From contig JAOUIA010000013.1 of NCBI GenBank assembly GCA_029884335.1, positions 1 to 64,000 on the forward strand: a DNA stretch of 64,000 bases, read 5' to 3'. The stretch's first letter is position 1, and each line of letters begins with the position of its first letter. The stretch comes from Betaproteobacteria bacterium (lineage in GTDB: Bacteria; Pseudomonadota; Gammaproteobacteria; Burkholderiales; Casimicrobiaceae). The notes below the pieces were generated by a model. The model was not told where the DNA came from and ran no database searches. It saw nothing but the letters and a program-made list of their open reading frames with translations. A program made the position numbers and the translations under genes. Shown in pieces: positions 1-64,000 of the stretch.

Positions 1-1728
1 CGCGCTCAGCACCGCGACGAACTCGGCTCGCTCGAACGCCGCGCGCGCAGCGACCGGGCTCGCGAAGTCGAACTCCGCCTCGGCGTGCACGACGAGGTAC
101 GCCCGGCGCGGCTCGGCGAGCATCGCGTGCGCTGCCAGACCGCCGGGACCCGGCCGCGCGCCGGCCAGGTCGCCGCCGACCGCGTTCGCGCCGTCGCGCA
201 TGAACCCCAGCGTCGCCCCGGTGAAGCCGGCCAGAGCCTGCGCGAGCGCGTGCAACTGCGTCGCCTGCGCGTGCTGCTCGGCGAACGCGCCCAGCAGGAC
301 GAGCGGCCGGCTGCCTCCCGCGAGTTCCGCGGCGATGGCCTTCGCCGCCGCGCCGGGGACGACGCCGGCGAGCGCCGCGGGCGGCGCCTTGCCGCCGGCA
401 GCTGCCGCGGCGACCACGATCTCGGCGAGCGCAGCCGGCACCAGCGACGGCGGCACGATGGCCTTCGCCGCGACCGGCATCAGCCAGTCGTCGTCGACAG
501 CCGCGAGCTTGAGGACGCGCGTGCCCTTCCTTGCAGCCTGGCGGATGCGGTGCGCGAACAGCGGCTGCTCGCTGCGCAGGAAGCTGCCGACGACGAGGAT
601 GCGGTCGTGCCCGCCGACTGCGGCCACACCGGTGCCGAGCCAGCGCACCGCCTCGCCGCCCGGACCGGGGTCGACCTGGCGCAGGCGGTGGTCGACGTTC
701 TCCGAGCCGAGCGCGCGCGCGAGCCGCGCGGCCAGCGCGAGTTCCTCGAACGTGGCCATCGGCGCGACCAGCGTGCCGAGCGCCGCGCCGCCGTGCTGGG
801 CGACGACTCCCTTGAGGCCCGCCGCCACGCGCTCGAGCGCGGTCGGCCAGTCGACCTCCCGCCACTTGCCCCCGTCGTTGACCATCGGCGCGGTCAGGCG
901 ATCGTCGCTGTCGAGACCCTCGTAGCTGAAGCGGTCGCGGTCGGACAGCCAGCACTCGTTGACCGCCTCGTTCTCCAGCGGGAGCACCCGCATCACCTGG
1001 CGACCCTTGACCTGCACGACGACGTTGCTGCCCAGCGAGTCGTGCGGCGCGACCGACTTGCGGCGAGCGAGCTCCCAGCTGCGCGCGCGGTAGCGGAACG
1101 GCTTGCTGGTGAGCGCGCCCACCGGGCAGAGGTCGATCATGTTGCCGGACAGCTCCGAGTCGACCGAGCGGCCGACGAACGACATGATCTCGGAGTGCTC
1201 GCCGCGCCCGCCCATCCCGAGCTCCATGACGCCGGCGATCTCCTGGCCGAAGCGCACGCAGCGCGTGCAGTGGATGCAGCGCGACATCTCCTCGGCCGAG
1301 ACCAGCGGCCCGAGGTTCTTGTGCAGCACGACGCGCTTGGGCTCGTCGTAGCGGGACTGCGTGCCGCCGTAGCCGACCGCGAGGTCCTGCAGCTGGCACT
1401 CGCCGCCCTGGTCGCAGATCGGGCAGTCGAGCGGATGGTTGATCAGCAGGAACTCCATCACTCCCTTCTGCGCGGCGACCGCCTGCTCGGAGCGCGTCCA
1501 GACCTTCATGCCCTCGGCGACCGGCGTCGCGCAGGCAGGCAAGGGTTTGGGCGCCTTCTCGACCTGGACCAGGCACATGCGGCAGTTCGCCGCAATCGAG
1601 AGCTTGCGGTGGTAGCAGAAGTGCGGCACGTAGACGCCGAGCTTCGTCGCTGCGTCCATGACCGTGCTGCCCGGCGGCACCTGCACGGCGGCGCCGTCGA
1701 CCTCGAGGTTGAGCAGTCCGTCGGCCAT
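1..1728 (-). CDS. nuoG: NADH-quinone oxidoreductase subunit G, C-terminus cut by window edge
   Basis: Peripheral-arm subunit of respiratory complex I that carries electrons through a chain of iron-sulfur clusters. It is absent from the ORF track because it runs off the left edge; I translated it from the reverse strand and it stays open for 576 codons. The N-terminal 2Fe-2S domain shows Cys38, Cys49, Cys52 and Cys66. It is followed by the NuoG 4Fe-4S region (LDCPICDQGGECQLQD, then RCIHCTRCVRF), which leads into the molybdopterin-like domain. Full-length homologs are usually near 770-800 residues, so roughly a quarter is missing here. The ATG at 1728 lies one base after the nuoF stop codon, so the two are translationally coupled. 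Confidence 0.97.
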   Translation of the reverse strand, partial: MADGLLNLEVDGAAVQVPPGSTVMDAATKLGVYVPHFCYHRKLSIAANCRMCLVQVEKAPKPLPACATPVAEGMKVWTRSEQAVAAQKGVMEFLLINHPLDCPICDQGGECQLQDLAVGYGGTQSRYDEPKRVVLHKNLGPLVSAEEMSRCIHCTRCVRFGQEIAGVMELGMGGRGEHSEIMSFVGRSVDSELSGNMIDLCPVGALTSKPFRYRARSWELARRKSVAPHDSLGSNVVVQVKGRQVMRVLPLENEAVNECWLSDRDRFSYEGLDSDDRLTAPMVNDGGKWREVDWPTALERVAAGLKGVVAQHGGAALGTLVAPMATFEELALAARLARALGSENVDHRLRQVDPGPGGEAVRWLGTGVAAVGGHDRILVVGSFLRSEQPLFAHRIRQAARKGTRVLKLAAVDDDWLMPVAAKAIVPPSLVPAALAEIVVAAAAAGGKAPPAALAGVVPGAAAKAIAAELAGGSRPLVLLGAFAEQHAQATQLHALAQALAGFTGATLGFMRDGANAVGGDLAGARPGPGGLAAHAMLAEPRRAYLVVHAEAEFDFASPVAARAAFERAEFVAVLSA

Positions 1729-1729
1729 T

Positions 1730-3030
<1,301 letters not shown>

Positions 3031-3034
<4 letters not shown>

Positions 3035-3567
3035 TCCGCCGCCTCCCCTCGCCGCGGCCATCCCGGGGCCCCTTCGCCGCGCGACAGCGCCGCGCGCAGC
3101 TCGTCGAGCAGCGCGTCGAGCGCCTGCGGCGCCATCTTCGTGCACATGCGCTTGTTGTTGACCAGCAGCACCGGCGCGTCGCCGCAGGCGCCCATGCACT
3201 CGCCTTCCTTCAGCGTGAACGCGCCGTCGGAGGTCGTCTCGCCGAAGCGCACGCCGAGCTTCGCCTCGAGGTGCGCGGCGGCGTGCGTCGCCCCCTGCAG
3301 CGCGCAGGGCAGGTTCGTGCAGACGGTCAGCTTGAAGCGCCCCGTCGGCGCGAGGTTGTACATCGCGTAGAACGACGCGACCTCGTAGACCGCGATCGGC
3401 GCCATGCCGAGAACCCGCGCGACCTCGTCCATCAGCGGCTCGGAGAGCCAGCCGTGCTCGTCCTGCGCGATCGCGAGCGCCGCCATCACCGCCGACTGCT
3501 TCTGGTCGGCCGGGTACTTGGCGACCTCGCGGCCGATCCGCGCCAGCGATTGCCCCGAGAGCATCAT
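3031..3567 (-). CDS. nuoE: NADH-quinone oxidoreductase subunit E (2Fe-2S thioredoxin-like)
   Basis: Complex I subunit holding the N1a 2Fe-2S cluster beside NuoF. The four ligands are visible as Cys83 and Cys88 (CTNLPC) and Cys124 and Cys128 (ECMGAC) in a thioredoxin-like fold. The 178-residue length is typical. Two ATG codons stand side by side at 3567 and 3564; the nuoD stop overlaps them as ATGATGA, which indicates translational coupling. The ORF-track entry 3031-4602 is an artefact that joins an antisense-like frame to this gene. Confidence 0.96.
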
Positions 3568-4817
3568 CGGTCGATCGACCCGAACACGATGTCCTGCGTG
3601 CCGATGATCGCCACGACGTCGGCGATCATGTGCCCGCGCGACATCTCGTCGAGCGCGGCGAGGTGCACGTAGTCGGGCGAGCGCAGCTTGAGGCGATAGG
3701 GCTTGTTCGCGCCGTCGGACAGGATGTAGACGCCGAACTCGCCCTTGGGATGCTCGATGCCGGCGTAGACCTCGCCGGGCGGCACGTGCATCCCCTCGGT
3801 GAAGAGCTTGAAGTGGTGGATCAGCTCCTCCATGTTCGACTTCATCGCCTCGCGCCGCGGCGGCGCGACCTTGTGGTCGCCGGCGATCACCGGGCCGGGG
3901 TTGCGCCGCAGCCAGTCGACGCACTGCTTCACGATCCGGTTGCTCTGGCGCATCTCCTCGACGCGCACGAGGTAGCGGTCGTAGCAGTCGCCGTTGACGC
4001 CGACGGGGATGTCGAAGTCCAGCGCGTCGTAGACCTCGTAGGGCTGCTTGCGCCGCAGGTCCCACGGGACGCCGGAGCCGCGCAGCATGGCGCCGGTGAA
4101 GCCGAGCGCGATCGCGCGTTCCGGCGCGACCACCCCGATGCCGACGGTGCGCTGCTTCCAGATGCGGTTCTCGGTGAGCAGCGTCTCGTAGTCGTCGACG
4201 TAGCCCGGGAAGCGGCGCGCGAAGTCGTCGATGAAGTCGAGCAGCGAGCCCCGGCGGTTCTCGTTGAGCCTGGCCGTCTCGCGCTCGCTGCGCAGGCTCG
4301 ACTTCGCGTACTGCGGCATCCGCTCGGGAAGGTCGCGGTACACGCCGCCCGGGCGGTAGTACGCGGCGTGCATGCGCGCGCCGGACACCGCCTCGTACAT
4401 GTCGAACAGGTCCTCGCGCTCGCGGAATGCGTAGAGGAACGTCGTCATCCCGCCGACGTCGAGCGAGTGGCAGCCCAGCCACAGCAGGTGGTTGAGCAGC
4501 CGGGTCAGCTCGTCGAACATCACCCGGATGTACTGCGCGCGGAGCGGCACCTCGAGGCCGAGCAGCCTCTCGATGGCGAGGCAGTAGGCGTGCTCGTTGC
4601 ACATCATCGAGACGTAGTCGAGCCGGTCCATGTACGGCAGCGACTGGAGGTAGGTCCGCGTCTCGGCGAGCTTCTCGGTCGCGCGGTGCAGCAGGCCGAT
4701 GTGCGGGTCGGCGCGCTCGATCACCTCCCCGTCGAGCTCGAGCACGAGCCGCAGCACGCCGTGGGCCGCGGGGTGCTGCGGCCCGAAGTTCATCGTGTAG
4801 TTGCGGATCTCGGCCAT
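3564..4817 (-). CDS. nuoD: NADH-quinone oxidoreductase subunit D (49 kDa)
   Basis: Complex I subunit that forms the quinone-binding cavity together with NuoB. The N-terminus [20 protein letters not shown] is the classic NuoD opening, and [36 protein letters not shown] follows as in other bacterial homologs. The 417-residue length is normal. The ORF track starts eight codons earlier; I prefer the ATG at 4817 because it begins at the conserved sequence. A 153-base spacer separates it from nuoC, unusually loose for this operon, with no gene in it. Confidence 0.97.
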
Positions 4818-4970
4818 TGCGCTACGCGAGCGCCGATGCAAGGGGCGAGGCGGGAGGGATGGACGCGCCGGGTCGCGACCGTGCCGCCTGCGCGCACGTC
4901 ACGCCCGTGCGCTCCCGGAACCTTGTCCCAGGCGCGCTCGCCGCTCCCTCCTCGCACGTCCTCCCGCCTC

Positions 4971-5579
4971 TCATGGCTTCCCCGCGTACCCGTCCTCGCG
5001 CACGACGCGCGGCACGATCTCGCGCGGCTCGATGCTCACCGGCTGGTAGATCACGCGCCCCTGCTCGGGGTCGTAGCGCATCTCGACGTGCCCGGAGATC
5101 GGGAAGTCCTTGCGGAACGGGTGGCCGACGAAGCCGTAGTCGGTCAGCAGGCGCCGCAGGTCCGGGTGGCCGTCGAACACGATGCCGTAGAGGTCGAACG
5201 CCTCGCGCTCGAACCAGTTGATCGCCGGCCACAGGTCCACGAGGCTCGGCACGACGGGGAAGTCGTCGTCCGCGGCGAACGCGCGCACGCGCACGCGCTG
5301 GTTGTTCGCCACCGACAGCAGGTGGTAGACGACGGCGTAGCGCCGACCCTCCCACGCGCGGTTCTCCCACGTGGAGTAGTCGACGCCGCAGGCGTCGATC
5401 AGCATGTCGAAGCGCAGCGCGGGATCATCGCGAAGGACGCGCATCGCCGCCACGAGGCCGGCCGGCTCGACGACGATCGTGCATTCGCCGAACGTTACGT
5501 CGACGCTGCGCGCGCGCTCCCCCAGCGCCTCGCGCACCGCCGCCGCCAGTCCGTCCACGCGCGAAATCGAGTCCATCAC
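4971..5579 (-). CDS. nuoC: NADH-quinone oxidoreductase subunit C (30 kDa)
   Basis: Structural subunit of the complex I connecting module, without cofactor. The conserved block [39 protein letters not shown] is clear. The 202 residues match stand-alone NuoC, so there is no NuoCD fusion as in enterobacteria. Two adjacent ATG codons (5579 and 5576) make the exact start uncertain by one residue; a GGAG stretch lies just before them. Confidence 0.95.
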
Positions 5580-5652
5580 TCCGGTCCCGAAGGGCCGCCC
5601 CGAGGGACCGATCCGCCGCCCTCAAAGGCAGCGAGCGAAGCGAACGCGGATG

Positions 5653-6129
5653 TCATCTGGCGATCGTGTTCGTGCGCCAGATCTTGTTCTGGAGCTGCAG
5701 GATGCCGTAGAGCAGCGCCTCGGAGGTCGGCGGGCAGCCGGGCACGTAGACGTCGACCGGCACGATGCGGTCGCAGCCGCGCACGACCGAGTAGGAGTAG
5801 TGGTAGTAGCCGCCGCCGTTCGCGCAGCTCCCCATCGAGATCACCCACCGCGGCTCGGCCATCTGGTCGTAGACCTTGCGCAGCGCCGGCGCCATCTTGT
5901 TGCACAGCGTCCCGGCGACGATCATCACGTCCGACTGCCGCGGGCTCGGGCGGAACACGATGCCGAAGCGGTCGAGGTCGTAGCGCGCCGCGCCCGCGTG
6001 CATCATCTCGACGGCGCAGCAGGCCAGCCCGAACGTCATCGGCCACATCGACCCGTTGCGCGCCCAGTTGATGACGCTGTCGAGCGTCGTCGTGACGAAG
6101 CCCTTCTCCAGGACGCCTTCGATGGCCAT
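5653..6129 (-). CDS. nuoB: NADH-quinone oxidoreductase subunit B (PSST, N2 cluster)
   Basis: Carries the terminal 4Fe-4S cluster N2, which reduces ubiquinone. The ligands are visible in [34 protein letters not shown] and VPGCPPT. The 158-residue length is normal. It sits between nuoA (140-base spacer) and nuoC (73-base spacer) in the same direction. Confidence 0.97.
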
Positions 6130-6269
6130 GGCTCAGTGCCCCGCGCCCGCAGCGCGGCCTCCCTGCACGCCCGTGCAAAGACCATGCGCCGAGCGTCGGC
6201 CGCCTGCGCTGAGCGCCTTGCTCGCATCCCCGCGCCGCGCGCGGGGCCCCTGCTCGGTGGCGCTCATCG

Positions 6270-6626
6270 CTACTCCCACTCGAGCGCGCCCTTCTTCCAC
6301 TCGTAGACGAAGCCGACCACGAGGATGGCGAGGAACACCATCATCGCGGCGAAGCCGAAGAAGCCGATCTCCGGCAGCACGACGGCCCACGGGAAGAGAA
6401 ACGCGATCTCGAGGTCGAAGAGGATGAACAGGATCGCGACGAGGTAGTAGCGCACGTCGAACTTCATGCGCGCGTCCTCGAACGCCTCGAAGCCGCACTC
6501 GTAGGGCGAGAGCTTGTCGGGATCGGGCCGGCTCGGGGAGACCAGGCTCCCGAGGCCGAGGAGCACTCCGCCGATCGCGATGCCGACGAGGATGAAGAGC
6601 AGGATGGGGAAGTACGCTTCGAGCAT
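6270..6626 (-). CDS. nuoA: NADH-quinone oxidoreductase subunit A
   Basis: Small membrane subunit of complex I with three predicted transmembrane helices. The conserved loop [47 protein letters not shown] is intact. The true start is the ATG at 6626 ([10 protein letters not shown]), giving 118 residues; the longer ORF-track version adds 48 codons that run into the tRNA-Leu gene. It is the first nuo gene, about 100 bases downstream of tRNA-Leu. Confidence 0.95.
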
Positions 6627-6728
6627 CGCTGCCGCGGCGCGCCCGGGCGCCGGGTTCCGGTGGATCCGCCTCGGCGTTCGCGAGGCCTGAGGGCCGCGGA
6701 ACGCTTCGCCTGCTACTGCACTCGACCC

Positions 6729-6813
6729 TGGTGCCGACGGGGAGACTCGAACTCCCACGGCTTTCGCCACTGCCCCCTCAAGACAGCGTGTCTACCAATT
6801 TCACCACGTCGGC
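6729..6813 (-). tRNA. tRNA-Leu (anticodon GAG)
   Basis: The reverse strand reads GCCGACGTGGTGAAATTGGT and continues through the anticodon loop CTTGAGG, a variable arm, the T-loop GTTCGAGTC and the acceptor end GTCGGCACCA. The acceptor stem GCCGACG/CGTCGGC pairs perfectly and the 3' CCA is encoded. The 85-base length and long variable arm fit a class II leucine tRNA. It lies between secG and nuoA, an arrangement common in betaproteobacteria. Confidence 0.95.
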
Positions 6814-6875
6814 GTGTCCGTGATCAGGAACCAGGGATCGGTTGACGAAGGCCCCTCGCGCCTGATCCGTTGCAA

Positions 6876-7259
6876 CTACTTCGGTATGTCTCCCGCCTTG
6901 CCGCCCGGCGCCGCCGGTTGCGCCGGCGCGCCGCCCGGAACCGCCGGGGCCGGGGGCACGTCCCCCGCCTTCGGCGCCTGCTGGTCCATGATGCTCCGCT
7001 CGACCCCCGCCGGGACGCTGCGCTGCGCACCGAAGTAGGTGAGCCCGAGGCTCGACAGGAAGAAGATGGTCGCGAGCGCCGCAGTGGAACGCGACAGGAA
7101 GTTCGCCGAGCCCGCGGCGCCGAACAGGCTGCCCGACGAGCCGCTGCCGAACGCCGCGCCCATGTCCGCGCCCTTGCCGTGCTGCAGCAGCACGAGCACG
7201 CAGATGCCCGCGGCGACCATCACGTGCAGGATCAGCAATATCGGTTCGAGAAAGCCCAT
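6876..7259 (-). CDS. secG: Protein translocase subunit SecG
   Basis: Small integral membrane partner of SecYE in protein export. The two hydrophobic helices (PILLILHVMVAAGICVLVLLQ and AALATIFFLSSLGLTYFGA) flank the typical GADMGAAFGSGSSGSLFGAAGSANFLSRSTA loop. A Pro/Ala/Gly-rich C-terminal tail of about 40 residues follows, as in many betaproteobacteria. The start at 7259 (MGFLEPILL) is chosen; the 46-codon upstream extension in the ORF track overlaps tpiA and lacks similarity. Confidence 0.93.
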   Translation of the reverse strand: MGFLEPILLILHVMVAAGICVLVLLQHGKGADMGAAFGSGSSGSLFGAAGSANFLSRSTAALATIFFLSSLGLTYFGAQRSVPAGVERSIMDQQAPKAGDVPPAPAVPGGAPAQPAAPGGKAGDIPK

Positions 7260-7299
7260 CGTTCGTTCCGCTCCGCCCCGACGTCCGTCCCGAGATTCC

Positions 7300-8034
7300 T
7301 CAGGCGGCGCCGATGGCCATGAATTCGTCCGCGTCCAGCGACGCCCCGCCGACCAGCCCGCCGTCGACGTCCGCCATGCCGAACAACGCGGCGGCATTCG
7401 CCGCCTTCACGCTGCCCCCGTAGAGCAGCGCCACGTCTCCCGCGCCTGCGCGCTTCAGCCGCGCGCGCAGCAGCGCGTGCACTTCCTGCGCCTGCTCAGG
7501 CGTCGCCGTCCGCCCGGTGCCTATCGCCCACACCGGCTCGTAGGCCACCACGCAGCGCGCCACCGCCTCTCCCAGCCCGGCGATCGCCGCATCGACCTGC
7601 GCGCCGACCACCTCCTCGATCCTGCCTGCGTCCCGCTCGGCCAGCGTTTCGCCGACGCACACGACCGGGACGAGCCCCGCCGCCAGCGCCGCGCGCGCCT
7701 TCGCCGCAACCAGCGCATCGGACTCGCGGTGCGCCTGCCGGCGCTCCGAGTGCCCGACGATCGCGTAGCGGCTGCCGAACTCCGCCACCATCGCCGCCGC
7801 CACCTCGCCGGTGTGCGCACCGGCAGCGTGCTCGCTGACGTCCTGCGCGCCCCACGCGACCGCGCTGCCCTGCAGCCGCTCGCGCGCTTGCGCCAGGTAC
7901 GGAAACGGAACGCACACCGCCAGCTCGCGGCCCGGCTTCGCCTTCCAGCCGGCAGCGAGCGCGTCGAGCCGCCTGGCGTTCGACGCGAGGTCGCCGTTCA
8001 TCTTCCAGTTGCCGACGACCAGCTTCGCGCGCAT
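7300..8034 (-). CDS. tpiA: Triose-phosphate isomerase
   Basis: Interconverts dihydroxyacetone phosphate and glyceraldehyde 3-phosphate in glycolysis and gluconeogenesis. The substrate Lys is in GNWKMN (Lys11), the electrophilic His in GHSERR, the catalytic Glu and mobile loop in AYEPVWAIGTG, and the phosphate sites in GGSVK and GGASL. The 244 residues are normal. It heads the tpiA-secG-tRNA-nuo cluster and has a clear promoter 42 bases upstream. Confidence 0.97.
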   Translation of the reverse strand: MRAKLVVGNWKMNGDLASNARRLDALAAGWKAKPGRELAVCVPFPYLAQARERLQGSAVAWGAQDVSEHAAGAHTGEVAAAMVAEFGSRYAIVGHSERRQAHRESDALVAAKARAALAAGLVPVVCVGETLAERDAGRIEEVVGAQVDAAIAGLGEAVARCVVAYEPVWAIGTGRTATPEQAQEVHALLRARLKRAGAGDVALLYGGSVKAANAAALFGMADVDGGLVGGASLDADEFMAIGAA

Positions 8035-8075
8035 CGCCCCGTTGGCCCGTGACGGCCGGCCTGCTAAACCTTGAA

Positions 8076-8105
8076 ATTATACCGCCTCCGCGCCATACCC
8101 GGCAA
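8076..8105 (-). promoter_or_regulatory. Sigma70-type promoter for tpiA-secG and probably downstream genes
   Basis: On the minus strand TTGCCG (8105-8100) and a perfect TATAAT (8081-8076) are separated by 18 bases, ending about 42 bases before the tpiA start codon. It stands out in this GC-rich sequence. Function is inferred from consensus match and position only. Confidence 0.6.
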
Positions 8106-8134
8106 ACCGGGTCGGACGCGCCCGGACCGGGGCG

Positions 8135-9622
8135 TCAGGCGACGGCCGCGCGCCGCACCCGGCGGATCAGCGGCGGGAGGAACCAGGCGGCGATGGCCAG
8201 CGCGCCCAGCGTCGCCGCGACCGGGCGCCCGAAGAAGGCCAGCAGGTTGCCGTCGGCCTTGATCATCGAGGTGACGAAGTTCTCCTCCAGCATCGTGCCC
8301 AGCACGACGCCGAGGATCGCCGGCGCGACGGGGAAGCCGTTCTCCTCGAGCACGTAGGCGAAGACGCCGGCCGCCAGCATGACGCCGACGTCGAACAGCG
8401 TGTTGTTGATCGCGAACGAGCCGACGATGCAGAACAGCAGGATGATCGGCATCAGCACGCTGCGCGGCACGCGCAGCAGGTTCTTCGCCACCTTGATGCA
8501 CCACCAGCCCAGCGGGATCATGATCAGGTTGGCGAGGATGAACAGCAGGTACACCGCATAGATGTTCTGCGGGTTCTGCGTGAACATCACCGGTCCCGGG
8601 TTCATGTTCTTCATGTAGAGGACCCCGATCACGATCGCCGTGATCGAGTCGCCCGGGATGCCGAACACCAGCGCGGGGATCCACGCGCCGGCGATCGCGC
8701 TGTTGTTGGCCGCGCCGCTCTCGATGATCCCCTCGACGTGCCCGGTGCCGAACTTCTCCGGCTCCTTCGACGACTTCTTGCTGATCGCGTAGCTCATCCA
8801 CGCCGCGATGTCGGCGCCCGCGCCCGGCAGCGCGCCCACCAGCGTGCCCAGCACGCTGCCGCGCAGGATCTGCACCGGGTAGCGCTTCGTCAGCGTCCAC
8901 ATGCCGCGAAACACGTTGTGGATCGGCTGGTCGACGATCAGCGGACGCGCGCTCGTGTCGACGGCGAAGCGGATGATCTCCGAGACCGCGAACATGCCGA
9001 TCATCATCGGGATCATGCCGATGCCGCCCAGGAGCTCGGGCACCCCGAACGTGAAGCGCGGGTGCCCGCCCGGGTTGTCGAGGCCGACCGACGCGACCAG
9101 CAGCCCGAGCAGCAGCGACACGATGCCCTTGAGCGGGCGCTCGGCCGTGATCACGATCGCGCAGGTGAGGCCGAGCAGCACGAGCCAGAAGTACTCGAAC
9201 GAGCTGAACCTGAGCGCGAACTCGGCGAGCGTGGGCGCGGAGACGATCAGAACCAGCGTGCCGAACAGCCCGCCGATCGCCGAGAACACGAGGCCGGCGC
9301 CGAGTGCCAGCTCCGCCTGGCCCTTGCGCGTCATCGCGTAGGCCTCGTCGGTGTAGGCCGCCGAGGCGGGCGTCCCGGGCATGCGCAGCAGGCAGCCCGG
9401 GACGTCGCCGGAGAAGATCGCCATCGCCGTCGCGGTGACGATCGCGGCGATCGCCGGGATCGGCGGCATGAAGAACGTGACCGGCACCAGCAGCGCGGTG
9501 GCCATCGTCGCCGTGAGTCCCGGCACCGCGCCGACGAACAGCCCGAACAGCGACGCGCCGGCGATGACCAGCATCGTCTGCAGGTTGAACACCATCCCGA
9601 AGGCGAGGCCGATGGCTTCCAT
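8135..9622 (-). CDS. tctA: Tripartite tricarboxylate transporter, large permease TctA
   Basis: Large membrane subunit of a TTT-family secondary transporter for di- or tricarboxylates. It is almost entirely hydrophobic (about 11-12 helices) and carries the family-typical GAVPGLTATMATALL near the N-terminus and GALPGAGADIAAWMSYAISKK midway. The 495-residue length is normal. It starts six bases after the tctB stop. The substrate cannot be read from the sequence. Confidence 0.95.
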   Translation of the reverse strand: MEAIGLAFGMVFNLQTMLVIAGASLFGLFVGAVPGLTATMATALLVPVTFFMPPIPAIAAIVTATAMAIFSGDVPGCLLRMPGTPASAAYTDEAYAMTRKGQAELALGAGLVFSAIGGLFGTLVLIVSAPTLAEFALRFSSFEYFWLVLLGLTCAIVITAERPLKGIVSLLLGLLVASVGLDNPGGHPRFTFGVPELLGGIGMIPMMIGMFAVSEIIRFAVDTSARPLIVDQPIHNVFRGMWTLTKRYPVQILRGSVLGTLVGALPGAGADIAAWMSYAISKKSSKEPEKFGTGHVEGIIESGAANNSAIAGAWIPALVFGIPGDSITAIVIGVLYMKNMNPGPVMFTQNPQNIYAVYLLFILANLIMIPLGWWCIKVAKNLLRVPRSVLMPIILLFCIVGSFAINNTLFDVGVMLAAGVFAYVLEENGFPVAPAILGVVLGTMLEENFVTSMIKADGNLLAFFGRPVAATLGALAIAAWFLPPLIRRVRRAAVA

Positions 9623-9628
9623 CGCCGC

Positions 9629-10102
9629 TCAGAATGCCCAGGGCGTGAGCACGCCCCACGGGAGCGGAACCCGCAGCAGCTTGTAGAACACGTACCAGAT
9701 CGCCAGCGACGTCCCTGCCGCGGCGATCGCTGCCGTTCTCCAGCGCACGCCCAGGACGCGGAACCAGAGGAGCAGCAGCGGGGGCGCGACCAGCAGGAAG
9801 CCGAGCCACCCGGCCAAGGCTATGTACGCGGCGACGCCGAGCACGATCGCCGCGGCGGCGACGACGTGGCGACGCGAGTTCAGCCAGTCGCCGCCACGCA
9901 CCCAGGGCTGCTCCGCGCGATGGCGCGCGCCATAGAACACGAGCAGCAACCCGCAGACGATGAGCCCGGTCGCGACGAGACCGGGGAAGATCGCCGGTCC
10001 GTACTGCTGGCCCGGAATCTTCGGAAAGCCCTGGACGTCGACGAGGACGATGGCGCCCAGCAGCGCGAACACCGCGCCGAAGATCGCGTCGTTGATCTTC
10101 AA
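9629..10102 (-). CDS. tctB: Tripartite tricarboxylate transporter, small permease TctB
   Basis: Small four-helix membrane subunit (157 residues) that pairs with TctA. The sequence begins MKINDAIFGAVFALLGAIVLVDVQGFPKIPGQQYGPAIFPGLVA, the usual TctB opening with the GPAxFP signature. It lies downstream of tctC, separated from it by a 193-base cluster of REP-like hairpins, and directly upstream of tctA. Confidence 0.92.
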   Translation of the reverse strand: MKINDAIFGAVFALLGAIVLVDVQGFPKIPGQQYGPAIFPGLVATGLIVCGLLLVFYGARHRAEQPWVRGGDWLNSRRHVVAAAAIVLGVAAYIALAGWLGFLLVAPPLLLLWFRVLGVRWRTAAIAAAGTSLAIWYVFYKLLRVPLPWGVLTPWAF

Positions 10103-10125
10103 GGCGTCAGGCGCCGTAGCAGCGT

Positions 10126-10290
10126 CCGCGGGGATGACCCCACTCCGGCGTCGTTCCCGCGATAGCGGGAACCCGGTGTCGTTGCACTGCGAAAGACGCC
10201 GGATCCCCGCCTCCGCGGGGATGACCCCGCACTCGCGGAGGCGAAGACCCTGGATCCCCGCCTGCGCGGGGATGACCCCGCGCGTACGCG
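10126..10290. repeat. REP-like inverted-repeat cluster between tctC and tctB
   Basis: Contains a complete composite unit at 10149-10227: a hairpin GTTCCCGCGATAGCGGGAAC, a short spacer, and a second hairpin ATCCCCGCCTCCGCGGGGAT. Partial copies lie on both sides (around 10128-10140 and 10231-10279), and a CGCGTACGCG palindrome lies next to the tctC stop. Related units occur at 18238-18424 and 44544-44638. It fills the whole tctC-tctB gap. Confidence 0.88.
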
Positions 10291-10295
10291 CGGGG

Positions 10296-11273
10296 TCACT
10301 TGGCGAGGCCGGCTGCCTTCATCACTACGCCCATGTCGGCATCGCCCTTGGCCATGAACGCGGCGAAGTCGCCTTGCGCCGCCCACGCCGTGCCGTAGCC
10401 CTTGCTCGACGCGAAGTCCTTGAACTCCTTGCTGTCCCAGATCTTCTTGATCGCCGCGACGAGCTTGGTCTCGACGTCCTTCGGCAGGCCCTTCGGCCCG
10501 GCGATGCCGCGCCAGGCCGAGACCGTCCAGCCGCTGCCCGCTGCTTCCTTCATCGTGGGGACGTTCGGGAAGAGGTCGGACTTCTTGCTGTCCATGACCG
10601 CGAGCGGCTTCGCCTTGCCGGCGTCGATCAGCGCGCGCGCTTCCGGCAGCGAGCAGGTCACGACGTCGACGCCGCCGGCCGCGAGGTCCTGCATCGCGGG
10701 CGCCGCACCGTTCGACGGCACCCACGGCATCGCCGACTGCGGGATCTTGGCGTCGTTGAGCAGGCCCGCGAGGGCGAGGTGCCAGATGCCGCCCTGCCCC
10801 GTGCCGGAGGCCTTCAGCTTGCCGGGGTTGGCCTTCGCGTAGTCGAGCACTTCCTTCACCGACTTGAACGGCGAGTCCGCCTTCACCGTGAAGCCGGCCG
10901 GGTCGGCGTTGACCAGCGCGAGCGGCGTGTACGACGCCGGCGCGAGGTCGGTGAGCCCCTGCCAGTGCATCATCGAGATCTCGACGGTGATCATGCCGAT
11001 CGTGTAGCCGTCCGCCGGCGCCTGGGCGATCGCGCTGTGGCCGACCACGCCGCTGCCGCCGGTTCGGTTGACGACGTTGACCGGCTGGCCGAGTTCCTTC
11101 TCGAGCTGCGCGGCGAAGTAGCGGGCGGTCGTGTCCGTGCCGCCGCCGGCGCCCCAGGGCACGACGAACGTGATCGGACGATTGGGGTAGCTCTGCGCCG
11201 ACGCGCCGAACGGCAGCGCCGCCGCAAGCGCGACGACGGCAAGGCGCGAGAGCGCGCGCGAGACTTTGGACAT
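10296..11273 (-). CDS. tctC: Tripartite tricarboxylate transporter binding protein (TctC/Bug family)
   Basis: Periplasmic substrate-binding protein of the Tct transporter. A Sec signal peptide (MSKVSRALSRLAVVALAAALPFGASAQS) precedes YPNRPITFVVPWGAGGGTDTTARYFA, the characteristic Bug-family opening. The 325-residue length is typical. A strong ribosome binding site (GAAGGAGAATCC) stands before the ATG. The substrate is probably a carboxylate, unspecified. Repeat hairpins follow its stop codon before tctB. Confidence 0.95.
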   Translation of the reverse strand: MSKVSRALSRLAVVALAAALPFGASAQSYPNRPITFVVPWGAGGGTDTTARYFAAQLEKELGQPVNVVNRTGGSGVVGHSAIAQAPADGYTIGMITVEISMMHWQGLTDLAPASYTPLALVNADPAGFTVKADSPFKSVKEVLDYAKANPGKLKASGTGQGGIWHLALAGLLNDAKIPQSAMPWVPSNGAAPAMQDLAAGGVDVVTCSLPEARALIDAGKAKPLAVMDSKKSDLFPNVPTMKEAAGSGWTVSAWRGIAGPKGLPKDVETKLVAAIKKIWDSKEFKDFASSKGYGTAWAAQGDFAAFMAKGDADMGVVMKAAGLAK

Positions 11274-11371
11274 GGATTCTCCTTCCTTGGTGTTCGACGG
11301 TGCGACCGCGCGGCCCCCGGCCGCGACGAAGCAGTCTACGTTAGCAGCGGGCTCGTCCGGCGGTCAAGTGG

Positions 11372-12241
11372 TCAGGCCACTGGGGCCGCCCCGGAGCGGG
11401 CGCACTCCTCGCGCACGTGGGCCGCGACTGCCGCCACGAGCCGCTCGAGGTCGGCGGCGAGCCGCGCGTAGCCCGCGTGCGGCGCGAGTGTGGCCTCGTC
11501 CATGTACAGCGTGCGCTTCACCTCGACCTGCAGGCTGTGGCGGCCCTCGCCCGGCCGGCCGTGGCGGCGCACCAGCTCGACGCCCTTATAGGGGTCGTTG
11601 ATCGCCACCGAATAGCCGAAGCCGCGGAGCGTCGTCGCGACGAGATCGGTGAAGCCCGGTGCGCACGTCGTGCCGTCGCGGTCGCCGAGCACGAAGTCCG
11701 CGCGCTCGCGGCCCGGGTCGTCGGCATTGGCGTCGCCCACCGCGGGCATCGAGTGGCAGTTGAGGTGCCAGGCCGCGCCGAACCTCGCGACCGCGGCGTC
11801 GAGCAGCGCATCGAGCGCCGCGTGATAGGGCCGCCAGCAGCGCTCGATGCGCGCCTCGACCTCGCGGCGGGCGAGCTTGCGCGCGTACATCGGCGAGCCG
11901 TCGCGCGCGATGCGCCACACGAGCCCGATCCCCTTCGCCGTCTTGCCCGACGGCGACAGCGGCTCAATCCAGCCGTCGGCGAGGAGCGCGGGGTCGATGT
12001 CCGCGAGCGAGCGGTTCGCGTCGAGGTAGGCGCGCGGGAACGTCGCCTCGAGCAGCGTCGCCCCGTGCGCGGTCGCGCAGGCGTACAGGCGCGCGACGTG
12101 CGTGTCCTCGGCCTGCCGCACGACCGCGCGCGGCGGCGCGTGGTCGAAGTCGTCGGGATAGTGTTCGCCGGAGTGCGGCGAGTCGAGCACGAGCGGCAAT
12201 TCACCCGCCGCCGGCGCGTGCACGCGGATCGGCGCGTCCAT
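11372..12241 (-). CDS. N-formylglutamate amidohydrolase family protein
   Basis: Family members hydrolyse N-formyl-L-glutamate (histidine degradation) or related N-acyl amino acids with a metal-bound water. Metal and substrate motifs are visible: LVLDSPHSGEHYPDDF near the N-terminus, RQAEDTHVARLY, and AWHLNCHSMPAVG in the middle. The start at 12241 (MDAPIRVHAPAAGELPLVLD) gives 289 residues; the longer ORF is rejected because it overlaps the upstream ABC gene. No other hut gene is near. It lies three bases after the dppF-like gene, so its substrate may come from the peptide or amino acid transporter, for example a formylated or acylated amino acid. Confidence 0.88.
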   Translation of the reverse strand: MDAPIRVHAPAAGELPLVLDSPHSGEHYPDDFDHAPPRAVVRQAEDTHVARLYACATAHGATLLEATFPRAYLDANRSLADIDPALLADGWIEPLSPSGKTAKGIGLVWRIARDGSPMYARKLARREVEARIERCWRPYHAALDALLDAAVARFGAAWHLNCHSMPAVGDANADDPGRERADFVLGDRDGTTCAPGFTDLVATTLRGFGYSVAINDPYKGVELVRRHGRPGEGRHSLQVEVKRTLYMDEATLAPHAGYARLAADLERLVAAVAAHVREECARSGAAPVA

Positions 12242-12243
12242 GC

Positions 12244-13293
12244 TCACCTGCCCTCGGTGAGCCAGCAGGCGACCTCGCGCCCCGGCTCGACTGCGACGAG
12301 CGACGGCGCCGCCTCGCGGCACCGCGGCATCGCGTGCGGGCAGCGCGGGTGGAAGTGGCACCCTGTCGGCGGGTCGAGCGGCGAGGGAATCTCGCCCTGC
12401 ACCGGCACGAACGTGCGCTTCACCGGCTCGACCGAGCCCACCCCGGCGAGCAGCGCCTGCGTGTAAGGGTGCGCCGGCGCGCGGAACAGCGCCTCCGAGG
12501 CCCCGCTCTCGACGACGCGGCCGAGGTACATGATCACCACGCGGTCGCTGATGTGGCGCACCACGCCGAGGTCGTGGCTGATGAAGAGGTAAGTGAGATT
12601 GAGGGCGGTGCGCAGGTCCATGAACAGGTTGAGCACCTGCGCCTGGATCGACACGTCGAGCGCGGCGACGGACTCGTCGCAGACCAGGAACTCCGGCTTG
12701 ACCGCGAGCGCGCGGGCGATGCCGATGCGCGCGCGCTGCCCGCCGGAGAACTGGTGCGGGAAGCGGCGCATCAGCGTGGGGTCGAGCCCGACGCGGTTGA
12801 GCTGCAGCCCGACGTACTCGATCTGCTGCCGTGCGCCGATCATGCCGTGCACGACCGGCGCCTCGCCGACGATGTCCACCACGCGCATGCGCGGGTTCAG
12901 CGACGCGTAGGGGTCCTGGAAGATCATCTGCATCGCGAGCTGCGCCTCGCGACGCTCCGCGGCGGGCAGCGCGTCGACGCGCGTCCCGCGCCAGCGCCTC
13001 TCGCCCGCCGAGGGCTCGAGCAGCCCGACCGCGACGCGGCCCAGCGTCGACTTGCCGCAGCCCGACTCGCCGACGAGGCCGACGACCTCGCCGGGCGCGA
13101 TGGCCAGGCTCACGCGGTCGACGGCGTGGACGACCTCCTCGCGCACGCCCGCGCCGAACGCGTTGGCGATCTTCCCCGCGAGGTCGACGTGCTTCACGAA
13201 GCGCTTGCTGACGCCGCGCAGGTCGACGAGCGGGACGCCGGGAGGCGGTTCGACCCGGAGCGTGCCGTCGGGCTGGATCGTCGTCGCCGTCAC
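12244..13293 (-). CDS. dppF: Peptide ABC transporter ATP-binding protein (OppF/DppF type)
   Basis: Second ATPase of a di- or oligopeptide importer. Walker A GESGCGKST, signature FSGGQRARIGIARAL, and Walker B FLVCDESVAALDVSIQ are intact. The C-terminal oligopeptide extension (CHFHPRCPHAMPRC) contains the cysteines typical of this group. The start is probably the GTG at 13293 (protein starting VTATTIQPDG), giving 349 residues; the ORF track reaches 13434 but the extra segment is low-complexity and includes a degenerate hairpin repeat. It follows dppD and precedes the amidohydrolase. Confidence 0.9.
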   Translation of the reverse strand: MTATTIQPDGTLRVEPPPGVPLVDLRGVSKRFVKHVDLAGKIANAFGAGVREEVVHAVDRVSLAIAPGEVVGLVGESGCGKSTLGRVAVGLLEPSAGERRWRGTRVDALPAAERREAQLAMQMIFQDPYASLNPRMRVVDIVGEAPVVHGMIGARQQIEYVGLQLNRVGLDPTLMRRFPHQFSGGQRARIGIARALAVKPEFLVCDESVAALDVSIQAQVLNLFMDLRTALNLTYLFISHDLGVVRHISDRVVIMYLGRVVESGASEALFRAPAHPYTQALLAGVGSVEPVKRTFVPVQGEIPSPLDPPTGCHFHPRCPHAMPRCREAAPSLVAVEPGREVACWLTEGR

Positions 13294-13435
13294 CGGCAAG
13301 CCCCCGCGCTGGCCTCTGGCGCGTGGGGAACGGAGGCGAAGGCTGGCCCGCGCCGCCCCTTGCGAGCGCACGGGCAAGAGCCGCCGTTCTCTCCTCGCCG
13401 GCAACAGCGGGAGAGCGGCCGGGCGTGAGAGCAAG

Positions 13436-14434
13436 TCACGCGTCCTCCACCGTGTGCGGGACCAGCGGATGGTGGCATCGCACCGCGCGCCCCGCCTCCG
13501 CCGCGCCGACCGCCTCCATCTCCGGCGCGATGGCGCAGGCGCGGCCGGCGCGCGGGCAGCGATCGCGGAATGCGCAGCCCTCCGGCAGCGCCATCAGCGA
13601 GGGCGCCATGCCGGGGATCTGGCGCAGGCGCGCGCCCCGCGGGTTGCGCGACGGCACCGAGTCGAGCAGGCCCTGCGTGTACGGGTGCGCGGGCGCCGCG
13701 AGCACGTCGGCGCAACTGCCTTGCTCCACGATGCGACCCGCGTACATCACCGCGATGCGGTCCGCGAGCCCGGCGACCACCGACAGGTCGTGCGTGATCC
13801 AGATCAGCGACGCGCCGCTGTCGCGCGTGAGCTTCTGCATCTCGTAGAGGATCTGGCCCTGGATGGTGACGTCGAGCGCGGTGGTCGGCTCGTCGGCGAT
13901 GATGAGGTCGGGTCGGTTGAGCAGCGCGATCGCGATGGCCACGCGCTGGCGCATGCCGCCGGAGAACTGGTGCGGGTAGGCGGCCAGCCGCTCGTCGGGC
14001 GACGGGATGCCCACTGCGACGAGCGCGTCGCGCGCCCGCGCCCGCGCCGCCGCCTCGCCGGCGTCGGCGTGGGCGAGGATCGCCTCGGTCATCTGCCGGT
14101 CGATGCGCATGACCGGGTTCAGCGTCATCATCGGGTCCTGGAAGATCATCGCCACGCGGTTGCCGCGCAGCGCCCGCATCGCCTCCTGCGGCAGGCCGAC
14201 CAGCTCGCGGCCGGAGAGCCGGATGCTGCCGCCGACGATGCGCCCCGGCGGGTCGACCAGGCCCATGATCGAGTAGCCGGTGATCGACTTCCCCGAGCCC
14301 GACTCGCCGACCAGCCCCAGCACCTCGCCGCGGTTCAGCTTGAACGAGACGTCGTCGACCGCCTTCACCACGCCCGCCCTGGTGAAGAAGTGGGTGCGCA
14401 GCCCGTCGACGGCGAGCAGCAGGTTGCCTCGCAC
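13436..14434 (-). CDS. dppD: Peptide ABC transporter ATP-binding protein (OppD/DppD type)
   Basis: First ATPase of the peptide importer. Walker A GESGSGKS, signature [15 protein letters not shown], Walker [17 protein letters not shown], and the C-terminal Cys motif [15 protein letters not shown] are present. A GTG at 14434, two bases after the dppC stop, is the likely start ([17 protein letters not shown]), giving 332 residues; the ORF track extends much further but into the dppC coding region. Confidence 0.92.
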
Positions 14435-14436
14435 CG

Positions 14437-15342
14437 CTACCTCTGCAGCCGCGGGTTGAGCACGTCGCGCAGCTGGTCCGCGCACAGGTTGATCGACACG
14501 ATGGTGGCGAGCAGCGCGAGCCCCGGAAAGAAGCTGATCCAGTACTTGCCCGACAGCAGGTATTGGTAGCCGTTGGCGATCAGCAAGCCCAGCGAGGGCT
14601 CCGTGATCGGCAGCCCGAGGCCGAGGAACGAGAGCGTGGCTTCCAGCGCGATCGCGGCGGCGACCTGCACCGTCGCGACGACGATGAGCGGCGGCAGGCA
14701 GTTCGGCAGCAGGTGCCGGAACACGATGCGCACGGGCGGCAGCGCGAGGCAGCGCGCGGCCTCGACGTACTCCTTGCGCTTCTCGACCAGCGCGGCGCCG
14801 CGCACCGTGCGCGCGTAGTAGGCCCACTGGATCGTGACGAGCGCGGCGATCACCTTGCCGGTGCCCTGCCCGAGCACCGCGATCAGGATCAGCGCGATCA
14901 GGATCGCCGGGAACGAGAGCTGGATGTCGACCACGCGCATGATCAGCGTCTCGACGCGACCGCCGAAGTACGCGGCGCAAAGACCCATCGTCAGGCCGAT
15001 GACCAGCGCGAATGCCGTGCTGGTGGCGCCGACCATGAGCGAGATGCGCAGGCCGTAGAAGATCGCCGAGAGCATGTCGCGGCCCTGGTCGTCGGTGCCG
15101 AGCCAGAACGTCCCGCCGTCGGCCGTCGCCGAGCCCGGCGGAAGCCGCGCGTCCATCACGTCGAGCTGCGCGAGGTCGTAGGGATTCTGCGGCGACACGA
15201 GCGGCGCCAACACCGCCAGGAGCACGATGAGCGCGAGCAGCGCGAGCCCGAACACCGCCGTGGGGTTGGCGACGAAGTCGGCGAAGACCCGCTTCGCCGG
15301 CGACTCGACGGCGCGCGCCACGGGTGCCTCGGCGCCGCTCAT
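14437..15342 (-). CDS. dppC: Peptide ABC transporter permease (DppC type)
   Basis: Inner membrane permease with the usual N-terminal helix, a periplasmic loop (FWLGTDDQGRDMLSAIFYGLRISL), and the EAA-type coupling motif EYVEAARCLALPPVRIVFRHLLPN. It ends with LRDVLNPRLQR, as DppC proteins do. The 301-residue start at 15342 overlaps the dppB stop as ATGA. The ORF track reports a 1199-residue frame here; only its last part is this gene. Confidence 0.94.
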   Translation of the reverse strand: MSGAEAPVARAVESPAKRVFADFVANPTAVFGLALLALIVLLAVLAPLVSPQNPYDLAQLDVMDARLPPGSATADGGTFWLGTDDQGRDMLSAIFYGLRISLMVGATSTAFALVIGLTMGLCAAYFGGRVETLIMRVVDIQLSFPAILIALILIAVLGQGTGKVIAALVTIQWAYYARTVRGAALVEKRKEYVEAARCLALPPVRIVFRHLLPNCLPPLIVVATVQVAAAIALEATLSFLGLGLPITEPSLGLLIANGYQYLLSGKYWISFFPGLALLATIVSINLCADQLRDVLNPRLQR

Positions 15343-16316
15343 CCCTTCGCCTCCGCCAGCCGCACGCGCGGGTCGAGCACCGAGTAGAGGAGGTCGACCA
15401 GCAGGTTGATGACGATGAAGATCGTCACGATCACCATCAGGTAGGCGACGATCACCGGCCGGTCGAGCAGGTTGATCGAGTCGATCAGCAGCTTGCCCAT
15501 GCCGGGCCAGGCGAACACGCTCTCGGTGACGATGGCGAACGCGATCACCGAGCCGAACTCCAGCCCGATGACGGTGACGATCGGGATCAGGATGTTGCGC
15601 AGCACGTGCACGAGGATCACGCGCGCGTTCGACAGCCCCTTGGCGCGGGCGAACTTCACGTAGTCCTGCAGGAGCGCCTCGCGCGTGCCGGCGCGCGTGA
15701 GGCGGATCAGCAGCGCGAGCTTGAACAGCGCGAGGTTCGTCGCCGGCATCGCGAGGTGGCGCCAGCCCTCGAGCGAGAGGAACGACACCGGCACGCCGAG
15801 GAGCTCGACGGTCGGCCCGCGGCCGTTGGACGGCAGCCAGCCCAGCATGACCGAGAACACCATGATGAGCATCAGCCCGACCCAGAACGTGGGCAGCGAG
15901 AAGCCGAGGATCGATCCGGCCATGATCGAGCGCCCGGCGAACGAGTGCGGCTTGAGCCCCGCCCACAGGCCGAGCGGGATGCCGAGCAGGACCGCGATCA
16001 GCATCGCCGCGGATGCGAGTTCCAGCGTCGCGGGCATGCGCTCGAGGATCAGCCCGAGCGCCGGGGCGGCGTGGACGAAGGAGCGGCCGAGGTCGCCGGT
16101 CACCGCGCCCTCGATGAACGTCGTGTACTGCTCCCACAGCGGCTTGTCGAGGCCGAGCGCGGCGATCGCCTGCTCGCGCTCGATCTGGTCGGCCATCGGG
16201 TTGATGAGGATGTCGACCGGGTTGCCGACCGCGTACACGCCGGCGAACACGAGCACGGACATCACGAACAGGACCAGAAGCGCCTGGAGCGTGCGCCGGA
16301 CGACGTAGACGGACAC
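15339..16316 (-). CDS. dppB: Peptide ABC transporter permease (DppB type)
   Basis: Inner membrane permease beginning MSVYVVRRTLQALLVLFVMSVLVF, the standard DppB/OppB opening, with the coupling motif DYVKFARAKGLSNARVILVHVLRN. The 325 residues are normal. It starts only 30 bases after livM, so the peptide transporter genes appear to be transcribed with the liv genes. No peptide-binding-protein gene (dppA/oppA) exists next to it or anywhere in the window. Confidence 0.94.
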   Translation of the reverse strand: MSVYVVRRTLQALLVLFVMSVLVFAGVYAVGNPVDILINPMADQIEREQAIAALGLDKPLWEQYTTFIEGAVTGDLGRSFVHAAPALGLILERMPATLELASAAMLIAVLLGIPLGLWAGLKPHSFAGRSIMAGSILGFSLPTFWVGLMLIMVFSVMLGWLPSNGRGPTVELLGVPVSFLSLEGWRHLAMPATNLALFKLALLIRLTRAGTREALLQDYVKFARAKGLSNARVILVHVLRNILIPIVTVIGLEFGSVIAFAIVTESVFAWPGMGKLLIDSINLLDRPVIVAYLMVIVTIFIVINLLVDLLYSVLDPRVRLAEAKG

Positions 16317-16346
16317 GATGCCCTCGTTCGCGGCGCGCGGCGTCTC

Positions 16347-17321
16347 CTACGCGCGGCGCCGCTCCAGCCAGGCGGCCAGCTCGCCGACGATGCCGCGGCG
16401 GAACGCGAGCACGCAGACGACGAAGATGAGGCCGGTGATGATCGTCACCCACTGGCCGAACGGCGCGAGGTAGTTCTCCAGCGTGATGATCACCAGCGCG
16501 CCGACGACCGGCCCGAAGATCGTCCCCATGCCGCCCAGCAGCACCATCAGCACGACCTCGCCGGACATCGTCCAGTGCACGTCGGTCAGCGAGGCCAGCT
16601 GGAACACGATCGCCTTCGTCGCCCCGGCGAGCCCCGAGAGCGTGGCCGAGAGCACGAACGCGAGAAGCTTGTAGCGGTCGGCGTCGTAGCCCAGCGAGAT
16701 CGCGCGCGGCTCGTTCTCCCGGATCGCCTTCAGCACCTGCCCGAACGGCGAGTGGATCGCGCGGTAGATCACCGCGAATCCGGCGAGGAAGATCGCCAGC
16801 ACGACGTAGTACATGACCAGCGGTTGCGCGAGGTCGAGCACGCCGAACAGCTTCCCGCGCGGCACCGCCTGGATGCCGTCCTCGCCGTGCGTGTGCGGCG
16901 ACTGCAGGCAGAAGAAGTAGATCATCTGCGCCATCGCCAGCGTGATCATCGCGAAGTAGATGCCCTGGCGGCGGATCGCGATGAGGCCGGTGACCGCGCC
17001 GAGCACCGCGGAGGCGGCGGTGCCGGCGAGGATGGCGACCTCGGGCGGCAGCCCCCACTCCTTGGCCGCGTGCGCCGAGACGTAGCCCGCCGTGCCGAGG
17101 AACATCGCGTGGCCGAACGACAGCAGGCCGCCGAAGCCGATCAGCAGGTTGAAGGCGCAGGCGAACAGCGCGAAGCACAGCACCTTCATCAGGAACACCG
17201 GGTACAGGCCGGCCCAGGGGGCGATCGCGAAGAGCGCGGCCATGACGAGGATGCCGCGCGTGCCGGTGAGCATCGCGGTCGTCCGGCCTGCGGAAGCGGG
17301 AGCGGCGGAGGCGCGTTCCAT
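16347..17321 (-). CDS. livM: Branched-chain amino acid ABC transporter permease LivM
   Basis: Second permease of a HAAT-family importer. Multiple hydrophobic helices surround the motif FNLLIGFGGLLSFGHAMFLGTAGY, and AIRENEPRAISLGYDADRYKLLAFVLSATLSGLAGA is the usual LivM coupling region. The 324-residue length is standard. Its ATG directly abuts the livH stop codon. Confidence 0.94.
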   Translation of the reverse strand: MERASAAPASAGRTTAMLTGTRGILVMAALFAIAPWAGLYPVFLMKVLCFALFACAFNLLIGFGGLLSFGHAMFLGTAGYVSAHAAKEWGLPPEVAILAGTAASAVLGAVTGLIAIRRQGIYFAMITLAMAQMIYFFCLQSPHTHGEDGIQAVPRGKLFGVLDLAQPLVMYYVVLAIFLAGFAVIYRAIHSPFGQVLKAIRENEPRAISLGYDADRYKLLAFVLSATLSGLAGATKAIVFQLASLTDVHWTMSGEVVLMVLLGGMGTIFGPVVGALVIITLENYLAPFGQWVTIITGLIFVVCVLAFRRGIVGELAAWLERRRA

Positions 17322-18209
17322 CTAGCGCTCCCGCCCGAACAGCCCGGCCGGACGCAGGATCAGCACGACCACCATGATCACGAAGATCACCGTGTTGGAC
17401 GCCTCCGGGTAGAACACCTTCGTCAGCCCCTCGACGATGCCGAGCATGAAGCCGGTGAGGATCGAACCCATGATCGAGCCCATGCCGCCGATGACGACGA
17501 CCGCGAACACGACGATGATGAGGTCGGCGCCCATCAGCGGGTTCACCTGGTAGATCGGCGCGGCCATGACGCCGGCCAGCGCGGCCAGCCCGACGCCGAA
17601 CCCGTAGGTGAGCGTGATCATCCGCGGCACGTTGATGCCGAACGACTGCACCAGCGCCGGATTCTCGGTCGCCGCGCGCAGGTAGGCGCCGAGCTTCGTG
17701 CGCTCGATCACGTACCACGTGGCGACGCAGACGACCAGCGACGCGACGATCACCCACGCCCGGTACTTGGGCAGGAACATGAAGCCGAGGTTGTAGCCGC
17801 CGACGAGCTCCTGCGGGATCTGGTAGGGCAGGCCCGAGGAGCCGTACTCGTTGCGGAACAGGCCCTGGATGACCAGCGCCAGGCCGAACGTCAGCAGCAG
17901 CCCGTAGAGGTGGTCGAGCTTGTAGAGTCGCGAGAGCATCGTGCGCTCGATGATCACGCCCGTGGCGCCGACCACGATCGGCACGATCAGCAGCGACCAC
18001 CAGTAGCCGACGCCCGCCTTGTTGAGCAGGAACCACGCCGCGAACGCACCCATCATGTACTGCGCGCCGTGCGTGAAGTTGATGATGTTGAGCAGGCCGA
18101 AGATCACCGCCAGCCCGAGCGACAGCATCGCGTAGAACGAGCCGTTGATGAGGCCGATGAGCAGCTGCCCGAAGAGGGCCTGCGTCGGCACGCCAAAGAT
18201 CTCAGTCAT
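17322..18209 (-). CDS. livH: Branched-chain amino acid ABC transporter permease LivH
   Basis: First permease of the HAAT importer. GLINGSFYAMLSLGLAVIFGLLNIINFTHGAQYMMGAF is the LivH hallmark, and the protein ends with AGLFGRER. The 295 residues are normal. It is separated from livK by 233 bases of REP-like hairpins and followed immediately by livM. Confidence 0.94.
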   Translation of the reverse strand: MTEIFGVPTQALFGQLLIGLINGSFYAMLSLGLAVIFGLLNIINFTHGAQYMMGAFAAWFLLNKAGVGYWWSLLIVPIVVGATGVIIERTMLSRLYKLDHLYGLLLTFGLALVIQGLFRNEYGSSGLPYQIPQELVGGYNLGFMFLPKYRAWVIVASLVVCVATWYVIERTKLGAYLRAATENPALVQSFGINVPRMITLTYGFGVGLAALAGVMAAPIYQVNPLMGADLIIVVFAVVVIGGMGSIMGSILTGFMLGIVEGLTKVFYPEASNTVIFVIMVVVLILRPAGLFGRER

Positions 18210-18237
18210 CTCGATGCCGGCTGCGGTTCAGGCGTGC

Positions 18238-18424
18238 GTCGTTCCTGCGCAAGCGGGAACCCGGTGCCTTCGCACTGCGGAAGACGCCGGATCCCCCACG
18301 GAGCCCGCTCCCGCGAGGGCGGGAGCGGGGATGACCCCCGCTCCGGCGCCGTTCCCGCGAATGCGGGAACCCGGCGTCTTTGCGCTGCGCAAGCCGCTGG
18401 ATCCCCGCTTTCGCGGGGATGACC
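18238..18424. repeat. REP-like inverted-repeat cluster between livK and livH
   Basis: At least two composite units of the same family as at 10126-10290. One begins GTTCCTGCGCAAGCGGGAAC (18241-18260), the next GTTCCCGCGAATGCGGGAAC (18351-18370). The second is followed by ATCCCCGCTTTCGCGGGGAT. A variant hairpin CCCGCTCCCGCGAGGGCGGG lies between them. The units keep the shared spacer wording CCGG(T/C)GxCTTxGCxCTGCG. The cluster occupies nearly all of the gap. Confidence 0.9.
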
Positions 18425-18442
18425 GCCGGCTGCCGCCGGCGG

Positions 18443-19657
18443 TCACTTGACGAGGGGGCACCCGCCCTCCGCCACCGGCCGGAACGCCTGCTCCGCGGGA
18501 ATCGTCGCGCGGATCTTGTGGTAGTCCCACGGCGCCTTCGACTCGCCCGGCTTCTTCACCTCGACCAGGTAGGCCGGGTGGATCTTGCGGCCGTCGGCGC
18601 GGATCGAGCCCTTGCCGAACAGCGGGTCGTCGGTCGGCGTCTTCTTCATCTGCGCGACGACCTTGGTGCCGTCGTCGCTCTTCAGCGCCTCGACCGCCTT
18701 GAGGTAGTGCAGCACCGACGAGTACACGCCGGCGTGGACCATCGTCGGGTGGATGCCCTTGTTCGACGCGGCGAAGCGCTTGGCGAACGCGCGCGTCTGG
18801 TCGTTCTGGTCCCAGTAGAACGTCTCGGTGAAGATCAGGCCCTGAGCGGTCTGCAGGCCCAGCGCGTGGACGTCGGTGATGAACACCAGCAGCCCGGCCA
18901 GGTTCTGCCCGCCCTTGACGATGCCGAATTCGGCCGCCTGCTTGATCGCGTTCGTGGTGTCGCCGCCGGCGTTGGCCAGCCCGACGATCTTCGCCTTCGA
19001 CGACTGCGCCTGCAGCAGGAACGAGCTGAAGTCCTGCGTGTTGAGCGGGTGGCGAACCTTGCCCAGCACCTTGCCGCCGCCCTTCAGCACGACGGCCTCG
19101 GTGTCGCGCTCGAGCGCGTGGCCGAACGCGTAGTCGGCGGTGAGGAAGAACCAGCTGTCGCCGCCGGTCTTCACGATCGCGCTGCCGGTGCCGTTCGCCA
19201 GCATCCAGGTGTCGTAGGTCCAGTGGATCGTGTTCGGCGAGCAGGCCTTGCCGGTCAGGTCGGACGACGCTGCGCCGGAGACGAGGAACGCCTTGCCCTT
19301 GTCGCGGGTGATCTGGTTGACGGCGAGCGCGACGCCGGAATTGGGCGTGTCCACGACCACGTCGACCTTGTCGACGTCGTACCACTGGCGCACGACGTTG
19401 CTGCCGACGTCGGGCTTGTTCTGGTGGTCGGCGGAGAGGATCTCGACCTTCATGCCCTTCTTCGCGGCGCCGAAGTCCTCCACCGCGAGCCGCGCTGCGA
19501 GCACGGAGCCGACGCCGGCCAGGTCCGTGTAGAGGCTGGACATGTCCGACAGCACGCCGATCTTGATCGTGCCGTCGGAGATCTGCGCCTGCGCCGCGCC
19601 GGCAACCAGGGTTCCCGCGACCGCCGCGGCCATCGCACTGCGCTTGAATACGTTCAT
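18443..19657 (-). CDS. livK: Branched-chain amino acid ABC transporter binding protein
   Basis: Periplasmic ligand-binding protein of the HAAT type. The signal peptide MNVFKRSAMAAAVAGTLVAGAAQAQ precedes ISDGTIKIGVLSDMSSLYTDLAGVGSVLAARLAVEDFG. The 404-residue length is typical. The start at 19657 has a very strong ribosome binding site (AAGGAGGAGC). It lies between livF and livH. Ligands of this subgroup are often aromatic or other carboxylates rather than leucine, so the ligand is undetermined. Confidence 0.93.
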   Translation of the reverse strand: MNVFKRSAMAAAVAGTLVAGAAQAQISDGTIKIGVLSDMSSLYTDLAGVGSVLAARLAVEDFGAAKKGMKVEILSADHQNKPDVGSNVVRQWYDVDKVDVVVDTPNSGVALAVNQITRDKGKAFLVSGAASSDLTGKACSPNTIHWTYDTWMLANGTGSAIVKTGGDSWFFLTADYAFGHALERDTEAVVLKGGGKVLGKVRHPLNTQDFSSFLLQAQSSKAKIVGLANAGGDTTNAIKQAAEFGIVKGGQNLAGLLVFITDVHALGLQTAQGLIFTETFYWDQNDQTRAFAKRFAASNKGIHPTMVHAGVYSSVLHYLKAVEALKSDDGTKVVAQMKKTPTDDPLFGKGSIRADGRKIHPAYLVEVKKPGESKAPWDYHKIRATIPAEQAFRPVAEGGCPLVK

Positions 19658-19706
19658 GCTGCTCCTCCTTGGAGAATAGAGGGCGCAAGCGCGCCCGTTT
19701 CGGGTG

Positions 19707-20456
19707 TCAGACGCCGAGGTAGTCGTGCAGCTTCGCCATGTTGGCGGCCAGTTCGGCATTGGGGATCATGTCGACGACGCGGCCGTGCTCCATCACGTAG
19801 TGGCGGTCGGCGACGGTGGATGCGAAGCGGAAGTTCTGCTCGACGAGCAGGATCGTGAAGCCCTCGGCCTTGAGGCGCGCGATCGTGCGCCCGATCTGCT
19901 GGACGATCACCGGCGCGAGCCCCTCAGTCGGCTCGTCGAGCAGCAGCAGGCGCGCGCCGGTGCGCAGGATGCGCCCGATCGCGAGCATCTGCTGCTCGCC
20001 GCCGGAGAGCTTGGTGCCCTGGCTGCGCAGCCGCTCCTTGAGGTTGGGGAACAGCTCGAAGATCTGCGCCGTCGTGAGCCCGCCGGGGCGCACCTGCGGC
20101 GGCAGCAGAAGGTTCTCCTCGACGTTGAGGCTGGCGAAGATGCCGCGCTCCTCGGGGCAGTAGGCGATGCCCAGCCGCGCGACGCGGTTGGACGCGAATC
20201 CGATGGTCTCCACGCCTTCGTAGGCGATCGAGCCCGTCCGGCGCGGCACGATGCCCATCACCGACTTCAGCGTCGTCGTCTTGCCCGCGCCGTTGCGGCC
20301 GAGCAGCGTGACCACCTCGCCCTGCCGCACCTCGAAGTCGATGCCGTGCAGCACGTGCGACTCGCCATACCAGGCGTTCAGCCCGGCCACGCGGAGCAGC
20401 GGCGTGGCGGCCCCCGGCGCGGGCGAGGCGGGCGCGGGCTGCTTGCCGTCAGGCAT
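19707..20456 (-). CDS. livF: Branched-chain amino acid ABC transporter ATPase LivF
   Basis: One of two ATPases of the HAAT importer. Walker A LLGRNGAGKTTT, signature LSGGEQQMLAIGRIL, Walker B LLLLDEPTEGLAP. The 249 residues are normal. It overlaps the livG stop by eight bases. Confidence 0.95.
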   Translation of the reverse strand: MPDGKQPAPASPAPGAATPLLRVAGLNAWYGESHVLHGIDFEVRQGEVVTLLGRNGAGKTTTLKSVMGIVPRRTGSIAYEGVETIGFASNRVARLGIAYCPEERGIFASLNVEENLLLPPQVRPGGLTTAQIFELFPNLKERLRSQGTKLSGGEQQMLAIGRILRTGARLLLLDEPTEGLAPVIVQQIGRTIARLKAEGFTILLVEQNFRFASTVADRHYVMEHGRVVDMIPNAELAANMAKLHDYLGV

Positions 20457-21204
20457 GCGCGGTCCCCAGGTAGGCCTCGACGACGGCCGGGTGCTTCGAC
20501 ACGCTCGCGTAGTCGCCCTCCGCCAGCACCTCGCCCCGCGCGAGCACCGTGATGGTGTCCGACAGCTTCGAGACCACGGAGAGATTGTGCTCGACCATCA
20601 GCACCGTGCGGTTGACCGCGACCTTCCTGATGAGCGCCGTGATGCGCTCGACGTCCTCGTGCGCCATGCCGGCGGTCGGCTCGTCGAGCAGCATCATCTC
20701 GGGCTCGAGGGCGAGCGTGGTGGCGATCTCGAGCGCGCGCTTGCGGCCATAGGGCAGTTCGACGGCCGGCGTCCCGGCGTAGTCGGTGAGCCCCACGGCC
20801 TCGACCAGCGCGTCGCAGCGCTCGCCGAACCCGTCGAGCACGCTCTCGCGGCGCCAGAAGTCGAACGAGTGGCCGCGGTGGCGCTGCAGCGCGATGCGCA
20901 CGTTCTCGCGCACCGTGAGCTTGGGAAACACCGCGGAGATCTGGAACGAACGCACCAGGCCCATGCGCGCGATGTCGGCGGGGCGCGAGCCGGTGATGTC
21001 GCGGCCCTTGAAGCGGATCTCGCCGCGCGTGGGCGTGAGGAAGTGCGTGAGGAGGTTGAAGCAGGTCGTCTTGCCGGCGCCGTTCGGGCCGATCAGCGCG
21101 TGGATCGTGCCTTCGCGGACGGCGAGGTTCACGTCCCTGACCGCGACGAAGCCCTTGAACTCCTTGGTGAGCCCGCGCGTCTCGAGAATGGTCTCGCCTG
21201 GCAT
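20449..21204 (-). CDS. livG: Branched-chain amino acid ABC transporter ATPase LivG
   Basis: First gene of the transport array. Walker A IGPNGAGKTTCFN, the LivG-type signature ELPYGRKRALEIATTLA, Walker B MMLLDEPTAGMAHED. The 251 residues are normal. A good promoter lies 82 bases upstream in the divergent region shared with the CoA-transferase gene. Confidence 0.95.
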   Translation of the reverse strand: MPGETILETRGLTKEFKGFVAVRDVNLAVREGTIHALIGPNGAGKTTCFNLLTHFLTPTRGEIRFKGRDITGSRPADIARMGLVRSFQISAVFPKLTVRENVRIALQRHRGHSFDFWRRESVLDGFGERCDALVEAVGLTDYAGTPAVELPYGRKRALEIATTLALEPEMMLLDEPTAGMAHEDVERITALIRKVAVNRTVLMVEHNLSVVSKLSDTITVLARGEVLAEGDYASVSKHPAVVEAYLGTAHA

Positions 21205-21285
21205 GCCGAAGGCGGGCCGGTCCCGGTCGCTCCGTCAAGCCGACCCTGGTCCCCGTCCCACCCCTCCTCCTCCGAAAGGTCGGCA

Positions 21286-21313
21286 ATTATCGCAGGAAGC
21301 CGCACTTTGGCAA
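21286..21313 (-). promoter_or_regulatory. Sigma70-type promoter for the liv-dpp array
   Basis: On the minus strand TTGCCA (21313-21308) and GATAAT (21291-21286) are 16 bases apart, each matching five of six consensus positions. It lies 82 bases before livG, within the 222-base divergent region between livG and the CoA-transferase. Confidence 0.55.
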
Positions 21314-21426
21314 CGACACCCTTGCGGCACAGCCCCGTGCCCGCCCGACGGCGCCGGCTCCGCCCGCCGGTCAGCGCGCAATCCGGCAGCGTCAGGGCGT
21401 AGCATCCGCAGGGGGAGGGCAGCGCG

Positions 21427-23349
21427 ATGCGTTTCAAGAAAGTGGTCCACGCAGCGGACGCCGTCGCGGTCATCCGCGACGGCGACACGGTCGCGAGCAC
21501 GGGCTACGGCGGCAACGGCACGCCGGACCAGCTGTTCGTCGCGCTCGAGCAGCGCTTTCTCGCGACCGGCCACCCGCGCAACCTGACGCTCGTGTTCGCC
21601 GGCGGCCAGGGCGACGGCGCCGAGAAGGGCCTGAATCGCCTCGGGCACGAAGGGCTGGTGAAGCGCGTCGTGGGCGGGCACTTCGGCCTCATGCCGAAGC
21701 TCGAGAAGCTCGTCGCCGCGAACCGCATCGAGGCGTACAACTTTCCGGAGGGCGTGATCACGCACCTCTACCGCGACATCGCGGCCGGCAAGCCCGGCAC
21801 GCTGTCGCGCGTCGGGCTCGGCACGTTCGTCGACCCCCGCCACGAAGGGGGCCGGATGAACGCCGCCACGCGGGAGCCGCTGGTCGAGGTGGTGACGCTC
21901 GGCGGCGAGGAGTACCTGCTGTACAAGGCGTTCCCGATCCACGTCGCGCTGCTGCGCGGCACGACCGCCGATCCCGACGGCAACGTGACCGGCGAGCGCG
22001 AGTCGCTGGTGCTCGAGAACCTGGCGCTCGCGATCGCGGCGCGCAACTCGCGCGGGCTCGCGCTGTGCCAGGTCGCGTGGGTCGCCGCCGAAGGCTCGCT
22101 AGACGCGCGCACGGTGCGCGTGCCCGGCATCCTCGTCGACTGCGTGGTGCGCGCCGAGCCCGAGCACCACATGCAGACCTACGGCACCTCCTACAACCCG
22201 GCGTTCTCCGGCGAGATGCGCGTGCCTCTCGCCTCGCTGGAGCGGCTGCCGCTCGACCACGCGAAAGTCGTCGCGCGCCGCGGCGCGCTCGAGCTGACCG
22301 CGAACGCCATCGTCAACGTCGGCATCGGCATGCCCGACAACGTCGCGCGCATCGCCGCCGAGGAGCGCATCAGCGACCTGTTCACGCTCACCGTCGACCC
22401 GGGCGTGATCGGCGGTGTGCCGATGGGCGGCGCCGACTTCGGCGCCGCGGTCAACTGGCAGGCGACGATCGACCACTGCGCCGAGTTCGACCTGATCGAC
22501 GGCGGCGGGCTCGACATCGCGTTCCTCGGCTTCGGCGAGTGCGACGCGACCGGAAGCGTCAACGCGAGCCGCTTCGGCGAGCGCGTGCCCGGCTGCGGCG
22601 GCTTCATCGACATCAGCCAGGGCAGCCGCAAGGTGGTGTTCACGGGCACGTTCACCTCGGGCGGGCTCGCCACGCGCGTCGCCGACGGGCGCCTCGTCAT
22701 CGAGCGCGAGGGCAAGTTCCGCAAGTTCGTCGAGCGCATCGGCCAGCTCACGTTCAACGGCCCGCAGGCGGCCGCGCGCGGCCAGGAGGTGCTCTTCGTC
22801 ACCGAGCGCTGCGTGCTTCGGCTCAAGGACGGCGGGCTCGCGCTCGCCGAGGTCGCGCCCGGCGTCGACGTCGAGCGCGACGTCCTCGCCCTGCTGCCCT
22901 TCCCGGTCGACGCCTCGAGCGCGGCGTCCATGGACCCGGCGATCTTCCTGCCCGGCCCGATGGGCCTGCGCTCGCGCCTGCTCGACCTGCGCATCGAGGA
23001 GCGGCTGTCCTACGACGCGCCGAGCAACACGGTGTTCATGAACTTCCGCGGCATGCACGTCCGTTCCACCGACGACGTCGCCCGCATCGTCGCAGCCGTC
23101 GACGCGCTGCTCGCCCCGCTCGGGCGGCGCGTGCACTCGATCGTCAACTACGAGGGCTTCCGCGTCGACGACGATGCCGCGCCCGCGTACATGGACGCAG
23201 TCAAGTACGTGCAGGAGCGCTACTACCTGTCCGTCGCGCGCTACACCAGCAACGCGTTCCTGCGCCTCAAGCTCGGCGCGGACCTCGCGGCGCGGGCGCT
23301 CGACGGCAGGGTGTACTCGAGCGCCGCCGAGGCCGCCGCGAAGCGTTGA
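21427..23349 (+). CDS. Fused family I CoA-transferase with extra C-terminal domain
   Basis: Belongs to the acyl-CoA:acetate/3-ketoacid (YdiF/propionate CoA-transferase) family, which swaps CoA between short-chain acids. The alpha-like half (about 1-270) opens with GDTVASTGYGGNGTPDQL; the beta-like half (about 280-510) contains NVGIGMPDNVA and IGGVPMGGADFGAAVN. In this family the glutamate that forms the CoA thioester precedes the GxIGGxP block; here the codon is GAC, giving Asp324 (LTVDPGVIGG). About 120 further residues (MDPAIFLPGPMG... to the end) go beyond the usual 520-530 residues and look like a separate alpha/beta domain. It is divergent from livG and convergent with the crotonase gene. 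Confidence 0.87.
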   Translation: MRFKKVVHAADAVAVIRDGDTVASTGYGGNGTPDQLFVALEQRFLATGHPRNLTLVFAGGQGDGAEKGLNRLGHEGLVKRVVGGHFGLMPKLEKLVAANRIEAYNFPEGVITHLYRDIAAGKPGTLSRVGLGTFVDPRHEGGRMNAATREPLVEVVTLGGEEYLLYKAFPIHVALLRGTTADPDGNVTGERESLVLENLALAIAARNSRGLALCQVAWVAAEGSLDARTVRVPGILVDCVVRAEPEHHMQTYGTSYNPAFSGEMRVPLASLERLPLDHAKVVARRGALELTANAIVNVGIGMPDNVARIAAEERISDLFTLTVDPGVIGGVPMGGADFGAAVNWQATIDHCAEFDLIDGGGLDIAFLGFGECDATGSVNASRFGERVPGCGGFIDISQGSRKVVFTGTFTSGGLATRVADGRLVIEREGKFRKFVERIGQLTFNGPQAAARGQEVLFVTERCVLRLKDGGLALAEVAPGVDVERDVLALLPFPVDASSAASMDPAIFLPGPMGLRSRLLDLRIEERLSYDAPSNTVFMNFRGMHVRSTDDVARIVAAVDALLAPLGRRVHSIVNYEGFRVDDDAAPAYMDAVKYVQERYYLSVARYTSNAFLRLKLGADLAARALDGRVYSSAAEAAAKR

Positions 23350-23381
23350 GTCCATCCGCGCATCCGGCCTTCGCGCGCATT

Positions 23382-23426
23382 CCTCTCCCCTCTCCCGCCT
23401 GCGGGAGAGGGGCCGGGGGAGAGGGA
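23382..23426. repeat. Hairpin repeat in convergent intergenic region
   Basis: CCTCTCCCGCCTGCGGGAGAGG forms a near-perfect hairpin between the convergent CoA-transferase and crotonase genes, with a further GGGGGAGAGGG arm. It belongs to the same family as the repeats at 43258-43531 and 51410-51496 and could act as a bidirectional transcription barrier. Confidence 0.75.
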
Positions 23427-23448
23427 GTGGCGCCAGTCCCGTCGTCCG

Positions 23449-24246
23449 CTACTCCCAGCGCGGCTTGCGCTTCTCCATGAACGCGCCCACGCCCTCGGCC
23501 GCGTCGTCGCCCAGCATGTTCGCGGTGATCGCGGCGGCGCCGAGGCGGTAGGCCTGCGCCAGCGGCGCCTCGAGCTGGCGATAGAAGAACGCCTTGCCCG
23601 CCGCGACGACGGCACGCGGCTTCTCGGCGATGCGCGAAATCAGGCGCGCGACCTCGGCGTCGAGCTGTTCGGTGGGCACGACGCTGTTGACCAGGCCCCA
23701 GTCCTTCGCCGTGTCGGCATCGATGAAATCGCCGGTGAACAGCATCTCGAAGGCGCGCTTGCGCGATACGTTCCGCGACACCGGCACGCCCGGCGTGGCG
23801 CAGAACAGGCCGAAGTTGATGCCCGAGGTGGCGAAGCGCGCCTCGGTGGAGGCCACCGCGAGGTCGCATCCGGCGACGATCTGGCAGCCGGCGGCGGTGG
23901 CGATGCCGTGGACTCGCGCGATCACCGGCTGCGGCAGCGACTGGATCGCCAGCATCACCCGGCAGCAGCGCTCGAACAGGTCGCCGACGAACGCCTCGGT
24001 GCGGTTGGCCATCATCTCCTTGAGGTCGTGGCCGCCCGAGAACGCCCCTCCGGCGCCGGCGACGACGACCGCGCGCACCGACTCGTCTCCGCGCAGCGCT
24101 TCGAGCGCGTCCTGCAGCGCCTCCAGCATGTCGGAGGAGATCGCGTTGAAAGCGCGCGGGCGGTTGAGCGTCAGGCGCGCGACGCCGTTCTCGACGCTGC
24201 GCAGCAGCGTCGGCTCGACGTCGGCGGAAGTCGCGGTCGCGGTCAT
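23449..24246 (-). CDS. Crotonase-like protein (ECHDC3-type), catalytic glutamates absent
   Basis: Enoyl-CoA hydratase/isomerase superfamily, 265 residues. The oxyanion-hole regions are visible (AGAGGAFSGGHDLKEM and GIATAAGCQIVAGCD), and the C-terminus GVGAFMEKRKPRWE is typical. However, the two glutamates used by true hydratases (Glu144/Glu164 in the rat enzyme, 20 residues apart) align with Gln122 and Gly142 here, so ordinary enoyl-CoA hydration is unlikely. The ECHDC3-like subgroup shares this feature to my knowledge. It starts ten bases downstream of the acyl-CoA synthetase stop and is probably co-transcribed. Confidence 0.88.
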   Translation of the reverse strand: MTATATSADVEPTLLRSVENGVARLTLNRPRAFNAISSDMLEALQDALEALRGDESVRAVVVAGAGGAFSGGHDLKEMMANRTEAFVGDLFERCCRVMLAIQSLPQPVIARVHGIATAAGCQIVAGCDLAVASTEARFATSGINFGLFCATPGVPVSRNVSRKRAFEMLFTGDFIDADTAKDWGLVNSVVPTEQLDAEVARLISRIAEKPRAVVAAGKAFFYRQLEAPLAQAYRLGAAAITANMLGDDAAEGVGAFMEKRKPRWE

Positions 24247-24256
24247 GTCGTGGCTC

Positions 24257-25960
24257 CTATTCGATGGCCGACGCCGAGCGGGCGCGCTCGCGCAGCACGA
24301 ACTTCTGGATCTTGCCGGTCGAGGTCTTCGGCAGCTCGCCGAACTCGATGGACTTCGGGACCTTGAACCCGGCGAGGTGCGTGCGGCAGTGCGCGATCAG
24401 CTCCTCCGCGGTGGCCTGCCCGCCGGGCTTGAGCTCGACGTAGGCGCGCGGCGACTCGCCCCAGCGCGGGTCGGGCTGCGCCACGACCGCCGCGGCCATC
24501 ACCGCCGGGTGGCGGTAGAGCGCGTCCTCGACCTCGAGCGAGCTCACGTTCTCGCCGCCCGAGATGATGATGTCCTTGCTGCGGTCCTTGATCTTCGCGT
24601 AGCCGTCCGGCTGCATGACCGCGAGGTCGCCGGTATGGAACCAGCCGCCCGCGAACGCCTCGCGCGTCGCCTCGGGGTTGCGCAGGTAACCCTTCATCGT
24701 CACGTTGCCGCGGAACATGATCTCGCCCATCGTCTCGCCGTCGGCGGGCACCGGCGTCATCGTCTCCGGATCCATGACCGTCATGCCTTCCTGCAGCGAG
24801 TAGCGCATGCCCTGGCGGCCATTGAGGCGCGTGCGCTCGGCGATGTCGAGGTCGTCCCACTCGGGGTGCTTCGCGCACACTGCCGCGGGACCGTAGGTCT
24901 CGGTGAGCCCGTAGACGTGCGTGAGGTCGAAGCCCATGCGCTCCATCCCCTCGATCATCGCCGCGGGCGGCGCCGCGGCCGCGACGAGCGCCGAGACGCG
25001 GTGCGCGATGCCCGCCTTCAGCTCGGCGGGCGCGTTGATCAGCGTCGAGTGCACGATCGGCGCGCCGCAGTAGTGCGTCACGCGGTGCTCGCGGATGGCG
25101 TCGAAGATCGCCCTGGCCTCGACGCGGCGCAGGCAGACGTTGGTGCCGGCGATCGCCGCGACCGTCCACGGGAAGCACCAGCCGTTGCAGTGGAACATCG
25201 GCAGCGTCCACAGGTACACCGCGTGGCGCGGCATGCCCCAGTCGACGACGTTCGACAGCGCGTTGAGGTACGCGCCGCGGTGGTGGTAGACCACGCCCTT
25301 CGGGTTGCCGGTCGTGCCCGAGGTGTAGTTGAGCGAGATCGCGCGCCACTCGTCGTCGGGCGGCTGCCAGGCGAACGCCGGGTCGCCGCCGGCGAGGAAA
25401 GCCTCGTAGTCGGTCCCGCCGAGGCGCTCGCCGCCGGGGCCCTGCGGGTCGTCGACCTCGACGAGCAGCGGCGGCCGCTCGAGCTCGCGCAGCGCCGCGC
25501 GGACCGTGGGCGCGAACTCGGTGTCCGTGACCAGCACCTTCGCGCCGCCGTGGCGGAGCATGAACGCGATCGCCGCAGCGTCGAGGCGCGTGTTCAGCGT
25601 GTTCAGCACGCCACCGGACATCGGCACGCCGAAGTGCATCTCGACCATCTCGGGCGTATTCGGCAGCATCGCCGCGACCGCGTCGCCGCGGCCGACGCCC
25701 AACGCCTGCAGCGCGGAAGCGAGGCGTCGCGAGCGCTGCTCGACGTCCGCCCAGGTGTGGCGCCGCGGCCCGTGCACGACGGCGAGCCGCCGCGGCCAGA
25801 TCGCGGCGGTGCGCGCGATGAAGGACAGCGGCGTCAGCGGCGCGTAGTTCGCGGCGTTGCGGTCGAGATCGGTTTCGAAGGGGTCGCTGCTCACTGGAAT
25901 ACCCTCCGCGCTGGCGCGCTGCGGGGCTGGTTTGCCCTCGGGGCGGCGCTTCGGGCTCAT
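24257..25960 (-). CDS. Acyl-CoA synthetase (AMP-forming)
   Basis: Activates a carboxylic acid to its CoA thioester via an acyl-adenylate. Motifs: YTSGTTGNPKGVVYHH (P-loop), YGLTETYGPA, GWFHTGD, and the C-terminal catalytic lysine in KTSTGKIQKFVLRE. At 567 residues it resembles medium-chain or methylmercaptopropionate-CoA ligase-like enzymes that begin near LTPLSFIARTAAIWPRRLAVVHG; the substrate is not certain. The first 25 or so residues are doubtful and a start near VSSDPFETDLDRNAANYAPL is possible. It is divergent from the adenosyltransferase gene. Confidence 0.92.
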   Translation of the reverse strand: MSPKRRPEGKPAPQRASAEGIPVSSDPFETDLDRNAANYAPLTPLSFIARTAAIWPRRLAVVHGPRRHTWADVEQRSRRLASALQALGVGRGDAVAAMLPNTPEMVEMHFGVPMSGGVLNTLNTRLDAAAIAFMLRHGGAKVLVTDTEFAPTVRAALRELERPPLLVEVDDPQGPGGERLGGTDYEAFLAGGDPAFAWQPPDDEWRAISLNYTSGTTGNPKGVVYHHRGAYLNALSNVVDWGMPRHAVYLWTLPMFHCNGWCFPWTVAAIAGTNVCLRRVEARAIFDAIREHRVTHYCGAPIVHSTLINAPAELKAGIAHRVSALVAAAAPPAAMIEGMERMGFDLTHVYGLTETYGPAAVCAKHPEWDDLDIAERTRLNGRQGMRYSLQEGMTVMDPETMTPVPADGETMGEIMFRGNVTMKGYLRNPEATREAFAGGWFHTGDLAVMQPDGYAKIKDRSKDIIISGGENVSSLEVEDALYRHPAVMAAAVVAQPDPRWGESPRAYVELKPGGQATAEELIAHCRTHLAGFKVPKSIEFGELPKTSTGKIQKFVLRERARSASAIE

Positions 25961-26091
25961 CGCCGCATCCCGGGGAGGCGATCCTCGCTTATCCTAGCAG
26001 GCAGGAGCCGATCCTGCCGGCGCATCGCGGTTGTCGCCGCCGCGCCCGGGCGGTAGGCTCGCTCATCCGCATCCGGCAACCTCTCCGCACC

Positions 26092-26652
26092 ATGGGCCAC
26101 CGACTCTCGCGCATCGTCACGCGCACCGGCGACGCCGGCACCACCGGCCTCGGCGACGGCACGCGCGTGCCGAAGGACTCCTCGCGCATCGAGGCGATCG
26201 GCGCGGTCGACGAGCTCAATTCGACGATCGGCGTTCTGCTCGCCGAGGCGCTGCCCGACGAGGTGGCGGCGATGCTGACCGGCGTGCAGCACGACCTCTT
26301 CGACCTCGGCGGCGAGTTGTCGATTCCCGGCCACGCCGCCGTGACCGATGCGCAGGTGCTGGGCCTCGAGCAAGCGGTCGAGCGCCTCAATGCGGATCTC
26401 GCGCCGCTCAAGGAATTCGTCCTGCCCGGCGGGACGCGCGCGGCTGCGCTGGCGCACGTCGCGCGCACCGTGTGTCGCCGGGCCGAGCGGGCGCTGGTCC
26501 GCCTCGCGGCCGCCGAGTCGGTCGGCGAGGCAACCCGCCGTTACCTCAACAGGCTCTCCGACCTGCTGTTCGTGATGGCGCGCTCGCTCAATCGCGCCGC
26601 GGGAGAGCCCGACGTGCTCTGGCGCCGGGACCGGGGGCGAGGCAACGGCTGA
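26092..26652 (+). CDS. Cob(I)alamin adenosyltransferase, PduO/MMAB type
   Basis: Converts cob(I)alamin and ATP to adenosylcobalamin. The N-terminal ATP-binding stretch RIVTRTGDAGTTGLGDG, the conserved VDELNS, the central RTVCRRAERALVRL, and the terminal YLNRLSDLLFVMAR are all diagnostic. 186 residues. No adenosylcobalamin-dependent enzyme is in the window, so the user of the cofactor lies elsewhere. Confidence 0.94.
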   Translation: MGHRLSRIVTRTGDAGTTGLGDGTRVPKDSSRIEAIGAVDELNSTIGVLLAEALPDEVAAMLTGVQHDLFDLGGELSIPGHAAVTDAQVLGLEQAVERLNADLAPLKEFVLPGGTRAAALAHVARTVCRRAERALVRLAAAESVGEATRRYLNRLSDLLFVMARSLNRAAGEPDVLWRRDRGRGNG

Positions 26653-26727
26653 AAAGCGTCGGGCCGCGACTGGCGCGGCCCGACAGGGCGCCCGCGGGGG
26701 AGGTTCGGGCGCCGGGGAAGTCCCCGG

Positions 26728-26967
26728 TCAGCCGACGCGCGGAGCGGCGACGCTGCGCACGATAGTCGGCGCGCGCGTGCCCACCACCTCGATGCGCAGC
26801 GGCGCGCGCGCGGCGTCGACTGCCAGCGTCTGCGCGACGTCGTGGCCGGTCGGCGCCATCGCGGCGACGAGCACGCCGATGATCGCCGCGCTGAAGACCG
26901 CGGCCGCCGCGGCGCAGCCGAGGCGGGCGGCGACGCTGCCTTCGACCTGGGATTCGTAGCGCTTCAT
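26728..26967 (-). CDS. Small one-helix membrane protein with APLRIEVVGTR motif
   Basis: Not a family I recognise. The 79 residues show a short basic N-terminus (MKRYESQVEGSVAARLG), one hydrophobic helix (about 17-42), and a C-terminal part containing APLRIEVVGTR. An AGGAG ribosome binding site lies before the ATG. It is a clear paralog of the protein at 27365-27613: both have VLVAAMxP at the end of the helix and APLRIEV(V/I)G(T/S)R later. A GCATCCAAG motif lies 67 bases upstream of the start, as for the paralog. The predicted topology is N-in with the motif in the periplasm. Confidence 0.6.
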   Translation of the reverse strand: MKRYESQVEGSVAARLGCAAAAAVFSAAIIGVLVAAMAPTGHDVAQTLAVDAARAPLRIEVVGTRAPTIVRSVAAPRVG

Positions 26968-27364
26968 GGTGCTCTCCTGATTCGGGTGGTTGCTGTTCTC
27001 GGGTCCGGCTCGCCTGCCCGCCGGTCATGCACACCTTGGATGCGGGACCGGAGGGCCGTGGATTCGTCGTTTGAGTGAATTGTCGATGCCGGTCAGCCGT
27101 GCCTCAACCGGCATGCGACGAAGCGCATTCCCCGCGCGCCGGATGCCGCCCGGAGGCGACGGGCCGCTGGCAGATCGGTGCGAGAGGCGTTCGAGAGCGC
27201 GGCGGCCGCCGCGCCGTCGATGTAGCGCCTCCCGCATCGAGCAAGGGATCTCGCGAGCGCCCTCGGGGCGGCCCCGCCGGGCGCTCGCCGGCAACCGCGC
27301 GAGGCAACGCGCGCCGCGCGCGCGTTCGTGTCCCCGATGTCGTGCTGCATCGTGCCGCCGGGTC
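26968..27364. other. Intergenic region between the two small paralogs
   Basis: About 400 bases without a convincing gene. It contains the ribosome binding site and the GCATCCAAG motif (27043-27035, minus strand) of the downstream small gene. Arg/Pro-rich frames cross it on both strands but show no family features and no good ribosome binding sites; I treat them as shadows. Confidence 0.55.
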
Positions 27365-27613
27365 TCAGCCCCCGGGACGCGCCGCCGGGACGGGCGCGGC
27401 GGCCGTCTCCTCGCTGCGGCTGCCGATCACCTCGATGCGCAACGGCGCGGACGCGAGCCCTGCGGGCTCGACCCCGCGGGAGTTGCGCGCTTCGTTCGGC
27501 GCGCCGATGGCCTCCGGCGGCATTGCGGCGACGAGCACGTGAAGGAGCCCGGCCGAGACGATTGCAGCCAGCGCCATCGCGGCGACGCGCGTGCGGTTGC
27601 TGATGAGTTCCAT
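27365..27613 (-). CDS. Small one-helix membrane protein with APLRIEVIGSR motif
   Basis: Not a known family. The 82 residues MELISNRTRVAAMALAAIVSAG... contain one hydrophobic helix and the shared motif APLRIEVIGSR. The start at 27613 is preferred over the ORF-track start 21 codons upstream because an AAAGG ribosome binding site precedes it and it matches the paralog. Same strand and neighbourhood as the paralog and psiF, with the GCATCCAAG motif 82 bases upstream. Confidence 0.58.
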   Translation of the reverse strand: MELISNRTRVAAMALAAIVSAGLLHVLVAAMPPEAIGAPNEARNSRGVEPAGLASAPLRIEVIGSRSEETAAAPVPAARPGG

Positions 27614-27956
27614 GGCCACGCCTTTCCCGGGCCTTGCGCCCGCGTTGCACCGTCGCCCCGGCTGCCGCGCCCCCAAGCCCCGGACTACGGCATGGCTTGG
27701 ATGCGCGCGGCACCCCGCGCGGATTCACGCGGGCGGGCGAAGGCGATGCGACGGGCGCATTGTTCGCCACCGTCCTCCCCGCCTCAACGGCGCTACGACG
27801 AAGCGCGCGATTCCGGGAACGAAGGCGCGCCGGCGGCGACCGGAAGGCGCGAGCGCCGCAAAAAACAAGGCCGCAGCCGGTTGCCCGGTGCGGCCTTGTA
27901 GTTCCGGCCGGGTGGACAGGAGGTCACCCGGCCGCGTTCGAAACCCGCGCGCTATG
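27614..27956. other. Intergenic region with upstream motif and psiF terminator
   Basis: About 340 bases between the second small paralog and psiF. The GCATCCAAG motif (27704-27696, minus strand) and the psiF terminator (27860-27898) lie in it. I see no other gene. Confidence 0.6.
27860..27898 (-). terminator. Rho-independent terminator after psiF
   Basis: On the minus strand CAAGGCCGC pairs with GCGGCCTTG over nine bases around a 15-base loop and is followed directly by TTTTTT. It lies about 60 bases after the psiF stop codon. This is the clearest intrinsic terminator in the window. Confidence 0.85.
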
Positions 27957-28373
27957 TCATCCCTTCAGGCACGTGCTCATGAACTTCTTGCGCTCGTCGC
28001 CCTTCATGTCGCCGGCCTTCTTGTTGCAGGCCGTCATCTTCTCCTGCTGCGTCATCTTCGCGGCGTCGCCCGACAGGCACGCGCTCATGAATTTCTTGCG
28101 CTCGTCGCCCTTCATGTCGCCGGCCTTCTTGTTGCAGTCCGCCATCCGCTCCTGCTGCGGGTTCGGCTTGGCGGTCTTGTCCGCGGGCGCGGCGGGCTTG
28201 GCTGCCGGTGCGGAAGCGGCGGGCTGGGCGGCAGGCGCGGCCGCCGCGGGCTGGGCGGCAGGCGCAGCCGCCGCGGGCTTCGCGGCCGGCGCCGGCTGCG
28301 CGGTCTGCGCTGCCGCGGGCATGGCCACGGCGGCGGCGAGACCCGCCAGCGCGACGGCCAACAGCTTCTTCAT
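27957..28373 (-). CDS. psiF: PsiF-repeat exported protein
   Basis: Exported protein with two PsiF repeats. The signal peptide MKKLLAVALAGLAAAVAMPAAAQ is followed by an Ala/Pro/Lys linker (four PAA-type repeats) and two near-identical 30-residue repeats, each with CNKKAGDMKGDERKKFM and a later Cys. In E. coli psiF is a phosphate-starvation gene; the protein's molecular function is unknown. The start at 28373 gives 138 residues and has a GGAGA ribosome binding site; the longer ORF-track start is rejected because the signal peptide begins here. Confidence 0.88.
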   Translation of the reverse strand: MKKLLAVALAGLAAAVAMPAAAQTAQPAPAAKPAAAAPAAQPAAAAPAAQPAASAPAAKPAAPADKTAKPNPQQERMADCNKKAGDMKGDERKKFMSACLSGDAAKMTQQEKMTACNKKAGDMKGDERKKFMSTCLKG

Positions 28374-28627
28374 GGGGAATCTCCTTGCCGGTGCTTCGGG
28401 TGGACGGTACGTCTGCCGGCGCCCTCCGCCAGCCGCCTGCAACGGCGGCATCGGGGCCTTTCCGCGAGTGTAGGCGAGCGCCGAAACCGGGCGCAACGAA
28501 ATCCCCGGGCGCCGGCGGGGCCGTGTTGTCGCCGCGCATCAGGGGCGCCCTGGCGGCATCGGCTACAATGGTCGCAACTTGCCGATCTGTCCGACAACCC
28601 ATTGAATTTCTTGGATAATATTCTCCG

Positions 28628-29752
28628 ATGATCCTCGTACTCGAACCCAACACCAGCCCCGAGAGCACCGACTACAAGATCCTTATCGGCCAGCTCGACC
28701 GGCTTCCCGGCATCAAGCACCGCGTCCACCGCGAGGTCGGCACCGAGGTCACGCTGACCGAGATCTACCTGATCGGCAACACCGGCGCCCTGACGGTCGA
28801 GCAGATGCAGGTGCTGCCCTGCGTCGAGAAGGTGGTCCGCGTCTCCGAGGCGTACCGGGTGCTCGGGCGCCACAAGCAGGGCGACGACCGTCCGTCGTCG
28901 TTCGAATACAACGGCGTGCGCTTCGGCCAGGACTCGCTGCAGGTGTTTGCCGGACTTTGCGCCGTCGACTCGCCCGAGTCGGTCGAAGGCATGATGAAGG
29001 CGCTCAAGTCGCACGGGCAGGTGTGCACGCGCATGGGCGCCTACAAGCCGCGCACCAGCCCGTACGCGTTCCAGGGCTTCGGCGCGAAGTGCCTGCCGTA
29101 CGTGTTCGAGCTCGCGGGCAAGTACGGGATCAGGGTGATCGCGATGGAGATCACCCACGAGTCGCACGTCGACGAGATCCGCGAGGCGCTGCACGAGACC
29201 GGCAATCCCACCGGCGTGATGCTGCAGATCGGCACGCGCAACACGCAGAACTTCGAGCTGCTGAAGCTCGTCGGGCGGCAGCAGGAGCTGCCGGTGCTGA
29301 TCAAGCGCGGCTTCGGCATCACGCTCGACGAGTCGCTGAACGCCGCCGAGTACCTCGCCACCGAGGGCAACCGCAAGGTGGTCTTCTGCCTGCGCGGCAT
29401 GAAGACGAACATGGGCGACCCGCACCGCAACTTCGTCGACTTCTCGCACGTGCCGGTGGTCAAGCGGCTGACGCGCATGCCGGTGTGCATCGATCCCTCG
29501 CACTCGGTCGGCACGCGGGCGGCGGCGCCGGACGGGCTGCTCGACATCTTCCACGTCGTCGCGCAGGGCGTGATCGCCGGCGCCAACATGGTGCTCGTCG
29601 ACTTCCACCCGACCCCGGCGCAGGCGCTCGTCGACGGGCCGCAGGCCCTGCTGCTCTCCGAGCTGCCCTACTTCCTCGACGACGTGGCGCTTGCGCGCGA
29701 GACCTACGTGAAGCGTACCGAGCTCGCCCGGCGGATGAAGGCCGCCGCCTGA
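28628..29752 (+). CDS. aroF: 3-deoxy-7-phosphoheptulonate (DAHP) synthase, type I-beta
   Basis: First enzyme of the shikimate pathway; condenses phosphoenolpyruvate and erythrose 4-phosphate. The N-terminal ferredoxin-like regulatory domain (about 1-95) precedes the TIM barrel, which carries AGLCAVDSPESVEGMM, GAYKPRTSPYAFQGFG, IGTRNTQNFELL, LIKRGFGITLDE, FCLRGMKT and CIDPSHSVGTR. The 374 residues fit the I-beta group, where the N-domain mediates feedback control by aromatic amino acids. The 254-base region upstream is AT-richer than its surroundings and contains TACAAT at 28564-28569, a possible -10 element without a convincing -35 box. Confidence 0.94.
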   Translation: MILVLEPNTSPESTDYKILIGQLDRLPGIKHRVHREVGTEVTLTEIYLIGNTGALTVEQMQVLPCVEKVVRVSEAYRVLGRHKQGDDRPSSFEYNGVRFGQDSLQVFAGLCAVDSPESVEGMMKALKSHGQVCTRMGAYKPRTSPYAFQGFGAKCLPYVFELAGKYGIRVIAMEITHESHVDEIREALHETGNPTGVMLQIGTRNTQNFELLKLVGRQQELPVLIKRGFGITLDESLNAAEYLATEGNRKVVFCLRGMKTNMGDPHRNFVDFSHVPVVKRLTRMPVCIDPSHSVGTRAAAPDGLLDIFHVVAQGVIAGANMVLVDFHPTPAQALVDGPQALLLSELPYFLDDVALARETYVKRTELARRMKAAA

Positions 29753-29766
29753 GGCGCCCCCGCGAG

Positions 29767-31308
29767 GTGACGCGCGCCAGCGAGGTCGAGCTCAAGCTGC
29801 GGCTGCCCCGCGCCGCGCTCGCGGCGCTGCGCAGGCATCCCGCGCTGCGCGCGGCCGTCCGCGGCCGCGCCCGCCGCGAGTCGCTCGCGGCCACCTACTA
29901 CGACACGCCCGATCTCGCGCTGGCGCGGCGCGGCATCGCGTTGCGCGTGCGTCGCGAACGCGGCCGCTGGGTGCAGGCGCTGAAGGCCGGCGGAGCCGCC
30001 GCGGGCGGTCTCGCGGAGCGGTCCGAGGACGAGTGGAGCCTCGGCCGTGGCACCCGCCGGCCGTCGCCCGACCTCTCGCTGCTCGCGACGACGCCCGTCG
30101 GACGGGCTGCCGCACGCGCAGTGCGGAGAGTCGCGCCCGGCCCGGTGTTCGTCACGACGATCGAGCGCACGTCGCTGCCGCTCGCCTTCGGCGACGGCAC
30201 CACCGCGGTCGCGGCGATCGACGTCGGCCGCGTGCGCGCGGCCTCGGGCCGGCGCGCCTCCGCGGCGATCTGCGAGCTCGAGCTCGAGCTCCGGGAGGGC
30301 GACGTCGCGCGCCTGTTCGAGCTCGCCCTCGCGCTATGCGCCGACCTGCCGCTCGCGGTGGAGCCGCGCAGCAAGGCGCAGCGCGGCTACGCGCTGGCTG
30401 CCACCGCTCCTGACGGGCCGCGCCACGCGCAGGCGCCGGAGTACGCCCGCGACGCCGACGCCGGAGCTGCGATCGCGGCGATCCTGGTGAGCGCGCTCGC
30501 CCAGGTCGAAGGCAACGCCGGCGGCGCCGCCACGTCCGACGATCCCGAGTGGGTCCACCAGCTTCGCGTGGGCCTGCGGCGCCTGCGCGCAGCGCTCGGG
30601 CTCGCGCGCGCGCTCGTCGACGCCGACGCGCTGCGCGCCATCGTCGACGAGGCGCGCAGGATCGCCGACGCGCTCGGCCGCGCGCGCGACCTCGACGTCT
30701 TCGCGGACGAGACGCTGCCGCCGCTCGCCGCCGCGGCGGGGGCATCCGCCGACGCCGTCGCGGCACTGGCCGCGGAGGTTCGACGGCACCGCGTGCAAGC
30801 CCGCGCCGAAGTGCGCGCCGTGCTGCGCTCTGCGCCGTTCCAGCGCCTACTGCTCAACGTGGGTGCGCTTGCGGCGTCGCTCGCCGCGCGCCCCGGCGCG
30901 GCAGCGGTGCGCTCGTTCGCGCAGGACGCGCTGCGACGTCGCCACAAGCAGCTGCTGCGTGCCGGCGAGGCGCTGGATGGCGGCACGCCCGAAGAGCGCC
31001 ACCGGGTGCGCATCGCAGCGAAGAAGCTGCGCTACGCTGCCGAGTTCCTCGCCACCCCGTTCCCTTCACGCCGGGCCGAGGCGTACCGTAGCGCCCTGGC
31101 GGGCGTACAGGAGGTGCTGGGCAGGATCAACGACGCGGCGACTGCTACCGCAATCGCTGCCGACGTGTCCGGCAAAGGCACGCCTGGCGCAGCGCTCGTC
31201 GCGGGCTGGGCCGCGGCGCACGCCGCCGGCGAGGAGCGCGAAATGCGGCGAGCGTGGCAGCGGTTTCGCGCCGCGAAGCCGTTCTGGAAGGACACCGGCG
31301 GGAGATAG
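29767..31308 (+). CDS. CYTH-CHAD domain protein (inorganic triphosphatase-like)
   Basis: The N-terminal CYTH domain (about residues 4-205) starts right after a GTG start codon with ASEVELKLRLP, the ExExK signature, and continues with ATYYDTPDLALARRGIALRVRRERG and later ELELELREG. The C-terminal CHAD domain (about 225-505) has the conserved helices WVHQLRVGLRRLRAAL and HRVRIAAKKLRYAAEFL, whose His, Arg and Lys bind polyphosphate in characterised CHAD proteins. The CYTH part probably cleaves triphosphate. It lies four bases before the PPK2 gene, supporting a polyphosphate role. I chose GTG 29767; the ORF-track start inside aroF is a shadow. Confidence 0.88.
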   Translation: MTRASEVELKLRLPRAALAALRRHPALRAAVRGRARRESLAATYYDTPDLALARRGIALRVRRERGRWVQALKAGGAAAGGLAERSEDEWSLGRGTRRPSPDLSLLATTPVGRAAARAVRRVAPGPVFVTTIERTSLPLAFGDGTTAVAAIDVGRVRAASGRRASAAICELELELREGDVARLFELALALCADLPLAVEPRSKAQRGYALAATAPDGPRHAQAPEYARDADAGAAIAAILVSALAQVEGNAGGAATSDDPEWVHQLRVGLRRLRAALGLARALVDADALRAIVDEARRIADALGRARDLDVFADETLPPLAAAAGASADAVAALAAEVRRHRVQARAEVRAVLRSAPFQRLLLNVGALAASLAARPGAAAVRSFAQDALRRRHKQLLRAGEALDGGTPEERHRVRIAAKKLRYAAEFLATPFPSRRAEAYRSALAGVQEVLGRINDAATATAIAADVSGKGTPGAALVAGWAAAHAAGEEREMRRAWQRFRAAKPFWKDTGGR

Positions 31309-31311
31309 GCG

Positions 31312-32796
31312 ATGCTGGAGGCAGCCGAGGCAGGCCACGCACTGGACAAGGCGGCGTTCGAGCGCGCCGTTCCGCGGCTGCGCACCGCGCTGCTGCAGGC
31401 GCAGTACGCGCTCAAGGAGGCCGGCGCCGGTCCCGTGCTGGTCCTGCTCTCGGGCCTCGCCGGAGGCGGGCGCAGCGAGACGGCGAACCGCCTGACCGAG
31501 TGGATGGACCCGCGCTTTGTCCGCGTCACGGCGTTCGGGCCGCGCACCGAGGAGGAACGGCTGCACCCGCCCGCCTGGCGCTACTGGACGGCGCTGCCGC
31601 CGAAGGGCCGTGTGGGCATCTTCATGAACGCCTGGTACACGGAGGCGATCGCCGCGCACCTCGACGACCTGCGCGACGCCGACCGGCTCGACGGCACGCT
31701 GCAGCGCATCCGCGAGCACGAGCAGATGCTCGCCGACGAGGGCGTGCAGCTGGTCAAGGTGTGGCTGCACATGCGGCGCGAGGACCTCAGGGCGCGGCTG
31801 GAGAAGCTCGACAGCGACAAGCGCACGACGTGGCGCGTCACCGCCGAGCACTGGCGCGGCTACCGGCGCTACCACCGCAACCACGACCTCTTCGAGCACG
31901 TGCTGCGCGAGACGTCGACCGCGAGCGCGCCGTGGTCGGTCGTCGAAGGCGCCGACGAGCGCTTCCGCGACGTCGCCATCGGCAAGCTCGTGCTGGCGAG
32001 CCTGCGCGCGGCCGCGCGGCCTGCCCGCCGCGCGCACGCCGCGGCGCCGGTCGCGCCGGCCGCCCTGGAGAACGTCAAGCGCCTGCGCGACCTCGACCTC
32101 ACGCTCGCCCTTCCCGACGACGACTACGACAGGCAGCTCGAGGCGCTGCAGGGCCGCGTCGCGAAGCTCACGCGCGGCAAGCGCTTCGCGAAACGCTCGC
32201 TGGTCGTCGTGTTCGAGGGCGTCGACGCGGCCGGCAAGGGCGGCGCGATCCGCCGGCTCACCGCTGCGCTCGACGCGCGCAGCTATCACCTGATTCCCGT
32301 CGCCGCGCCGACCGACGAGGAGCGCGCGCACCCCTACCTGTGGCGCTTCTGGCGCTACGTGCCTCGGCGCGGCGGCATCGCGATCTTCGATCGCTCGTGG
32401 TACGGCCGCGTGCTCGTCGAGCGCGTCGAGGGCTACGCCCCGCCGGCCGACTGGCTGCGCGCGTTTGACGAGATCAACCGCTTCGAGGAGGACCTCGCGC
32501 GCGCGGGCGCGATCGTCGTCAAGCTCTGGCTGCACATCAGCCAGGCCAAGCAGCTGGAGCGCTTCCGCGAACGCGAGGGCACGCCGTTCAAGAGCTTCAA
32601 GATCGGCCCCGAGGACTGGCGCAACCGCAAGAAGTGGCCGGCCTACGAGCACGCGATCGCCGACATGATCGACCGTACCAGCACCGAGATCGCGCCGTGG
32701 ACGCTCGTCGAGGCCGAGGACAAGCGCTTCGCGCGCATCAAGGTGCTGCGCACGCTCGTCGAGCGGCTCGAGGCGGAGCTCCGGCGCAAGCGATGA
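31312..32796 (+). CDS. pap: Polyphosphate:AMP phosphotransferase (two PPK2 domains)
   Basis: Two fused PPK2 kinase domains, the class II arrangement that makes ADP from AMP and polyphosphate. The C-terminal domain has an intact Walker A (EGVDAAGKGG, about 302-311) and Walker B/lid start (IFDRSWYGR, Asp360, Arg361). The N-terminal domain is degenerate: its loop reads SGLAGGGRSE (47-56, no P-loop Lys) and the Walker B position reads IFMNAWYTE. This asymmetry is known for the family, the first half being structural. 494 residues. It is coupled to the CYTH-CHAD gene upstream and followed 13 bases later by yheT. Confidence 0.93.
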   Translation: MLEAAEAGHALDKAAFERAVPRLRTALLQAQYALKEAGAGPVLVLLSGLAGGGRSETANRLTEWMDPRFVRVTAFGPRTEEERLHPPAWRYWTALPPKGRVGIFMNAWYTEAIAAHLDDLRDADRLDGTLQRIREHEQMLADEGVQLVKVWLHMRREDLRARLEKLDSDKRTTWRVTAEHWRGYRRYHRNHDLFEHVLRETSTASAPWSVVEGADERFRDVAIGKLVLASLRAAARPARRAHAAAPVAPAALENVKRLRDLDLTLALPDDDYDRQLEALQGRVAKLTRGKRFAKRSLVVVFEGVDAAGKGGAIRRLTAALDARSYHLIPVAAPTDEERAHPYLWRFWRYVPRRGGIAIFDRSWYGRVLVERVEGYAPPADWLRAFDEINRFEEDLARAGAIVVKLWLHISQAKQLERFREREGTPFKSFKIGPEDWRNRKKWPAYEHAIADMIDRTSTEIAPWTLVEAEDKRFARIKVLRTLVERLEAELRRKR

Positions 32797-32809
32797 GGCG
32801 CGGCGGAAC

Positions 32810-33811
32810 ATGAGCGGCGAGGATCCCGCGGCACCGCCGCCCTACCGCGCGCCGGCCTGGCTGCCCGGCGGGCACGCGCAGACGATCTGGCCGTACTTCC
32901 TGCGGCGGCCCGAGGTGGCGTTCCGCCGCGAACGCGTCGCGACCCCCGACGGCGACTTCTGGCTGTTCGACTGGCTCGACACGAAGGACGCCGGCGCGCC
33001 GCTGGTCGTGCTGTTCCACGGCCTGGAGGGCAGTTCCGGCTCGCACTACGTACGCGCGCTGTTCGTCCGGCTGGCGGAACTCGGCTGGGCGGGCGTCGTC
33101 CCGCACTTCCGCGGCTGCGCCGACGAACCGAACCGCCTGCCGCGCGCCTACCACTCGGGCGACCACGAGGAGATCGATGCCATGCTTGCCGCGGTCCGCA
33201 AGAGGATCCGGCCGGAGCGCGTCGTGCACGCCTGCGGCGTGTCGCTGGGGGGCAGCGCGCTGCTGAACTGGCTGGGTCGGCGCGGCCGCGATGCGAAGGC
33301 GACCTTGGCGAGCGCCGCCGCGGTCTCCGTGCCGCTCGACCTGATGGCCGCCGGCCGCTCGATCGACGCCGGCGCCAATCGCGTCTACGCGGCGCACTTC
33401 CTGATGACGCTCAAGCCGAAGGCGGACGCGATGGCCGCTCGCTTTCCCGGGCGGCTCGACGCCTCCCGCATCGCGTCGGTGCGCTCGATGTGGGAGTTCG
33501 ACGACCTCGTGACCGCGCCGTTGCACGGCTTCGCCGGCACGGCCGATTACTGGACGCGCGCGTCGTCGAAGCCGTGGCTGGCGAAGATCGCCTTGCCCAC
33601 GCTCGTGCTCAACGCGCGCAACGACCCGTTCGTTCCCGGCGACTCGCTGCCTTCCCCCGCCGAGGTGTCGGCCGCAGTCGTGCTCGAGCAGCCCGAGGAA
33701 GGCGGGCACGCCGGCTTCGCCACCGGGCCGCTGCCCGGCCGCATCGACTGGCTGCCGCAGAGGCTCATCGCATTCTTCGCCTCGCCGGGGCCGCGCGCCC
33801 CGCACGGTTAG
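32810..33811 (+). CDS. yheT: YheT-type alpha/beta hydrolase
   Basis: Serine hydrolase of the YheT/ABHD1-3 group. APAWLPGGHAQTIWPYFLRR at the N-terminus is diagnostic, LFHGLEGSSGSHYVRAL is the oxyanion region, GVSLGGSALLNWLG holds the nucleophile, and the acid and histidine lie in LNARNDPFVP and GGHAGF. 333 residues. The physiological substrate is unknown; homologs act on lipid or short-chain esters. It follows pap closely in the same direction. Confidence 0.92.
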   Translation: MSGEDPAAPPPYRAPAWLPGGHAQTIWPYFLRRPEVAFRRERVATPDGDFWLFDWLDTKDAGAPLVVLFHGLEGSSGSHYVRALFVRLAELGWAGVVPHFRGCADEPNRLPRAYHSGDHEEIDAMLAAVRKRIRPERVVHACGVSLGGSALLNWLGRRGRDAKATLASAAAVSVPLDLMAAGRSIDAGANRVYAAHFLMTLKPKADAMAARFPGRLDASRIASVRSMWEFDDLVTAPLHGFAGTADYWTRASSKPWLAKIALPTLVLNARNDPFVPGDSLPSPAEVSAAVVLEQPEEGGHAGFATGPLPGRIDWLPQRLIAFFASPGPRAPHG

Positions 33812-33841
33812 AATGCCGGTTCGTCCACGGTCGTCCCTCCC

Positions 33842-35215
33842 ATGCAAGTCCCTCGCGAAATCTTCAAGGCCTACGACATCCGCGGCATCGTCGGGCGCAC
33901 GCTCGACGAGCCGATCGTACGCCTGATCGGGCAGGCGCTCGGCACGCTGGCGCGCGAGCGCGGGCGCGACACCATCGCGATCGGCCGCGACGGCCGGCTC
34001 TCCGGCCCGGCGCTGGCGAAGGCGCTGTCCGATGGCATCCGCGCCGCCGGGGCCAACGTGGTCGACGTCGGGATGGTCGCCACGCCGATGACCTACTTCG
34101 CCGCGCACGAGCTTCGCACCGCGTGCAGCACGATGGTGACGGGAAGCCACAACCCGCCCGACTACAACGGCCTCAAGATGGTGATCGACGGCACCACGCT
34201 GTCGGGCGCCGACATCCAGCACGTCCGCGAGCGCATCGAGCGCGGCGAGCTCGCCACCGGCGCGGGCTCGTATCGCACGCACGACGTCGCGCCGGCGTAC
34301 CTCGCGCGCATCGCCGGCGACGTCAGGCTCGCCCGGCCGCTGCGCATCGCCGTCGACGCCGGCAACGGCGTTGCCGGCGCTTTCGCGCCGGAGCTCTACC
34401 GCCGCCTGGGCTGCGAGGTGGAGACGATGTTCTGCGAGGTGGACGGCACGTTCCCGAACCACCACCCCGACCCGTCGCAGCCGAAGAACCTCGCCGATCT
34501 CGTCGCCCGCGTGAAACGCGGCGACCTCGACCTCGGGCTGGCGTTCGACGGCGACGGCGACCGCCTCGGCGTGGTCACCGTCGAAGGCCACGTGATCTAC
34601 CCCGACCGGCAGCTGATGCTGTTCGCCGCCGACGTGCTCTCGCGCGTGCCCGGCGCGACCGTGATCTACGACGTCAAGTCGACGCGCAACCTCGGCCCCT
34701 GGATCGTGAAGCACGGCGGCAAGCCGCTGCTGTGGAAGACCGGCCACTCGCTGATCAAGGCGAAGATGAAGGAAGTCGGCGCGGCGCTGGCCGGCGAGAT
34801 GAGCGGCCACACGTTCTTCGGCGAGCGCTGGTACGGCTTCGACGACGGCCTGTACGCCGGCGCGCGCCTCCTCGAGATCCTCGCGCGGTCGCCGGATCCC
34901 TCCGCGGTGCTGAATTCGCTGCCCGACGCCCGTTCGACCCCCGAGCTCAACCTCGCCTGCGCCGAGGGCGAGCAGCACGCGCTGATCGCGAAGCTGCAGC
35001 AGACCGCGGACTTCCCCGGCGCGAGCGACGTCATCCGCATCGACGGTCTGCGCGTCGAGTACGCGGACGGCTTCGGGCTCGCGCGCGCGTCGAACACCAC
35101 ACCCGTCGTCGTGCTGCGCTTCGAGGCCGACACCGACGCCGCGCTCGCGCGCATCCAGGACGACTTCCGGCGCGTGCTGCTCGCGGCGAAGCCCGGCGCG
35201 AAGCTGCCCTTCTGA
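33842..35215 (+). CDS. Phosphomannomutase/phosphoglucomutase
   Basis: Alpha-D-phosphohexomutase of the AlgC/ManB type that interconverts hexose 6- and 1-phosphates for polysaccharide precursors. The four active-site loops are intact: TGSHNPPDYNGLK (phosphoserine), DGDGDRLG (Mg2+), GEMSGH (sugar), and RASNTTP (phosphate). The 457 residues are normal. The GNAT gene follows one base after its stop codon. Confidence 0.94.
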   Translation: MQVPREIFKAYDIRGIVGRTLDEPIVRLIGQALGTLARERGRDTIAIGRDGRLSGPALAKALSDGIRAAGANVVDVGMVATPMTYFAAHELRTACSTMVTGSHNPPDYNGLKMVIDGTTLSGADIQHVRERIERGELATGAGSYRTHDVAPAYLARIAGDVRLARPLRIAVDAGNGVAGAFAPELYRRLGCEVETMFCEVDGTFPNHHPDPSQPKNLADLVARVKRGDLDLGLAFDGDGDRLGVVTVEGHVIYPDRQLMLFAADVLSRVPGATVIYDVKSTRNLGPWIVKHGGKPLLWKTGHSLIKAKMKEVGAALAGEMSGHTFFGERWYGFDDGLYAGARLLEILARSPDPSAVLNSLPDARSTPELNLACAEGEQHALIAKLQQTADFPGASDVIRIDGLRVEYADGFGLARASNTTPVVVLRFEADTDAALARIQDDFRRVLLAAKPGAKLPF

Positions 35216-35216
35216 C

Positions 35217-35636
35217 GTGAACGGGATCGCGCTCGCGCACGACTGCCACGGCGTCGACTGGGCGGGGCTGAAGCGCGACCTCGTGGCGGACGACTTCGAC
35301 AACGGGCGCACCCCCGAGGAACTGGAGCGGTCGTTCCGCGCCAGCGCGCGCGTCGTGTTCGCGCGCGACGGCGAGCGCGTCGTCGGCAAGGCCCGCGCGC
35401 TCTCCGACGGCGTGTGCAACGCCTACGTCGTCGACATGTGGACGCACTCGGCGTACCGGCGGCGCGGCATCGGGCGCGCGATGGTCGAGGCGCTGCTGGC
35501 GCCGCTTCACGGGCAGCACGTCTGCCTCTTCAGCGACGAGCGCGCCGACTTCTACGCCGCGTGCGGCTTCCGCCCGCGGGGCACCGGCATGGAACGCGTC
35601 GTCGGGCGCTGGCTCGGCCGCCACGCTCCGCGATGA
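35217..35636 (+). CDS. GNAT family N-acetyltransferase
   Basis: 139-residue acetyltransferase starting at a GTG one base after the mutase stop codon. The acetyl-CoA binding turn is visible as RRRGIGRAMVEALLAPL (about 82-98), and YAACGFRPRGTGMER is the usual C-terminal GNAT strand. The acceptor is unknown. Its stop overlaps the threonine ammonia-lyase start as ATGA, so the three genes are translationally linked. Confidence 0.85.
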   Translation: MNGIALAHDCHGVDWAGLKRDLVADDFDNGRTPEELERSFRASARVVFARDGERVVGKARALSDGVCNAYVVDMWTHSAYRRRGIGRAMVEALLAPLHGQHVCLFSDERADFYAACGFRPRGTGMERVVGRWLGRHAPR

Positions 35637-36838
35637 TCACGCTCGACGACGTCCTCGCCGCGCGCGAGCGCATCCGCGGCGGCATCTACGCCTCGCCTTG
35701 CGTCGAGTCGATCCCGCTTTCGCAGCTGACCGGCGCGCGCATCTGGTGCAAGCTCGACTACCTGCAGCGCACCGGCAGCTTCAAGGAGCGCGGCGCGCGC
35801 AATGCGCTGCTGCGGCTGACGGCGGAGCAGCGCCGCCGCGGCGTCGTCGCGGCCTCCGCCGGCAACCACGCGCTGGGCGTGGCCTACCACGGCGGCCTGC
35901 TCGGCATCCCGGTGACCGTGGTGATGCCGCGCTTCGCGCCGCTGATCAAGGTCACCAACTGCCGCGCGCTCGGCGCGGCCATCGTCCTGCACGGCAACGA
36001 CGTCGTCGAGGCGCGAGGGCACGCGGTCGAGCTCGCGCAGCGCGACGGCCTCGCGTTCATCCACCCGTTCGACGATGCCGACGTCGTCGCCGGGCAGGGC
36101 ACGATGGGCCTCGAGATCCTCGAGCAGGCGCCCGACGTCGAGGCGGTGGTCGTGCCGGTCGGCGGCGGCGGCCTGATCGCCGGGATCGGCACCGTGATGA
36201 AGGCGCGCGCCCCGCAGGTGAGCGTGATCGGCGTCGAGCCCGAGGCGGCGGCGAGCCTCACGGCCGCGCTCGCGGCGAAGACGCCGACCACGGTGACATT
36301 GGCGCCCACGCTGGCCGACGGGCTGGCCGTCTCGCGCGTCGGCGACATCCCGTTTGCGAGCGACGTGCGCGTCGTCGATCGCGTGGTCACCGTGGACGAG
36401 GCGGCGATCGCGCTCGCGATCCTGCGCCTGATCGAGCTGGAGAAGAGCGTGGTCGAGGGCGCGGGCGCGACGCCGCTCGCGGCATTCCTGGCAGGCAAGC
36501 TGCCCGAGCTCGCCGGCCGCAAGGTGGTGCTGACGCTGTGCGGCGGCAACATCGACACGAACATGCTCGGCCGCGTGATCGACGTCGGCCTGGTGGCCGA
36601 CGGCCGCCTCGCCCGCTTCACCGTTTCGGTGCTCGACCGGCCGGGCGGGCTCGCGCGGCTCACCGCGACGATCGCGCAGGCCGGCGCATCCATCCACGAG
36701 CTGACGCACGACCGCGCGTTCTCGGGACCCAAGGTCTCCGAGGTGCGCGTGGTGTGCGTGGTCGAGACGACGGGGCCCGAGCACGTGCGCGAGCTCCACG
36801 CCGCGCTCGCCGCGGCCGGCTTCGACGTCGGCGCCTGA
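35633..36838 (+). CDS. Threonine ammonia-lyase (threonine dehydratase) with ACT domain
   Basis: PLP enzyme that deaminates threonine (and usually serine) to 2-oxobutyrate. The lysine that binds PLP is in LQRTGSFKERGARNAL, SAGNHALGVAYHG follows, and the glycine loop is VPVGGGGLIAGIGT. The C-terminal 75 residues (ARFTVSVLDRPGGLARLTATIAQAGASIHELTHDR) form an ACT domain, so this is the 400-residue type rather than the long biosynthetic IlvA with two ACT-like domains. The true start is ATG 35633; the ORF track extends into the GNAT gene. Confidence 0.93.
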   Translation: MITLDDVLAARERIRGGIYASPCVESIPLSQLTGARIWCKLDYLQRTGSFKERGARNALLRLTAEQRRRGVVAASAGNHALGVAYHGGLLGIPVTVVMPRFAPLIKVTNCRALGAAIVLHGNDVVEARGHAVELAQRDGLAFIHPFDDADVVAGQGTMGLEILEQAPDVEAVVVPVGGGGLIAGIGTVMKARAPQVSVIGVEPEAAASLTAALAAKTPTTVTLAPTLADGLAVSRVGDIPFASDVRVVDRVVTVDEAAIALAILRLIELEKSVVEGAGATPLAAFLAGKLPELAGRKVVLTLCGGNIDTNMLGRVIDVGLVADGRLARFTVSVLDRPGGLARLTATIAQAGASIHELTHDRAFSGPKVSEVRVVCVVETTGPEHVRELHAALAAAGFDVGA

Positions 36839-36955
36839 CGGCGCAGGGCCGCGCAGCGCGGCGACGGTCGGCCGCCCGCGGCTTGCGTGAAGTGCGGAAG
36901 CAGTCCTGCACGAAGTGCGCGGGAGCGCACCCGCCGCCAAGCGCCAACCACTGCG

Positions 36956-37975
36956 TCAGTGATATCCCTCGCCCGCGCGCACCTTGCCGCGGAAGACCCA
37001 GTAGTTGAACACCGTGTAGCCGAGAATGACCGGCAGCAGGACGAGCACGCCGACGAGCATGAAGCGCAGCGACTTCGGATCCGCCGCGGCCTCCCAGACG
37101 TCGATCGTCGGCGGCACGAGGTAGGGCACGTTCGAGATCACCAATCCGACGTACGCGAGCAGGAACAGCGCGACCGATGCGTAGAACGGCATCCGCGGCC
37201 CGCCCTTGCGCAGGCCGTGCCAGCACAGGTAGGCGGCGACCATCGTGGCGAGCGGCACCAGCGACAGCCACATGATGCGGGGCATGCTGAACCAGCGCTC
37301 CGCGATGCGCGGGATCGCCAGCGGCGTCCACACGCTCACCAGCGCGATCGCCGCGAGCAGGCCGCAGAGGAGCCCCACGCCGAGTCGGCGCGAACGCGCC
37401 TCGACCCCGCCATCCGTCTTCATCGCGAGCCACGTCGCGCCGATCAGCGCGTAGCCGACGACCAGCGCGCATCCCGTCATGAGAGAGAACGGCGTGAGCC
37501 AGTCGAGCGGCCCGCCGGCGAACTGGCCATTCCGCACGTCGATGCCCTGCAGCAGGCCGCCCAGCACCACCCCCTGCGCGAAGGCGGCCACGATCGAGCC
37601 GCCCGCGAAGGCACGGTCCCACCAGAGGTGGTTCGGCTTCGCCACCCAGCGGAACTCGAAGGCGACGCCGCGGAAGATCAGCGCGAGCAGCAGCACGATC
37701 ACCGGCAGGTAGAGCGCGGGCATGATGACCGCGAATGCCTTGGGAAACGCGACCCACAGGCCGCCCCCGCCCATCACGAGCCACGTCTCGTTGCCGTCCC
37801 AGAACGGCGCGACCGTGTTCATCATCTGGTCGCGGTCGTGCTCGCGCGGGAAGAGCGGGAAGAGGATGCCGACGCCCAGGTCGAAGCCATCGAGCACGAC
37901 GTACAGCGCGACCGCCGTGCCGATGATCAGCGCCCAGATCAACGGCAGCGAGAAGAGGTCGATCCCGGCGATCAT
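36956..37975 (-). CDS. cydB: Cytochrome bd quinol oxidase subunit II
   Basis: Membrane subunit of the bd-type terminal oxidase, 339 residues with about nine helices. The typical parts DGFDLGVGILFPLFPREHDRDQMMNTVAPFWDGNETWLVMGGGGLW are present. The ATG at 37975 overlaps the cydA stop as ATGA. No CydX-like small gene follows. It is convergent with the threonine ammonia-lyase gene; the 117 bases between hold nothing I recognise. Confidence 0.95.
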   Translation of the reverse strand: MIAGIDLFSLPLIWALIIGTAVALYVVLDGFDLGVGILFPLFPREHDRDQMMNTVAPFWDGNETWLVMGGGGLWVAFPKAFAVIMPALYLPVIVLLLALIFRGVAFEFRWVAKPNHLWWDRAFAGGSIVAAFAQGVVLGGLLQGIDVRNGQFAGGPLDWLTPFSLMTGCALVVGYALIGATWLAMKTDGGVEARSRRLGVGLLCGLLAAIALVSVWTPLAIPRIAERWFSMPRIMWLSLVPLATMVAAYLCWHGLRKGGPRMPFYASVALFLLAYVGLVISNVPYLVPPTIDVWEAAADPKSLRFMLVGVLVLLPVILGYTVFNYWVFRGKVRAGEGYH

Positions 37976-39378
37976 GGTGTGGCTCCTCCCGCGCGCTGCT
38001 CGATCGCCGCGCGCTGCGCGGCCGACAGCGGCCGGCTCGGCACACCCTTCGGCGGTTCGAGCAGCGCCGGGACCGGGCCCTTGACCATGAGCTTGCGGAC
38101 ATACCAGATGCCGACCGAGAACACGACCGTGTAGGTGACGACGATCATTGCGAGCGACAGCGCGACAGCCTCGCCGGCGACCGGCGAGGCGGCGTCCTTC
38201 GTGCGCAGGATGCCCCAGGCGATCCACGGCTGGCGTCCGATCTCGGTCACCATCCAGCCGGCCAGCAGCGCGACGAAGCCGGTCCACCATCCGTGTGCGG
38301 CGACATTGAGGTACCAGCGCGTTTCGAACAAGCGGCCACGCTTCCACAACCACGCGCCGACGAGCCCCAGCGCGATCATCGCCAGGCCCAGCCCGACCAT
38401 CAGCCGGAAGCCGAAGAACACCGGCGCCACCGGCGGACGCTCGTCGCGCGGGAAGTCCTTGAGTCCCTTGAACAGGCCGTCGACGCTGTGCGTGACGATC
38501 AGGCTCGCGCCATGGGGAATCGAGATCTCCGCGTAGTTGCGCTCGCCTTGCGCGTCCGGCCACGCGAACAGCACCAGGGGGGCGGGCTTGCTGCCGTCCC
38601 AGTGCGCCTCGATCGCGGCCACCTTCTGCGGCTGGTAGTGCGCAGTGTTGAGGCCGTGCAGGTCGCCGACGACCAGCTGCAACGGCGCGAGCAGCGCCAC
38701 CATGCCGAGCCCCATGCGCACCATGGTCCGCGCCTCCTCGTCGAAGCGGCCGCCCAGGAGGTAGCGCGCCCCGACGGCCAGCACGACCAATGACGTCGTG
38801 AGGTAGCAGGCGGTCAGCATGTGCACGAAACGGTACGGAAAGCTCGGATTGAAGATGATCGCGAGCCAGTCCGCCGGATAGGCGATGCCGTCGCGCACGA
38901 CGTGGCCGGTGGGCGTGTGCATCCAGCTGTTAGCAGCGAGGATCCAGAACGCAGACAGCGACGTTCCCACGGCGACCAGCACGGCAGCCGTCACGTGCAG
39001 CCAGCGCGGAACGCGATGCCAGCCGAACAGCAGGATGCCGAGGAACGTGGCCTCGAGGAAGAACGCGGTGAGCACCTCGTAGCCGATCAGCGGGCCGACG
39101 ACGTTGCCGATGGCCTCGGAGAAGCGGCTCCAGTTCGTGCCGAACTGGTAGCTCATCATGATCCCGGACACGACCCCCATGGCGAACGCGACGGCGAAGA
39201 TCTTGGTCCAGAAGCGCGCGAGGCGTGCGAAGTGGTCGCTCCCGGTGCGCAGCCACAGGATCTCGAGCGTGGCGACAAAGGCCGCGAGCCCGATCGTGAA
39301 CGCCGGGAAGATGATGTGGAAGCTGATGGTGAACGCGAACTGGATTCGCGCAAGGAACACGGCATCGGGCGCGTCCAT
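37972..39378 (-). CDS. cydA: Cytochrome bd quinol oxidase subunit I, short Q-loop (CIO type)
   Basis: Oxidises ubiquinol and reduces oxygen through hemes b558, b595 and d. Axial ligands are visible: His21 (TISFHIIFPAFTIG), the second His in YRFVHMLTACY, and Met in GWMVTEIGRQPW. The 468-residue length and the compact Q-loop (no long insert) place it with the cyanide-insensitive CioA group rather than the E. coli CydA type. It probably works at low oxygen or when the other oxidases are inhibited. Upstream lies a 100-base gap to the TRAP permease gene. Confidence 0.94.
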   Translation of the reverse strand: MDAPDAVFLARIQFAFTISFHIIFPAFTIGLAAFVATLEILWLRTGSDHFARLARFWTKIFAVAFAMGVVSGIMMSYQFGTNWSRFSEAIGNVVGPLIGYEVLTAFFLEATFLGILLFGWHRVPRWLHVTAAVLVAVGTSLSAFWILAANSWMHTPTGHVVRDGIAYPADWLAIIFNPSFPYRFVHMLTACYLTTSLVVLAVGARYLLGGRFDEEARTMVRMGLGMVALLAPLQLVVGDLHGLNTAHYQPQKVAAIEAHWDGSKPAPLVLFAWPDAQGERNYAEISIPHGASLIVTHSVDGLFKGLKDFPRDERPPVAPVFFGFRLMVGLGLAMIALGLVGAWLWKRGRLFETRWYLNVAAHGWWTGFVALLAGWMVTEIGRQPWIAWGILRTKDAASPVAGEAVALSLAMIVVTYTVVFSVGIWYVRKLMVKGPVPALLEPPKGVPSRPLSAAQRAAIEQRAGGATP

Positions 39379-39478
39379 AGCTTCCCCTTTGAGCCAGGCG
39401 CGGGAGCGCGGGAGGTCCGCGCAGCCTTGCCGGAATCCCGCACGTTACGTCACGGCCACGACTACGACAACCCGAGGC

Positions 39479-41503
39479 TCAGGACGGGCCCGGCGCCTCG
39501 CGCGGGCCGGACAGGCGCTGGCGCAGCACAACGAGCGCGACGAGCGCCAGGCCCGTTCCCTTGGCCGGCCACGAGGGGTACACGAGCGCCAGCCCGCCGG
39601 CGACCAGCAGCCAGCGCTCGGCGTGATTGCAGGCACGCAGCGCCCACTTCTGCACGCCGGCCGCCAGTGCGACGATGCCGGCCATCGCGGTGACCGCGAA
39701 GACCACCACGTGCCACCAGTCCCCGCCCGGCGGGCGCTTGAGCAGCAGGCCGACGCCGTCGGGGTCGAGCACGAACATGAACGGCACGACGAAGGCAGGC
39801 AGCGTGTACTTCCACGACTGCAGCGTCGTGCCGTAGGGGTTGCCGCCGGTGATCGCGGCGGCGGCGAACGGCGACAGCGCGGTCGGCGGCGAGACCTCCG
39901 AGAGCACCGCGTAGTAGAAGATGAACATGTGCGCGGCGAAGTCGGGCACGCCGAGCTTCACGAGCGCAGGCGCGGCGATCACGGCGCAGATGATGTAGCT
40001 CGCGGTGATCGGCACCGCGAGCCCGATCACCCAGACGATCAGCGCCGTGTAGACGGCGGCGAGGAACAGGCTGCCGCCCGCGTACTCGATGACGATGGCG
40101 CTGAACTTGAGCCCGAGGCCCGTCTTCGCCACCACGCCGACGATGATGCCCGCGGCCGCGCAGGTAGCCGCCACGCCGAGCGCCTGCTGCGAGCCGTCCT
40201 TGAGCGCCTGCACGAGCCGGCGCGGGAAGAGCGCGTTGACGCGGTCGAGGAAGCTCATCGCGAACGTCGCGACCGTCGCCCAGAACACGCTCGCCACCGG
40301 CGAGAAGCCGAGGAAGAGGAAGGCGACGATCGCGACCAGCGACACGAAGTGGAACCAGTAGCGGCGCGTGAGCTCCCCCGCGGTCAGCGCGTGCGGCATC
40401 GCCACCGGCGGCAGGTTCGAGCGCCGCACGTCGAGCTCGACCATCACGAACAGCGACAGGTAGTAGAGGCAGGTGGGCACCACCGCCATCAGCAGCACGT
40501 CGAAGTAGCTGATCTTCAGGAACTCGGCGATCAGGAACGCCGCCGCGCCGAGCACCGGCGGCGAGATGATCGCGCCCAGCCCCCCTGCCGCGAGCAGGCC
40601 GCCCGCCGCCTCCTTGCCGTAGCCGGCCTTCGACAGCATCGGCCACGCGACCGTTCCGATCGTCACCGTCGTGGCGACTCCGGAGCCGGAAGGCCCGCCG
40701 AGCAGGAACGACGAGAGCACCACGGTGCGCCCGGCGCCGGATGGCTTGTTGCCCATCGCGGCGAACGAGAAGTCGAGGAAGAAGCGGCCCGCGCCGGAGT
40801 GCTGCAGGAACGCGCCGTAGATCGTGAACAGGATGATCAGCGACGACGACACGTCGACCGCCGTGCCGAAGATGCCCTCCAGCGTCTGGTACAGGAAGCC
40901 GGCGAGGCTCGCGATGTCGTAGCCGCGGTGCGCCCAGCTTCCCGGCAGGTGGGTGCCGAAGAGCGCGTAGAGGACGAACAGCGCGACGACGCCGGTCATG
41001 ATCCACCCGGACGTGCGGCGGCACGCCTCGAGGACGAGCAGCACGAACGCGAGGCCCATCCACCGGTCGGTGGAAGTCGGCAGCGTGTTGCGATCCCAGA
41101 AGTCGTCGCCGCCGGCGAGAAGGTAGGCGATGGTGGCGACCGCCAGCGCGGCGAGGGCCGCGTCCCAGGGCATCAGCCGGTTGCGAAAGCGCGCCGCCAC
41201 CGGGTAGAGCAGGAAAACCAGCGCCAGCACGAAGCCGACGTGGATCGGACGCAGCACCGCAGCGGGGACGATCTCGACTGCGGCGTAGAGGTGGAACAGG
41301 CTCATCGCCACCAGCGCCGCGGTGGTGAAGAGCGCGAGGCCGCCGCGGAAGCGGCTGACCGCGCCCTCCTCCGCCTCGATGTAACGCTCGGCGGCGGCCA
41401 GCTCGGCCGCGCCGACGCGCGGCGCCTCGGGTTCAGGTGAACTGCTGCTGCCGCGCTCGGTCAAGCGGGTCCTTCGCGCCGATCGCCGTGCCGCGCCGCC
41501 CAT
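39479..41503 (-). CDS. TRAP transporter fused permease (TAXI type)
   Basis: Fused small and large permease subunits (DctQ-like and DctM-like) of a TRAP transporter, 674 residues with many helices. The fused form with LGGPSGSGVATTVTIGTVAWPMLSKAGYGKEAAGGLLAAGGLGAIISPPVLGAAAFLIAEF is characteristic of TAXI systems. It follows the TAXI binding-protein gene with a 25-base gap. The start at 41503 has no good ribosome binding site; a TTG at 41464 is an alternative. The substrate is unknown; other TAXI systems carry C4-dicarboxylates or glutamate-like compounds. Confidence 0.92.
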   Translation of the reverse strand: MGGAARRSARRTRLTERGSSSSPEPEAPRVGAAELAAAERYIEAEEGAVSRFRGGLALFTTAALVAMSLFHLYAAVEIVPAAVLRPIHVGFVLALVFLLYPVAARFRNRLMPWDAALAALAVATIAYLLAGGDDFWDRNTLPTSTDRWMGLAFVLLVLEACRRTSGWIMTGVVALFVLYALFGTHLPGSWAHRGYDIASLAGFLYQTLEGIFGTAVDVSSSLIILFTIYGAFLQHSGAGRFFLDFSFAAMGNKPSGAGRTVVLSSFLLGGPSGSGVATTVTIGTVAWPMLSKAGYGKEAAGGLLAAGGLGAIISPPVLGAAAFLIAEFLKISYFDVLLMAVVPTCLYYLSLFVMVELDVRRSNLPPVAMPHALTAGELTRRYWFHFVSLVAIVAFLFLGFSPVASVFWATVATFAMSFLDRVNALFPRRLVQALKDGSQQALGVAATCAAAGIIVGVVAKTGLGLKFSAIVIEYAGGSLFLAAVYTALIVWVIGLAVPITASYIICAVIAAPALVKLGVPDFAAHMFIFYYAVLSEVSPPTALSPFAAAAITGGNPYGTTLQSWKYTLPAFVVPFMFVLDPDGVGLLLKRPPGGDWWHVVVFAVTAMAGIVALAAGVQKWALRACNHAERWLLVAGGLALVYPSWPAKGTGLALVALVVLRQRLSGPREAPGPS

Positions 41504-41528
41504 GCGGCGCGGCGGCGGGCGGTCCGCG

Positions 41529-42491
41529 TCAGTTGGCGAACTTGACGCCCTGCTCCTCGAAGTACTTGCGCGCGCCGGGGTGGAACGGGATCGGCGAGCC
41601 GCGCGCCTGGTGCTTGAGCTCGATGTTCTGCGCTTCCTTGTGCACAGCCACGAGATCCGGCTTCTTCTCGTAGAGCGTCTTGACGATCTGGTAGGCCATC
41701 TCGTTGCTCATCTTGTCGGTGGCGACGAGGATGTTCCAGACGTCGACGTTGGTGGACGCCTTGTCCTGGCCGGGGTAGGTGTTGGCGGGAATCGTGTCGG
41801 CGACGTACAGCGGGCCGTACTTCTTGTTCATCGCCTCGACCGCCTCGCCGTGGTCGAGCAGCTTGATCTTCGTGCCCGGCGTGGCCGCGAGGTCGGTGAC
41901 GGCGGCCGTCGGCAGCCCGCCGACCCAGAAGAACGCGTCGATCTTCTTGTCCTTCATCGCGTTGGCGCTCTCGGCGGCGCCCAGGCGCTCCTGCCGCAAG
42001 TCCTTCTTCGCGTCGATGCCGAGCGCCTCGAGCACGCGCAGCGCCATGATCTCGGTGCCGCTGCCCGGCGAGCCGGTCGACACGCGCTTGCCCTTGAGGT
42101 CGGCGAGCCGGTTGATGCCGGTGCCCTCGACGGTCACCACGTGCATCTTGTTCGGGTAGAGCACCATCAGCGTGCGCGCGGCGACCTTCCCGTCCTTGAA
42201 CTTGTCGTTGCCCTGCAGCGCGTCGTACGCCGAGTCCGCCATCGAGAAGCCGACCTCGGACTTGCCGGCGTTGAGGAGCTTCAGGTTGTCGATGGAGCCG
42301 CCGGTGACCTCGGCGGTCGCCGACAGGCCCGGCACGTTCTTCGACAGGATGTTCGCCATCCCGCCGCCGAGCGGGTAGTACACCCCTCCCGTGCCGCCGG
42401 TGGTGATCGAGATGCGATTCTGCGCCGCGGCGGGAACCGCAAGCGCGACTGCGCAAAGGCCGGCCGCGACGGCGCGTAGGATCGAGAGCAT
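41529..42491 (-). CDS. TAXI family TRAP transporter binding protein
   Basis: Periplasmic receptor with signal peptide MLSILRAVAAGLCAVALAVPAAAQ followed by NRISITTGGTGGVYYPLGGGMANILSK, the TAXI opening, and GKRVSTGSPGSGTEIMALRVLEALG. 320 residues. It is the first gene of the two-gene TRAP operon, with a GGAGGA-type ribosome binding site. Confidence 0.93.
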   Translation of the reverse strand: MLSILRAVAAGLCAVALAVPAAAQNRISITTGGTGGVYYPLGGGMANILSKNVPGLSATAEVTGGSIDNLKLLNAGKSEVGFSMADSAYDALQGNDKFKDGKVAARTLMVLYPNKMHVVTVEGTGINRLADLKGKRVSTGSPGSGTEIMALRVLEALGIDAKKDLRQERLGAAESANAMKDKKIDAFFWVGGLPTAAVTDLAATPGTKIKLLDHGEAVEAMNKKYGPLYVADTIPANTYPGQDKASTNVDVWNILVATDKMSNEMAYQIVKTLYEKKPDLVAVHKEAQNIELKHQARGSPIPFHPGARKYFEEQGVKFAN

Positions 42492-42590
42492 GGGGTCCTC
42501 CTCGGTTGAAGTGGCCCGGTCCGCAGCGGCCGGGCGGCGTTTGCGGCGGATTCTAGCGCGGTTGCCCGCCCCGTGCGGGCGCGGCGGCGC

Positions 42591-43160
42591 TCAGCCGGCT
42601 CCGCGCAGGTCGGGGGGCACCGGCTGGCGGCGCTCCAGCACCGAGACCCGGGTGGGGAATGCGCCGAGCTTGCGGTCGAGGAAGAAGTTGCGCAGCGTGC
42701 GCGCGATCGTGCGAAACGCGATGCGGTCCCATGGGATCTCCTGCTCGTCGAAGAGCCGCACCTCGAGGCTCTCCGTGCCGGCGGCGAACTCGGGGCAGGG
42801 AAGCGCCGCGCGGAACACCATGTAGACCTGGTGGATCTGCGGCAGGCTGATGACCGTGTACAGCTCGCCGACCTCGACCGTCGCGCCCGCCTCCTCGAGC
42901 GTCTCGCGCGCCGCGCCCGCCGACAGCGACTCGCCGTTCTCGAGGAAGCCCGCCGGCAGCGTCCACAGCCCGCGGCGCGGCTCGATGGCGCGCAGGCACA
43001 TGAGCACCTTGTCGCCGCAGGTCGGCAGGCAGCCCACGACGACCTTCGGGTTCTGGTAGTGGATCTCGCCGCACTCGCCGCACACGAAGCGCGGCAGCGA
43101 GTCGCCGTCGGGGATGCGGAAGTCGAGGCGCGACGAGCCGCAGCTGCTGCAGAAACGCAT
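42591..43160 (-). CDS. NUDIX hydrolase with N-terminal zinc ribbon
   Basis: Hydrolyses nucleoside-diphosphate-linked compounds. A zinc-ribbon (CSSCGSSR...CGECGEIHYQNPKVVVGCLP) precedes the Nudix box GFLENGESLSAGAARETLEEAGA, matching GX5EX7REUXEEXGU. 189 residues. The zinc-ribbon-plus-Nudix form is reminiscent of NudC-like or ADP-ribose pyrophosphatase enzymes; the substrate is undetermined. The start at 43160 is the first Met of the ribbon; the ORF track shows a much longer shadow. A -10/-35 pair ends only six bases before the ATG, so the mRNA may be leaderless. Confidence 0.9.
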   Translation of the reverse strand: MRFCSSCGSSRLDFRIPDGDSLPRFVCGECGEIHYQNPKVVVGCLPTCGDKVLMCLRAIEPRRGLWTLPAGFLENGESLSAGAARETLEEAGATVEVGELYTVISLPQIHQVYMVFRAALPCPEFAAGTESLEVRLFDEQEIPWDRIAFRTIARTLRNFFLDRKLGAFPTRVSVLERRQPVPPDLRGAG

Positions 43161-43166
43161 CGGCGA

Positions 43167-43196
43167 ATTATCGCAGCGCGGGCGGTTTCGGGCCAA
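43167..43196 (-). promoter_or_regulatory. Promoter candidate for NUDIX gene, possibly leaderless
   Basis: Minus strand TTGGCC (43196-43191), an 18-base spacer and GATAAT (43172-43167). Transcription would start at or within a base or two of the ATG at 43160, implying a leaderless transcript. Confidence 0.45.
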
Positions 43197-43257
43197 CCGG
43201 CGAACCGAACGCCGAACCGCGTGTCCCACGTCCCGGTGGATCGGTGCCGGAAGGGCT

Positions 43258-43531
43258 CGCCCCCTCACCCCAACCCTCTCCCGCAAGCGGGAGAGGGAGC
43301 CGGACACCCACAGGGGTCTGAGCACGACTGCCTCTCCCCCGGAATCGGGGGAGAGGGTTGGGGTGAGGGGACGTCTTTCGCACCCTCGGGGGTCTGAGCA
43401 CGACTCCCTCTCCCCCGGAATCGGGGGAGAGGGTTGGGGTGAGGGGGCGTCTTTCGCACCCTCGGGGGTCTGAGCACGACTCCCTCTCCCCCGGAATCGG
43501 GGGAGAGGGTTGGGGTGAGGGGACATCTTTC
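43258..43531. repeat. 76-bp tandem repeats with nested hairpins
   Basis: Three units start at 43316, 43392 and 43468, giving an exact 76-base period. Each contains the hairpin CCTCTCCCCCGGAATCGGGGGAGAGG, then GTTGGGGTGAGGGG, and a TCTTTCGCA linker. A related hairpin, CCTCTCCCGCAAGCGGGAGAGG, precedes them (43273-43295). The units differ by only a few bases. The same pair of hairpins, in a single copy, lies at 51410-51496. Confidence 0.93.
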
Positions 43532-43583
43532 GCAACACGCGTTTCGGCCTAGACTCGCCGCCAGCAATCGACGGAGGATCGGC

Positions 43584-44468
43584 GTGACGGTAAGCAGAAC
43601 AAAGAGAGGCGGCTGGCGACTGGGCGCGGCCCTCGCGCTCGCTGCAGCGGTCGCGCTGGGCGCGGCCGGCTGCGCATCGCTCGACACCCGCGAGCGCGAG
43701 CTCGTCTTCCGACCGGTGCGCGAGTACGTCCGCACGCCTGCGGACCTCGGCATCGACTACCAGGACCTGTGGATCGGCGTCGCGCGCGAAGGCGGCGGCA
43801 CCGAGCGCGTGCACGCGTGGTGGCTGCCGGCCGCGCGACCGGACGCGCCGGCCATCCTCTACCTGCACGGCGTGCGCTGGAGCCTGGGCAACAACCTCAC
43901 CCGCATCGCGCGCTGGCACCAGCTGGGCTTCGCGGTGCTGGCGATCGACTACCGCGGCTTCGGCCGCAGCGACGGCGACCTGCCGAGCGAATCGCAGATC
44001 TACGCCGACGCGCGCGCCGCCTGGGCCGAGCTGGAGAGGCGCGAGCCGAACCGCGACCGCCGCTTCATCTACGGCCACTCGCTCGGCGCCGCCGTGGCGA
44101 TCGACCTCGCCTCGCGCGTGGACGGGGCCGCCGGCGTCATCGCCGAGGCCGGCTTCACGTCGCTCGCCGACGTCGTCGCCGAGACCAACGGAGCGCTGGC
44201 GCTGCTGGTGACGCAGCGCTTCAACGCGCTCGAGCGCGCGAAGTCGTTGCGCTCTCCGGTGCTGTTCATGCACGGCACGGCGGACCGGCTCGTGCCGCCG
44301 GCCATGAGCGAGCGGCTCTACCAGGCCGCGCCGCAACCCAAGCGCCTGCACTGGATCGAGGGCGCCAACCACGGCAACTGGAACGGCGCCGGCCTCGACG
44401 AGTACCGGCGCGTCGTGCTCGAGTTCGTCGGCAGCGCGCGGACGCTGGCGCTCTCGGGGGGATCCTAG
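43584..44468 (+). CDS. Lipoprotein alpha/beta hydrolase (BEM46-like)
   Basis: Predicted membrane-anchored serine hydrolase. The start is a GTG at 43584 with GGAGG six bases before it; the ORF-track Met 23 codons upstream is rejected. The N-terminus MTVSRTKRGGWRLGAALALAAAVALGAAGCAS has a lipobox (AAGC), so the protein is probably a lipoprotein. The fold motifs are ILYLHGVRWSLGNN, AIDYRGFGRSDG, the nucleophile elbow GHSLGAA, and MHGTADRLVP. 294 residues. The substrate is unknown. Confidence 0.87.
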   Translation: MTVSRTKRGGWRLGAALALAAAVALGAAGCASLDTRERELVFRPVREYVRTPADLGIDYQDLWIGVAREGGGTERVHAWWLPAARPDAPAILYLHGVRWSLGNNLTRIARWHQLGFAVLAIDYRGFGRSDGDLPSESQIYADARAAWAELERREPNRDRRFIYGHSLGAAVAIDLASRVDGAAGVIAEAGFTSLADVVAETNGALALLVTQRFNALERAKSLRSPVLFMHGTADRLVPPAMSERLYQAAPQPKRLHWIEGANHGNWNGAGLDEYRRVVLEFVGSARTLALSGGS

Positions 44469-44543
44469 GGCGACGACCTGCGAATTGCGAATCGTGCCGG
44501 CATGGGCACAGCGATTCGCCGTCCCCGCGGAGCACTATTTGTT

Positions 44544-44638
44544 GTCGTCCCCGCGAACGCGGGGACCCAGTGTCTTTCGGGTTCCGAAAGCCCCGAGCCA
44601 GATGGTGACACTGGTTTCCCGCCTGCGCGGGACTGACG
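44544..44638. repeat. REP-like composite repeat downstream of the lipoprotein gene
   Basis: GTCCCCGCGAACGCGGGGAC forms the first hairpin, CTTTCGGGTTCCGAAAG a central one, and TTCCCGCCTGCGCGGGACTGA the last. This is a third, more diverged member of the family found in the tct and liv operons. It lies between the convergent lipoprotein and orn genes. Confidence 0.82.
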
Positions 44639-44706
44639 CCGGGAGTGTCGGCGGCCCCCCTCACGCGCCGGATGCCGCACCGCGCAAGGCGACGCCAGGC
44701 GCAAAC

Positions 44707-45255
44707 TCAGGCGACGCGGAGGAAGTGCTCGCGGTAGTAGCGCAGCTCCTCGATCGACTCGTAGACGTCCGCCAGCGCCTCGTGCTTGCCTTCCTTCGGG
44801 ACGCCCTTCAGCAACTCGGGCCGCCAGCGCCGGCACAGCTCCTTCAGCGTCGAGACGTCGAGGTTGCGGTAGTGGAAGTGGTCCTCCAGCGCCGGCATCC
44901 ACCGGGCGAGGAAGCGGCGGTCCTGGCAGATCGAGTTGCCGCACATCGGCGAGACCTTCGCCGGCACGTGATCCTTGAGGAACGCGAGCGCGGCCGCCTC
45001 GACGTCCGCCTCGCTCAGCGTCGAGGCCTTCACGCGGTCGACGAGCCCGGATCGCGCGTGCGTGGCCTGGTTCCACGAATCCATCGCCGCCAGCGTGGCG
45101 TCGTCCTGGTGCACCGCCCACACGGGTGCGACCGCCACCGGCGCCAGCGCGGCGTCGGTCACCACCAGCGCGACCTCGATGATGCGGTCGGCGTCGGGCT
45201 TGAGGCCGGTCATCTCGAGGTCGATCCAGATCAGGCGGTTCTCGTCGGGGGGCAT
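44707..45255 (-). CDS. orn: Oligoribonuclease
   Basis: 3'-5' exonuclease that degrades the last di- to pentaribonucleotides, including pGpG from c-di-GMP turnover. DEDDh-type residues appear in [11 protein letters not shown], a central ICQDRRFL, and [15 protein letters not shown]. The 182-residue length is standard. It is divergent from the M48 peptidase, sharing a 59-base AT-richer region that contains TAAAAT (45267-45272) in the plus direction. Confidence 0.96.
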
Positions 45256-45314
45256 GGGATTTCTTGTAAAATGAAGCGCTTATTGTCTCACAGCGCATCG
45301 CGCCCACCGATCTC

Positions 45315-46586
45315 TTGACCGCCCCGGCGTTCGCCGTCCTGTTCGCAGTCGCGCTGGCCGCGATGGTGGGCGTTCGCCTGTGGCTCGCCGCGCGCCAGCT
45401 GCGGCACGTGGCGCTCCACCGCGACCGCGTGCCCGACGCGTTCAGGCAGCGCATCGCGCTCGACGCGCACCGCAAGGCCGCCGACTACACGTCCGCGAAG
45501 CAGCGCCTCGGCCGCGTCGAGATGCTCGTCGACGCGCTCGTGCTCGTGTTGCTCACGTTCGGCGGCGTGCTCGGCACGCTGGTCGCGTGGACGGGCGCCC
45601 TGCCGGCCGGAGCGCTGTGGCGCGACGTCGCGCTGTTCGCCGCGCTCGCGCTGATCGGCGGCGCGACGAGCCTCCCGTTCGGCTGGTATTCGACGTTCGT
45701 GATCGAGGAGCGCTTCGGCTTCAACCGCATGACGCTGAAGCTTTGGATTGCCGACCTCGTCAAGGGCACGCTGGTCGCGATCGTGCTGGGCCTGCCGATC
45801 CTGCTTCTCGTGCTGTGGCTGATGCGCGAGGCGGGCAGCTGGTGGTGGCTGTGGGCGTGGCTCGCGTGGATGGGCTTCCAGCTCGCCGTGCTGGTGCTCT
45901 ACCCGACCGTGATCGCGCCGCTGTTCAACAAGTTCGAGGCGCTGCCCGCCGGCGACGCGCGCGAGCGCGTGGAGGCGCTGCTCGGCCGCTGCGGCTTTGC
46001 GAGTTCCGGGCTCTACGTGATGGACGGCAGCCGGCGCAGCGGCCACGGCAACGCCTATTTCACCGGTTTCGGGCGCGCGAAACGCGTCGTGTTCTTCGAC
46101 ACGCTGCTCGCGCGACTGACCGGCGGCGAACTGGAAGCCGTGCTCGCGCACGAGCTCGGCCACTTCAAGCTGCGCCACATCGCCAAGCGCATCGCGTGGA
46201 TGGCGTTCGCCTCGCTCGGCTTCCTCGCGCTCCTGGCGTGGCTGATGCGCGCCCCGTGGTTCTACGCCGGCCTCGGCATCCCCGGGACGCTGGGACCCGA
46301 CGCGATGGCGCGCCCCGGCGTCGCGCTGGCGCTCTTCTCGCTCGCGCTGCCCGTGTTCACCTTCGCGTTCCGTCCGCTCGCCTCGCTGTACTCGCGCCGG
46401 CACGAATACGAGGCCGACGCGTTCGCCGCGGGCAACGCGTCCGGGCAGGCGCTCGCCGACGCGCTGGTCAAGCTCTACGAGGACAACGCCGCGACGCTGA
46501 CGCCCGACCCGCTGCACTCGGCGTTCTACGACTCCCACCCGCCGGCCGCTGCGCGCATCGCGCGGCTGCAGGCCGCCACCGGCTGA
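45315..46586 (+). CDS. M48 family (STE24-like) membrane metallopeptidase
   Basis: Zinc endopeptidase resembling CAAX prenyl protease 1. About six to seven hydrophobic helices; the zinc site is VLAHELGHFKLRH with the third ligand in RRHEYEADAFAA; FVIEERFGFNRMTLKLWIADLVKG is the STE24 signature. 423 residues from a TTG start at 45315. It probably has a membrane-protein quality-control role, since prenylated substrates are not expected in bacteria. Confidence 0.91.
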   Translation: MTAPAFAVLFAVALAAMVGVRLWLAARQLRHVALHRDRVPDAFRQRIALDAHRKAADYTSAKQRLGRVEMLVDALVLVLLTFGGVLGTLVAWTGALPAGALWRDVALFAALALIGGATSLPFGWYSTFVIEERFGFNRMTLKLWIADLVKGTLVAIVLGLPILLLVLWLMREAGSWWWLWAWLAWMGFQLAVLVLYPTVIAPLFNKFEALPAGDARERVEALLGRCGFASSGLYVMDGSRRSGHGNAYFTGFGRAKRVVFFDTLLARLTGGELEAVLAHELGHFKLRHIAKRIAWMAFASLGFLALLAWLMRAPWFYAGLGIPGTLGPDAMARPGVALALFSLALPVFTFAFRPLASLYSRRHEYEADAFAAGNASGQALADALVKLYEDNAATLTPDPLHSAFYDSHPPAAARIARLQAATG

Positions 46587-46640
46587 CCCGCGCCCCGCGA
46601 CGCCTGCCCCTACCCCGTCGAATCGAACCCAGGGACTGCA

Positions 46641-46973
46641 ATGTCCGCAACCGCACTCGAATCCCTCGCGCAGCAGGCCTGCGTGCGCGACGCCGCGCGC
46701 CTCCCCGCCGGCGAGGTCGACACGCTGCTCGCAGTGCTTCCCGGATGGCAGCACGTCGCCGACCGCGTGGCCAAGACGTACCGCTTCGCCGGCTGGCACG
46801 AGACGATGGCGTTCGTCAACGCCGTCGCGTGGATCGCCGAGCGCGCCGGCCACCACCCGGACCTCTCGGTGCACTTCAATCGCTGCGTCGTCTCGTACTC
46901 GACGCACGACGCCGGCGGCATCACGCGCAACGACCTCGTCTGCGCCGCGCGCGTCGAGCGGCTGTTCGCGTGA
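46641..46973 (+). CDS. phhB: Pterin-4a-carbinolamine dehydratase
   Basis: Dehydrates 4a-hydroxytetrahydrobiopterin for pterin recycling. The conserved YRFAGWHETMAFVNAVAWIAERAGHHPDLSVHFNRCVVSYSTHDAGGIT includes the histidine pair and the terminal GGxT motif. 110 residues. No phenylalanine hydroxylase gene is near; in many bacteria this protein is kept for other roles. rsgA follows within five bases. Confidence 0.94.
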   Translation: MSATALESLAQQACVRDAARLPAGEVDTLLAVLPGWQHVADRVAKTYRFAGWHETMAFVNAVAWIAERAGHHPDLSVHFNRCVVSYSTHDAGGITRNDLVCAARVERLFA

Positions 46974-46977
46974 CCCG

Positions 46978-47898
46978 GTGACCGGCCCAGCGCTCGCGCG
47001 TCGCGGAGTCCGCGCGCAGGGCACGGTCGTCGCGGCGTACCGCCGCCACTGGGCGGTGCGGACCGACGACGGGAGCAGCGTCAACTGCGTGTTGAAGGGC
47101 CGCGGCGCCACGATCGCGGCCGGCGACCGCGTGACCATCGCCGTCGTCGCGGGCGGGGGCGTCGTCGAGGAGGTGCTGCCGCGCCGCAACCTCGTCTACC
47201 GCTCCGACGCATTCAAGGAGAAGCTGATCGCGGCGAACGTCACGCTGGTCGTCGGCGTGGTTGCGCCCGACCTCGCGGTGGACCTCGAACTGCTCGACCG
47301 CTGGAGCGTCGCGGCCGAGGCGGAGGGCTGCGGCTTCCTCGTCTGCGCGAACAAGGCCGACCACCCGGAGTTCGCCGCGCTGCTGCCGCGCCTCGCACCC
47401 TGGCAGCGCCTCGGCTACGAGGTGATGCCGCTGTCCGCGAAGCGCGACGTGAGGCCGCTGCGCGAGCGCCTGCTTGGCGAGCACGCCGTGATGGTCGGCC
47501 AGTCGGGGATGGGCAAGAGCACGATCCTCAATGCGCTCGTCCCCGGCACCGCGGCGCGTGTCGCCGAGGTGTCGGTCGCGCTCGGCAGCGGGCGGCACAC
47601 GACCACCGAGAGCTCGCTGCACCTCCTGCCCGACGATCCGCGCGGCGGCTGGGTCGTCGACTCGCCGGGCATGACGCAGTTCGCGCTCGCGCACCTCGAC
47701 CCCGCAGCCATTCCCGAAGCGTTCGTCGAGCTGCGGCCGTTCCTCGGCCACTGCCGCTTCCGCGACTGCCGCCACGACCGGGAGCCCGACTGCGCGGTGC
47801 GCGCGGCCGTCGAGCGCGGCGAGATCGCGCCGCATCGCGTGGCGCTGATGCACGCGATGATTGCCGAGAGCCGCAGGGTGCGGGATCCCGGGCGGTAG
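46978..47898 (+). CDS. rsgA: Ribosome small subunit-dependent GTPase RsgA
   Basis: GTPase that helps mature the 30S subunit. An OB-fold domain (about 10-75) is followed by a circularly permuted GTPase domain in the order NKAD, GQSGMGKST, DSPGM, and a zinc knuckle CRFRDCRHDREPDC. 306 residues, GTG start at 46978, four bases after phhB. It is followed by about 450 bases of repeat elements. Confidence 0.96.
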   Translation: MTGPALARRGVRAQGTVVAAYRRHWAVRTDDGSSVNCVLKGRGATIAAGDRVTIAVVAGGGVVEEVLPRRNLVYRSDAFKEKLIAANVTLVVGVVAPDLAVDLELLDRWSVAAEAEGCGFLVCANKADHPEFAALLPRLAPWQRLGYEVMPLSAKRDVRPLRERLLGEHAVMVGQSGMGKSTILNALVPGTAARVAEVSVALGSGRHTTTESSLHLLPDDPRGGWVVDSPGMTQFALAHLDPAAIPEAFVELRPFLGHCRFRDCRHDREPDCAVRAAVERGEIAPHRVALMHAMIAESRRVRDPGR

Positions 47899-47930
47899 GC
47901 GACGACGGCGAGGCGACGTCCGGCGGCGCG

Positions 47931-48167
47931 CTAGGGAAGCTCTGCGTAACCCGCGGATGCGCGACGCGCTTCCCCGGGACGATGGCCAGGCGCGGTCCGC
48001 AAGGGCGTGGCAGTCCCCACGCTCCGGAACCAAACTGAGACCGCAACACCGCCAGCGCCCGGGGAAGCGCGTCCCGAAGGGCAGCCGAGCGAACTGCACA
48101 TGGCGGATTGCGGGCGGTCGTTCATGCGAGGCTGCGCGCGCCGTGAGGTTACGCAGAGGTTCCCTGG
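47931..48167. mobile_element. MITE-like element 1 with 17-bp terminal inverted repeats
   Basis: GGAAGCTCTGCGTAACC (47935-47951) and the inverted GGTTACGCAGAGGTTCC (48147-48163) match at 16 of 17 positions. The flanks read CTAG on the left and CTGG on the right, compatible with a 4-base target duplication. Inside, GACGCGCTTCCCCGGG and CCCGGGGAAGCGCGTC pair in inverted orientation, so the 229-base body can fold extensively. No transposase reading frame. It looks like a non-autonomous element. Confidence 0.65.
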
Positions 48168-48170
48168 TGT

Positions 48171-48345
48171 AGTGAGTCGGCAGTTCGTTGAACAACTTCC
48201 GCCGGGTCGAGGCGCTCCGCGCAATCCGGCCGCGTTCGCTTCCAGCCGCGACGCCCCTGCGCGGCGAGGTCGGGCCCCTGCCGCGCAGGGGCAACAATGG
48301 CCGGGAGCGAACTGGCCGGATTGTCCAACGAACTACCGACTCACT
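48171..48345. mobile_element. MITE-like element 2, 175-bp long palindrome
   Basis: AGTGAGTCGGCAGTTCGTTGAACAA (48171-48195, shown without splitting) and the inverse TTGTCCAACGAACTACCGACTCACT (48321-48345) pair at 23 of 25 positions. Internal arms also pair: AATCCGGCC...GTTCGCTTCC near the left with GGGAGCGAACTGGCCGGATT near the right, and CCCCTGCGCGG with CCGCGCAGGGG at the centre. The whole element can form one long interrupted hairpin. It encodes no protein. Confidence 0.65.
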
Positions 48346-48348
48346 GCA

Positions 48349-49050
48349 CTAGGGCGCGAGATTGGCGAGCGTGACGAGCAGGATCACCAGCAGCCACAGC
48401 ACCAGCGCCCGCCACACCAGCCCCACCGCGGACGGCAGGGCCTCCGGCTCGGGAGGATCGCCGACACCCAGCACCGGCCGCAGCTTCGGCTCGCTGCCGG
48501 GCACGGCGATCGTGCCGCCGAGCGCGACGCCGAGCGCACCCGCGCCGCTGGCGAGCACGATGCCCATCGGCACGCCGCCCTCCTCCCGCGCCCACGAGCG
48601 CGCCTGCGTGCGCCAGCTCCACGCGGCGTCCTCGAAGTCGCCGACCACCGCGAACGACAGCGCGGTCAGGCGCACCGGGATCCAGTCGAGCAGCCACAGC
48701 GCTCGCCGCACCGGCGCGCCGAACGCGGCGCGTGCGCGCGCGATCGGCGTCTCCTCGTCGTCGCCGGGCGAGGCTCCCGCCCACTCGTTCGCCAGCAGCT
48801 CGCAGGCGCGATAGAGCACGGCGCCGACCGGGCCCGGCAGCACCGTGAACCAGAACAGCACGGCGAACACCTGCCGGTAGGCGTCGACGAGGCCGCGCTC
48901 GGTGGCGAGCCGCGCGACGTCGGCCGACGCGAGGTCCGCCGTGTAGCCCCCGCGCCACCCGGCCAGCGCGCGCCGCGCCGTCACCACGTCGTTGTCGCGG
49001 AACGCCTGGATGATCGCGGACACCGCGTGCGAGAAGCGCCGGAAGCCCAT
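48349..49050 (-). CDS. CobD/CbiB-family protein, C-terminal part after frameshift
   Basis: 233-residue membrane protein from [35 protein letters not shown] to the end, matching the main body of the CobD/CbiB-like family found in Burkholderiales next to housekeeping genes. Four or so hydrophobic segments. Its start codon overlaps the stop of the preceding fragment (TGATG). The family normally continues without interruption from the upstream fragment, so the gene is either frameshifted or now split into two coupled genes. It is unlikely to be a cobalamin enzyme; no other cob genes are near except the adenosyltransferase 22 kb away. Confidence 0.72.
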   Translation of the reverse strand: MGFRRFSHAVSAIIQAFRDNDVVTARRALAGWRGGYTADLASADVARLATERGLVDAYRQVFAVLFWFTVLPGPVGAVLYRACELLANEWAGASPGDDEETPIARARAAFGAPVRRALWLLDWIPVRLTALSFAVVGDFEDAAWSWRTQARSWAREEGGVPMGIVLASGAGALGVALGGTIAVPGSEPKLRPVLGVGDPPEPEALPSAVGLVWRALVLWLLVILLVTLANLAP

Positions 49051-49313
49051 CAGGGCGTAGGGACGAGGACGTTCCACGCGAAGCCGAGCAGCGGGTGCAC
49101 GCCCGCCAGCAGCCAGTACCCGATCGCCGCGACGAGCACCGGCGGCGCCATGGCCGCGACGGCGGCCATCACGCCCTGCTCGGCGCGCCCGCCGTTGAAG
49201 CTGCGCTCGAGGCGGCGCGCGTAACGGACGAAAGCGCGCTCGAGCGCTACGCGCCAGCCGAACGCCCGCCACTGCTCGAGGCCGAGCGCGGCGAGGATCG
49301 CGAGCAGGTTCAT
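49050..49313 (-). CDS. CobD/CbiB-family protein, N-terminal part before frameshift
   Basis: 87 residues: [42 protein letters not shown], then a helix and [15 protein letters not shown]-stop. Homologs read ...FxWNVLVLYxxxGFRxFSH; here the next codons, one base out of frame, give [11 protein letters not shown]. One base appears to be missing near 49058-49062 (CTCGTCCCTACGCC instead of a sequence one base longer). Hence N-terminal half of the neighbouring ORF. Confidence 0.72.
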
Positions 49314-49362
49314 CGGCTCGTCCGCCTGCGGTGCGCCGTGACCGCCGGATGCGCCGCGACGC

Positions 49363-51354
49363 TCAAGTCTTCAGCTCCTCGCGGTCGCGGAACTGCTCGA
49401 GCACCTCGGGATTCGCCAGCGCCTCGCGGTTGCGAACCTCGCGGCCGTGCACGATGTTGCGCACCGCGAGCTCGACGATCTTGCCGCTCTTGGTGCGCGG
49501 GATGTCGTCGACCTGGAGGACCCTCGCCGGCACGTGCCGCGGCGTCGTGTTCGTGCGGATGTGCCTCTGGATGCGCTCGATCAGCGCGTCGTCCAGCACG
49601 AGCCCCTCGCGCAGCTTGACGAACAGCACCACGCGCACGTCGCCGGTCTCGCCCGGGGGCCAGTCCTGGCCGATGACGAGGCTCTCGACGACCTCGTCGA
49701 GCTGCTCGACCTGGCGGTAGATCTCCGCGGTGCCGATGCGCACGCCGCCGGGATTGAGCGTCGCGTCCGAGCGGCCGTAGATGATCACGCCGCCGTGCCC
49801 GGTGACCTCGATGTAGTCGCCGTGGCACCAGACGTTCGGAAAGCGCTCGAAGTACGCGGCGCGGTACTTGGCGCCGTCGGGGTCGTTCCAGAAGCCGATC
49901 GGCATCGACGGGAACGCCTTGGTGCACACGAGCTCGCCGCGCCGGCCGGTGCCGGGCGGGATCGCTGCGCCGTCCTCGTCGAACGCCTCGACGGCCATGC
50001 CGAGCCCGCGGCACTGGATCTCGCCGCGCCACACCGGCAGCGCCGGGTTGCCCAGCACGAAGCAGCTGACGATGTCGGTGCCGCCCGAGATCGACGAGAG
50101 GCAGACGTCGTGCTTCACCGCCTCGTAGACGTAGTCGAAGCTCTCGGGGGCGAGCGGGCTGCCGGTCGAGAACACGGCCCTCAGGGCCGGCAGCGCGTAG
50201 TCCTTCACGGGCACCAGCGCGACCTTGCGCAGCGAGTCGATGTACTTGGCCGAGGTGCCGAAGTGCGTCATCCGCTCGGCCTCGGCCAGCTCCCACAGCA
50301 CGCGCCCGTGCATCGTGAACGGCGAGCCGTCGAACAGCAGCAGCGTCGCCTGCGAGGCGAGCCCGGAGACGAGCCAGTTCCACATCATCCACCCGCAGGT
50401 GGTGAAGTAGAACAGCCGGTCGCCGGGGCGCACGTCGCCGTGCAGCCGGTGCTCCTTGAGGTGCTGGAGCAACGCGCCGCCGGCGCCGTGCACGATGCAC
50501 TTCGGCACGCCGGTGGTGCCCGACGAGTAGAGGATGTACAGCGGGTGGCCGAACGGCAGTTCGGCGTACGCAATCGCCCCGGCGTCGAACGGCGCGACGA
50601 ACGCCTCCCACGTCGAGCCGCCGCGCAGCGGAGGGAACTCGTTGGCGCCGCCCACGTCGCCGAGGTAGGGCACGACGACGACGCGCTCAACCGTGGGCAG
50701 CCGCTCGACGATCTCCGCCACCTTGTCGAGGATCGCGATCGGCTTGCCGTTGTACCAGTAGCCGTCGACCGTGAACAGCACGCGCGGGGCGATCTGGCCG
50801 AAGCGGTCGATCACGCCCTGCACGCCGAAGTCCGGCGAGCACGACGAGAAGATGCAGCCCTTCGCCGCCGCGCCGAGGAACGCGACGATCGTCTCGGGCA
50901 GGTTCGGCATGTAGGCGGCCACGCGGTCGCCGGCGGCGAGCCCGTGCGCGGAAAGCGCGGCGGCGACGCGCGCGACGCCCTGGCGCAGCTCGGCGTGCGA
51001 CAGCCGGCGGCGCACCTTGTCCTCGCCCCAGAACACCAGCGCGTCGCCGCTGTCGTCGGCACGACGCCGCTCCAGCAGGTTGCGCGCGTAGTTGAGCTTC
51101 GCGTCGGGGAACCACTGCGCTCCGGGCATCCGGTCGCCGTCGACGAGCACGCGCTCGCCGCGCGTCCCGATGACTCCGCCGTCGTCCCAGACTTCCCGCC
51201 AGAACGCCTCGCGCTTGTCGATCGACCAGCGCCACAGCGACTCGTAGTCCGGCAGGTGCACGCCGTGGCGCGCCTCGACGCGCCGCGCGAATGCCGTGAC
51301 CTGCGCCGCGGCGATGCGCGCCGGCGACGGTTCCCAGAGCCTGGAGGTGGTCAT
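49363..51354 (-). CDS. aacS: Acetoacetyl-CoA synthetase
   Basis: AMP-forming ligase that activates acetoacetate. ACS-family N-domain ([19 protein letters not shown]-like [16 protein letters not shown]), P-loop [44 protein letters not shown], and the C-terminal lysine in [14 protein letters not shown]. The 663 residues and the GMMMWN-like [24 protein letters not shown] region are typical of acetoacetyl-CoA rather than acetyl-CoA synthetases. It probably serves ketone-body or polyhydroxybutyrate metabolism. A hairpin repeat lies upstream. Confidence 0.92.
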
Positions 51355-51409
51355 GCGTTGGCCTGCCTAGCGACGGTCCGTGGCCGCCAATTCTGCCGCA
51401 ACGCCGGCG

Positions 51410-51496
51410 CCCTCACCCCAACCCTCTTCCGCAAGCGGGAGAGGGAGCACAACTGCCTCTCCCCCGGAATCGGGGGAGAGGGCTGGGGTGAGGGGG
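51410..51496. repeat. Paired hairpin repeat upstream of aacS
   Basis: CCCTCACCCCAACCCTCTTCC, GCAAGCGGGAGAGGG, then CCTCTCCCCCGGAATCGGGG and GAGAGGGCTGGGGTGAGGGG. The outer arms (CCTCACCCCA and TGGGGTGAGG) are also inverted, so the 87 bases can fold into a cross-like structure. Same family as 43258-43531 but a single copy. The remaining intergenic bases (51355-51559) show nothing else. Confidence 0.88.
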
Positions 51497-51559
51497 CGAA
51501 TGACGGCACGGACGCCCACCTTCATCGCCGGTCAGGAACGACGCGAAGCCATTGCCACA

Positions 51560-51988
51560 TCACGAAGACGCGGCAAGCGCACGCAGCGGGCCCGCGACCG
51601 CCTCGGGCAGCGGCGTGGGCCTGCCGGTGGCGAGGTCGATCCAGACGATCTTCGCCGACCCTTCGGCGTGGCAGATGCCGTCCTTCCGGATCTCATAGTG
51701 GCTGCCCACGCTCGATCGCCCCGGCCCCGCGAGGAACATGCGCACCTCGATGTCTCCGGGGTAGACGAGCGGGACCTGGAACGTGCAGCTCGCGTTGACG
51801 ATCACCGGGCCCGTCGAGCCTTCCGCGTAGCCGCCGCGCGCGCCGATCGCGTAGAACCACTCGATGCGCGTCTGCTCCATGTAGCGGAAGTACACGGTGT
51901 TGTTGACGTGGCCCATCATGTCCATGTCGCCCCAGCGGATCGACTGGATCGACGTGTGCACGAGCAGGCGCGGAGCGTGCGCCGTCAC
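51560..51988 (-). CDS. Acyl-CoA thioesterase, hotdog fold
   Basis: 142-residue 4-hydroxybenzoyl-CoA-type thioesterase. The active-site segment SIRWGDMDMMGHVNNTVYFRYMEQTRIEWF has the Asp and HVNN pattern of the group. GTG start at 51988; the upstream EtfD-like stop overlaps it (GTGA), so the two proteins are translationally coupled. It may hydrolyse a CoA ester linked to the electron-transfer flavoprotein pathway. Confidence 0.88.
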   Translation of the reverse strand: MTAHAPRLLVHTSIQSIRWGDMDMMGHVNNTVYFRYMEQTRIEWFYAIGARGGYAEGSTGPVIVNASCTFQVPLVYPGDIEVRMFLAGPGRSSVGSHYEIRKDGICHAEGSAKIVWIDLATGRPTPLPEAVAGPLRALAASS

Positions 51989-54024
51989 GGCCCGGCCTCC
52001 GCGCTCGCGGCCGGGGCGGACAGCGCGGCCGCCACCAGCTCCGCGACGTCCTGGACGCGGACGTCGGCGTCGCGTCCGACCGCCGCGAGGCCGTCGGTGA
52101 GCATCAGCGCGCAGTACGGGCAGCCGGTGGCGATGACGGCCGGATTCGCGGCGAGCGCCTGCTCGGTGCGCAACACGTTGATGCGCGTGCCGATGGTCTC
52201 CTCCAGCCACATGCGGCCGCCGCCGGCGCCGCAGCACATCGCCCTGGCGCGCGAAAGCGGCAGGTCGGCGAGCGGCGTGCGGCTGACGCGCGCGAGCACC
52301 TCGCGCGGCGCGTCGTACTCGCCGTTGTGGCGACCGAGGTAGCACGGGTCGTGGAACACCACGCGCTCGTGCCGCGCCTGCACCGGCAGGCGCCCCTCCT
52401 CCATCAGCTGCCGGATGAGCTGCGTGTGGTGCACGACCTTCCAGTTCCCGCCGAACGCCGGGTACTCGTTCGCGAGCGCGTTGAACGCGTGCGGGTCGGT
52501 GGTGACGATGCGCTCGACGCCGAGCCCGTTGAGCGTTGCGACCAGCTGCTCGGCGAGCGGCTGGAACAGCATCTCGTTGCCCAGGCGCCGCACGGCCTCG
52601 CCGGTGGTCGGCTCGCCGGACCCCAGGATCGCGAAGCGCACGCCGGCCGCCTGCAGCACGCGGGCGAAGGCCTCGGCGATGCGTCGCGCGCGCGGGTCGT
52701 ACGAGGTCGCCGAGCCCACGTACCACAGCCAGTCGAGCCGCGCGACCTCCTCCGCCGTCGACGCGATCGCCACGCCGGCGGCTTGCGCCCACTCGCCGCG
52801 CGCCTGCACCGGCAGCCCCCACGGGTTGCCCTGCGACTCGTAGGCGTCGAACACCGGCTTGAGCTCGTGCGGGAACGCGCCTTCCATCATCACGCGCTGC
52901 TGGCGCAGGCGGTAGAAGCGCGGCAGGTGCTCGAGGCCGATCGGGCACGCCTCCTCGCAGTAGCCGCAGGTCGTGCACGCCCACAGCGCGTCCTCGCCGA
53001 TCACGCCGGGGACGAGCGCGGGCAGCGCGTCCTCCCCGCCCTTCGCCGGCTTCGCGAGCAGCGCCGCGCGCTGCGCGAGCAGGTGGTGCTTGAGGCCGTC
53101 GTTGACCCACTTGTGCGCGAGCGGCTTGCCGGTGAGGAACGTCGGGCACGCGTCCTTGCAGCGGCCGCACTCGGTGCAGGTGAACGCGTCGAGCGCCTCC
53201 TTCCACGAGAGGTCGCGCGCTGTGCGCGCGCCGACGGCAACCTCCTCGCCGTCGGCGGCGTTCATGACCTTCTCCATGTCCACCGCGGGCACCGCGCACG
53301 CCGGGCGGACGCGGGCGAAGAACAGCACCGGAAGCGCGGTGACAATGTGGAAATGCTCGCCGACCGGCAGCAGCACGAGGAACGCCAGCACGGTCAGCAT
53401 CTGCAGCCAGTAGCTCGCGTGGTAGCCCGCCGCGAGCGCGTCCGGGGACAGGCCGGAGAACCACGCGGCCGCCAGGCGGCCTACCGGCGCGGCTGCGGCC
53501 TCGTGCGCGATGCCGGCGTCTGTCGCGGCAAAGCGCGCGAAGCGGAAGCCGTCGAAAGCGAAGTCCGTGACCATGATCGCCGCGATCAGCGACAGGATCA
53601 GGATCGCTTCCCGGTTCGGCTCGAGCCGCGCCGGCTTCACGACGAAGCGGCGCCAGAACGCGTAGCCGACGGCGACGAGCACGGCCAGCTCGACGTAGTC
53701 CTTCAGCGTGGCGAACGCGGCGCCCGCCGCGCCGGGGTAGACGAACGGCTCGTGGTAGCCGATCGCGATCAGCTGCACCTTGCGCGCGAGCAGGACCATG
53801 AACCCGCCGAAGATCACCGCGTGCATGATCCCCGGCCTGCGGTCGCCGCGAATCATCCTCGACTGCAGGAAGCCGTCCACGAGGAGGCGGCGCAGCCGCC
53901 GGAGCGGCGCATCCCAGCGCACTTCCGGCGCGAGGCTGGCGACGATGGCGAGCTTGCGCCACGCGAGGGCCGCAAAGCCGGCGAACGCGATGGCAAGGGC
54001 GATGGTGATGCCGGCCGGGCTCAT
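51985..54024 (-). CDS. EtfD-like membrane Fe-S protein with first CCG motif lost
   Basis: Membrane iron-sulfur protein of the EtfD/heterodisulfide-reductase-like group, which passes electrons from ETF to the quinone pool. Residues 1-240 hold about five to six helices (NarI-like). Two 4Fe-4S motifs follow: Cys283/286/289/293 and Cys350/353/356/360. The second CCG motif is intact (Cys561, Cys597, Cys598, Cys635, Cys638). The first CCG is not: VGS(438), EPTTGE(473) and TDPHA(510-513) replace the usual VGC, ETCTGD and TCPHC. The start at 54024 ([10 protein letters not shown]) gives 679 residues. It is divergent from the ETF-QO gene with 71 bases between. Confidence 0.87.
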
Positions 54025-54035
54025 CGAAGTGCGTC

Positions 54036-54048
54036 GATTATACAATTG
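54036..54048. promoter_or_regulatory. AT-rich core of divergent etfD-like/ETF-QO promoter region
   Basis: GATTATACAATTG stands out in the 71-base divergent spacer. On the minus strand it contains TATAAT (54042-54037) for the EtfD-like gene, 12 bases before its ATG; on the plus strand TACAAT (54041-54046) for ETF-QO, about 50 bases before. Neither has a convincing -35 box. The two -10 candidates overlap, which would make the promoters mutually exclusive. Confidence 0.45.
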
Positions 54049-54095
54049 CGCGTCTCCACACACTGCGGCGCGCGCCCGCGCGCCCTCCCGGATCG

Positions 54096-55763
54096 ATGAG
54101 CGAAGTCGCGGCGCGCGAAGCGATGGAGTACGACGTGGTGGTCGTGGGCGGCGGGCCCGCGGGCCTCGCGGCGGCGATCCGCCTGAAGCAGCTTGCCGCC
54201 GCGTCCGGGCGCGAGGCGTCGGTCTGCCTGCTCGAGAAGGGTTCGGAGATCGGCGCGCACGTCATCTCCGGCGCGGTGATCGACCCGCGCGGCCTCGGCG
54301 AGCTGTTCCCCGACTGGAAGGAGCGCGGCGCGCCGCTCGACACGCCGGTGCGCGAGGACCGCTTCCTGCTGCTCACCGCCGACAGGGCGTGGCGGATTCC
54401 CAACGGCCTGTTGCCGCCGCTGATGGACAACCACGGCAACTACATCGGAAGCCTCGGCAACCTGTGCCGCTGGCTCGGCGCGCAGGCCGAGTCGCTCGGC
54501 GTCGAGATCTATCCCGGTTTCGCCGCCGCGGAGGTGCTCTACGACGACGATGGCGCGGTGATGGGCGTCGCCACCGGCGACGTCGGCATTGCCCGGGACG
54601 GCGCGCACAAGCCGGGCTTCCAGCGCGGCATGGAGCTGCACGCGAAGTACACGCTGTTTGCCGAGGGGGCGCGCGGATCGCTGTCGCAGCTCGTGATGGC
54701 GAAGTACAACCTGCGCGACGGCGTCGACCCGCAGAAGTACGGCATCGGCATCAAGGAGCTGTGGGAAGTCGCCGCCGGCCGCCACCACCCCGGGCTCGTG
54801 ATCCACAGCCAGGGCTGGCCGCTTGCCAACGACGCCGGCGGCGGCTCGTTCCTCTACCACTACGGCGAGCGCCTCGTATCGGTCGGCTTCGTCGTGCATC
54901 TCAACTACGCGAACCCGCACCTCTCGCCGTTCGACGAGATGCAGCGGTTCAAGACGCACCCTGCGCTTCGCGACACGTTCGCGGGCGGCAAGCGCCTTGC
55001 CTACGGCGCTCGCGCGATCAACGAAGGGGGCCTGCAGTCGGTGCCGAAGCTCGCCTTCCCCGGCGGCGCGCTGTGCGGCTGCTCGGCCGGCTTCGTCAAC
55101 CTGCCGCGCATCAAGGGGAGCCACAACGCGATCAAGACCGGCATGCTCGCCGCCGAGGCCGCGTTCGCGGCGCTGGGCGAGAACCGCGCGCGCGACACGC
55201 TGTCGGCGTACGAGGACGCGTGGCGCGGCTCGTGGGTCTACGAGGACCTCTACAAGGTCCGCAACGTCAAGCCGGGCCTCGACCGCGGGCTGTGGTACGG
55301 CACGCTGCACGGCGGCGCGCACATGTGGCTCAACGACGTCGGCCTGGGCGGGCTGGTGCCGTGGACGCTTCGCCACAAGGGCCCGGACCACGAGACGCTG
55401 AGGCCCGCGTCCGAGATGCCGCGCATCGACTACCCGAAGCCCGACGGCACGCTCACGTTCGACCGCCTCTCGTCGGTGTACCTGTCCAACACGAGCCACG
55501 AGGAGGACCAGCCGGCGCACCTCGCGCTGCGCGACGCCGCGATCCCCGTGGCGGTCAACCTCGCGCGCTACGACGGCCCCGAGTCGCGCTATTGCCCCGC
55601 CGGCGTCTACGAGTTCGTCGACGCCGAGGGCGGCGGCCGGCGGCTGCAGATCAACGCCGCCAATTGCGTGCACTGCAAGACCTGCGACATCAAGGATCCG
55701 AGGCAGAACATCCGCTGGGTCGCGCCGGAGGGCGGCGGGGGGCCGAACTACCCGGGGATGTAG
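54096..55763 (+). CDS. Electron transfer flavoprotein-ubiquinone oxidoreductase (ETF-QO)
   Basis: Takes electrons from reduced ETF and gives them to ubiquinone. The FAD site [21 protein letters not shown] (about 11-31), [39 protein letters not shown], and the C-terminal 4Fe-4S ligands in [10 protein letters not shown] and [12 protein letters not shown] are intact. 555 residues, the standard length. No etfAB gene is in the window. It lies back to back with a second kind of ETF-to-quinone protein. Confidence 0.96.
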
Positions 55764-56006
55764 CGCGAAGCGCGGCAGCGCCCGCGATCCGGCGCGCCGC
55801 GCGGCACGCCGCGCGCGAATTCGCGGACTGCGCTTGCCGTCCGTCCCTCCCCGGCCTGGCGCCGCCTTGACGTGCGTCAGCCCCGCGCCGGGCCCGCGCG
55901 CCGACAATGATCGGGCGACCGCGCCGGGCCACGCGGAACGCGCGTTGCTTGGGTGCCGGCCGCCGCAGGGGCGCCCGCCGGCCCGAAACGCCGCCGGGGA
56001 TCGCAC

Positions 56007-58784
56007 ATGCCGCCCGCCCAACCGACCGCGCGCCGTCCGGCGCCGCGTCGCGCCCGCCGTTCCGTAGCGAGGTCCAGGGCCGTCGTCCCGACCCGCTGGG
56101 TGTGGCGCTTCGACCAGGGCGACGCCTCGATGAAGGCGCTGCTCGGCGGCAAGGGCGCCAACCTCGCCGAGATGACTCGGCTGGGCCTGCCGGTGCCGCC
56201 GGGGTTCGTCGTCACCACGCGGGCGTGCAACGCGACGCTCGCAGGCAGCGCGTTCCCCCCGGGCCTCTGGGACCAGGTGCTGACCGCGCTGGCGCGGCTC
56301 GAGAAGTCCACGGGCAAGCGCTTCGGCGACGCGGCCAATCCGCTGCTCGTCTCGTGCCGATCGGGCGCGCGCTTCTCGATGCCGGGCATGATGGACACTG
56401 TGCTCAACATCGGGCTCAACGACGCCGTCGTCGAGGGGCTGGCCACGCTCTCCGGCGACCGCCGCTTCGCCTTCGACGCCTATCGCCGGCTGGTGCAGAT
56501 GTTCGCGACCGTCGTGCTGGGCGTGGAGGACGAGCCGTTCGAGGACGTGCTCGCGCGCCATCGCGCGGCGCGCGGCGTGGCCAACGACGCCGACCTCGCG
56601 GCCGAGGACCTCGCGGCGATCGTCGCCGAGTTCAAGGCGATCGTCGAGCGCCACGCGAAGCGCCCCTTCCCCACCGAACCCGTCGAGCAGCTCCACCTGG
56701 CGATCGGCGCGGTGTTCCGGTCCTGGAACGGCAAGCGCGCGATCGACTACCGCAACGCCGCAGGCATCCCGCACGACCTCGGCACCGCGGTCAACATCCA
56801 GGCGATGGTGTTCGGCAACCTCGGCGAGGGCTCGGCGACCGGCGTGGTCACCACGCGCAACGTCACCACCGGCGAGCGCGAGATCGAGGGCGACTGGCTG
56901 GCCAACGCGCAGGGCGAGGACGTCGTCGCCGGCACCCGGGCGACGAACCGCATCGCGACGCTCGCCTTGGCGATGCCGCGCGTGTGGCGCGAGTTCACGC
57001 GCGCGCTGGCGCTGCTCGAGCGCCACTGCCGCGACGTGCAGGACGTCGAGTTCACGGTCGAGCGCGGCAGGCTCTGGATCCTGCAGACGCGCGACGCCAA
57101 GCGCACGGCACAGGCCGCGGTGCGCATCGCCGTCGACCTCGTCCGCGAGCGGCGCATCAAGCGCAGCGAGGCGGTGCGGCGCGTGCGCCCCGAGCACGTG
57201 GACTACTTCCTGCACCCGCAGTTCGACGCCGCGCAGAGGAAAGCGGCGAAGGCGCGCGGCGACCTGATCGCGACCGGCCTCAACGTGTCCCCGGGCGCGG
57301 CCTCCGGCGTGCTGGCGTTCGACGCCGACACGGCCGAGCGCTGGGGCCGCGACGAGAAGCGCGCGGTGATCATGGTGCGCGCCGAGACCAAGCCCGACGA
57401 CGTGCACGGGATGCTCGCGGCGAAAGGCATCCTCACCTCGCGCGGCGGCCGCACGAGTCACGCGGCGCTGGTCGCGCGGCAGTTCGGCAAGCCGGCGGTG
57501 GTCGGCGCCGCGGAGATCGAGGTCGACCTCGCGGCGCGTCGCTTCGCCGTCGGCGGCCGGACGTTTGCCGAGGGCGACTCGATTTCGATCGACGGCACCA
57601 CGGGCGAGGTGTTCGCCGGCGCACTGCCGACGGTGGTCCCCGGCTTCGACGACCCGGCGCTGCTCGAGCTGCTGGGCTGGGCGGACCGCATCCGCAAGCT
57701 CGGCGTGTGGGCGAACGCCGACTACCCGCGCGACGCCGAGCGCGCGCGTGCCTACGGCGCCGAAGGACTGGGGCTGGTGCGCACCGAGCACATGTTCTTC
57801 GAGACCGAGCGCCTGCCGATCGTGCAGCGCATGATCCTCGCGCAGGACGACGCCGAGCGCGACGCGGCGCTCGCCGGGCTCCTGCCGATCCAGCGCGGCG
57901 ACTTCGTCGGCCTGTTCCGCGCGATGGACGGCCTGCCGGTCACCATCCGGCTGATCGATCCGCCGCTGCACGAGTTCCTGCCCTCGCACGACGAGCTGCT
58001 GCACGACGTCACCGAGCTGGAGACCCGGCAGGCCTGCGCCGCCGTCGACCTGGCCGCCGGGGCGGACCCGCTGGGGCTCGCCGGCACGCTGGCGAGCAAG
58101 CGGCGCCTGCTCGCCGCCGTCGAGTCGATGCGCGAGGCGAACCCGATGCTGGGCCTGCGCGGCGTGCGGCTGGGCATCCACCTGCCCGCGCTGGTGCGCA
58201 TGCAGATGCGGGCGATCATCGAGGCGGCGTGCATCTGCGCGCGCGAGGGCGTGGTCGTCAAGCCGAAGATCATGATCCCGCTGATCGCCCACAACAACGA
58301 GCTCATCGTCGAGCGCAGCATCCTCCACGCCGAGGCGCGCAAGGTGATGAAGGAACAGGGCCGGCGCGTCGCCTACAAGTTCGGCACGATGATCGAGACC
58401 CCGCGCGCGGCGATCACCGCGCACGAGATCGCGCAGCAGGCCGAGTTCTTCTCCTTCGGCACCAACGACCTCACACAGACGACGTTCGGCATCTCGCGCG
58501 ACGACGCCGAGACGGGCTTCCTGCAGGAGTACCTCGACAGGCGCATCCTGCCGGACAACCCGTTCGCCACGCTCGACCTGACCGGCGTCGGCCGGCTGAT
58601 GCAGATGGCGGTCGAACTCGGCCGCGGCACGCGCCCCGACCTCGACGTGGGGATCTGCGGCGAGCACGGCGGCGACCCACGCACGATCGCGTTCTGCCAC
58701 GCGATCGGCCTCGACTACGTCAGCTGCTCGCCGTACCGCGTGCCGGTCGCGCGCCTCGCCGCCGCGCACGCTGCATTGACGTAG
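56007..58784 (+). CDS. ppdK: Pyruvate, phosphate dikinase
   Basis: Interconverts pyruvate, ATP and phosphate with phosphoenolpyruvate, AMP and pyrophosphate. Domain order: ATP-grasp N-domain (FDQGDASMKALLGGKGANLAEM...), His domain (ILTSRGGRTSHAALVARQFGKPAVVG, catalytic His), and the TIM-barrel PEP domain ending FFSFGTNDLTQTTFGISRDDAE and CGEHGG (proton-donating Cys). 925 residues from ATG 56007; the ORF track starts 18 codons earlier. The first 40 or so residues are Pro/Arg/Ala-rich and may not all be translated. The SRGGRTSHAA block differs from the common SRGGMTSHAA. Confidence 0.94.
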   Translation: MPPAQPTARRPAPRRARRSVARSRAVVPTRWVWRFDQGDASMKALLGGKGANLAEMTRLGLPVPPGFVVTTRACNATLAGSAFPPGLWDQVLTALARLEKSTGKRFGDAANPLLVSCRSGARFSMPGMMDTVLNIGLNDAVVEGLATLSGDRRFAFDAYRRLVQMFATVVLGVEDEPFEDVLARHRAARGVANDADLAAEDLAAIVAEFKAIVERHAKRPFPTEPVEQLHLAIGAVFRSWNGKRAIDYRNAAGIPHDLGTAVNIQAMVFGNLGEGSATGVVTTRNVTTGEREIEGDWLANAQGEDVVAGTRATNRIATLALAMPRVWREFTRALALLERHCRDVQDVEFTVERGRLWILQTRDAKRTAQAAVRIAVDLVRERRIKRSEAVRRVRPEHVDYFLHPQFDAAQRKAAKARGDLIATGLNVSPGAASGVLAFDADTAERWGRDEKRAVIMVRAETKPDDVHGMLAAKGILTSRGGRTSHAALVARQFGKPAVVGAAEIEVDLAARRFAVGGRTFAEGDSISIDGTTGEVFAGALPTVVPGFDDPALLELLGWADRIRKLGVWANADYPRDAERARAYGAEGLGLVRTEHMFFETERLPIVQRMILAQDDAERDAALAGLLPIQRGDFVGLFRAMDGLPVTIRLIDPPLHEFLPSHDELLHDVTELETRQACAAVDLAAGADPLGLAGTLASKRRLLAAVESMREANPMLGLRGVRLGIHLPALVRMQMRAIIEAACICAREGVVVKPKIMIPLIAHNNELIVERSILHAEARKVMKEQGRRVAYKFGTMIETPRAAITAHEIAQQAEFFSFGTNDLTQTTFGISRDDAETGFLQEYLDRRILPDNPFATLDLTGVGRLMQMAVELGRGTRPDLDVGICGEHGGDPRTIAFCHAIGLDYVSCSPYRVPVARLAAAHAALT

Positions 58785-58818
58785 GGCCTGTTCAACCTAC
58801 GGTGGCGCATCGCGGGCA

Positions 58819-59769
58819 TCAGGCTCGTTCCCGCGCCGCGCCCGCGCCGCCGAGCCAGGCCGCGCCGCGCACGCCGCTCGAGTCGCCGTGCGCGTTGCGC
58901 GCAAGGCGCGTGTCGACGCGGTCGGAGAACACGTGCGGACCCCAGAGCCGCGGCACCTCGCGGTACAGCCGCGCGACGTTCGACATGCCGCCGCCCAGCA
59001 CGATCACGTCGGGGTCGACGACGTTGATCACGTGCGCGAGCGCGCGCGCGAGGCGCTCCTCGTAGCGCGCCAGCGCGGCCAGCGCGTGCGCATCGCCCGC
59101 CTCCGCGGCCGCGACGACCGCCCCGGCGTCGCGCGGCCCGTCCGTGCCGTCCGCGTGCTCGCGCGCGAAGGCGGGGCCCGAGAGCCACGCCTCGATGCAG
59201 CCGCGCCGCCCGCAGTAGCACGGCGGACCGGGGCGCTCGTCGTCGCGCGGCGAGGGCAGCGGGTTGTGGCCCCACTCGCCGGCGATGCCGTTGGGACCTT
59301 CGAGGACGCGCCCGTGCACGACCCAGCCGCCGCCGACGCCGGTGCCCAGGATGACGCCGAACACGACACCGGCGCCCTGGCCTGCGCCGTCGACCGCCTC
59401 GGAAAGCGCGAAGCAGTTGGCGTCGTTGGCGACCGCCACAGCCCGCCCGAGGCGTGCCTCCAGGTCCTCGACGATCGGACGCCCGTTGAGGCAGGTCGAG
59501 TTCGAGTTGCGCAGGCGCCCCGTCGCCCGCGACAGCGATCCGGGCGTGCCGACGCCCACGCTCGCCGCTCCCCACGCCACGCCGAGCGAAGCTTCCGTCT
59601 CCCGCACGAGGGCCGCGACCGCCGCCAGCGTCGCCGGGTAGTCGTCGCGGGGTGTCGGTACCCGCCGGCGCAGCAGCTCGCGGCCCGCCGGATCGAGCGC
59701 GGCGATCTCGATCTTCGAGCCGCCGAGGTCGACGCCGATCCGCGGCAAGGAGGCGTCAGCCCGCGGCAT
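58819..59769 (-). CDS. ROK family sugar kinase
   Basis: Phosphorylates a hexose such as glucose, fructose or N-acetylglucosamine; the substrate is not determined. The phosphate-binding DLGGSKIEIAALD, the sugar-binding NDANCFALSEA, GVILGTGVGGGWVVHGRVLEGPNGIAGEWGH, and the zinc motif CYCGRRGCIEAWLSG are intact. 316 residues. Its start overlaps the end of the potassium channel gene by 14 bases, so it is the third gene of that unit. Confidence 0.93.
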   Translation of the reverse strand: MPRADASLPRIGVDLGGSKIEIAALDPAGRELLRRRVPTPRDDYPATLAAVAALVRETEASLGVAWGAASVGVGTPGSLSRATGRLRNSNSTCLNGRPIVEDLEARLGRAVAVANDANCFALSEAVDGAGQGAGVVFGVILGTGVGGGWVVHGRVLEGPNGIAGEWGHNPLPSPRDDERPGPPCYCGRRGCIEAWLSGPAFAREHADGTDGPRDAGAVVAAAEAGDAHALAALARYEERLARALAHVINVVDPDVIVLGGGMSNVARLYREVPRLWGPHVFSDRVDTRLARNAHGDSSGVRGAAWLGGAGAARERA

Positions 59770-61567
59770 CCTGCGCTTCGCGGTTGCGCGCCATGCGACG
59801 CCACAGCCAGCCCGCGGGGCGATCCACGCCGAGCAGCGCGTGGTCCCGCGGCGACTCCGCGGCGAGTATTGCGGTGATCGCGCGCCGGCCCTCGCCCTGG
59901 CCCGCGAGCAGCAGTTCGTCGCCGGGGACGAGGTCGACGAAGTCGCCGGGCAGCAGCACCGCCTCGCCCGCTCGCACGCGCATCAGCACCACGACCGGCA
60001 GCCTCGCGTGGTGCCGCGACCGCCCGCCGAGCAGCGCGCCGACCGACAACGAGCGGCCTTCGGCAAACCACGCCGCCAGCGCCGGCGCGGTCGCCTTGTC
60101 GAGGCGGGCGCTCCAGAGGAGCGGCAGCCGGTCGCCGCTGACGTGCTGCAGCCGCGCGAGCAGGTCCTCCGCCCAGGCCTCGTCCTGCGTCCGCACGAGC
60201 CCGAGGAAGCGGTAGAGCGCCGGATTGGTGAGGTCGGAGAAGATCTCGCGCGCGACGACCTCGGCGGGGATGAGCGCGAAGTCGAGGCCGATCGAGCGGA
60301 ACAGCCTCCGGCTGGAGCGCTCGTTCTGGCGCGCAATGAGGTAGAGCTCCCTGTTCGCGGCGCGCGCCGCGGCGATCATCGACAGGTTGGACGTGTCGTT
60401 GTCCGTCGCCGCGATGAGTCCGACGGCCGTCTCCAGCCGCGCCCTGGCGAGCACCTCCCTCTCGGTGCCGCTGCCGACGATGATCCCCGGGTCGTCGGCC
60501 GCGCCGGCGCCCGGCTCGATCACCGTCACCTCCATGCCCTCGGCGCGCAGGTCGGCGGCGACGTGCCGGCCGAAACGGCCGTGACCGCAGACGACCCATC
60601 GCCCCCGAGGCGCGTCGCGCAGCCGCGGCAGCGTCGATCCGGGCGGGCCGGTCATCCACTCGATGAGGCGGAACGCCTCGGGCGCGCGCAGGCCGGAGCG
60701 GAGATAGTCGCCGAAGCGGTCGAACGGGTCGATCACCGTGGGTTTGCCGAACAGCTGCATGCGGTCGCGCACCGACGCCGACAGGGATTGCGCAAACACG
60801 CGGACGTCGGGACGCAGCAGCGCCGCGGCCATCGCCACCGCGAGGTTCGCCTCGTCGTCGTCGGTCAGCGCGAGCACCGCGGCGCACATCGGGTGCACGA
60901 GGCCCGCCATGAGGAGACTGTCGGGGTCGCGCGCGTCGGCAGCGAGCGCGGGTGCGGCCAGCGCAAGAGGCGCGAGCTCGAGGTCGTCGACGCGTTCCTG
61001 CGCGACGTCGACCACGACGGAGCGACGGCCGAGGAGGTCGAGCCAGTAGACCAGGCGGCGGCCGGCCTGCCCGTAGCCGGCGACCAGCACGAACGGCTCG
61101 CGCAGCGACCGCACGCGCCGCGCGAAGCGGATCGTCGCCAGCGCGCGGCGGAATCCCCGGTCCTGCAGCAGCGCGAACAGCGTCCCGATCGCCCACGCCC
61201 AGCCGACGACGGTGAGGTAGATCGAGAACGTCACCCACATGCGCTGGGCGTCGGTGAAGGCGTGCGGCAGCTCGCCGAAGCCGATCGTCGTCGCCGTGTA
61301 GCTCATGAAGTAGAACGCGTGGAAGAACCCCATGCGCCACGGCCGGCCGTCGCCGTCCACGCCGGGGATCAGCGTGAGGCCGAGCACGCTCACCGCGTAG
61401 ATGACTATCAGCGCGATCAGCGGCGCGCGCATGCGCCGCAGCACGAGGAACAGCCCGCTCTCGCGCGCCGCGGGGGCGAGCCGCGCGTGGCGCTCGCGCC
61501 GCCGCGCGGACTCGCGGCCGTTGCCGCGCTGCAGCCGCTGCCAGAAACCGGCGAGCAGGCTGGCCAT
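59756..61567 (-). CDS. Potassium channel with two RCK/TrkA-N domains
   Basis: Membrane channel subunit of 603 residues. Two helices (about 48-68 and 111-132) flank a pore loop with the selectivity filter TATTIGFGEL (Thr94-Gly98, TIGFG instead of the more common TVGYG). Two Rossmann nucleotide-binding domains follow, starting at VLVAGYGQAGRRLVYWLDL (about 160) and WVVCGHGRFGRHVAADL (about 345), each continuing to an Asp or Glu that binds nucleotide. Such channels are gated by nucleotides or Ca2+; the ligand here is unknown. DUF6394-like gene is immediately upstream with a 4-base gap. Confidence 0.92.
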   Translation of the reverse strand: MASLLAGFWQRLQRGNGRESARRRERHARLAPAARESGLFLVLRRMRAPLIALIVIYAVSVLGLTLIPGVDGDGRPWRMGFFHAFYFMSYTATTIGFGELPHAFTDAQRMWVTFSIYLTVVGWAWAIGTLFALLQDRGFRRALATIRFARRVRSLREPFVLVAGYGQAGRRLVYWLDLLGRRSVVVDVAQERVDDLELAPLALAAPALAADARDPDSLLMAGLVHPMCAAVLALTDDDEANLAVAMAAALLRPDVRVFAQSLSASVRDRMQLFGKPTVIDPFDRFGDYLRSGLRAPEAFRLIEWMTGPPGSTLPRLRDAPRGRWVVCGHGRFGRHVAADLRAEGMEVTVIEPGAGAADDPGIIVGSGTEREVLARARLETAVGLIAATDNDTSNLSMIAAARAANRELYLIARQNERSSRRLFRSIGLDFALIPAEVVAREIFSDLTNPALYRFLGLVRTQDEAWAEDLLARLQHVSGDRLPLLWSARLDKATAPALAAWFAEGRSLSVGALLGGRSRHHARLPVVVLMRVRAGEAVLLPGDFVDLVPGDELLLAGQGEGRRAITAILAAESPRDHALLGVDRPAGWLWRRMARNREAQDAAG

Positions 61568-61571
61568 GGCG

Positions 61572-61958
61572 TCAGCGGCGGTGGAAGGAGACCGTCTCGG
61601 CGACCAGCAGCACGACGGAGACCACGTTGGCGAACAGGGCGCCTGCGGCCAGCGACACGATGCTGGACATGAGGTGCGGCGTCATCCCCGAGACGGAGGC
61701 GTTGGCCGCGTAGGCCCACACGACCGCGGCCGCGATCAGCTGCAGGTCGGCCACGAGGCTCGTGGCGAGGTGGACGGCCCCGATCTGCGTGCGGTCGCCG
61801 AACTTGAGGACCGTCGCGATCAGGCTCACGACGACGGCGGCGAACAGCTCGAACTCGTTGTGGTGCTCCGGATTGTCGATATCGCCGATGACGAAGCCGA
61901 AGTTCAGCGTCGCAGCCAGCAGGATGAAGAAGCCGAATACCACCTTTTCCAGGTTCAT
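61572..61958 (-). CDS. DUF6394-type small membrane protein
   Basis: 128 residues with three to four hydrophobic segments. The conserved stretch GFVIGDIDNPEHHNEFELFAAVVVSLIATVLKFGDRTQIGAVHLATSLVADLQLIAAA is what I recognise as the DUF6394 family; its function is not established. It is the first gene of the unit with the potassium channel and ROK kinase. A TACAAT hexamer (61996-61991, minus) lies 33 bases upstream. Confidence 0.82.
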   Translation of the reverse strand: MNLEKVVFGFFILLAATLNFGFVIGDIDNPEHHNEFELFAAVVVSLIATVLKFGDRTQIGAVHLATSLVADLQLIAAAVVWAYAANASVSGMTPHLMSSIVSLAAGALFANVVSVVLLVAETVSFHRR

Positions 61959-62111
61959 GCGCTCGCTCCCCTCGAGGGCCGGATGCGCCGATTGTACGAG
62001 AGACCAGCTCGCGCGGTTGACGCCCCGCCCCGCGGGCGTGGATCATGGCAGGATCATCGATCCCGCCGGAGGCGGCGACGTCCGCCCCTCCGGCACCCAC
62101 GAGGCCACGCC

Positions 62112-63146
62112 ATGCCGTCCGCGCCCATCAGCGTCCGCCGCGCGCTCTTCGCCGCGCTCATCGCCGCCGCCGCACCGGCCGCGCTCGCCCAGAACCAGCT
62201 CAACGTCATCTGCCCGGTGCAGGCGGAGTGGTGCAACCTCGCCGCCGTCGAGTTCGAGAAGGAGACCGGGATCAAGGTGGCGATGACGCTCAAGGGCTCC
62301 GGCGAGTCGTTCGCGCAGATCTCCGCCGAGAAGGCGAACCCGAAGCTCGACGTGTGGTTCGGCGGCACCGGCGACCCGCACCTGCAGGCCGCGGAGCTCG
62401 GGCTGCTCGAGGAGTACCGCTCGCCGCTGCTCCCCCAGCTGCACCCGTGGGCGCAGCGGCAGGCCGAGCAGTCGAAGTACCGCACCGTCGGCATGTACCT
62501 CGGGGTGCTCGGCATCGGCTACAACACCGAGCTGCTGGCGAAGAAGAAGCTCGCTCCGCCGGCCTGCTGGCGCGACCTCGTCCGGCCCGAGTACAAGGGC
62601 GAGGTGCAGATGGCCAACCCGAACGCGTCGGGCACCGCCTACACCGCGATCGCCACGCTCGTGCAGGTGTTCGGCGAGGAGGAAGCCTTCAAGTACCTGA
62701 AGGCGCTGCACATGAACATCAACCAGTACCCGCGCTCGGGGGTCGCCCCGGTGAAGGCGGCGGCGCGCGGCGAGACGCTGGCCTCCGTCTCGTTCGTCCA
62801 CGACGTGGTGACCGAAGCGCAGGCCAGCTTCCCGGTGCGCGGCAGCGCACCCTGCGAGGGCACCGGCTACGAGATCGGTTCGCTCTCGATCGTGAAGGGC
62901 GCGCGCAACCTCGACAACGCGAAGCGCTTCGTCGACTGGGCGCTGACCGCGAAGGCGCAGGCGCTCGGCGCGCAGGCGAAGCAGTACCAGGTGCCGTCGA
63001 ACGCGTCGGCGCCGGTGTCGCCGCTCGCGCCCAAGCCCGCGGAGATGAAGCTCATCAACTACGACGCCGCGAAGTACGGGAGCTCCGCCGAGCGCAAGCG
63101 CCTGCTCGAGCGCTGGGACCGCGAGATCGGCAGCATCGCCAAGTGA
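62112..63146 (+). CDS. Iron(III)-type ABC transporter substrate-binding protein
   Basis: Periplasmic binding protein of the FbpA/FutA-like group. Signal peptide MPSAPISVRRALFAALIAAAAPAALAQ, then NQLNVICPVQAEWCNLAAVEFEKETGIKV, with a paired-Cys segment (CPVQAEWC), and LGIGYNTELLAKKKLAPPACWRDL. The start at 62112 gives 344 residues; upstream sequence in the ORF is a shadow of the DUF6394 gene. The ligand may be iron or a phosphonate-type compound, as in related proteins. The following gene is a paralog 17 bases downstream. Confidence 0.9.
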   Translation: MPSAPISVRRALFAALIAAAAPAALAQNQLNVICPVQAEWCNLAAVEFEKETGIKVAMTLKGSGESFAQISAEKANPKLDVWFGGTGDPHLQAAELGLLEEYRSPLLPQLHPWAQRQAEQSKYRTVGMYLGVLGIGYNTELLAKKKLAPPACWRDLVRPEYKGEVQMANPNASGTAYTAIATLVQVFGEEEAFKYLKALHMNINQYPRSGVAPVKAAARGETLASVSFVHDVVTEAQASFPVRGSAPCEGTGYEIGSLSIVKGARNLDNAKRFVDWALTAKAQALGAQAKQYQVPSNASAPVSPLAPKPAEMKLINYDAAKYGSSAERKRLLERWDREIGSIAK

Positions 63147-63163
63147 CGACGAAAGGGACGTCC

Positions 63164-64000
63164 ATGCTCCGCCGCATCGCCGCCGCCGCGCTCGCGGCCC
63201 TCGCCCTGCCCGTCGCCGCGCAGGGCCAGCTCAACGTCTACTGCAGCTCGCCGAACACCGCGTGGTGCCAGGGGCTCGCCAACGGCTTCGAGAAGGCGAC
63301 GGGCACGCGCGTCGCCGTGATCCAGAAGGCCACCGGCGAGATGCTCGCGCAGATCAAGGCCGAGCGCGACAACCCGAAGGGCGACGTGTGGTGGGCGGGC
63401 CCGGGCGACGCGTACCTGCAGGCGGCCGAGGAGGGCCTGCTCGACGCCTACCGCTCGCCGAAGGTCGCCGAGCTGCAGCCGTGGGCGCAGCGCATCACCG
63501 ACATCTCGAAGGACCGGGTGTCCGGCGTCTACGGCGGCATCATCGCGCTGGGCTACAACACCGAGATCATGGCGAAGAAGAAGCTCGCCGTGCCGCGCTG
63601 CTGGAAGGACCTCGCCAACCCCGCGTACAAGGGCGAGATCATGTTCGGCAACCCGAACTCCTCGGGCACCGCGTACCTGATGCTGGCGACGCTCGTGCAG
63701 GTGTTCGGCGAGGACGCCGCGTTCCGCTACATGCGCGACGTGCACCCGAACGTCAACCAGTACGCGCGCTCCGGCATCGGGCCGATGACCGCGGTGACGC
63801 GCGGCGAGACAGCGCTGGGCAGCACGGTGCTGCACGGCGTCATCAACGAGATCGTGCGCGGCTTCCCGGTCGAGCCGGTGCTGCCCTGCGAAGGCGTGGG
63901 CTACGAGATCGGCTCGACCGCGATCATCAAGGGCGCGCGCAACCCGGACGCCGCGCGCAGGTTCGTCGACTTCGCGCTCTCCGCCGAGGGGCAGAAGATC
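63164..64000 (+). CDS. Iron(III)-type ABC transporter binding protein, paralog, C-terminus cut
   Basis: Not in the ORF track because it runs off the right edge. The translation begins MLRRIAAAALAALALPVAAQG (signal peptide) then QLNVYCSSPNTAWCQGLANGFEKATG and stays open for 279 codons. It aligns with its neighbour throughout: paired Cys (CSSPNTAWC), GYNTEIMAKKKLAVPRCWKDL, NPNSSGTAYLMLATLVQVFGEDAAF. A ribosome binding site AAAGGG lies eight bases before the ATG. Permease and ATPase genes probably follow outside the window. Confidence 0.93.
   Translation, partial: MLRRIAAAALAALALPVAAQGQLNVYCSSPNTAWCQGLANGFEKATGTRVAVIQKATGEMLAQIKAERDNPKGDVWWAGPGDAYLQAAEEGLLDAYRSPKVAELQPWAQRITDISKDRVSGVYGGIIALGYNTEIMAKKKLAVPRCWKDLANPAYKGEIMFGNPNSSGTAYLMLATLVQVFGEDAAFRYMRDVHPNVNQYARSGIGPMTAVTRGETALGSTVLHGVINEIVRGFPVEPVLPCEGVGYEIGSTAIIKGARNPDAARRFVDFALSAEGQKI

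Follow-up and report, generated by a model that had tools for sequence, protein, structure and literature searches.

A D1-less EtfD-like membrane protein of Burkholderiales: replacement of the first CCG cluster ligands with the remaining cofactor ligands retained

The window analysed here, a 64-kb stretch of DNA, carries a gene for an EtfD-like membrane protein followed by genes for a thioesterase-like protein and an acetoacetate-CoA ligase (Table 1). The last 4 bases of the EtfD-like gene (51985-51988) are shared with the thioesterase gene, which starts with GTG, and the order of the three genes, which probably form one operon, is retained in two related loci (L032 and L038). On its other side, the EtfD-like gene lies head-to-head with a gene for a classical ETF-ubiquinone oxidoreductase (ETF-QO), an arrangement common to the window, L003/L032, L004 and L038. 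The FAD domain and the Fer4_ETF_QO domain of the classical enzyme were both found by Pfam in this neighbour and neither was found in the 679-aa protein, where a single CCG domain, the second, was recognised together with Fer4 modules. The first CCG domain was not detected by Pfam CCG.

Table 1. Features of the EtfD-like gene, its product and its neighbours (positions in the window)
Feature	Position	Strand	Basis or remark
EtfD-like membrane ETF:quinone oxidoreductase, D1-less subtype	51985..54024	-	679 aa; translation without internal stop
Membrane heme b domain, residues 1-240	53305..54024	-	EtfD alignment; predicted long helices
Heme ligand His68 = EtfD His78	53821-53823	-	alignment
Heme ligand His226 = EtfD His241	53347-53349	-	alignment
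Two 4Fe-4S cubane motifs, Cys283/286/289/293 and Cys350/353/356/360, complete	52945..53178	-	Pfam, alignment
First CCG domain, residues 430-540, D1 ligands replaced, fold retained	52405..52737	-	alignment, predicted structure
Ser438 (TCG), D1 ligand position 1 = EtfD Cys503	52711..52713	-	alignment, codon
Thr473 (ACC), D1 ligand position 2 = EtfD Cys538	52606..52608	-	alignment, codon
Asp510 (GAC), D1 ligand position 3 = EtfD Cys581	52495..52497	-	alignment, codon
His512 (CAC) = EtfD His583, cluster D2 ligand, retained	52489..52491	-	alignment
Ala513 (GCG), D1 ligand position 4 = EtfD Cys584	52486..52488	-	alignment, codon
Second CCG domain, D2 ligands Cys561/597/598/635/638 complete	52090..52371	-	Pfam CCG 4.8e-22
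4HBT_2 thioesterase-like protein	51560..51988	-	PF13279 6.9e-22
Acetoacetate-CoA ligase	49363..51354	-	TIGR01217 over cut-off
Classical ETF-QO, divergent neighbour	54096..55763	+	PF05187 and PF21162 over cut-off

The best match among PDB sequences was EtfD of M. smegmatis (9ojn; phmmer, 8.4e-108). An AlphaFold2 model computed with 23 relatives had a mean pLDDT of 88 and a pTM of 0.85, and in Foldseek 9ojn was far ahead of the other matches (E 5.4e-40, TM 0.89/0.82, query value 0.89), the next ones being LutA and HdrB; the predicted fold follows EtfD along the full length of the protein. As in EtfD (Rv0338c in M. tuberculosis), a heme b membrane domain, two cubanes and two CCG domains lie on the same single chain, and the ligands of D2, D3, D4 and heme are identical in both proteins. 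However, the four D1 cysteines of EtfD are all replaced in the window protein, and the 30 kDa disordered C-terminal tail of EtfD is missing. The first CCG domain was predicted as a complete alpha/beta unit. The CCG-domain fold is also shared with HdrB/HdrD (5odc_B, TM by target 0.61), but Hdr has two catalytic noncubane clusters, whereas the window protein has lost one site; of the two CCG motifs with five cysteines each that mark HdrB/HdrD, the first has no cysteine here, and D2 has a histidine where Hdr has a bridging cysteine.

It has been shown that Cys503, Cys538, Cys581 and Cys584 of EtfD are ligands of a linear [3Fe-4S] cluster, D1, and that His583 is a ligand of D2 (PMC13083937). In an alignment of 148 rows, Ser438, Thr473, Asp510 and Ala513 fall on these four cysteines of the M. 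smegmatis protein, in agreement with the codons, so that the replacements listed in a first-pass annotation of the sequence were borne out and the protein falls outside the mycobacterial subtype with a linear [3Fe-4S] D1. The second CCG motif and both 4Fe-4S motifs, described there as complete, are so in the alignment as well: D2 keeps five cysteines (561, 597, 598, 635 and 638, all encoded by TGC) plus His512, and all the ligands of heme b and of both cubane clusters are retained. With no D1 cysteines, and with D2 and its histidine kept, the protein is a D1-less EtfD homologue. The annotation had stated that every ligand of the first motif was lost, which is right for the four D1 cysteines but not for the D2 ligand His512. 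This residue sits between Asp510 and Ala513 inside TDPHA, and its equivalent is kept in every complete aligned sequence; judging from the alignment, D2 still draws a ligand, His512, from the motif in which D1 was lost. Since the 14 cysteines of the protein are all accounted for (eight cubane ligands, five D2 ligands and Cys243, which adjoins the membrane part), none is spare to replace the lost D1 ligands, nor do CCG-1 cysteines of homologues align elsewhere in the protein, as the annotation had considered.

The clade to which the window protein belongs comprises 25 rows, with 23 distinct sequences, from Burkholderiales including Rubrivivax and Aquincola. The pattern S-[STA]-D-A is uniform across the clade, except for one fragment that stops short of position 510; relatives with the same replacements reach down to about 60% identity, and one isolate genome, that of Rubrivivax sp. 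A210 (L043), is among them. The dN/dS of the first CCG domain was 0.04-0.39 (Nei-Gojobori, eight pairs), a range like that of the other domains, and the domain is maintained under purifying selection. Clade-wide conservation and purifying selection exclude chance or sequencing error and sustain the view, already put forward from the window alone, of a coordinated loss of a whole site and not random decay. In the complete alignment, no D1 cysteine was present in 65 of the 148 rows, all four in 75, three in five and one in one, the other two being fragments. The loss of D1 is thus nearly all-or-none, and the premise that members of this family carry two cluster-binding CCG motifs does not hold. 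In D1-complete homologues of other Burkholderiales (L085, L086, L088, L089, L092, L093 and L094), the first motif reads C-H-G and not C-T-G or C-C-G; by analogy with His583 for D2, this histidine could complete a noncubane [4Fe-4S] D1.

Two other groups without D1 cysteines, FadF and DgcB, have been published, and for them direct entry of electrons at D2 was argued; FadF is tied to beta-oxidation and DgcB to dimethylglycine catabolism (PMC13083937). Literature on FadF, DgcB and EMO yielded little beyond that paper. In our alignment, the rows of FadF type and DgcB type were named by similarity and context, the named reference sequences themselves not being among the rows. Plasmid records of Bacilli supplied all three rows of FadF type (Priestia L130, Niallia L138 and Paenibacillus L137), which represent a D1-less S-N-D-A type and, like the window protein, retain the histidine. 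DgcB of Pseudomonas and relatives, also D1-less with a complete D2, reads D-P-H-[SVA] across D1 positions 3 and 4 and has a one-residue gap in its first motif. The window clade is therefore a further independent example of a loss that was already known, and the subfamily with one CCG cluster proposed in the first-pass annotation is supported by the clade but is not new.

In a 60-row tree from which the motif columns had been left out, the clade of the window protein was sister to D1-complete proteins of SAR324 and Desulfobacula (support 100/98). Both fell with Myxococcota in one group, and a larger mixture-model tree agreed on this placement. Such a tree of sequences with and without D1 cysteines had been suggested beforehand, and it sets a D1-less clade against a D1-complete sister group. 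The sister proteins (L050-L053; 40-42% identity) have all four D1 cysteines and etfBA directly upstream, whereas the window protein has neither. Four changes of D1 state are required by parsimony. In AU tests under LG+G4 and with the present sampling, a single D1-less clade was rejected (p-AU 4.5e-5), as were groupings of the window clade with FadF (7e-5), with DgcB (3.7e-4) and with an alphaproteobacterial/haloarchaeal D1-less group (4.9e-4), and those of FadF with DgcB (3.6e-4) and with the alphaproteobacterial/haloarchaeal group (0.014). With D1-complete deltaproteobacterial/SAR324 proteins surrounding the window clade in the tree, these tests support, under this model and sampling, at least three independent losses of D1 as read from the sequences. 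The lower bound is three and not the four of parsimony, since a grouping of DgcB with the alphaproteobacterial/haloarchaeal proteins is compatible with the data (p-AU 0.31).

At the third D1 position, Asp followed by Pro-His was found in each of the 64 rows without D1 cysteines that extend to the motif and in none of the 75 D1-complete rows; C-P-H-C has become D-P-H-[ASV] in each D1-less lineage, and the change from Cys to Asp takes two base changes. Among about 410 columns of the soluble domains, only column 510 has a consensus residue that the four D1-less groups share and that never occurs in the complete ones, a tracking of D1 loss whose significance is suggestive only, as it was found after looking. 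We would tentatively propose, somewhat short of calling it probable, that the loss of D1 follows a repeatable route, that the aspartate has a selected role and that D-P-H marks electron entry at D2. If true, the aspartate might, for instance, tune or orient the D2 histidine or neutralise the emptied pocket. The Paenibacillus FadF-type protein (L137:2870-5056) retains one D1 cysteine, in Ser-Asn-Cys-Thr, and may be an intermediate of D1 loss. In some D1-less homologues of Pseudomonadota (L111, L132, L090, L091 and L096, an Agrobacterium plasmid copy included), Asp also replaces the fifth D2 cysteine (EtfD Cys712).

With respect to donor and acceptor, a single etfBA pair is encoded in the window genome, on a different contig; in L038, etfBA and ETF-QO lie on one 14 kb locus, and ETF-QO was present in eight of the eight clade genomes tested. 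Neither menD nor MqnA was over cut-off in the window genome or in seven clade genomes, and ubiquinone is therefore the likely acceptor. For the same reason, menaquinone, considered on account of a menA match, was rejected as acceptor, and the match is probably another UbiA-family enzyme. The host thus differs from mycobacteria with EtfD in the lack of menD and MqnA over cut-off and in having ETF-QO as well. The neighbours of the clade genes vary (MtrABC-type cytochromes, nqrA, MenA, a D-lactate-dehydrogenase-like gene), so that context does not fix the donor. In two Rubrivivax relatives (L036:1776-14006 and L041:1885-14033), the D1-less gene lies inside an MtrABC-type cluster with DmsE/MtrA-like decaheme, NapC/NrfH-like, MtrB/PioB and OmcA/MtrC genes, pointing to a connection with extracellular electron transfer in these organisms. 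MenA adjoins the clade gene in Rubrivivax sp. A210 (L043:4839-5825), and in L047 (525-5335 and 8144-9559) the clade gene lies between nqrA and genes that by eye are nuoLMN-like.

Which EtfD cluster is the first to accept electrons from ETF has been called open (PMC13083937). The cofactors of EtfD are spaced 7-9 Å apart, with D2 and D3 at about 8 Å, and from the modelled ETF flavin the distances to D1 (12.5 Å) and to D2 (about 11.6 Å) are nearly the same (PMC13083937). With these distances, D1 is unnecessary for a continuous wire. We consider it likely that the window protein is a single-chain, D1-less EtfD in which electrons, most likely from reduced ETF, would enter directly at the noncubane [4Fe-4S] D2, pass through the two cubane clusters (D3 and D4) to heme b and reach a quinone of the membrane, in this host probably ubiquinone. 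What remains of the first CCG domain would be a folded scaffold without a cluster that gives D2 its ligand His512 and probably contributes to the surface on which the donor docks. This would be the path of EtfD minus its outer cluster, for which the earlier term "distinct electron path" was too strong.

The choice of ETF as donor relies on the genomic etfBA pair and the divergent ETF-QO neighbour. Against it, many D1-complete homologues have etf genes beside them but the EtfD-like gene of the window does not, and the ETF-QO of the host offers a route from ETF to quinone that does not need the EtfD-like protein. A changed partner would also explain the loss of D1 if the protein had been recruited to a non-ETF donor, such as another flavodehydrogenase, or to a reverse, quinol-oxidising branch. 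That the host keeps ETF-QO, that most clade members have no etfAB beside the gene, and that decaheme MtrA/DmsE, NapC/NrfH, MtrB and MtrC genes accompany it in L036 and L041 would fit such a recruitment. However, the gene has ETF-QO as its head-to-head partner in the window, L003/L032, L004 and L038, acyl-CoA type genes lie downstream, and DgcB, although D1-less, keeps an adjoining ETF-alpha type gene in nearly all loci, which the window does not have. We therefore regard a change of donor as unlikely.

Asp and Ser are able to ligate iron in some Fe-S proteins, and Asp recurs at the third position in all D1-less lineages, with Ser, Thr, Asn or Asp at others; the first CCG domain might then still hold, for example, a 2Fe or 3Fe centre through Asp510, Ser438 and Thr473. 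Yet the fourth position is taken by Ala, Val or Ser, no cysteine remains, and position 2 varies between Ser, Thr and Ala within the clade, unlike a ligand, which makes such a centre very improbable. A decaying protein or an assembly error, for which nothing speaks except that several relatives are metagenome bins, is refuted by the same kind of residues in the 23 distinct relatives, the isolate among them, by purifying selection and by the conservation of all other ligands, and hardly any weight is left to it. The D1-less EtfD with entry at D2 thus remains the reading that we prefer.

To what was known, the present analysis adds an independent D1-less clade, the retention of the D2 histidine, a count of the losses and an aspartate that recurs at one position. 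The comparison of several natural, independent losses of D1, in proteins that keep the other cofactors, provides good evidence for a dispensable D1 and for D2 as the working entry point. Moreover, a D1-less EtfD can coexist with a classical ETF-QO in organisms that apparently use ubiquinone, in which the protein probably supplies respiration with electrons from oxidations of the fatty-acid type.
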